Source of the DNA: Parvibaculum sp.
Lineage (GTDB): Bacteria > Pseudomonadota > Alphaproteobacteria > Parvibaculales > Parvibaculaceae
Assembly (NCBI GenBank): GCA_014359855.1
Contig: JACIYQ010000215.1
Span: 1-33,502, forward strand
Direction of reading: 5' to 3'
DNA length: 33,502 nt
Shown: piece by piece, positions 1 to 33,502 of the stretch
Layout: every line of letters begins with the position of its first letter
Numbering within the stretch: position 1 is the first letter of the stretch
Translations under genes and position numbers: made by a program
The notes under the pieces: model-generated
What the model was told of the DNA's origin: nothing
Seen by the model: the letters and a program-made list of their open reading frames with translations, nothing else
The model's database searches: none

Positions 1-366
1 GACATCAACAAGTACTACCTCACCAACAACATCTCCGGTGCATGGGCGGGTTCCTACATCGCCAACACGGAGAAGTGGGAGGCGTTGCCGGAGCATCTGA
101 AGACGCTCTTCAAGCTCACCATCGACAGCTCGCACTACTACCGTCAGCATTGGTACTGGTGGGGTGAGGCGCATTACCGTGTCACCGGCGGCAAGCTCGA
201 ACTTACCACCATTCCCGAGTCCGAGTGGAAGACGGTCGAAGACGAGGCGCTCAAGTTCTGGGATGAGGTTGCCCAGAAGAGTCCGCGCAATGCCAAGGTC
301 GTCGAGATTCTGAAGAAATATGCCGACACCATGCGCAAAGCCGGCGCCCCCTACCGCTACGGCTGA
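1..366 (+). CDS. TRAP transporter substrate-binding protein, DctP family (3' part only)
   Basis: The 5' end lies outside the window; 121 codons remain and end at TGA 364-366. The product would be the periplasmic solute-binding subunit of a tripartite ATP-independent periplasmic (TRAP) transporter, delivering a carboxylate-type ligand to the DctQM membrane subunits. The visible part has the C-terminal features I associate with the DctP family: a hydrophobic WAGSYIAN stretch, the helix LPEHLKTLFK, an aromatic-rich HYYRQHWYWWGE segment and a closing amphipathic helix ending APYRYG. The aromatic pattern resembles the TRAP group annotated for mannitol or chloroaromatic compounds, but the ligand cannot be read from this fragment. 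A strong hairpin follows directly, so this is the last gene of its transcript. Family assignment is recognition from the residues, without an alignment. Confidence 0.8.
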   Translation, partial: DINKYYLTNNISGAWAGSYIANTEKWEALPEHLKTLFKLTIDSSHYYRQHWYWWGEAHYRVTGGKLELTTIPESEWKTVEDEALKFWDEVAQKSPRNAKVVEILKKYADTMRKAGAPYRYG

Positions 367-392
367 TCCGCGAACACTTGCCTCGTTACATG

Positions 393-420
393 TCGGGCTC
401 CGCCGGGAGGCGGAGCCCGA
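393..420 (+). terminator. Hairpin terminator after the TRAP gene
   Basis: A perfect 12-bp stem (393-404 pairs with 409-420, TCGGGCTCCGCC / GGCGGAGCCCGA) closes a 4-nt GGGA loop. It begins 26 bp after the stop codon and is followed by a short T-containing tail (TTGTCGTT) rather than a clean T-run. It probably ends transcription of the TRAP operon. Confidence 0.8.
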
Positions 421-572
421 TTGTCGTTCGAGGCAGTGCCGTCATCCGATCTGACGTCGCGAAACCCTCGCGGCGTCCACATGCTTTTGACAGATAGTAA
501 GGCATTATTATCATCTTCATCAAACGCAGGGCATATCGGCCCGGGCGGCCGCTCATTAGAAGGCGGCGACAG

Positions 573-1247
573 ATGAGGGATGAAATGAGCCGCTGGGACT
601 ACGATTACACGGGCGGCGATTGCAACGGCGATCTCGAAAAGCTGAAGGACAAGCGCGTCGGCATCATCGACACGCAGGGCAGGGGCGTCGAGCGCATCGC
701 CGAAAATGCGGTGGTTGCGAACGGCAAGGAGTACGAGATCGACTGCCTCATCTACGCGACGGGCTTCGAAGTCGGCACCGGCTATACGCGCCGCGCGGGT
801 TTCGAAATCTATGGACGCGGCGGCGAAACGCTCACCGGAAAATGGAAGGAAGGCGTCTCCTCCCTCCACGGCATGCACACGCGCGGCTTTCCGAATTGTT
901 TCATCGTCAGCAATGCGCAGGCGGGCTTCACGGCCAACTATCCGCATATGCTGAACGGGCAGTCGAAGCACCTGTCCTATATCGTCAAGCAATGCATCGA
1001 CCGGCAGGCCCGCATGGTGGAAACGACGCAGGAGGCTGAGGCGGACTGGCTCGACACGGTGCTCAAGGCCTCTGTTTTCAACAAGCGGTTCCTGGAGGAA
1101 TGCACGCCTGACTACAACAACAACGAAGGCAAGCCCTCCGAGGCGGCGATCCGCAACGGCCCCTTCGGTGGCGGGTCCGTTGCCTTCATCAAGATTCTGG
1201 AGGATTGGCGCAGCAGCGGCGATCTGGCGGGCCTGGAATTGCACTGA
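573..1247 (+). pseudogene. Flavin-containing Baeyer-Villiger monooxygenase remnant with an in-frame internal deletion
   Basis: The 224 codons read like a cyclohexanone-monooxygenase-type enzyme. Residues about 5-30 (WDYDYTGGD, then KLKDKRVGII) match the stretch leading into the second nucleotide-binding fold. In intact enzymes KRVGII continues into GTGAT; here it jumps straight to DTQGRGVERIAE, which belongs roughly 200 residues later. From there the sequence runs normally through the conserved YATGFEVGTGY motif (about residues 61-71), GKWKEGVSSLHGMHTRGFPN and the C-terminus. About 170 N-terminal residues with the first FAD-binding GxGxxG are also absent. Family members are usually 550-600 residues, so this cannot be an active oxygenase. 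The reading frame is still open, which suggests recent loss or one clean deletion. An alternative start is ATG 585, preceded by AGGGA. Confidence 0.75.
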
Positions 1248-1362
1248 GCGCCAAGTGTTGACGAACGGGGGAGCGGCGACTAGGTTTCGCCCGCGCAGCC
1301 AAGGCGCGCAGCGCCTCGAGTCGGCCGCCAGGCGGCGGAAACCGGGGCTCTGAACGGCGCAT

Positions 1363-1433
1363 TGGGGGATCGTCTAACGGTAGGACAGCGGACTCTGACT
1401 CCGCCAGTCTAGGTTCGAATCCTAGTCCCCCAG
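1363..1433 (+). tRNA. tRNA-Gln (anticodon CUG)
   Basis: A full cloverleaf can be drawn. The acceptor stem is TGGGGGA (1363-1369) with TCCCCCA (1426-1432). The anticodon stem is GCGGA/TCCGC (1388-1392, 1400-1404) around loop CTCTGAC with anticodon CTG at 1395-1397, reading CAG. The T-stem is CTAGG/CCTAG (1409-1413, 1421-1425) around TTCGAAT. The discriminator base is G1433 and CCA is encoded at 1434-1436. A broken integrase follows immediately, as expected if the 3' end of this tRNA once served as an attachment site. Confidence 0.97.
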
Positions 1434-1451
1434 CCAAACCCCGTTAAGTCA

Positions 1452-1981
1452 TTGATAACAAAAGGATTTTTGGCATCACTGCCGCCTGTGACACGCAGGC
1501 GCTACTTCGTCGACCTTGTTGGCGACAAGCAAATGCAAGACCTGACGCCAGAGGACGGGCAGAAATTCGCGAGCCAACTGCTCCGTGTGCCGCGCGACTA
1601 TGGAAAGGGCCTCTATCGCTGCATGACGCCCCGCCAGGCGGTTGCCTTGCGGATCGTCTCGAACGGGAAATCGCCGCCGCTGACAGCGACCAGCAGTTGA
1701 TCGCCGTCGAATCGCACCGCATCACCGCCGCAGAAACGCGTCGGAAAGTCGAACGCATCCAGGCGACCTATGACCGGCGCTTGAAATCGAAGGCGGCGAT
1801 CCGCGAAGTACCTGTTCATTCGACGCTGATTGCGCTCGGTCTGCGCGACTTCGTCGACGGGTTTCCGGGCAAGGCGCCGCTCTTTCCGGATTTGCGGCCG
1901 ACGGGCGCCTACAAAGAGTTTGGCGAGCAACTCGGAAAATGGTTCCGGACCTACCGGCAGGCGCGCGGTCTTTATAGGTAG
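1452..1981 (+). pseudogene. Phage-type tyrosine integrase remnant next to tRNA-Gln
   Basis: Two overlapping pieces in different frames make up a decayed site-specific recombinase. The first (frame of 1452) has an N-terminal core-binding-like segment with RRYFVDLVGDK, DLTPEDGQKFASQLLRVP and DYGKG. The second (frame of 1697, readable from about 1648) continues LADRLEREIAAADSDQQ and reaches KAAIREVPVHSTLIALG, which resembles the pre-HxxR beta strands of integrases. One missing G near 1648-1650 explains the frame change. The central block with the first catalytic Arg and the C-terminal HxxR and Tyr boxes are absent, so it cannot recombine DNA. It lies on the same strand, 16 bp beyond the tRNA CCA, the usual arrangement for an element integrated in a tRNA gene. 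Confidence 0.6.
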
Positions 1982-2022
1982 CTCCAAGCCGCTGATAAGT
2001 TCCCTCAAATTCCAGCGGAACG

Positions 2023-2247
2023 TCAGAGTCTCGGGCGATGTCTACGACGCACCTTGATCAGGGTTATCTTTTTTGAGGTAGCTTCTCTTCCAAATGGCCA
2101 AAGGGCTAGGGATGCCAGATTAAGGCACGCGCGTGCCCATGGAAGTCCAATCACTGTTACGGCCATGATGACCGCAGCAAAAAGCCAACCGATCGCTAAT
2201 ACGAGACCGCCAAACAGGAACCAAACTAGATTGAGGATCGGAGCCAT
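2023..2247 (-). CDS. Small YccF-domain (DUF307) inner-membrane protein
   Basis: About 74 residues from ATG 2247, preceded at 6 nt by GGAAGGA, which favours this start over the longer GTG 2289 reading. The protein begins MAPILNLVWFLFGGLVLAIG, followed by a second hydrophobic segment WLFAAVIMAVTVIGLPWARAC and a short cytoplasmic tail with LASLALWPFGREA. This pattern (NLVWFLFGG, TVIGLPWA, LALWPFGRE) is that of the YccF or DUF307 inner-membrane component domain, which has two membrane spans. E. coli YccF carries two such units in about 148 residues; this protein has one. The biochemical role of the family is unknown. It sits between an integrase remnant and a murJ remnant and may have come with the lost element. 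Confidence 0.7.
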   Translation of the reverse strand: MAPILNLVWFLFGGLVLAIGWLFAAVIMAVTVIGLPWARACLNLASLALWPFGREATSKKITLIKVRRRHRPRL

Positions 2248-2436
2248 CGCCATTCCTTCCGCTAATGCGTAGTGAAACCCGAGGTTCACATTCCGCCGGT
2301 TAATAAAGCGTATCGATCATATGGCTCTACCAGAATTGACCTGAGCCCCAAGTTTCATTCAGACTGAAGTGGAATCCGTTGAACCCCGAACTTTCCACAA
2401 TTTTGGTCCAGCTGAGCTGCTGAGGAATGAGTCTCG

Positions 2437-2688
2437 ATGGGAGTGGGGAGCGCGGACACGGCGGCGACATCGCGCGCCCTCGTCATCTGCGTGGCAGGCC
2501 TTCCCGCCTTCGCCCTCATCAAGGTTTTCCAGCCGGGCTTCTTCGCGAGAGAAGACACGAAGACGCCGCTGCGCTTCGCCGCGCTGGCCGCCTTGATCGC
2601 GGGCGGCATCATCGTCTATTTCTCCCTCTGCCAGATCACCGGCGCCATCCGCCTCGCCGACCTCCGCCGCGCCTTCACGCGGAGCTGA
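2437..2688 (+). pseudogene. murJ: murJ (lipid II flippase) remnant with the middle deleted
   Basis: The 83-codon frame contains LPAFALIKVFQPGFFAREDT followed by KTPLRFAA, a signature I associate with MurJ/MviN, the inner-membrane flippase that exports lipid II for peptidoglycan synthesis. Intact MurJ has about 500 residues and 14 membrane helices, and this motif lies past the middle. Here it is followed almost at once by a hydrophobic segment and IRLADLRRAFTRS, which resembles the natural C-terminus, so most of the protein between is gone without loss of frame. The N-terminal half is also missing. MurJ is normally essential, so an intact copy should exist elsewhere. The fragment ends 89 bp before the histidine kinase gene and has no visible function. 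Confidence 0.7.
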
Positions 2689-2777
2689 GGCCGGTCCTTC
2701 CCTTCATCATTGACAGGGGGCCGCCGCGCGGGCTGGGATAGCCGTTCAAATGGCGCAAGAGGGGAAGGGGGGCCGTC

Positions 2778-4571
2778 ATGCTGAAGGAACGGCTCCATGC
2801 CGTGGGTCACGCCGAGAAGTGGCAACTCGACTATCTCTTCGATCTGAGCTTTCAGGCCTGGCTCGTCCATATCGGCGTCGTCACGGCAACGGTTGCGCTT
2901 CTCGTCTATGCCTGGCCGGGCGAGGCCTGGCCATGGGTCTGGTATGCCGCCATCTGCGGTCTTTCCGCCGCGCTTGCCGCCCTCGCATGGCGCTACACGC
3001 ATGACCGCCCGGCGGACGAGGACGCCGCCCGGCCCTATGGCGTGGCGCATACCGCGCTCACCTTCTTCGTCGGCATAAGCTGGGGTCTCGGGGCCTTCGG
3101 CGCGGCGACGGGCGATTTCCATCACCTGCTGGTTTACTCGCTGGCCCTTGGCGGCACCGCGCTCGGCGCGGTCTCCTCGCAACATGCGCTGCCGCGCTCC
3201 TGCTTCATCAGCCTCTGGACGTCCGTGCCGCTGCTTGGCCTCGCGCATCTCTACCGCGATTCCAGTTTTTTGGGCGTGACGGTCATGGCAATGATCCTGC
3301 TTTATGCAGGTGTTCTCTCGATCCTCGGCTTCCGCATGTTGCGCTTCATGACGGCCAACGTGACGCTTACGCGCTCGCTCGACGGCAAGCTTGCCGAGAT
3401 CACCGGAATGGCGGCGGAACTTGAAGAAGCCCGCCGGGAGGCGGTGGAGGCGAACCTCTCGAAATCCCGCTTCCTCGCTCATGCGAGCCACGATCTGCGC
3501 CAGCCGGTACATGCCATCGGCCTCTTTACTGCCTGTTTGCGCGACCTGCGGCTCGACGGCGAGGTGCGGCAGCATGTCGTCAGCATCGACAATGCGGCCC
3601 GCTCCGTGAGCCGCCTGCTCGGCTCGCTCCTCGATATTTCGCGTCTCGATGTCGGCGGCATCGTGCCCCAGCCCGAGCGCATCTCTCTCGACGATGTGCT
3701 GCAAGGCATTGGCGGGCAGAACGCGGACGCCTTGCGCGAGAGCGGCTGCACACTCGTGCTGGAGCCGTCCGGCATCTTCGTGTCGGTGGACCCGGCCCTG
3801 TTCTCCACCATGATCCAGAACCTCCTGTCCAATGCGCAGAAATATGCGCGAGGCGCGACGGTTCGGATAACCGCCCGCACCGATGGCGAGGACCGCGCGG
3901 TCCTCGAGGTCGCGGATGACGGACCGGGCATCGGGGAGGCCGATCTCCGCCATATCTTCGATGAATTCTACCGCGCCGAAAACGATGCGCGGCACAGGGA
4001 AGAAGGTTTGGGTCTCGGCCTCGCCATTGTCCGCCGCCTTGGCGGGCTCATGGGGCTCGATGTCGGCATCGTCTCCGCCGAAGGACGCGGCACCGCGGTT
4101 CGCATCGCCGGTCTTCCCGTCGTGGAGCCGGGCGCTGTCTCCGCCCCGCGCGCCCATCGCCAGCATCCGCTCACCGGCCTTGCCGTCTGCGTCATCGACG
4201 ACGATCCCGAAGTGCTCGCCGCCACTGCGACGCTCCTGCGCCGCTGGGGCTGCGAGGTCATGGAGTTCGGCGGCCTGCCGCAGGAAGCCGCCGGATGCGA
4301 TGCGATCGTCAGCGATTTCGATCTCGGTGGCCCGCTGGACGGGCTCGGTGTCGTCGCACGGATACGCGAGATGGAGGGCTGGCCCGTGCCTGCCGCCATC
4401 CTCACGGGCCGCTCCGAGCCGGAAACGCTGGCGCATCTCGCCCGCTCCGGCATTCCCTTCCTGCGAAAGCCCGCGCATCCCGCCGAACTGCGCGCGCTCC
4501 TGACCGGCTTCGCGCTTGGCGATGAAGCAAAGGAAGACGAAGCGAAGGAAGACGAAGCAACCGCTTCCTGA
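2778..4571 (+). CDS. Membrane-bound hybrid sensor histidine kinase with C-terminal receiver domain
   Basis: The 597-residue protein has about six hydrophobic segments between residues 28 and 190, then a short coiled linker (about 195-228) and a HisKA domain with phosphoacceptor His238 in ASHDLRQP. The ATPase domain shows the N box (NLLSNAQKY, Asn352), G1 (DDGPGIG, 380-386), F box (FDEFYR, 394-399) and G2 (GLGLGLAI, 410-417). A receiver domain starts near 468, with acidic residues Asp474-Asp476, likely phospho-Asp513, Thr543 and Lys564. The sequence ends in a charged GDEAKEDEAKEDEA tail. All catalytic motifs are present, so it should autophosphorylate and pass phosphate internally. The sensed signal is unknown. 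It converges, 4 bp apart, with the response-regulator gene at 4576-5223, its likely partner. The start is ATG 2778, with GGGGAAGGGGGG upstream. Confidence 0.92.
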   Translation: MLKERLHAVGHAEKWQLDYLFDLSFQAWLVHIGVVTATVALLVYAWPGEAWPWVWYAAICGLSAALAALAWRYTHDRPADEDAARPYGVAHTALTFFVGISWGLGAFGAATGDFHHLLVYSLALGGTALGAVSSQHALPRSCFISLWTSVPLLGLAHLYRDSSFLGVTVMAMILLYAGVLSILGFRMLRFMTANVTLTRSLDGKLAEITGMAAELEEARREAVEANLSKSRFLAHASHDLRQPVHAIGLFTACLRDLRLDGEVRQHVVSIDNAARSVSRLLGSLLDISRLDVGGIVPQPERISLDDVLQGIGGQNADALRESGCTLVLEPSGIFVSVDPALFSTMIQNLLSNAQKYARGATVRITARTDGEDRAVLEVADDGPGIGEADLRHIFDEFYRAENDARHREEGLGLGLAIVRRLGGLMGLDVGIVSAEGRGTAVRIAGLPVVEPGAVSAPRAHRQHPLTGLAVCVIDDDPEVLAATATLLRRWGCEVMEFGGLPQEAAGCDAIVSDFDLGGPLDGLGVVARIREMEGWPVPAAILTGRSEPETLAHLARSGIPFLRKPAHPAELRALLTGFALGDEAKEDEAKEDEATAS

Positions 4572-4575
4572 CCGT

Positions 4576-5223
4576 TCAGAGCAGCTTCACCGCCACGCCC
4601 GCGGCCGCCGCGCGGCTCGCGACGCCGAGTGTCCTCAGCAGCGCCGACACATGCATCCGCGCCGTCACCGGCGAGATACCGAGCTGGCGCCCGATCTCCT
4701 TGTTGGTCATGCCGGTGGCGACGAGCCGCAGCACTTCGCGCTGGCGCGGCGAAAGCTGCACCTCGCTTTCCCCCGTCCCCATGCTCGCGCCCATGCCAGC
4801 CCGGACGGCCGGTGTCGGCAGATGCGCCGCCGCCGGCCTCACCACGATCTCGCCGCCATGGATCGCGGCAATCGCCTCGGCGATCTCCTCCGGCGGCACG
4901 GCCTTGCCGACAAAGCCGTCCGCGCCCGCCGCCATCACCGCGCCGATGGTTTCCCTGTCATCGGCCATGGAGACGATGGCGAGCGTCGCGCGCGGGAATT
5001 GCCGCCGCAGCATGCCGATGGACTGGTCGGGCACGAAGCCGGGAAACAGCAGGTCGAGCACGAACATGTCCGGCGCCTTGCCGTCCCGGGCCGCCGCCAG
5101 CACCTCCTCGAACGACCCCGCCTCGCATATCTCCGCGCCGGGGCAGGCCCTGCCGAGAATATGCCGCATCCCCATCCGGAACACCGGATGATCGTCGGCC
5201 ACGATGATGCGTTCCTCGGCCAA
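4576..5223 (-). CDS. NarL/FixJ-type response regulator with LuxR HTH
   Basis: A two-domain transcription factor. Counting from TTG 5223, the receiver domain has Asp10/Asp11 (IIVADDHPV), phosphoacceptor Asp57 ([10 protein letters not shown]), Ser85 in the Thr/Ser position and Lys107 (GFVGKAV). The linker runs about residues 125-155, and a LuxR-type HTH covers 157-215 ([20 protein letters not shown], then IGRQLGIS). I chose TTG 5223 because GGGAGA lies about 10 nt upstream and the protein then starts directly with the receiver fold. A longer ATG reading from 5289 would run into the palindrome at 5284-5311. Its tail-to-tail position beside the hybrid kinase and head-to-head position with the autotransporter suggest it relays the kinase signal and may control the autotransporter; both points are inference. 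Confidence 0.88.
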
Positions 5224-5283
5224 GCGCCCGCGTCTCCCTGAATTGGCGGCCTCTTGCCGGAGTCTATCCCCCGGCAGGGTTAA

Positions 5284-5311
5284 TGACACCTGTACATCTG
5301 TACATCTGTCA
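5284..5311. promoter_or_regulatory. Palindromic operator candidate between regulator and autotransporter
   Basis: Symmetric about 5297.5: outer arms TGACA (5284-5288) and TGTCA (5307-5311) enclose two TGTACA boxes (5291-5296, 5299-5304) separated by TC. The inner part is also a tandem of the 8-mer TGTACATC. It lies in the 176-bp space between the divergent LuxR-type regulator and the autotransporter, about 90 bp before the latter's start. Nested dyads of this kind are typical of dimeric regulator sites; no binding has been shown and the bound protein is inferred. Confidence 0.5.
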
Positions 5312-5399
5312 CCCGGTGTGCCGCAGCGCCAAAATTCCGTCGGCTTGTTTTGAGGAAAGGCCGGCGCTGACGCACCGGCGCGCCGCCAGGGGGAAAAAG

Positions 5400-8300
5400 A
5401 TGAACAGGTTCTACCGCCACATCTGGTCGAAGACGCTCGGACAAGCGATTGTCGTGCCCGAATGTGCCGGGGGCGGCGCCGGACGCAAGGCGGGCAGGCG
5501 GAGAGGCGGGAGCCTTGTTGCCTTGGCGCTCATTCTGGCAACTGCGCCGGGCAGCGGCGCAATCGCCGATACGGCCTGGACCAATGCCGGGGGCGACGGC
5601 GACTGGCACAATGCGGCCAACTGGTCGAATGGCGTTCCTTCGAACACCGGCAATCGCGCCTATATCACCGGCCCCGGCACAGCCACCATCTCGCAGGCGG
5701 CCTCCGGCGAGAACTGGACAAGGGTTGGCTACGGCGGCGGCAACAGCGGCGCGATAAGCGTCGGCGATGGAGGCAGCCTCACGGCCGGCTGCTGCTTCTA
5801 TCTCGGCGCCAATGGCGGCACCGGCACCATGACAGTGAGCGGCACGGGCACGGTCACCACGCCCGACATCTTCATGGTCGGCGATTACGGCTCCACAGGC
5901 CATCTCACCATCGAGAATGGCGGCACGGTCAACAGCGGCTCAAATACATTCGTAGGCCGCTGGGATGGTTCCACCGGATTCGCGACGGTAACGGGTCAGG
6001 ATTCTGTCTGGAACACGAGTTGGAATCTGACACTTGCAGGCGAATCGCCATCCAGCGCCACCGCCTATGGTGAGTTGACAATCTCCGATGGCGGCCTGGT
6101 GCGCGTGAACAGCGGCAATAGTGCGCTTAGGATCGGGTATGCGGCCGATTCGACCGGTCTGCTCAATATCGGCGCTGCCGAGGGTAACCTTGCGGCGGCG
6201 GCAGGCATGCTTCAAGCAAGCTCTGCGGTGTTTGGTGCAGGCAACAGCTCGATCGTCTTCAATCACACCGATCCTGGATACATCTTCTCGACCCCGATTT
6301 CCGGCAATGGCGAAGTACGCCAGCTCGCGGGCACCACCAGCCTCACCGGCTCGAACAGCTGGTCGGGCAGCACCGTGGTCGAAGGCGGCGTGCTGCGTGC
6401 GGGCGGCGCAAGCGGCTTGTCGGGCAATGCCACCTACGAGGTGAATGGCGGCACGCTCGACCTCAATGATTTCAATCTTTCCATGTCCGCGCTTTCAGGA
6501 ACGGGCGGCGAGGTCGATCTCGGCAGCGCGTCGCTGGCTGCCGGCAGCGGCAATACGGATACGTCTTTTGCGGGCGTGATCAAGGGCACGGGCGGTTTTG
6601 AAAAGACCGGTACCGGTACCTTGACGCTGACAGGCGCCAACAGCTGGACGGGCGGCACCACAATCTCCGGCGGCATGCTTGCCGGCAACACGACGAGCCT
6701 TGTGGGCGATATCCTCAACAATGCGACCCTTGCCTTCGATCAATCCGTGGATGGCAGTTTCTCCGGCGCTGTCTCCGGCACCGGCAGCCTTGTGAAGCTC
6801 GGCAACGGCGTGCTCACCCTCACCGGTACCAATAGCTATGGGGGCGGCACCACGGTTTCCGCCGGCACACTGCGCGCGGGCAATGCGACGGCTTTCGTCG
6901 CCGGCACGGCTTATACCGTCAATGGCGGCACGCTCGATTTCAACGATTTCAGCCGCACCATCGCGGCCCTCTCGGGCACGGGCGGCACGGTCGATCTCGG
7001 CAGCGCGACGCTGACTGTCGATCAGAGCGTGAACACCGTCTTCGCGGGCGCGATCGGCGGCAGCGGCGGCCTGGTCAAATCCGGCGCGGGAACGCTGTCC
7101 CTCACAGGCGCCAGCGTCTGGACCGGCAACACGTCGGTCGATGCCGGCACGCTCGGCATCACGGACGGCGGCACGGTCTCGAACACTTTCGGCTATATCG
7201 GCGCTTCGGCCGGCGGCACCGGCGAAGTCACGGTCGATGGCGCGGATTCCATCTGGACCAACAGCGGTGAGCTCATTGTCGGCCTTTCCGGCACCGGCAC
7301 GCTCGGCATCACGGGCGGCGGCACGGTCTCGAACACCACCGGCTATATTGGTAACTACGCCACAGGCACCGGCGAAGTGACGGTCGATGGCGCGGGTTCC
7401 ACCTGGACCAACAGCGGCGACCTCAATGTCGGCAGGTTCGGCACCGGCACGCTCGGCATCACGGGCGGCGGCGGCGTTTCCAACACCTTCGCCAGAATTG
7501 GCACTACGGCCGGCGGCACCGGCGAAGTCACGGTCGATGGCGCGGACTCGGCCTGGACCAACTCAAGCTACCTCACTGTCGGCTATTTAGGCACCGGCAC
7601 GCTCGGCATCGCCGGCGGCGGCACGGTCTCGAACACCTCGGGCATTATCGGCTCCGACTCCGGCACCGGCGAAGTCACGGTTTCCGGCGCGGATTCCACC
7701 TGGACCAACAGCAACAACCTCAATGTCGGCTCTTCCGGCACCGGCACGCTCGGCATCGCCGGCGGCGGCACGGTCTCAAACACCATCGGTACTGTCGGCC
7801 ACACGGCGGGCAGCACCGGCGGCGTCACGGTCGATGGCGCGGGCTCCACCTGGACCAACAGCAACAACCTCGTTGTCGGCAATTCCGGCACCGGCACGCT
7901 CGGCATCGCCGGCGGCGGCATGGTCTCGAACACTATCGGCCTTATCGGCCGTAACAGCGGCGGCACCGGCGACGTCACGGTCGATGGCGCGGATTCCACC
8001 TGGACCAACAGCGATCAGCTCATTGTCGGCAATTCCGGCACCGGCACGCTCGGCATCACGGGCGGCGGCAGGGTCTCGAACACCTCGGAGGGCTATATTG
8101 GCGCTTCGGCCGGCGGCACCGGCGAAGTCACGGTTTCCGGCGCGGGTTCCACCTGGACCAACAGCGACGAACTCTATGTCGGCGCTTACGGCACCGGCAC
8201 GCTCGGCATCACGGGCGGCGGCACGGTCTCGAACACCTGGCAGAGCTATATCGGCGCTTGGGCCGGCAGCACCGGCGACGTCACGGTCGATGGCGCGGAT

Positions 8301-11300
8301 TCCACCTGGACCAACTCAGGTTTCCTCAATGTCGGCCATTCCGGCACCGGCACGCTCGGCATCACGGACGGCGGCACGGTCTCGAACGCCACCAGCTATA
8401 TCGGCTATTTCACCGGCGGCACCGGCGAAGTCACGGTTTCCGGCGCGGATTCCACCTGGACCAACAGCAGCAACCTCACTGTCGGCAATTCCGGCACCGG
8501 CACGCTCGGCATCACGGACGGCGGCACGGTTAAGGTCGGCGGTGGCGCCGGCACGGTGAGGATCGCCGATCAGGCCGGTTCCACCGGCACATTGAACATC
8601 GGCGCCGCCTCGGGCGATGCGGCGGTTGCCGCCGGCACGCTCGATGCCGCCTCTGTCGCCTTCGGCGCCGGCACCGGCACGCTGGTCTTCAATCACATGG
8701 ATAGCGATTACCTCTTCGCCGCCGGCATTTCCGGCAATGGCGAAGTCCGCCAATTGGCCGGCACGACGATCCTGACCGGAGCGAACAGCTGGTCGGGCGG
8801 CACCACGGTTTCCGGCGGCACGCTCAAGGGCAGCACGGCAAGCCTTGTGGGCGATATTGCCATCACCGGCGGCACAGTCGAATTCGACCAGGCTTCGGCT
8901 GGCGCCTTCACCGGCGAGATTACCGGCACGGGCAGGCTTGTGAAGAGCGGCGAGGGCGAAACCGTCTTTTCCGGCAGCGGAATCGAGGCCGATTATTTCT
9001 ATGTCCGCGGTATGGGCACCGTGCTCGACGGCGTCGCCGTCGACATTGCCAACCGCCTCGATATTTCCAATCAACTCGAGTCGGGCGGGACGACCGATGC
9101 CGGCCTGACGATCCGGGGCGGTGCGAATGTCACAAGCGGCCAAGGCAGCATCGGCGACATCGGCAATTTCGAAGCCGCCGTCACAGTGTCGGGCGCGGGC
9201 AGCACCTGGACGATTGGCGAGGCGATCGTTCCCACTTCCTTCTCCGTCTCAGGCGAGGGCGCGGCCAGCCTTCTTGTGGAAGACGGCGGTAAAGTGGATG
9301 TGATCGGCACGGCCGATGTGTTTTCGAGGAATGACGGGCCTGCCTCCTCCGTCACCGTGACGGGCGGGAATTCCGCTTTCGATGTTTCCGGCCTTCTCGC
9401 CATCGGCAGCGGCGGCACGGGCGAACTCACCGTCTCCAATGGCGGGTCCGTGCACAGCGGCAGCGCCGAGGTCGGCGTCCTGTCGCCCAGAACCGGCATC
9501 GTCACCATTACAGGTACCGGATCGGAATGGCTGGTCGATGGAAGCAGCCTCGTGCTCGGCGGCAATAACGGCAATGCTCCCGGCACCGGCCATCTGACGC
9601 TCGCCGATGACGGCCTGCTCCGGGTCGGCGGCGGAACGGGCACGCTTCATGCGGCGCTCGGCGACGGCTCCACCGCGCGCATCAATATCGGCGCGGCGGA
9701 AGGTGAGGATGCAGCGGCGGCAGGTACCCTCGATCTCGGCACCATCGCTTTCGACACGGATGGTGGCGGCGACGGAAGGCTTCTCTTCAATCACACCGCG
9801 ACGGACTACCTCTTCGGCGCTCTTCTCGAAGGCGCGGGCACCGTCTCTCATCTCGCGGGCGTGACCACCTTCACCGGCCTCAGCACCGCCTTTACCGGCA
9901 CGACCTTCGTCGATGCGGGGGCGCTGATCGTCAACGGCCTTCTCGGCGGCACGCTCGATGTCGGCGCGGGCCTGCTCGGCGGCTCCGGCACGGTCGGCAC
10001 CACCGCGCTTGGCGCCGGCGCCATCTTCGCGCCCGGCAATTCGATCGGCACACTGAATGTCTCGGGCGACCTCCTTTTCGGTTCTCTCTCGATCTACGAG
10101 GTCGAGCTCGACGATGGCGGCAATACGCCCGGCGTCAACAACGACTTCATCGACGTCGTGGGCGCATTGACCATCGACAGCGGCGCATCGGTCTCGGTCA
10201 GGCCCGAAAACGGCACCGACGACGGCTCCACCTACACGCCCGGCCTCGTCTACACGATCCTTTCCGCGGCAAACGGTATCACCGGCGCTTTCGATGCGGT
10301 GACGGCGAGTTTCGCCTTCCTCACACCGTCGCTCGACTACGACGCCAACAATGTCTATCTGACCCTCGACATCGTGGCGGATTTTCAGGATGTCGCGCAA
10401 ACGCCGAACCAGCAGGGCGTGGCGAACACGGTCCAGACCTTCGGCCCCGGCAATACGCTTTACGACGGGCTTCTCGGTCTGACGGAGGATCAGGCGCGCT
10501 CTGCATTCAATTCGCTCTCGGGCGAGGCCCATGCCAGTGCTTCAACGTCGCCGCTTCCGGGCATGCAGCAGATTCGCCAGCAGATTCTCGATCGCCTCGC
10601 CCGGATCTTCGGCGGCGGCTTTGGCGGCTTCGGCTCGGCCGCGGCGAAACAGGCGCCGGCGGCCGGCGATGCACCGGCGCCGGGACATGCGGTCTGGGGC
10701 CAGCTTTTCGGATCATGGGGCAAGACCGACGGCAATGCCGTCTCCGCCGCGATCGACCGCGACAGCTACGGCTTCATCGGCGGCGCCGACCGCGAGATCG
10801 CGCCGGGCGTCCATGCGGGTGTCGCTCTCGGTTACAGCCGCTCGACCTGGGACGTTTCTGCGCGGTCCTCGTCCGGCGACAGCGACAATTTCCACATCGC
10901 CGGTTATGCCGGTACGGCGCTCGGCGCCGTCGATCTCAAGGGCGTTGTCAGCTACGCCTATGGCCGCGCCGATACCGACCGCACCGTGATCGTTGGTGTA
11001 CTGACGAATGAGCTGTCGGCCAGCTACGCGACCCATACGTTCCAGGCCGGTATCGAGGCCGGTTACGACCTCGATATGGGCCCCGTCGTGCTGACGCCTT
11101 TCGCCGGCCTCGCCGGCGTCCATGTCGAGACCGAGGACTTCACCGAGACCGGCGGTCCGGCCGCGCTGACCTTCGCCTCCACCGGCAACACCACCGGCGT
11201 CACCACGCTCGGCCTGCGCGCCCGTCATCAGGCGGGCAGCGTCGGGCTGACCGGCGCCGCCGCCTGGCGCCATGCCTTCGGCGATGTCGAGCCCACCTCG

Positions 11301-11498
11301 CGCGCCGCCTTCGCCTCGTCCCCCGCCGCCACCTTCGCGGTCAGGGGTGCGCCGCTTGTGCGCGATGCATTGGCGGTGGAAGGCGGATTTGAGGCGCGCA
11401 TCGATCGGGCGGCAACGCTCTCGTTCGGATACTCCGGGGAATACTCATCCGATACGCGCGATCACGCGCTCATGGCGGAGCTGCGCGTCGAGTTTTAG
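5400..11498 (+). CDS. Giant type V (classical) autotransporter adhesin-like protein with ESPR
   Basis: A 2032-residue outer-membrane/surface protein. ATG 5400 follows GGGGGAAAAA and gives [15 protein letters not shown], a clear extended signal peptide region (ESPR), then a basic stretch (KAGRRRGG) and hydrophobic core with probable cleavage after GSGAIA (residue 56). The passenger is a Gly/Thr/Ser-rich beta-helix-type sequence with several passenger-associated repeats ([14 protein letters not shown], about residues 310-600). Nine near-identical repeats of about 50 residues follow (about 583-1033), then a less regular part. The last 270 residues or so (from [14 protein letters not shown]) look like a 12-strand autotransporter barrel and end in Phe (LRVEF). 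Cys is almost absent outside residues 22 and about 139-140. Roles of such proteins include adhesion and aggregation; the ligand is unknown. An upstream in-frame ATG (5283) overlaps the palindrome and lacks a ribosome site. Confidence 0.93.
7145..8498 (+). repeat. Nine tandem repeats of about 150 bp within the autotransporter gene
   Basis: Each unit encodes [14 protein letters not shown], a variable YIG-containing stretch, then [18 protein letters not shown], a variable pair of residues and L-VG--GT. Units are 49-51 codons long and differ mainly at fixed variable positions. A tenth unit starts ([13 protein letters not shown]) and diverges. DNA identity between copies is very high, with the segment encoding STWTNS nearly constant, so unequal recombination could change copy number without breaking the frame. 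Confidence 0.92.
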
Positions 11499-11504
11499 GC
11501 CGTA

Positions 11505-11670
11505 AACTCATGAACGGGGTTCGCAAATCGGTTGTGTCGCGATTTGAATTTCCTGAAGGGGGATCTGGATGGCACGTTACGATCTGAGCGATTTCGAGTG
11601 GTCTGTGATCGAGCCGGTGCTTCCCCCCGGAAGTCCCGGGGTGTTCCTCGGGTGGATGACAGGCTGAACT
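11505..11670 (+). mobile_element. IS5-family insertion sequence scrap (5' end of transposase)
   Basis: ATG 11569 opens MARYDLSDFEWSVIEPVLPP, the typical start of IS5-group transposases, with AAGGGGGAT upstream. After about 20 codons a frameshift in the CCCCCC run moves the reading frame; the next frame continues KSRGVPRVDDR, the expected following motif, and homology then stops near 11670. A small dyad CAAATCG / CGATTTG (11524-11530, 11540-11546) lies before the start and may belong to the left IS end. None of the DDE catalytic region remains. The insertion lies just beyond the autotransporter stop. Confidence 0.7.
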
Positions 11671-12224
11671 TGCCCCCAACCCTGGACCGGCCGGTCCTTC
11701 TCAGGCTTTTCAAGCGCACTCCTCCCATACCTTCATCAAGGGAGCGGATGCCGGATCGTGACCCTTCACACACCGCGCAACCGGAAGCTTGAGCTTCTCG
11801 ACGAGGTGATATCTCTGAAGGTTCACTCGTCGTTCTCCCAAGCTTCGCAATACCGGCTTGGCTGGAATAACGGGAGCGAGAGCGTTTCCAGTCGGTGCGG
11901 TGCGTCGGTGCGCGCATTGGCCGGATAGCTGCAGGTGCTGCAGACACCCGTCCGAGATTCTCTGGAAACCTTACGGGGGCTTGAAAATCGCGGTCGGTGG
12001 GCGATCCCCTGTTGGGGGGGGGCGGCCCACTTCCCTCTCCCCTGTTCCCCAGCCAGCCATCGCCCGGAATAGTTGCGTCTCCCCGCCTTTACCGCGCCGC
12101 TCAGGCTGCTACACTCCTCCCAACTGAAAAATATGGGGAATCCGGTCGAAGCGCGGCCCGCCTCTGGCGGTTGGCATGTGCTTCCCGGGTCTGAGAGATA
12201 GTGCACCATAAGGGTGACGACGGC
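11671..12224. other. Non-coding stretch between IS scrap and ppx
   Basis: About 550 bp in which I see no convincing gene. It contains a G-tract followed by a pyrimidine-rich part (about 12015-12050) and the 5' untranslated region of the phosphatase gene. Open frames here on both strands have no family-like sequence. It may include further decayed IS5 sequence that I cannot recognise. Confidence 0.4.
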
Positions 12225-13571
12225 ATGGCGGGCCCTGGCGGGGCCCCTGCCGCTCAAGAGGGCCTGCCGCAGGCTCCATCCGCCGCGAAGAATTCGGCCC
12301 TACCGCAGGGAGGGGCTGAAGACGCGCAACCGCGCGGTGCCCGGGATACCGGGGACGGGATCGTACCGCCCCGCAAGTCGCGCAGGCGCGGCCGCCGGGG
12401 CAGGGGGCGCCGCAAGGAAGAAGCCCGCAAGGAAGCAGCCGCGGCCAACCCCGAGCCGAAGCCTTTCCGGAAATCCCCTCAAAAACCGTCGGGCCAAAAG
12501 CCGTCGAGCCGAAATCTGTCCAAAAGGCCGGGTGCCGCCGACAAGCTCTATGCCGCGCTCGATCTCGGCACCAACAATTGCCGTCTTCTGATTGCCCGCC
12601 CGTCGCCGGAAGGCTTCAAGGTCGTCGACGCCTATTCCCGCATCGTCCGTCTGGGAGAGGGGCTCGCCAGCACAGGCGCGCTAGGCGAGGCGGCCATGAA
12701 GCGGGCAATCGACGCGCTGCGCATCTGCGCGGAGAAGATGGAGCGCCGTGGCGTTATCCGCTCGCGCACCATCGCGACAGCGGCCTGCCGCACGGCGGAT
12801 AATGGCGCGGATTTCATAGAGCGCGTGAAAAGGGAGACGGGCCTCTCGCTTGAAGTCGTCTCGACCGAGGACGAAGCGCGCCTCGCCGTTGCGGGCTGCG
12901 CACCGCTTCTCGACAAGGCGTGCAGCTCCGCGCTCGTCTTCGATATCGGCGGCGGTTCCACGGAGCTCATCTGGGTGCGCATGGACGGAGAAAATGGCGC
13001 CCGCCCCGTCATCGCGGACTGGACGTCGCTGCCCTGCGGTGTCGTAACGCTCGCCGAACGCCATGGTGGCGTCGAGGTGCCGGAAGATACATATGCGCGC
13101 ATGGTGGGCGAGGTGAGCGGCCAGCTCAGCCCCTTCCTGGACCGGGTGAAGGACGGCACCGGAGGCGACGCATCGAATTTCCACCTGCTAGGCACCTCCG
13201 GCACGGTCACCACCATCGCGGGCGTCCATCTGGGCCTCAGCCGCTATGATCGCACGCGAGTGGATGGCGTCTGGATTTCGCCGGATGACGTTCAGTGTGT
13301 CACCAGGGCTCTTCTCGCGATGGATTATGGCAGCCGCGCGGCGCACCCTTGCGTCGGGCAGGAGCGGGCGGACCTCGTGCTTGCCGGCTGCGCCATTTTC
13401 GAGGCGATTGCCCTCGCCTGGCCGGCCGACCGGTTGCGCGTTGCCGATCGCGGCCTGCGCGAAGGTATCCTTCTTTCCCTCATGGAGGCCGATGCCTCCC
13501 GGCGCAGGTGCCGCCGCCGGAAACGGCGCCGTAGATCGAGCCCGGACGCCGGCGGCAATGGAACGATGTGA
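12225..13571 (+). CDS. Ppx/GppA-family exopolyphosphatase / guanosine pentaphosphate phosphohydrolase
   Basis: A 448-residue protein of the ASKHA phosphatase superfamily, which cleaves terminal phosphate from polyphosphate and/or converts pppGpp to ppGpp. Visible motifs are the phosphate-1 loop [10 protein letters not shown] (about 111-120), STEDEARLA (213-221), the phosphate-2 loop [10 protein letters not shown] (239-248) and GTSGTVTT. The first 105 residues or so are not part of the fold: Pro/Ala-rich, then strongly basic ([20 protein letters not shown]) and probably disordered. The C-terminus also ends with an Arg-rich run ([14 protein letters not shown]). ATG 12225 has AGGGTGA 7 nt upstream; GTG 12201 is a weaker alternative. 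It overlaps or adjoins rlmE, so the two are likely co-transcribed. The choice between Ppx and GppA activity cannot be made from sequence. Confidence 0.9.
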
Positions 13572-13573
13572 CG

Positions 13574-14329
13574 ATGGCAGATGACCGCAAGAGCAAGGGT
13601 AAGGGTGGCAAGAGCGCTGGTGACGGCGGCGCGCGCGCGCTGAAGGTGCGCGTGAAGACGGCGCGCAAACGCACCACATCGTCGACCCGCTGGCTGCAGC
13701 GCCAGTTGAACGATCCCTATGTCCACGCCGCCAAACGCGAGGGCTATCGCTCCCGCGCCGCCTTCAAGCTTGCCGAGATCGACGACAAATATCGCCTCCT
13801 GAAGCCGGGTGCGCGCGTGGTGGACCTCGGCTGCGCTCCCGGCGGCTGGTGCCAGGTAGCGGTCGCGCGGGCAAAGGCAGCAAGCGAGGACGGAAGCCGG
13901 GGCCGCGTCATCGGGCTCGACTACCTGGAAACCGAGTCGGTGCCGGGCGCGACCATCCTCCAGCTCAACTTTCTGGACGAGGGCGCGGACGACCGGGTGA
14001 AGGAACTGCTCGCGGGCGAAGCCGATCTCGTGCTCTCCGACATGGCCGCCCCCACCACCGGCCACAAGCAGACCGACCATATGCGCATCATGCATCTCTG
14101 CGAGATCGCGGCGCATTTTGCGGTTGAGGTGCTCGCCCCGGGCGGGGCCTTTCTGGCCAAGGTCTTGCGGGGCGGAACGGAGAACGAGCTTCTCACTCTC
14201 CTCAAGCAGCACTTCAAGACCGTCCGCCATGTGAAGCCGAAGGCAAGCCGGGCCGATTCGGCGGAGATGTACGTGCTCGCCCAAGGCTTTAAGGGACGTT
14301 CCGGAAGTGAAGCCGAAGACCTCGCGTGA
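13574..14329 (+). CDS. rlmE: 23S rRNA (uridine-2552 2'-O) methyltransferase
   Basis: FtsJ/RrmJ-type enzyme that uses S-adenosylmethionine to methylate the ribose of U2552 in the A-loop of 23S rRNA during late 50S assembly. The K-D-K-E catalytic set is visible: Lys65 in [10 protein letters not shown], Asp156 in VLSDMAAP, Lys196 in FLAKVLRGG and Glu231 in SAEMYV. The SAM-binding loop is [11 protein letters not shown] (82-92). Its 251 residues exceed E. coli RlmE (about 209) because of a basic N-terminal tail rich in Lys, Gly and Arg. ATG 13574 starts 2 bp after the ppx stop; GTG 13568 would give a 4-bp overlap and is about equally possible. Confidence 0.95.
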
Positions 14330-14405
14330 TTATTTCGCAACCGCGGCATACTGCCCTTTGCTTTCCCGCATATAGGTGTTAAAAGCCAGCGCCAACACAG
14401 CATAG

Positions 14406-15905
<1,500 letters not shown>

Positions 15906-15933
15906 CTGCCGGCCTGACACCGGGTGACGCAAG

Positions 15934-17226
15934 ATGACACCCGGCGCACGTCTGCAATCGGCCATCGACATCCTGAACGATATCTTCCTGAGCGGCCGCC
16001 CGGCGGATCGCATCGTGGAGAACTGGGCGCGTTCGAACCGCTATGCCGGCTCGAAGGACCGCGCCGCCATATCGAACCTCGTCTACACCGTGCTTCGCCG
16101 CCGGGCGGAACTTTCCGCCGCCACGGGCCGCGAGGAAGCGAGGCTCCTCGCCTTCGCGGCTCTTGCGCTCGTCGAGGGCGAGGGAGTGTCCGCGCTCGCC
16201 GATGGCTCCCGCCACGCCCCCGCGCCGCTGACTGAGGAGGAGAGGGCCGTTATTGACGTGGCTTCCCTGCCGGGTCCGGATGCCGCACCCTGGGTCAGGC
16301 TCAATTATCCCGAATGGCTTCACACCGAATTCGAAGAGGCGTTCGGCGTCGCGCTCGAACGTGAGTTGGCGGCTCTCATGGACCGCGCTCCGACCGACCT
16401 TCGCGTCAATACGCTGAAGGCGAACCGCGCGACGGCCCTTGCTGCGCTGGAAGAGGCGGGCCTCTCCGCCGAGCCCTGCCCATGGTCGCCCTGGGGTCTT
16501 CGTCTGACCTCGCGCGGCAATCTGCCGGGCCTGACCGCCTATCGCGACGGCGCAATCGAGATACAGGACGAAGGCTCGCAGCTTGCCTGCCTTCTGGCGG
16601 GTGTGAAACCCGGCGAACAGGTGGTCGATCTTTGCGCGGGCGGCGGCGGCAAATCGCTGGCGCTCGCCGCGATGATGGGCAATCGCGGCCAGATATATGC
16701 CTGCGACACGGATGGCCGGCGTCTTGCGCCACTCGAGCCCCGCGCCCAGCGCGCGGGCATCCGCAATCTCCAGACGCGCACACTCGGCCCCTTCAGGCCC
16801 GGCGAAGCCGATACCGATTTCGCCGGTCTCGAAGCCCGCATGGATTGCGTCCTTGTCGATGCACCTTGCAGCGGCACCGGCGCCTGGCGGCGCAGCCCCG
16901 ACGCCCGCTGGCGTCTCGACCCCGGCACGCTCGAAGGATACCGCGCGGCACAAGCAGAAGTGCTCGCGCGCGCCGCCGCGCTGGTCCGCCCCGGCGGCCG
17001 AATCGTCTATGTCACCTGTTCGCTTCTGCCATCCGAGAACGAGCGGCAGGTGGAAGCCTTCCTCGCTGCCCATCCGGATTTCAAGCCGGTTCCCTGGACC
17101 GCGGCGTGGCCGGAAGGCCTCGTGCCGCCGCCGGCAGTGGTGGGAGACTGGTTTCGCCTGAGCCCGGCCTCGACCGGCACGGACGGCTTTTTTGTCGCCA
17201 TTCTTCGGCGGGAGGCAGGGGAATGA
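15934..17226 (+). CDS. rsmB: RsmB/NOP-family 16S rRNA (cytosine-C5) methyltransferase
   Basis: A 430-residue m5C methyltransferase expected to modify C967 of 16S rRNA. The N-terminal part (about 1-130) resembles the NusB-like RNA-binding domain of RsmB, although degenerate. The catalytic domain has the SAM motif VVDLCAGGGGK (230-240), motif IV DAPCSGTGAWRRSPD with Cys312, and motif VI TCSLLPSENE with the nucleophile Cys362. Arg-Val-Asn-Thr at 157-160 and QDEGSQL are further family motifs. The gene starts 28 bp after guaB, and its stop codon overlaps the in-frame ATGA used by one possible start of the next gene. RsmB proper is the best fit; a related NOP paralogue with a different target cannot be excluded. 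Confidence 0.92.
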   Translation: MTPGARLQSAIDILNDIFLSGRPADRIVENWARSNRYAGSKDRAAISNLVYTVLRRRAELSAATGREEARLLAFAALALVEGEGVSALADGSRHAPAPLTEEERAVIDVASLPGPDAAPWVRLNYPEWLHTEFEEAFGVALERELAALMDRAPTDLRVNTLKANRATALAALEEAGLSAEPCPWSPWGLRLTSRGNLPGLTAYRDGAIEIQDEGSQLACLLAGVKPGEQVVDLCAGGGGKSLALAAMMGNRGQIYACDTDGRRLAPLEPRAQRAGIRNLQTRTLGPFRPGEADTDFAGLEARMDCVLVDAPCSGTGAWRRSPDARWRLDPGTLEGYRAAQAEVLARAAALVRPGGRIVYVTCSLLPSENERQVEAFLAAHPDFKPVPWTAAWPEGLVPPPAVVGDWFRLSPASTGTDGFFVAILRREAGE

Positions 17227-17303
17227 TGCGCTGCGGCATCGGGCTTGACGGGTCGGGGGAAGGATGGTCTATCGGATACATTCCCTCCGACGGGCCAGGA
17301 TCC

Positions 17304-17804
17304 ATGGCGGCCTCATTTTCCCGAAAATTGTCGCGTTACGCGCTGCTCCCGGTCTGGCTCATCCTGTTCGCGGCTTTCGTTCTGCCGCAGGCGGCACACG
17401 CCGTCGATGCCCGCTCCGAGCGGGCCTCCCTGCGCCTGGCGGAGAAGGGCGTTGCGGCGGCAGCCGAAGGACGCCTCGAAGAGGCGCAGCGTCTGCTGGA
17501 AGAAGCGGTTGTCTCCAATCCCGCCAATGCGAATGCCTACGCCGAACTGGCAGCCGTGCAGAATGCGGCCGGCAATCCCAGGCTCGCCCGCAAATATTAT
17601 GTCATCGCCCTCGAGATCGATCCGGTTCTTCCCGCAGCGCTGGGCGGCCTCGCGCGCCTGAACGTCGACGCCGGAGATCGCGAAGCGGCGGAAACTCTCC
17701 TGCGGAAGCTCCGCGCGACATGCCCCGCCTGTGCCGAAACGCGCGACGTCGAGCGCGCACTCGCGGGCATCGAACTTCCACCGAAATCGCAACCCAATCC
17801 GTAG
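17304..17804 (+). CDS. Exported tetratricopeptide-repeat protein
   Basis: A 166-residue protein. [20 protein letters not shown] begins a signal peptide with basic n-region, hydrophobic core and AHA cleavage site (about residue 33). Two to three TPR units follow: [20 protein letters not shown], then [20 protein letters not shown], then a third around [25 protein letters not shown] pair lies near the end (TCPACAET) and could form a disulfide or bind a metal in the periplasm. ATG 17223, overlapping the rsmB stop as ATGA, is an alternative start that would add 27 residues before the signal sequence; I prefer 17304 because it gives a normal signal peptide. TPR proteins act as protein-binding scaffolds; the partner is unknown. 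It ends 7 bp before guaA. Confidence 0.75.
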
Positions 17805-17811
17805 ACGGAAC

Positions 17812-19362
17812 ATGACTGAAGACCGCATTCTCATCATCGACTTTGGCAGCCAGGTCACGCAGCTCATTGCAAGGCGCGTTCGCGAAAGCGGCGTCTATTG
17901 CGAGATCGTGCCTTTCAACAAGGTCGAGGAGATGTGGGAAGGCTTTGGCCCGAGAGGGATCATCCTTTCCGGCAGCCCCGCCAGCGTCAGCCGCGAAAAC
18001 AGCCCGCGTGCGCCCCAATTCGTCTTTGAGGCAGGACTGCCCGTTCTCGGCATCTGTTACGGGCAGCAGACCATGACGCTGCAGCTCGGCGGCAAGGTCG
18101 AGGGAAGCGACGAGCGCGAGTTCGGCCGCGCCTCGATTGAGCTGGTCGAGGACACGCCTCTGCTCGACGGAATCGTCAAGAAAGGCGAGAGCGAGCCCGT
18201 CTGGATGAGCCATGGCGACCGCGTCGTCGCCATCGCGCCGGGCTTCAAGGTCGTGGCGCAGAGCCGCGGCGCGCCTTTCGCCGTCATCGCCGACGAGGAA
18301 CGCCGTTTCTATGGCGTCCAGTTCCATCCCGAAGTCGTCCACACGCCGCGCGGCCGCGACATGCTGTGGAATTTCACGCATCGCATCTGCGGCTGTAAGG
18401 GCGACTGGACCATGGCCGCCTTCCGCGAAACCGAAATCGCCAAGGTGCGCGCACAGGTAGGGTCGGGCAGGGTGATCTGCGGCCTTTCCGGCGGCGTCGA
18501 TTCATCGGTCGTCGCCGTGCTGCTGCACGAAGCGATCGGCGACCGGCTTCAATGCGTCTTCGTCGACACCGGCATGATGCGCGCGGGCGAGGCCGAGCAG
18601 GTCGTCTCGCTCTTCCGCGATCACTACAACATCCCGCTCGTCGCGGTCGACGCGAGCGAGCTTTTCCTCGGCAAGCTCGACGGTGTCACGGACCCTGAAC
18701 AAAAGCGCAAGATCATCGGCGCGACCTTCATCGACGTCTTCGAAGCGGAAGCAAAGAAGATCGGCGGCGCGGATTTCCTCGCGCAGGGCACGCTTTACCC
18801 CGACGTGATCGAGAGCGTCTCCTTCGCGGGCGGACCTTCCGTCACCATCAAGAGCCATCACAATGTCGGCGGGCTGCCCGAGCGCATGAACATGAAGCTC
18901 GTTGAGCCGCTCCGCGAACTCTTCAAGGACGAGGTGCGCGAGCTTGGCCGCGAACTCGGTCTTCCCGAGCAATTCGTCGGCCGCCATCCTTTCCCCGGAC
19001 CGGGCCTCGCGATCCGCGTGCCGGGCGAAATCACGCGCGAGCGCCTCGAGATCCTGCGCAAGGCGGACACCATCTATCTGGAAGAAATCCGCGCGGCCGG
19101 TCTCTACGACCGGATATGGCAGGCTTTCGCCGTGCTGCTGCCCGTGCGCACGGTCGGCGTCATGGGCGATGAGCGCACCTACGATTATGTCTGCGCGCTC
19201 CGCGCCGTCACCTCGCTCGACGGCATGACGGCGGATTATTATCCGTTCTCTCACGAGTTCCTGGGCCAGGTCTCGACCCGCATCATCAACGAAGTGCGCG
19301 GCATCAACCGCGTCGTCTACGACGTGACCTCGAAGCCGCCGGGAACGATTGAGTGGGAGTGA
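17812..19362 (+). CDS. guaA: GMP synthase (glutamine-hydrolysing)
   Basis: Converts XMP to GMP using ATP and glutamine, completing the branch opened by guaB. The 516-residue protein has a class I glutaminase domain (Cys82 in GICYGQQTM, His172 and Glu174 in [11 protein letters not shown]), an ATP-pyrophosphatase domain with P-loop LSGGVDSSV (about 225-233), the [16 protein letters not shown] segment and the C-terminal dimerisation domain ending in PPGTIEWE. Length and motifs are typical. ATG 17812 starts 7 bp after the TPR gene; the ribosome site is weak (GACGGAA), suggesting translation coupled to upstream genes. The 3' end of guaA is a known integration hotspot, and an integrase gene starts 221 bp downstream. 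Confidence 0.98.
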
Positions 19363-19583
19363 ATTAGGGTGGTTTCAGACCATCCCGCTCCGTGCCGGAA
19401 ATCGCACGAACTCGTTGACTGACAAGGATTATTTTTCCCACCCCGTGTCGCTGCGTGTCACCCCAGCCGAGCCACTTTGTTGGTACCGATGTTGGTATGG
19501 CGCAGGATGGTCGAGAAACGGGCTTCCGGTACCAACAGCGCCTGTTGATGGTATCCGTTTGCCCCCGGACCGGATGCGGATTT
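19363..19583 (+). promoter_or_regulatory. guaA-integrase junction with candidate integrase arm-type sites
   Basis: The 221-bp gap contains TGTTGGTACC at 19478-19487, its perfect inverse GGTACCAACA at 19528-19537, and a close direct copy TGTTGGTAT at 19490-19498. Repeated short boxes beside the integrase gene are the usual form of arm-type binding sites for P4-like integrases. An imperfect hairpin (19367-19386, GGGTGGT ... ACCATCCC, one bulge) lies just after the guaA stop and could end guaA transcription. The assignments are inferred from position and repetition. Confidence 0.5.
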
Positions 19584-20933
19584 ATGGGCGATCTCACTGA
19601 TAAAGAACTGAAAAATCTCAAGCCGAAGGCCAAGCTCTACAAGGTGACGGACCGCGACGGGATGCACGCGGCCGTCACGCCGACCGGGGTCATCTCGTTC
19701 CGCTATCAGTACCGGGTGAACGGGCGGCAGGAGGTGTTGACCATCGGCCGGTATAGCGCCGAGGCGGCGCGCAATCTGACACGGGCGCCCGACGCGCTGG
19801 AATACGGAATGGAGGTGTCGCTTGCGGAGGCAAGGTCGCTGCTGGCGCGTGCCCGGCGTCAGGTCGAGCGGGGCGAGTCGCCGTCGAAAGCCAAGGTGGA
19901 GAAGCGCACCGCGTCAGCCGAGGCGTTGACGTTCGGCGGGTGGGCGGAAGCCTATTTCAAGCACAAAGCCGATCCCAAGTCGGGGGCCGAGAAACTGGCC
20001 GACAGCACCCTGGCGATGCGGCGGTCCGTCTATGATCGCGCCATCGCGGGAGAGTTGTCGAAGCTCAAGCTGGGGGAGGTGACGCCGCAACGCCTCAAAC
20101 ATCTGTGCGACGAGGTTAAGGAGAAGCGCGGGCCGGCCGTCGCCGTGCATGTCCGCGAGGTCGTGTTGCTGGTGTTCCGCCATGCCCAGGGAAGCGGGCT
20201 GGACGTGAGCAACCCGGCCGAGTCGATCCGCACCAGCGCCATCGCCACCTTCGAGCCGCGCGAGCGCGCCCTTTCGCCATCCGAGGTTCGCGCGGTCCTG
20301 GCGGCCTTGGATCATGTGTCGGCGGTGCCCACGCTGCGCTTAGCGGTGAAGTTTGTCCTGCTGACCGGCGTCCGCAAGTCGGAGTTCATCGACGCCACAT
20401 GGAAGGAAATCGACTTCGTCACCGCGCGCTGGACGATCCCCGCCGAGCGCATGAAGGCCGGCAAGGCGCATGTCGTCCCGCTGAGCGATCAGGCGCTCGA
20501 CATTCTGACGGTGTTCCGCACCATGTTCGGCGCCAGCCGATACCTGCACCCCGGCCGGTACGACAGCGACACGCCGATTAGCAACGCCACGCTCAACCGC
20601 GTGATCGACACGGTGGTAGAGCGTATCCGGGAGGCTGATCCTGACTTTCAGAGCTTCGGCGTTCACGACCTGCGCCGCACGTTCTCGACCGGCCTGAACC
20701 GCGCCAAGTTCGATGATCGCTGGATCGAGATGAGCCTGGCCCATGCGCCCCGGAACCGGATCGCGGCCGTCTACAACGTGAACCGCTACCTCGCTGAGCG
20801 GAAGATCATGCTTCAGTGCTGGGCCGATATGCTCGACGCTTGGGTGAAGGGCGAATCCGCAAAAGAGCTGATCGCAGACGCGAAGCGACGTGCCGCCGAG
20901 GTTCACGACGACGAATTGGACGACGATCTCTGA
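19584..20933 (+). CDS. P4-type tyrosine integrase
   Basis: A 449-residue site-specific recombinase with an N-terminal DUF4102-like arm-binding domain (LTDKELKNLKPKAKLYKVTD, then VTPTGVISFRYQYRVNGRQE). A core-binding domain spans about 115-220. The catalytic domain has Arg264 (TGVRKSE), His361 and Arg364 (HDLRRTFST), His387 (SLAHAPRN) and nucleophile Tyr397 (AAVYNVNRY), so it looks active. ATG 19584 has GCGGA just upstream; an in-frame ATG at 19548 is possible. It should cut and rejoin DNA at the guaA 3' end to insert and excise the element, helped by the AlpA-like protein encoded convergently next door. The acidic tail DDELDDDL ends 2 bp from that gene's stop. Confidence 0.93.
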   Translation: MGDLTDKELKNLKPKAKLYKVTDRDGMHAAVTPTGVISFRYQYRVNGRQEVLTIGRYSAEAARNLTRAPDALEYGMEVSLAEARSLLARARRQVERGESPSKAKVEKRTASAEALTFGGWAEAYFKHKADPKSGAEKLADSTLAMRRSVYDRAIAGELSKLKLGEVTPQRLKHLCDEVKEKRGPAVAVHVREVVLLVFRHAQGSGLDVSNPAESIRTSAIATFEPRERALSPSEVRAVLAALDHVSAVPTLRLAVKFVLLTGVRKSEFIDATWKEIDFVTARWTIPAERMKAGKAHVVPLSDQALDILTVFRTMFGASRYLHPGRYDSDTPISNATLNRVIDTVVERIREADPDFQSFGVHDLRRTFSTGLNRAKFDDRWIEMSLAHAPRNRIAAVYNVNRYLAERKIMLQCWADMLDAWVKGESAKELIADAKRRAAEVHDDELDDDL

Positions 20934-20934
20934 A

Positions 20935-21168
20935 CTACGTGGTGCGGCTCGCGTCCATTCTGTCAGTCGTCGTCATTGGTGACCGCCAGCCGACGGGATC
21001 GGCAATCCAGCGGTCGATGTCGGATTCCCGCCAGCCCGCGCCGTTGATGCTGATCTTGATCCGAGGCGGGAACGTGCCCTCGGCGATCTTGCGGTAGATG
21101 GTGGACCGGGACAGCCCGGTGCGGGCGAGAACGGTTTTCATGCGGACGATACGGTCTGCTACGAGCAT
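20935..21168 (-). CDS. AlpA-family regulator / excisionase-like protein
   Basis: About 77 residues: a MerR-like winged helix of the AlpA family (RIVRMKTVLARTGLSRSTIY, then RKIAEGTFPPRIKIS), followed by GWRESDIDRWIADP, the usual closing helix. AlpA proteins activate P4-family integrase genes or act as directionality factors for excision. It is convergent with the integrase, separated by 1 bp, and lies downstream of traA on the same strand with a 130-bp gap. The start may be GTG/ATG near 21168 or the internal ATG encoding MKTVLARTG, about 9 codons later. Confidence 0.85.
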   Translation of the reverse strand: MLVADRIVRMKTVLARTGLSRSTIYRKIAEGTFPPRIKISINGAGWRESDIDRWIADPVGWRSPMTTTDRMDASRTT

Positions 21169-21298
21169 GGCTGCGCTGCCTCCTGCCGGGTGTTTCTGAC
21201 GGCTTCCGGGACAAGACAGAGCGAGGATTTGCTGTTGTGCAAGAGTGATTTAGGCGTCGTAGCGCCGTGGCGTAGAGGCGGCGGTAAATAGGATGGTT

Positions 21299-24208
21299 CT
21301 ACAGCCCGAGACCCCGGCCCCGGCCAAGCCCGAACGTGAGGGTGAGGTCGCGGCCGACCCCCATTCCCGAATCGAATGAGATGCCGAGTTCCCGCTTGCG
21401 GCCCGCCAGAAGGGACTCCATCTGCGGGTCGCGTTCCAGGCTGTGCGCCATGTTCCCCATTTCCGCCCGCGCGGCCCTGTGACCGGCATAGTCGCCCGCT
21501 GCATATCGTTCGTCGCTGGCCCTGTGGAGATTTTGCCAGCGTTCCACGAAACGGTCGGCGCGCAGGTCGGGATCTGTGCGTAGCTCGGTTTCCAGTTGCA
21601 GGGCGCGGATTGCGCGCCGGGCGTCGCCGGACGCCGCCTCCGCCGCAAGCTCCGGGTTTTTCTTGTAGGCGGCTTCGGCGTCGTGCGAGCCGTGGGGGCG
21701 CACCTCCTCGAACCGCTGGCGCGCCTCCTGCAATTCCCTGATCTGATCGGGGCTGGCCTTGCCGCCCTGGCCCTGCGCCTCGAAGATCGCATCCACGGCG
21801 CGGGCATGACACACGAGTGCCTTGGTGCGGGCCTTGCGCAGGGCCTCTGCCGGGTCTTCTTCCACCTTCCTTTCCGGCCCTTGCTCGCCCTCGGTGGGCA
21901 GGTGCAACCCGTCAAACATGCCGCGCACCTTCTCGGGAACCTGCTTGACGATCTCGACAACCCGTTCCACGCGCTCGCGGAAGGTGATGCCGCGCCGCTC
22001 GGCGTAGCTCTGTGCCGGGTCGTAATCCGTCGCCATGTCCTTGGCGCGGTCGCGCGACAGGGTGCGGACAAGCCTGCTGTCGTCGGCGAAGTCATCGCGG
22101 CCGTAATGCAGGTCCATGCCGTCGCGGTGGCGCGACAGGGCGACATAGCTGCCGTGAGCGTCCAGGCCCGGCGTCGCCAGAACATGGATGCGGTCCACGG
22201 TCATGCCCTGCGCCTTGTGGATGGTCGCGGCATAGCCGTGGTCGATGCGGTCGTAGTCCTTGAAGTCAAACGCGACGCTGCGCCCGTCGTCGGTGCGCAC
22301 GGACATGGATCGTTCGCTGACCTCAACGATGGTTCCGAGCGTGCCGTTCTTCACGCCAAGGCCGCGCTCGTTTTGCAGGAACATGACGCGATCTCCGCTG
22401 GCGAAACTGCGTTCGCCGCGCTCGACGGTCAGGTGAACGTCCTCGCCCAATTCGCCCGTTTCCCGCATCCGCTCGCGCGCCGCCTCGTTGAGCGCGCGCA
22501 CCTCGTCGTTGGTGTGGGTGAGGATGATGCGGCTCTTGTCGGGCGCTGCCTGCCGCTCGCGGTCCCAGCGGTCGATCAGATCGTCGCGCGCCTGCTCGCG
22601 TGTCTGCGCTTCATGCACCATGCCGTGACTGTCATAGGCATGGATCGCTTCGCCCGTCCGGCCGGCCGCCAGGTCGCGCGTGGCGTCGCGCTGCCAGTCC
22701 TCGTGCTGGCGGCGCACCTCGCCGATCTCCGCCCCGCCGTGGCGCTCGTGAATGGAGCGGAACGCCGCGCCCGCCTCGATGGATTGCAACTGTTGCGGAT
22801 CGCCGACCAGCACCACCTTCGCACCGGCCTCGGCGGCATGGGACAGCACGCGCTCCAACTGGCGCGTGCCGACCATGCCCGCCTCGTCGATCACCAGAAC
22901 ATCGCGCGCGGTGAGCACGTCGCGGCCCTGTCCCCAACCGTGCTCCAGGCTGGCGATGGTGCGTGACGCGATGCCCGATCCACTTTCCAGATTCTCGGCC
23001 GCGATGCCGGACAGCGCCACGCCCCGGACCTCGTAGCCCGCCGCTTCCCAGGCTTCGCGCGCCACGCCCAGCATCGCGCTCTTTCCCGTCCCGGCATAGC
23101 CAACGACGATGCCGAGATCGCGCCCGTCCGTGACATGCGCCAGCGCCTCAGCCTGCTCGCCGGACAGGACAAGGCCGCGCGCTTCCGCACGCGCCAGCGC
23201 CGTTTCGCGATCCGCATCACGCACGCCATGGCGTTCCGTCTCGGCCATGAGTTCGGCGGCGCGGTGCAGGCGCTGCTCGGCCTCGATCATCTTGGCTGTG
23301 GTGAAGCGGTCCTCGCCGCGTCCGTCCGCGCCGAGTTCGACCAGGTCGGGCGCGCTCCGTATTGCGCCCATGACCTCGTTGAACTGCTCGATCCCGTCGC
23401 TGTGCCGGTGCGCGAACATCGCCATGTCGCGCCGCGTGAAGGTGGATTGCTGATGCGTGATGGCTTCCAGCGCGATGGAAGGATCGGCGATGATCCGCAC
23501 ACCGTTGTTGCGCGCGATCTCGCGGTGCATTTCCGCGCGGTCGGCGGCCTCGATCCCTTCGCCCTCGATCCGCTGCGCGGGTGCGCCGATCTGGCTCTGC
23601 GGCTCCAGCGCGATGCCCTGCGCCTCCAGGCTGCGATGGTCGATGCGCGCGTCGATGTCGAGTTCGGCCAGACGCTCGTTGGCCAGCTCCGCCCAGCGTT
23701 CGCGCCAGCGCTCCACCATCTCGGTACGGTTCCAGTCCCGCACCTTCTGGCCGAAGCCGTTTTCGTCCACGGATCGCATGGTGAGCATGACATGGGCATG
23801 GGGCCTGGGCGTCCCGTCCTCGGCCATATCCCAATGCACATTGAGGTCGGCGATCATGCCCTGATCGACGAACTCCGCCTGCACGAAGTCGCGGGCGAGT
23901 TCGATGCCCTGCGCCCGCGTCATCTCGCGCGGAATGGCGAACTCGATCTCGCGGCAAAGCTGCGCGTCCTTCCGTTTCTCGAAGGCTTCGACATCGTTCC
24001 AGAGCCGTTCGCGGTCGTTCCATTGCTCCGGGGCGTTCTCCGGCAGCATGACCTCGGAATGGACGACGCCGCGCTTGCTGGAAAAGTCGTGGCTGCGCTC
24101 AATCCGGTCGTCGCGCAGCCGCGAGGCCGAGCGGTAGGCGGCGGAGGCCACCGCGCTGGAGCCGGCCTTGCGGCCGATGACCTTGACGTGAAGATGATAG
24201 ATCGCCAT
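21299..24208 (-). CDS. traA: Ti-type conjugative relaxase-helicase TraA (MOBQ)
   Basis: A 969-residue bifunctional protein. The N-terminal MobA/MobL relaxase (about 1-240) starts MAIYHLHVKVIGRKAGSSAV and has the catalytic Tyr candidate in ASAAYRSASRL (Tyr25) and the metal-binding HxH in RPHAHVMLTMR (His137, His139), with HWD at 125-127. It is followed by a RecD/TraI-like SF1 helicase with Walker A GYAGTGKS (370-377), Walker B VLVIDEAGMV (437-446), VGDPQQLQSI and the late motif GYAATIHKAQGMT with YVALSR. The C-terminal 250 residues or so are charged and probably coiled. It should nick oriT at 24255-24266, stay bound to the 5' end and unwind the strand for transfer. ATG 24208 faces the oriT region. 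Ti-plasmid TraA proteins are about 1100 residues, so this one is a little short. Confidence 0.95.
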   Translation of the reverse strand: MAIYHLHVKVIGRKAGSSAVASAAYRSASRLRDDRIERSHDFSSKRGVVHSEVMLPENAPEQWNDRERLWNDVEAFEKRKDAQLCREIEFAIPREMTRAQGIELARDFVQAEFVDQGMIADLNVHWDMAEDGTPRPHAHVMLTMRSVDENGFGQKVRDWNRTEMVERWRERWAELANERLAELDIDARIDHRSLEAQGIALEPQSQIGAPAQRIEGEGIEAADRAEMHREIARNNGVRIIADPSIALEAITHQQSTFTRRDMAMFAHRHSDGIEQFNEVMGAIRSAPDLVELGADGRGEDRFTTAKMIEAEQRLHRAAELMAETERHGVRDADRETALARAEARGLVLSGEQAEALAHVTDGRDLGIVVGYAGTGKSAMLGVAREAWEAAGYEVRGVALSGIAAENLESGSGIASRTIASLEHGWGQGRDVLTARDVLVIDEAGMVGTRQLERVLSHAAEAGAKVVLVGDPQQLQSIEAGAAFRSIHERHGGAEIGEVRRQHEDWQRDATRDLAAGRTGEAIHAYDSHGMVHEAQTREQARDDLIDRWDRERQAAPDKSRIILTHTNDEVRALNEAARERMRETGELGEDVHLTVERGERSFASGDRVMFLQNERGLGVKNGTLGTIVEVSERSMSVRTDDGRSVAFDFKDYDRIDHGYAATIHKAQGMTVDRIHVLATPGLDAHGSYVALSRHRDGMDLHYGRDDFADDSRLVRTLSRDRAKDMATDYDPAQSYAERRGITFRERVERVVEIVKQVPEKVRGMFDGLHLPTEGEQGPERKVEEDPAEALRKARTKALVCHARAVDAIFEAQGQGGKASPDQIRELQEARQRFEEVRPHGSHDAEAAYKKNPELAAEAASGDARRAIRALQLETELRTDPDLRADRFVERWQNLHRASDERYAAGDYAGHRAARAEMGNMAHSLERDPQMESLLAGRKRELGISFDSGMGVGRDLTLTFGLGRGRGLGL

Positions 24209-24238
24209 CGCGATCCGAACATCACCACGGCGAAGCGC

Positions 24239-24266
24239 ACGTCGGAACGACGTATAAGCGCGCCCT
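24239..24266 (+). other. Origin of transfer (oriT), RSF1010/MOBQ type
   Basis: A 6-bp inverted repeat ACGTCG-GAA-CGACGT (24239-24253) is followed after one base by TAAGCGCGCCCT (24255-24266). The RSF1010 nic region is TAAGTGCGCCCT, so 11 of 12 bases match, and RSF1010 likewise has an inverted repeat with a GAA loop just before it. By analogy the nick would fall between G24262 and C24263 on this strand. It lies in the 171-bp space between divergent traA and traC, where Ti-like systems carry oriT. The comparison is from memory of the RSF1010 sequence. Confidence 0.85.
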
Positions 24267-24379
24267 CGAAACTAATTTCTCGGGACGATCCGCGCCGTTT
24301 CAGCCCGTCCCGGCAACCTTACAGCATTGAGGCAGGCGCTCAACTATCATCGCTCCATCGACAGCTTATGGAGACGACG

Positions 24380-24706
24380 ATGCGCAAGCCACGGGACTTC
24401 GACACGGAACTGAAGTCACTGGAGGACAAGGCAAAAGACCTGAAAGCCCGCAAGGTGCAGCAGCTTGGCGAGCTGGTCATCTCCACCGGAGCCGATGCCC
24501 TCAGTGCCGAGGAACTGGCTGGCGCGCTGATCGTGCTGGCCGAAACCAAAGACGCCGGAAAGAGGGAGGCATGGGCGAAACGCGGCGCGGCGTTCTTTCA
24601 AGGGCGGTCACGGCGATCTGCATCGGCGCCTGACCGCGACGTTGGTGGCGCTCAACCGCAACCGGGCAGCCCGCAACCGGCATCAGGGGGCGCGGGCGCG
24701 GCATGA
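24380..24706 (+). CDS. traC: TraC-like mobilisation accessory protein
   Basis: A 108-residue protein starting MRKPRDFDTELKSLEDKAKD, then LKARKVQQLGELVISTGADA, LSAEELAGALIVLAE and KREAWAKRGAAFFQGR, the pattern of Ti-plasmid TraC proteins. The first half is charged and helical, probably a short coiled coil; the C-terminus is Pro/Gly/Ala-rich. TraC helps the TraA relaxase process oriT in Ti-type systems, which fits its place just beyond oriT and divergent from traA. ATG 24380 has GGAG 6 nt upstream, better than ATG 24368. The stop TGA 24704-24706 is one base before the traD start, implying coupled translation. Confidence 0.78.
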   Translation: MRKPRDFDTELKSLEDKAKDLKARKVQQLGELVISTGADALSAEELAGALIVLAETKDAGKREAWAKRGAAFFQGRSRRSASAPDRDVGGAQPQPGSPQPASGGAGAA

Positions 24707-24707
24707 C

Positions 24708-24974
24708 ATGCGCACTTGGCAGGTCGAACGCCGCAAGCGCACACGGCATCTGATCGAACTCGGCGGCCTCGTGGTCAAGGCCGGGATCGTGGACCTGACG
24801 GGTGATGATCGCGCTATGATCTACGGCGCGCTGCTCTGGATGGCCGACAAGTTGCTGAGCGAGGACGGCGAACGGGTGCGCGGCATCTGGATAAAGCTGG
24901 GAAAGATGGCGTTTGAGGCGGATCATCCAGCAGACACGCATGGCAGGACGAGACCGCCGCAGGACCGGGCGTGA
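24708..24974 (+). CDS. traD: TraD-like conjugal transfer protein
   Basis: An 88-residue protein, MRTWQVERRKRTRHLIELGG, then LVVKAGIVDLTGDDRAMIYG and ALLWMADKLLSED, which matches the small TraD of Ti-like plasmids (not the F-plasmid TraD coupling ATPase). A start near GTG 24642 in the same frame is possible but would overlap traC heavily. In Ti plasmids the order is traC-traD-traG, with TraG the type IV coupling protein. Here traG is absent and an unrelated convergent operon follows 32 bp later, so the mobilisation module is cut short. Its precise role in transfer is not well defined. Confidence 0.78.
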   Translation: MRTWQVERRKRTRHLIELGGLVVKAGIVDLTGDDRAMIYGALLWMADKLLSEDGERVRGIWIKLGKMAFEADHPADTHGRTRPPQDRA

Positions 24975-24975
24975 A

Positions 24976-24988
24976 GGAGCGAGGCTCC
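24976..24988. terminator. Small hairpin between convergent traD and PLD gene
   Basis: GGAGC-GAG-GCTCC, a 5-bp stem in the 32-bp gap between the two convergent stops. It could act as a shared terminator, but the stem is short and there is no T-run, so this is a weak call. Confidence 0.3.
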
Positions 24989-25006
24989 GCCTCTGACTGG
25001 TGACAA

Positions 25007-27361
25007 TCAGGGGCGCACGTGAACGCCAACCTTCATTGGAAGCCGCAAACGATCCGCAAACCGGGCGTCGAGCTTGCCGGATATCTCGCCGAAATAGGCG
25101 CGATCATCTTCGAGAACAGACAAGATTGTCTGCGTTTGAGCGGTAAGCGCCGCGATCAGCCGTTCAAGCGGACCTCGTAATGCACCCGCTTTCTTGTGCG
25201 AGAGGACTGCCGTCTGCGCGGCCTTCGCCGCCCAATTCGAGAGCGCAAGATATTCAAGCACTCGCTGTTGCTCGGACTCATCCGGCTCAACGGTCAGGCT
25301 TTGCAACGCCCTTGTCGCGCCGAAATGCTGTAGCAGCAATCGACCGATCAGACGCGGCCAGTCGTAACCTTCCGCCGTATATACGGGAAGGATTTGCGAA
25401 GGTGAGAATGAACCCGATAGGGGCTGCGCGTGAGAGAGAATGATCTGCATGAGCGCGCGAAGTCTGACCATCTCCGATGTCGTGATCTTCTTTTCCGAGA
25501 GTGCCTTGCACCGAGTCTCGAAAGCGGTGACGGCCTCTTGAAACTTCTTGGCGGTCGCGCGGCTTTGCGCCGAAAGTGATCTGGTTGGGGATGCTCTTTC
25601 CGTGCGCGCGTTACCGCTTCGGTCATCATCTGCCGATTGCGGTTCTGTGGTTCGGAAATCTATCGCACCAAGAGCATCGATGTCCTCATCTTCCATGCCT
25701 CTCAAATCAGGGCCGACCAAGCCGATCATTTGATTAAGACAGACGCTCATCAAACTGGCCGCGCTATCGTGGCGACTATTCAGATATAGCCCGAACGATT
25801 TGCCTTGCGCGTTCGCATGGGTGCGCGCACGGATAAAATCATCGTATGAAAGGACTTCATATGTCGGCGGCGCAGCATCGGGGGCTTGCGACTTGGCTCG
25901 CGGCGTTTGGTCGGGCTGGCTTGCGCGATCTTCTTCCTCCAACGCTTCGAGCTGATTGAGCGTTTCGATCAGAACCAAATCTTCGTGGATGGATTCCACG
26001 AGCGTATCCATCAGCCGCCGCTTGCGCCCGCGTTGCGCAGGCAAGGTTGTCACGGCGAGATAATCAAGGTCGACGATTTGGACCGGGGCCGACATCGCGC
26101 CGTCCGCGAATGCCACGATGCCATATTTGGGACGCTGGGCGTCGGGCGAAACCACGTAGCTCGCCGAACTGCCGTTCGATTCCATCTCCGCCAAAGCTAA
26201 TCCATCGCGGTCATAGAGTTGGATCGTCGCCGGGGCCGCCGACGACGCTGCCGGGGTGGTCCATGACAATTTCCCCGCCTGCAATATCAAGGTGCCGCCA
26301 TCTATCGAAGGCTCCGCCTCCTTGGCCTCCTCGAATGATTGCTGAAGCTCCGCGAGTTGATCGCCCTCAATGCGGGCATCTTTATAATCCGCCAGTCCCA
26401 ATGCTTCCAAGGCTGCACCGCGCGGAACGCGCTTGTAGATTCCTGCTTCCGCATTTCCGTGGGCTGCCGGTCCCATCAAGGCCGGGAACGTGCAATTCAT
26501 GCTGCCGGAAATCACATGGTCCCAGCGTTCACCGTGGACGACGATGAGCTTTGCATGAAGGAATCGGCTCTCCGCGTGCGCGCTGACATCGAACAAAGAC
26601 GTATCTGAAAGTCCCGACAGCGCAGCTGAGGGGAAACCGTTTGCATCGCTCTCGATCAGAATATCAGTGATGGGATTTTCGAGCGCCGCGCGGAGCCGTG
26701 CCAATCCTTCAAGCCGCACGTCCCAATAGGGCGACACGATGACAAGCCGTTCAATCGGATCATCGCCTATGGATGCGATGATCTGATCGAGGCAATTGAT
26801 CTCCGGGCGGTCGAACAAGAGATTGAGTTCTGCCGTTCCCGCTCTATCGAACGTGTGATCGAAATTATCATCACGCAACCATGAAGCGAATCGCAGCGCC
26901 CGTTGCAGGCTGATCGGAAACCATTGATCGTCCAGCGGCACATAGCGCCGAAAATATCCAAGCGCGCTTTTGAAAAACTTCGCGTTCTCCTGCGTCTCCG
27001 GCGAATATGAGATGCTGGCGATCTGCTCCTTGTTACCGCCAAGGCCGAGAGCGGTCAGGTTTGCCGAACCTACGGTCAACCGACCTTTGGTCTCGCCGAT
27101 CAACATCGTAATTTTGGGATGGAAAGCGCCCGGCGCGTCGGCCTTGATGAGATGGTAGCTGGTTCCGGCAAAGCGCGGCGGTCCAAACTCCGAAAAAGCC
27201 TGATTGAGCATCCCCCTATCGGCGAGGACGGTGATGTTGCGACATCCGGCACCTCGGAGCTTCGGAAACGGTATATCCTCAAAGGCGAGCGATCCGAACG
27301 CATAGGTCGTCATGAACGCCGAATGGAATCCGCCTTCGCCAAACGCTTCAAAATACTTCAT
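25007..27361 (-). CDS. Protein with two PLD/HKD-type nuclease motifs and long unknown C-terminus
   Basis: A 784-residue protein. Two phospholipase-D superfamily half-sites are visible in the first 300 residues. The first has FHPKITML (His81, Lys83) followed by GSANLT (98-103); the second has LHAKLIVV (His269, Lys271) followed by GSMNCT (286-291). HxK plus GSxN pairs of this type form one active site, as in bacterial PLD nucleases and in BfiI-like enzymes, so cleavage of DNA or another phosphodiester is the likely chemistry. Residues about 340-440 may form beta-rich modules and 440-784 are mainly helical with acidic stretches; I recognise no family there. The ATG overlaps the stop of the upstream 512-residue gene by 4 bp (ATGA), so the two are translationally coupled. 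No helicase or methylase lies beside it. A defence role is inferred from chemistry and context. Confidence 0.8.
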   Translation of the reverse strand: MKYFEAFGEGGFHSAFMTTYAFGSLAFEDIPFPKLRGAGCRNITVLADRGMLNQAFSEFGPPRFAGTSYHLIKADAPGAFHPKITMLIGETKGRLTVGSANLTALGLGGNKEQIASISYSPETQENAKFFKSALGYFRRYVPLDDQWFPISLQRALRFASWLRDDNFDHTFDRAGTAELNLLFDRPEINCLDQIIASIGDDPIERLVIVSPYWDVRLEGLARLRAALENPITDILIESDANGFPSAALSGLSDTSLFDVSAHAESRFLHAKLIVVHGERWDHVISGSMNCTFPALMGPAAHGNAEAGIYKRVPRGAALEALGLADYKDARIEGDQLAELQQSFEEAKEAEPSIDGGTLILQAGKLSWTTPAASSAAPATIQLYDRDGLALAEMESNGSSASYVVSPDAQRPKYGIVAFADGAMSAPVQIVDLDYLAVTTLPAQRGRKRRLMDTLVESIHEDLVLIETLNQLEALEEEDRASQPDQTPRAKSQAPDAAPPTYEVLSYDDFIRARTHANAQGKSFGLYLNSRHDSAASLMSVCLNQMIGLVGPDLRGMEDEDIDALGAIDFRTTEPQSADDDRSGNARTERASPTRSLSAQSRATAKKFQEAVTAFETRCKALSEKKITTSEMVRLRALMQIILSHAQPLSGSFSPSQILPVYTAEGYDWPRLIGRLLLQHFGATRALQSLTVEPDESEQQRVLEYLALSNWAAKAAQTAVLSHKKAGALRGPLERLIAALTAQTQTILSVLEDDRAYFGEISGKLDARFADRLRLPMKVGVHVRP

Positions 27362-28896
27362 GCGGTCGCCATCTCCGCGCGGCCGCGTTCCGTGATTCCG
27401 TTCTCATCAATGAGGCTGATGTCGCGCAAATACCGGAGCGCCTGATCCAGCCGCGGGCTGCTTGGCGAAACCCGAAAGTGGCTGCGGTAACGTAGCTGCC
27501 CTTCTTCCGGCTCCATGTGGAAGGTGTATGCCTTCTGGTTTCGGAATTTGCGGGACGCGACCCACATATGGCGCTTTAGAATCCGCTCGCGGATCAAATC
27601 CGCGATCACGCGGCTCGCCGAAACTGCACGAGCGCGATCGAGAAATTGCACTTCCGTCCGTAGCGACTGAAAATAATCCGCGCCGCTTAGCGCCTCCTCG
27701 ATCAAATTCGTGGCCGCCGATGACCTGTCATAGAGGATCGCGATTAGTGATACGGCGAGGCGCACCTGTTCTGCCGTTTCACCTTCCTCCATCGCGGACA
27801 GCATGGCCTGAGCATGTTCGCGCGCCGCCGTTGCTTCATCGGCAAGGCCAAACGAAAAATCCTCCCACGTTTGATCGCCCGCAATTTCAGCGAAGCCGAT
27901 CAGTCCGTCTGTGAGGTCGGCAAGAGTCATCCGGCGTCGTGGCGCTGTTTCTAACAAGGTCAGCGCGGCTGACAGGATCGCCTCATAGGCAAGACGCACA
28001 AGATCGCAGGCTTGATACAGAAACCAGAGATGCGGAACCTCGCGGGCGTTGCCGCCCTGCAAATTCGGCACGTTCTCAAACCAATGCCATTTCACCTGCT
28101 CGGCGCGCGGGATCGAGCGCGAGGTCGCGACTACATCGAGGAGCATTTGAAGCGTGCTGCGCCGCATCCTATCCGTCTCGCTGCGCGTGTCGCTCTTCCC
28201 CAACAGAATCTCTGTCAGCAAAATATGCTCATCGCTGTCTTGTTTGAGCTGGTTCGGCTTCATGGCCTCGAACGATTTCAGGGATGGCAGAGCGATTTTC
28301 CCGGCTGCCACCACTTCAAAGAACTCATCCGCTGTTGCGCCAAGCTCCCGCGAAAAAGCGTCCGCCAACTTCAAGGCAACATCGGAACACACAGGATTGG
28401 GGTTTGGATGGCCCGCACCGGGGAAATGAATCAGTCCCATTTCCGACATTTGCGTTGCGTAAATCGCGCCGAACGCGCCGCCCTTGTTTCGCAGATAGCG
28501 CAGACTCTCATCGGTATTGGGATCGGCACCGACGCTGAAATCTATGATTGCCGCTTCACTGGATTGGGCGCGCGCGTCGCTCAGCGTTCGGTTGGCCCAG
28601 TCGGACCCCGTAATGCCCAATTCGCTTTCGCCGTATGTGCAGATAAGCGCGAAAAGCGCCTCGCATCGGCGCTGAAACTTTCGAAACTCATTGGGATCAG
28701 AATGTCTGATCTTTTCTTCGTAGTGTCTCAGTATGAAGGGAAAGAACGAGTAATAGCGATAGCGCAGCGTGATCGTGCTGATCCCCGGCACAATTGACTG
28801 ATAGATGACTTCTATTGGCCGCTGCATGCCGAGCGGGTCGAGGCCACTGTCTTGACCGAGTTCGGTCCATTCTGGAAATCCATACCCTAAGTCCAT
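27358..28896 (-). CDS. Unknown 512-residue protein, first gene of the PLD operon
   Basis: Starts MDLGYGFPEWTELGQDSGLD, with no signal peptide or clear membrane span, and is mostly alpha-helical by composition. Features include an aromatic segment near the N-terminus (LRYRYYSFFPFILRHYEEKI), KWHWFENVPNLQG in the middle, and a C-terminal part (VIADLIRERILKRHMWVASR and RLDQALRYLRDISLIDENGI) that reads like a winged-helix end. I do not recognise a family or catalytic motif. It is always expected to be made together with the PLD protein because the stop overlaps that gene's start by 4 bp. It may be a sensor or specificity subunit for the nuclease, which is inference. ATG 28896 lies 83 bp beyond the abiEii stop; a shorter start is possible but none is clearly better. 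Confidence 0.8.
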   Translation of the reverse strand: MDLGYGFPEWTELGQDSGLDPLGMQRPIEVIYQSIVPGISTITLRYRYYSFFPFILRHYEEKIRHSDPNEFRKFQRRCEALFALICTYGESELGITGSDWANRTLSDARAQSSEAAIIDFSVGADPNTDESLRYLRNKGGAFGAIYATQMSEMGLIHFPGAGHPNPNPVCSDVALKLADAFSRELGATADEFFEVVAAGKIALPSLKSFEAMKPNQLKQDSDEHILLTEILLGKSDTRSETDRMRRSTLQMLLDVVATSRSIPRAEQVKWHWFENVPNLQGGNAREVPHLWFLYQACDLVRLAYEAILSAALTLLETAPRRRMTLADLTDGLIGFAEIAGDQTWEDFSFGLADEATAAREHAQAMLSAMEEGETAEQVRLAVSLIAILYDRSSAATNLIEEALSGADYFQSLRTEVQFLDRARAVSASRVIADLIRERILKRHMWVASRKFRNQKAYTFHMEPEEGQLRYRSHFRVSPSSPRLDQALRYLRDISLIDENGITERGRAEMATA

Positions 28897-28979
28897 TCAA
28901 ACACCGCCCTTTTTGTTCTTCGTTATATCGCTGAACTATGGTGTCGGCGCAGGAAGGGAAAGCAAGCGTTCGAGGACGG

Positions 28980-29840
28980 CTAGACTCCAAACCGTTCCCG
29001 CATTTCCCCGGCTTTCGCCCATTCGTCACCGGGTATCAGGTCGATTAGTTCGTTCATCACTTTGACGAAGGTGGCCTTGAGCGTCTCGTCGTTTAGCGCC
29101 TTGGCGCGATCTGTCTGAAGCAGCGGGCGCATGTCGGTGAAGAAGGTTGGATTGGCGAGTTTCTGGAACATGCGCTGCTGCGCCTCGGCCCTGGAAATCG
29201 TCACCTCCGACTTTTCAAGATAGAGCCGGAAACATTCGATGATCCGGGTCGTGTTCAACCCCTCGAACACGGTGAGCGCGTGATCGAGGTCGAACAGATC
29301 GCGGCCCTTGTTACGCTGAAGCAACGCCCGCAGCTTGGTCGCCAGCATTTCCTCCCGCGAGAAGGTCGGAATCGCCGCCTCGCCGGTGAACCACGGGTTT
29401 TCGATGCCGAACGGAATCTCGATGGGGGGATCGTAGGCTTCCCGCTCGCGCGTGTTGATTTCGACCTTGAGGTTGATGCGCGCATCGGCGGGCTCGCCTT
29501 CCGCATCGACGCGAAAGCGGAGTTTGGGAGCGACGGGGCTTGGACCGGACTTTGCCTTGCCAAGCCACGGTTCCAGTACGGTGCGAACACCGTCGAGGAC
29601 TGGCCCAATCGGGCCGGCGGTCGTCCGCACGAGGTCTATATCTTCCGAATACCGCAGCGGCGCCGGGAAATGCAGCTTGTTGAGCGCCGTGCCGCCACGG
29701 AAGCGCAGTTCGCCGCGCAGGAACGGATCGGAGAAGATGGTGACAAGCGCGCGGCTGATGATGAGGTCTTGCTCGACCTGCCGCTGGCTTGCCCACGGCG
29801 CGACGCGGCTCCAGGCGGTGATGTAGTCCTGCGGGATCAT
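28980..29840 (-). CDS. abiEii: AbiEii-family nucleotidyltransferase toxin
   Basis: A 286-residue toxin of the type IV AbiE system. Nucleotidyltransferase motifs are visible: GGTALNK (49-55), SEDIDL (65-70, the two Asp expected to bind metal), a Lys-rich helix EEMLATKLRALLQR (about 163-176) and NKGRDLFDL (177-185). Family members modify nucleic acids, in related toxins tRNA 3' ends, to halt growth when phage infection or loss of the antitoxin occurs. Its start overlaps the abiEi stop by 4 bp, the normal arrangement. All four conserved motifs are present, so it should be active. Confidence 0.93.
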   Translation of the reverse strand: MIPQDYITAWSRVAPWASQRQVEQDLIISRALVTIFSDPFLRGELRFRGGTALNKLHFPAPLRYSEDIDLVRTTAGPIGPVLDGVRTVLEPWLGKAKSGPSPVAPKLRFRVDAEGEPADARINLKVEINTREREAYDPPIEIPFGIENPWFTGEAAIPTFSREEMLATKLRALLQRNKGRDLFDLDHALTVFEGLNTTRIIECFRLYLEKSEVTISRAEAQQRMFQKLANPTFFTDMRPLLQTDRAKALNDETLKATFVKVMNELIDLIPGDEWAKAGEMRERFGV

Positions 29841-30664
29841 TCGTCGATCTCCGGCGGTCGGCGAACAATCACGCGCCAGTGGTCATCGCGTTCGGACGGC
29901 GGCGGCGACAAATCGGGATCGCCAGCCTGTTTGGGATCGAGTTCGACCCACGGCAGCGGCCCGCGCGCCGAGAGCGCCGCGAACATCGCGTCCGCTATCT
30001 GCGGATGCCCCAGCCTTCCGAGCAGATGCCCAAGGCGTTGCACCACCGCTTTCTCGAAGGCACCCGACAGGGAGGCGAGCTTTTCCGGTTGCAGCCGTTC
30101 GGCAAGCTCGGAGAGCACCGTCGCGATGTTGTCCAGGCCCGCGCCGGATTGCGGGTAGCGCACCAGATCGAGCGCCGTGAGTTCCGGCGAGGACAGCTTC
30201 ATATAGCCCGATTGCGTCTTGCGATCCTCGATCCCCGCCGCCACCGCCGCCATGTCCTTGCGGTAGGAAAAGACGATCCGCGTCCGTCCGGCCTCGATGT
30301 CGGGCAGGAGCTTGTCCGTGACGACCTGAAATTCCATGACGGCCTGATGGGAAGCGCCGTGAGCCGTCGCCGCGGCCAGCAGCCCCACATAGTAGGGCCG
30401 TTTTTCGTGGCGCATCAGGGCGTCGATGTACCACTCAGGCGGCGGCGCTCCCGTCGTGGCGTGCTGTGGCGGTACGACCACGTAGAAGCCGCGCCGGGGC
30501 CGGATGAGTTGGCCGCGCCGCTGTAATCGCTCGGCGGCGTCGAGGAATGCGCCCCGACTGATGCCGATCTCCTTCTGCGCCTCATCCGCAGAAAAGACTC
30601 CCCGGCCCGCAGCAAGCAGGCCGGAAGCGTAGGAGGCCAAGGCTGATCGTTCGACTCGAATCAT
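29837..30664 (-). CDS. abiEi: AbiEi-family antitoxin and autoregulator
   Basis: A 275-residue protein with an N-terminal winged helix (residues about 1-65: VERSALASYASGLLAAGRGV, then ISRGAFLDAAERLQRRGQLI and RGFYVVVPP) and a larger C-terminal antitoxin domain containing EWYIDALM, YYVGLLAAATAHGASHQ and SSPELTALDLVRYP. AbiEi counteracts AbiEii without binding it and represses its own operon through repeats at the promoter. Such repeats are seen here at 30673-30703 and 30729-30759. The start is ATG 30664; no ribosome site precedes it and a promoter -10 box ends only 5 nt upstream, so the message may be leaderless. Confidence 0.92.
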   Translation of the reverse strand: MIRVERSALASYASGLLAAGRGVFSADEAQKEIGISRGAFLDAAERLQRRGQLIRPRRGFYVVVPPQHATTGAPPPEWYIDALMRHEKRPYYVGLLAAATAHGASHQAVMEFQVVTDKLLPDIEAGRTRIVFSYRKDMAAVAAGIEDRKTQSGYMKLSSPELTALDLVRYPQSGAGLDNIATVLSELAERLQPEKLASLSGAFEKAVVQRLGHLLGRLGHPQIADAMFAALSARGPLPWVELDPKQAGDPDLSPPPSERDDHWRVIVRRPPEIDE

Positions 30665-30698
30665 ATGTCATTATCCGCCCTTAGCGCGGAATCTTCAA
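30662..30698 (-). promoter_or_regulatory. abiE promoter, probably giving a leaderless mRNA
   Basis: On the minus strand a -35 TTGAAG (30698-30693), 17-bp spacer and -10 GATAAT (30675-30670) are followed by GACAT and then the abiEi ATG (30664-30662). Transcription starting about 7 nt after the -10 box would begin at the start codon itself. The boxes are good matches; the leaderless conclusion is inference. Confidence 0.6.
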
Positions 30699-30759
30699 TA
30701 TGACTCTATGATCGGATCATCCTTAAAAATCCGCTTTCAGGGCGGGTTTTTCAATATGA
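30673..30759. repeat. Two 31-bp direct repeats, abiE operator candidates
   Basis: Copies at 30673-30703 and 30729-30759 match at 24 of 31 positions and start 56 bp apart. Each holds a small imperfect dyad (CCGC ... GCGG) and ends in a shared TTCAATATGA. The first overlaps the abiE promoter; the second lies in the divergent gap toward the HTH-hsdR genes. AbiEi antitoxins elsewhere bind a pair of repeats at their promoter, so these are the probable operators. Confidence 0.7.
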
Positions 30760-30873
30760 TGCTGCGGCAGCTCCGGTCCCCGCTGCCCACCGCAAGGATG
30801 GACGTCACCATTATCTTCCCTGATTTTCTCCGATCTTCTATATACTTCTCCAACCACGAGTCACGGCAGGCGC

Positions 30874-31071
30874 ATGACCGACGAAATCCTGACGATCCGG
30901 GAGGTGGCGGAACTTCTCAAGATCAATGAGAAGACCGCCTACAAGCTCGCCTCGGCAGGCAAGATTCCTGGCTTCAAGGTCGGCGGATCGTGGCGATTCC
31001 AGCGGCAGGAAATCGCAAACTGGATAAAGCGTAAGGTTGAGGAACAGCAGGGGGGCAGCGGGGGCGCATGA
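30874..31071 (+). CDS. Small excisionase-type HTH DNA-binding protein
   Basis: A 65-residue protein: MTDEILTIREVAELLKINEK, then TAYKLASAGKIPGFKVGGSW and RFQRQEIANWIKRK. This is the MerR-like HTH_17 or excisionase fold, with a Gln/Gly-rich tail. A very similar arrangement, a small HTH gene overlapping an hsdR-type gene by 4 bp (ATGA at 31068-31071), is common, so it probably regulates the restriction operon rather than excision of the element. A TATACT box upstream (about 30844) could be its -10, without a clear -35. Confidence 0.85.
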   Translation: MTDEILTIREVAELLKINEKTAYKLASAGKIPGFKVGGSWRFQRQEIANWIKRKVEEQQGGSGGA

Positions 31072-31502
31072 CGAACGAAGCCGACACGTGCCGAAAATTC
31101 GTCGTGCCCAAGCTGCAATCCGCCGGTTGGGATAGCGACCCTCATTCCATCGCCGAGCAGCGCACCATCACGGATGGCCGCGTCATTCCCGTGGGCAAGG
31201 GTTTTGTCCGCAAGCCACCCAAGCGGGTTGATTACCTGCTGCGCTTTACGCGGGATTTTCCGCTCGCCGTGGTCGAGGCCAAGGCCAGCTACAAATCAGC
31301 GACCGATGCCGTGCAGCAGGCCCGCGATTATGCGGAAATCCTCGACCTCAAATACGCCTACGCCACCAACGGCGCCGAGATCATCGAGATCGACTATTTC
31401 AAGGGGACGGAAACGCGCGTTGCCGACTTCCCCACACCTGATGACCTTTGGCGGCGCTATGGCTCGTCGAAAACTGTCACCCATGTCTCCGAACACCTGT
31501 AA
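31068..31502 (+). pseudogene. hsdR: Type I restriction enzyme R subunit (hsdR), truncated by an IS
   Basis: Only about 136 authentic codons remain of a gene that is usually near 800-1000 codons. They contain the N-terminal nuclease domain: MTNEADTCRKFVVPKLQSAG, RVDYLLRF with Asp55, then VVEAKASYK with Glu70 and Lys72, a PD-(D/E)xK active site, and ATNGAEIIEIDYFKG with FPTPDDLWRRYG. At WRRYGSSK the gene meets an insertion-sequence end (about 31475) and the frame closes at TAA 31500-31502. The motor domains and the hsdM and hsdS partners are not in the window, so restriction is lost. A free nuclease-domain fragment could still be made from the HTH operon. Confidence 0.85.
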
Positions 31503-31524
31503 CCCTTGTCTCCGGTCCATACAC
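31475..31524. mobile_element. Terminal scrap of an IS (IS481/IS3-like end)
   Basis: Two similar 17-mers lie 23 bp apart: TGTCACCCATGTCTCCG (31475-31491) and TGTAACCCTTGTCTCCG (31498-31514), 15 of 17 identical. I associate this doubled end with IS481/IS3-type elements; the family is tentative. No transposase of this element remains. It joins the cut end of hsdR to the cut end of an IS4-family transposase. Confidence 0.55.
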
Positions 31525-32063
31525 CTCGACGGGCATGGCCTTTGCGGCGGTGACGTCGTTGACTTTGGCTGCCGTCACCGCCGCATAGATCGGCCGCTCG
31601 GCGCCTGCGTCATAGATGACATGGACCTTGGCACCGCAGGCCCTGGCCGAGAAGCGCGCCCAGCCGCTCCCCTGGCCGCTCAGGCGGACGCCGGTCGAGT
31701 CGATGAGATAGACAGCCTCGTCGACGGCACGGCGCAAACCCCGTTGCGCGCCGGCGACCATGGTCGCGAACAGCTCGCCGAACACCGCCGAGGAACGCCG
31801 GGCGTTGGTATCGGCAAGCGTCGAGCGCGAGGCCGGCTTCGCCCCACATGATAGAGCCGCGCCGCATGGCTCTCCAGGCCGCCGGCGATCTCCCGCAGGC
31901 TCGCCGCACCGGAAAGCTGGCCGTAAAGCAGTGCGATGAACTGGCTCCGGGTCGAAAGACGGCGAACATGCTTGTCGGCCCCGTGCTCCGCCACCAGCCG
32001 GTCGAAAACAGCCCACGGAACATGCTTCAAGAGATCGTGGAAAACGCTATTGTGATGCCGCAC
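31525..32063 (-). pseudogene. IS4-family transposase, frameshifted and truncated
   Basis: Starts at GTG 32063 (VRHHNSVFHDLLKHVPWAVF), with GGAG upstream, and has the DUF4372-type N-terminus continuing DKHVRRLSTRSQFIALLYGQ. One G appears to be missing from a GGGG run near 31847: the frame then changes and continues KPASRSTLADTNARR, AVYLIDSTGVRLSG (first catalytic Asp), CGAKVHVIYD and AVTAAKVNDVTAAKAMPVE, where it is cut. The later DDE residues (second Asp and Glu) are gone. Usual length is about 380 codons. It cannot transpose by itself. Confidence 0.85.
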
Positions 32064-32148
32064 GGTGTTGGCTCCGATTTTGTGTCCAGGAGACGCGCAA
32101 ACGTCTGAACACAAATAGAATCAACACCGTGCAGCCAGTCCAGAAATC

Positions 32149-32165
32149 TAAACCGGACAGCAGTG
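32149..32165 (-). repeat. IS4-type terminal sequence, left flank of the ROK gene
   Basis: Read on the minus strand it is CACTGCTGTCCGGTTTA, located about 85 bp before the transposase start, and is the likely left terminus of the IS4-family remnant. An exact 17-bp copy occurs in opposite orientation at 33361-33377. Confidence 0.65.
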
Positions 32166-32261
32166 CACTTGTTGCCGGGATCCATTGGCCTCTGGCTTTG
32201 CTGTGGGGTGGATTGGGAATAAATCCCGGGATGACATTTTTGTTTTGGCGAGGGCTTTGCC
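32166..32261. repeat. Dispersed-repeat fragments downstream of the ROK gene
   Basis: Contains TTGCCGGGATCCATTGGC and ATCCCGGGATGACAT, pieces like the short palindromic elements scattered in many alphaproteobacterial genomes. No gene is seen. Confidence 0.35.
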
Positions 32262-33161
32262 TCAGTCTTTCGCCGGCCACAGCCAGGCGGCGCCGCGGAC
32301 GCCGCTCGCATCGCCGTGTTTGTGGCGAAGGAGGGGCGTCGCGACGGTGTCGGAAAAGACGTAAGACCCCCAGCGCGACGGCACCTCGTCGTAGAGCGCG
32401 GCGATGTTCAACATGCCGCCGCCGAGGACGATGGCGTGCGGGTCCAGAATGTCGATCACGTGGGCGAGCGCGCGGGCGAGGCGGTCGGCATAGCGGCGGA
32501 GCGCGAGGCGGGCGGGGCGGCTGCCTGCTTCCGCCGCGGCGGCGATCGCTTCGGGCGAGAGGGCTTCGGCGTTTTCCTCCGCATAGAGGCGCGCGAAGGC
32601 GGGGCCGGATACCCATGTTTCGATGCAGCCTTTCTTGCCGCAGTAACAGTCCGTACCCGGATATTCATCGGGGAGCGCCCAGGGGAGGGGATTGTGGCCC
32701 CATTCGCCGGCAATGGCGTTCGGCCCCGACAAGAGCGCGCCGTTGACGACGATGCCGCCGCCGACGCCCGTGCCGAGGATGACGCCGAAGACGGTTTTGG
32801 CGCCTGCCGCCGCGCCGTCCGTCGCCTCGGATAGCGCGAAGCAGTCGGCGTCGTTGGCGAGGCGAACCGCGCGGCCGAGGGCGGCTTCGAGATCGCGCCC
32901 GAAGGGATGGCCGATGAGCCAGGTGTTGTTCGCGTTTTTCACGAGGCCGGTGGCGGGGGAGACGGCGCCGGGCATGCCGATGCCGATTGTGCCTTGTTCT
33001 CCGGTTTCGGCTTCGAGGGCGGCGACGAGATCGCGGATGGCGGCGATGGCGGCGTCATAGCTGCGCGGCGAGGGAATGCGCTTGCGCGCGCGCTCGCGAC
33101 CTTCAGCGTCGAGGGCGATGGCTTCGATCTTGGTGCCGCCGAGGTCTATGCCGATGCGCAT
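32262..33161 (-). CDS. ROK-family sugar kinase (fructokinase / N-acetylglucosamine kinase type)
   Basis: A 299-residue cytoplasmic kinase that phosphorylates a hexose or N-acetylhexosamine with ATP. Motifs are the phosphate loop MRIGIDLGGTKIEAIALD (1-18), GIGMPGAV, NDADCFALSE (catalytic Asp in the ND-AD pair), GVILGTGVGGGIVV, GEWGHNP (metal-binding His) and the ROK zinc site CYCGKKGCIETWVSGPA, with three Cys. All are intact. ATG 33161 has AAGGAA 6 nt upstream; the longer frame to 33266 runs through repeat sequence and is rejected. Its match to fructokinase or NagK types is close and the substrate cannot be settled. It sits alone between IS4-type termini, suggesting movement or rearrangement around it. 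Confidence 0.92.
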   Translation of the reverse strand: MRIGIDLGGTKIEAIALDAEGRERARKRIPSPRSYDAAIAAIRDLVAALEAETGEQGTIGIGMPGAVSPATGLVKNANNTWLIGHPFGRDLEAALGRAVRLANDADCFALSEATDGAAAGAKTVFGVILGTGVGGGIVVNGALLSGPNAIAGEWGHNPLPWALPDEYPGTDCYCGKKGCIETWVSGPAFARLYAEENAEALSPEAIAAAAEAGSRPARLALRRYADRLARALAHVIDILDPHAIVLGGGMLNIAALYDEVPSRWGSYVFSDTVATPLLRHKHGDASGVRGAAWLWPAKD

Positions 33162-33205
33162 GGGAGTTCCTTTTTGCGCGGAGGATAGCATGGGAAGGTT
33201 TTTCC

Positions 33206-33229
33206 ACGCAGAGGCGCAGAGACGCAGAG
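33206..33229 (+). repeat. Three tandem 8-bp units (RCGCAGAG)
   Basis: ACGCAGAG, GCGCAGAG and ACGCAGAG follow each other directly, about 45 bp upstream of the ROK start. Similar CGCAGAG runs are common intergenic repeats; no function is known to me. Confidence 0.7.
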
Positions 33230-33260
33230 CAGGTGCGGTTGCCCCCCTCTTCAAACAGAA

Positions 33261-33360
33261 TGTCATGCCCGGGCTTGACCCACTGGTGTCCGGTCAAGTG
33301 GAGCCGGTTGCAAGAACGATGAATTTTTCCAACCCAGAATCGTCATGGCGCGATTTATTC
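33261..33360 (+). mobile_element. Broken palindromic repeat and IS4-like end fragment
   Basis: TGTCATGCCCGGGCTTGACC (33261-33280) is the first half of a common alphaproteobacterial palindromic repeat. Where its second half should follow, CACTGGTGTCCGGTCAAG (33281-33298) appears instead, similar to the CACTGCTGTCCGGT terminus that starts 80 bp later. The 80 bp between look like an IS end scrap. Confidence 0.45.
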
Positions 33361-33502
33361 CACTGCTGTCCGGTTTAAATTTTTCGGGGCTGGTTCAAGC
33401 TTTTGATTTTGCGAGCGAAACGCCTGTTCGCCAGCACTCGGGACTCGGAACCGCGAAATCGGGTTTACTGGATCACCCGGATGTCCTGATCGGCTCCGAA
33501 TT
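33361..33502 (+). mobile_element. Start of a second IS4-type element (continues past the window)
   Basis: Begins with CACTGCTGTCCGGTTTA, identical over 17 bp to the left IS4 terminus but inverted, and then shares scattered matches with it (CTGG, TTGATT). Its body runs rightward out of the window, so the transposase is not visible. Confidence 0.55.

Follow-up and report, generated by a model that had tools for sequence, protein, structure and literature searches.

The abiE toxin-antitoxin operon described in this work is preceded by two tandem palindromes of 43 bp, here named O1 and O2, which very probably constitute the operator of its own antitoxin, AbiEi; autorepression is the best explanation for the arrangement, and abiE appears to be the only operon served by it. 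The window (the whole stretch of DNA analysed, 33,502 nucleotides from Parvibaculum sp.) contains the following features around this operator, given with their coordinates and strand.

28980..29840, minus strand: abiEii, nucleotidyltransferase toxin, with a 4-nt overlap with abiEi
29837..30664, minus strand: abiEi, antitoxin and predicted autorepressor, with an N-terminal winged HTH plus an antitoxin domain
30661..30703, minus strand: O1, proximal 43-bp palindrome, holding the -35 and -10 hexamers and the start codon
30662..30664, minus strand: abiEi start codon ATG, in the right outer arm of O1
30670..30675, minus strand: -10 hexamer GATAAT of the abiE promoter, 5 nt before the ATG
30693..30698, minus strand: -35 hexamer TTGAAG of the abiE promoter, inside O1
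30717..30759, minus strand: O2, distal 43-bp imperfect palindrome, 56 bp upstream of O1 and in the same orientation
30813..30852, plus strand: four imperfect 10-bp direct repeats, ATCTTCCCTG ATTTTCTCCG ATCTTCTATA TACTTCTCCA, lying over the likely promoter of the HTH gene
30874..31071, plus strand: small HTH_17, excisionase-like or MAD1-like DNA-binding gene, 65 aa, divergent from abiE
31068..31502, plus strand: 5' fragment of hsdR (EcoAI-type, type I restriction subunit), with homology ending near codon 131 and followed by transposase DNA

The abiEi and abiEii genes are a standard AbiE pair, a type IV toxin-antitoxin system involved in phage defence. AbiEi contains the Pfam domains PF13338 (AbiEi_4, the N-terminal winged HTH; 36.5 bits) and PF09407 (AbiEi_1, the C-terminal antitoxin domain; 113.4 bits), both above their cut-offs, and was assigned by PADLOC with an E value of 1e-102, while the gene downstream in the same operon codes for an AbiEii/DUF1814 nucleotidyltransferase (PF08843, 133 bits). 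Beside them, PADLOC weakly matched two adjoining genes (25007-28896) to ZacA and ZacB, a PLD-like protein with its partner, which may form another defence system.

Both palindromes follow the 43-bp unit TCATAT-N7-TCCGC-N7-GCGGA-N7-ATATGA, perfectly in O1 (11 of 11 arm pairs matched) and imperfectly in O2 (8 of 11), and the peaks of a blind palindromicity profile coincide with them. A previous sequence-only reading had described a pair of 31-bp direct repeats at this place. The repetition itself is confirmed (71% identity over 48 nt, at a distance of 56 nt), but the unit had been drawn too short, since the comparison of loci gives the 43-bp palindrome. In its own genome, a pattern scan found the palindrome only at O1 and O2, and a scan of 60 related genomes retrieved three isolated matches with two mismatches and none with fewer; relatives that lack abiE have practically no copy of it. 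Because O2 resembles a terminator, such a role was considered as well and rejected: the scan did not call it, and its position between divergent genes and in register with O1 speaks further against it.

How far this architecture extends was assessed with 80 AbiEi relatives retrieved together with their flanks by scanning genome contigs, which span many lineages and mobile contexts and make 81 loci when the window is included. The proximal palindrome is present in all 81, with a centre one base shorter in L025, and in 79 of them the distance from its centre to the start codon downstream is exactly 18 nt; L079 and L086 do have an ATG at the register giving -18, the start assumed from the alignment having been off. 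The distal palindrome is recognisable in 60 of the 81 loci, at a threshold of 15 or more matching arm positions out of 22 that shuffled upstream sequence reaches in 0.6% of cases, and given the 21 loci that lack a recognisable copy, O2 is not essential everywhere. Both copies are separated by 56 bp at AbiEi identities of at least 80%, and mostly by 61-62 bp in the remaining loci. Upstream palindromes vary among more distant relatives (~31-42% AbiEi identity), being strong in L004 and L129, located near the start in L127, L136, L137, and L144, and no stronger than in shuffled sequence in a number of others, so that the 43-bp architecture does not extend with certainty to every AbiEi. In one locus (L033), the apparent end of a tRNA gene cuts into the distal palindrome upstream of abiEi, which would fit a joining of the abiE module at a tRNA integration site.

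The two arms also change together, with an A-T pair replaced by G-C at positions +/-17 from the near to the remote subfamily, and inner arms TCGAC/GTCGA instead of TCCGC/GCGGA in L121. Complementarity between proximal arms reaches 0.850 against 0.801 for re-dealt arms (sd 0.007), and between distal arms 0.724 against 0.706, not clearly above chance (maximum of the re-dealt arms 0.731). Most of this covariation corresponds to one or a few old events, with 3-5 changes on the AbiEi tree; a count of independent arm changes on that tree yielded few events and one supported pair.

The promoter proposed from the window, TTGAAG-17 bp-GATAAT ending 5 nt before the abiEi ATG, stands: it is sigma-70-like, lies on the minus strand inside O1, and has no second promoter-like site beside it between 30500 and 31100 (mean in shuffled sequence 0.2). 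Its embedding within the operator repeat, also part of that proposal, is kept over the 81 loci down to ~58% AbiEi identity. With a score of at least 9 of 12 as threshold, the promoter hexamers pass in the O1-type copy of 54 of 80 loci and in none of 60 O2-type copies, where they have decayed in the relatives.

The same reading had noted that abiEi has no ribosome-binding site, and indeed 78 of 81 loci have no Shine-Dalgarno core between -18 and -5. An in-frame stop is found at most 36 nt upstream of the start in 75 of 81 loci, and from codon 2 on codon positions 1/2/3 are conserved at 0.85/0.92/0.69 (near relatives) and 0.80/0.91/0.60 (far relatives). Codons 2-10 evolve as coding sequence, with the third position as the variable one, and translation must therefore truly begin at this ATG. 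Judging from the missing Shine-Dalgarno core and the coding signature, the abiEi message is almost certainly leaderless, and with the 5-nt gap as an additional indication the apparent leaderless start suspected in the window gains support as a prediction across the 81 loci. A -10 element only 5 nt from the ATG would place the transcript start at the A or at most one or two bases away, and a start at the A or adjoining it is probable. Against the A itself, +1 would fall on the second or third base of the ATG (T or G) with standard spacing, and a start at the A needs a short discriminator (5 nt).

Solved structures searched with the AbiEi sequence alone returned no match, and with an AbiEi alignment chance matches only, making a fold comparison necessary. 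The structure model of AbiEi (pLDDT 85.5), compared with the PDB, is closest to Rv2827c (1zel; E 2e-9, TM 0.67) and also matches the AbiEi of S. agalactiae (6y8q; E 2e-7, TM 0.30), the two heading the list. These are two proven autorepressors, which repress their own operons via 23-bp inverted repeats that come in pairs and overlap the promoter (PMC7319586), and it is on account of this likeness in fold that O1 and O2 are read as the AbiEi operator. By analogy with them, AbiEi most likely binds both palindromes and shuts off its own genes. RNA polymerase would use the TTGAAG-17-GATAAT promoter within O1, starting at the A of the start codon or no more than two bases from it, and the product would be a leaderless mRNA. 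The N-terminal winged HTH of AbiEi would then bind O1, presumably as two protomers on two half-sites, covering the -35, the -10, and the start codon and thereby switching the promoter off. Binding at O2, which has no promoter, could reinforce, adjust, or bend the complex in its repressed state, as the two characterised AbiEi-type repressors suggest. The element would act for abiE alone, with the divergent HTH gene relying on a direct-repeat operator of its own.

It could be argued that the palindromes are bound by another regulator, a host or element factor, given that the case for AbiEi rests on co-occurrence and fold. We consider this highly improbable: the palindrome accompanies abiEi across 80 loci of many lineages and mobile contexts, it appears nowhere else in its own genome and hardly in relatives without abiE, and AbiEi has both a DNA-binding domain and the fold of the two autorepressors. 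A different possibility is that the palindrome works as RNA, a hairpin in a leadered abiE transcript that hides the start codon and controls translation. The 49-nt stretch does fold to exactly this hairpin with the start codon in the stem (-12.7 kcal/mol, z -2.1), and a fold of 106 nt reaches z -4.6. However, the conserved promoter lies inside the palindrome, and RNA made from it does not include the left arm; further upstream there is no conserved promoter, with the distal hexamers decaying, and mismatches in the distal outer arms (~32 G-T against 28 C-A) have no G-T excess, as for pairing in DNA. Translational control of this kind is thus extremely unlikely, and the transcript without left arm together with the lack of G-T bias restrict the relevance of the hairpin to read-through transcripts. 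A dual role of the start codon, belonging to the AbiEi operator as DNA and hidden in read-through RNA while the leaderless transcript is freely translated, can be entertained as a rather doubtful addition to autorepression; if true, the mobile toxin-antitoxin module would be insulated from the promoters it lands beside.

The other question concerns the divergent HTH-hsdR side, for which the sequence-only reading had proposed that one repressor controls both operons, AbiEi binding to one repeat for abiE and to the other for HTH-hsdR. The genes are divergent with ~210 bp between their starts, and both palindromes are kept in 11 of 11 HTH-bearing loci examined, which makes a long-range effect on the HTH promoter physically possible. 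The palindromes nevertheless track abiE and not HTH-hsdR. The divergent HTH gene was undetected in the DNA fetched for 71 of the 80 loci, and there the same arrangement persists (proximal palindrome in 71/71, distal in 50/71), whereas the palindrome was not found in 19 HsdR loci without abiE (L090-L108), nor in two plasmid HTH or RM loci (L109 and L110). The TTGAAA-17-GATTTT motif assigned to the second copy is present and does adjoin the HTH-hsdR genes, but it does not face them, being read on the strand of abiEi and towards it, and it is this promoter-like half that has decayed in the relatives (0/60 against 54/80 for O1-type copies). A scan of the plus strand in 30500-31100 did not find a promoter-like site. 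The best candidate for an HTH promoter sits ~60 bp beyond the palindrome, on the 10-bp direct repeats, and hsdR ends in the window after ~131 codons. We therefore regard shared control as very unlikely, and AbiEi probably does not control the adjoining broken restriction operon. With palindromes that go with abiE and an HTH gene that has its own repeats, two back-to-back promoters with separate operators are the better reading.

The repeats at 30813-30852 would be this separate predicted operator, apart from that of abiE. They are conserved, with a mean lag-10 match of 13.25 of 20 compared to 8.6 in shuffled sequence (99% at 12), and similar 10-bp repeats precede relatives of the HTH gene on plasmids, without abiE and before other restriction-type genes (L109 and L119). 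As far as the HTH gene is concerned, and only there, the arrangement resembles the BldC operators of Streptomyces, where a small MerR-like HTH protein is associated with AATTNNNNC-like head-to-tail repeats over the promoter (PMC5859096), with a period of 9 bp in BldC against 10 bp in the window (PMC5859096). With 31 bits, the HTH protein stays below the BldC cut-off (77) and was therefore not filed as BldC.

Regarding the restriction genes themselves, an intact relative (L011) has hsdR, hsdM, and an hsdS-like gene, and searching the assembly (72% complete) with the hsdR and hsdM of this locus retrieved, besides the fragment, distant relatives only. The divergent HTH-abiE pair is followed by hsdRMS in L011 and by hsdR in L012, L013, and L089, and it occurs without an hsdR relative in L014-L017, L022, and L024, suggesting that the defence cargo is exchangeable behind a constant HTH gene. 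In the window hsdR is interrupted by transposase fragments (31473-32200 and 33280-33390). Near 33360 there is another end of the 'ccggacagcagtg' kind, and the island may thus have lost its right end through a deletion between two insertion elements.

Overall, these results provide a precise and widely conserved predicted operator for a large AbiE subfamily carried by mobile elements in Alphaproteobacteria as well as in other bacteria, and the consensus can be used in genome scans for autoregulated abiE modules. They also predict leaderless translation of a toxin-antitoxin operon whose start codon lies within the repressor site, and they correct the idea of a joint control of the adjoining restriction genes.

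Among the known systems, that of S. agalactiae is also an abiEi-abiEii type IV pair in which AbiEi is an autorepressor (PMC7319586, PMC3985639). Its operator is one pair of 23-bp repeats with 3 bp between the halves (PMC7319586), a compact inverted pair over the promoter with half-site centres ~26 bp apart, compared to ~25 bp in the window, where two such pairs stand in tandem. The S. agalactiae protein is shorter, with 195 aa in 6y8q, and has diverged too far from the AbiEi described here for a sequence search to connect them. In M. tuberculosis, Rv2827c has two tandem repeat pairs within -1 to -131 (PMC7319586), and Rv2827c-Rv2826c thus shares with the window the presence of four half-sites, which form two inverted-repeat pairs in tandem ahead of the antitoxin gene, one pair lying over the promoter (PMC7319586). 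The halves are spaced by 13 bp in Rv2827c and 7 bp in the window (PMC7319586), and the pairs repeat with a period of 63 and 56 bp, respectively (calculated from the stated lengths; PMC7319586). Binding of Rv2827c is negatively cooperative (PMC7319586). The four 23-bp repeats of Rv2827c (-1 to -131) exclude the start codon (PMC7319586). The arrangement in the window therefore combines the compact pair of S. agalactiae with the tandem layout of M. tuberculosis, and differs in including the start codon.
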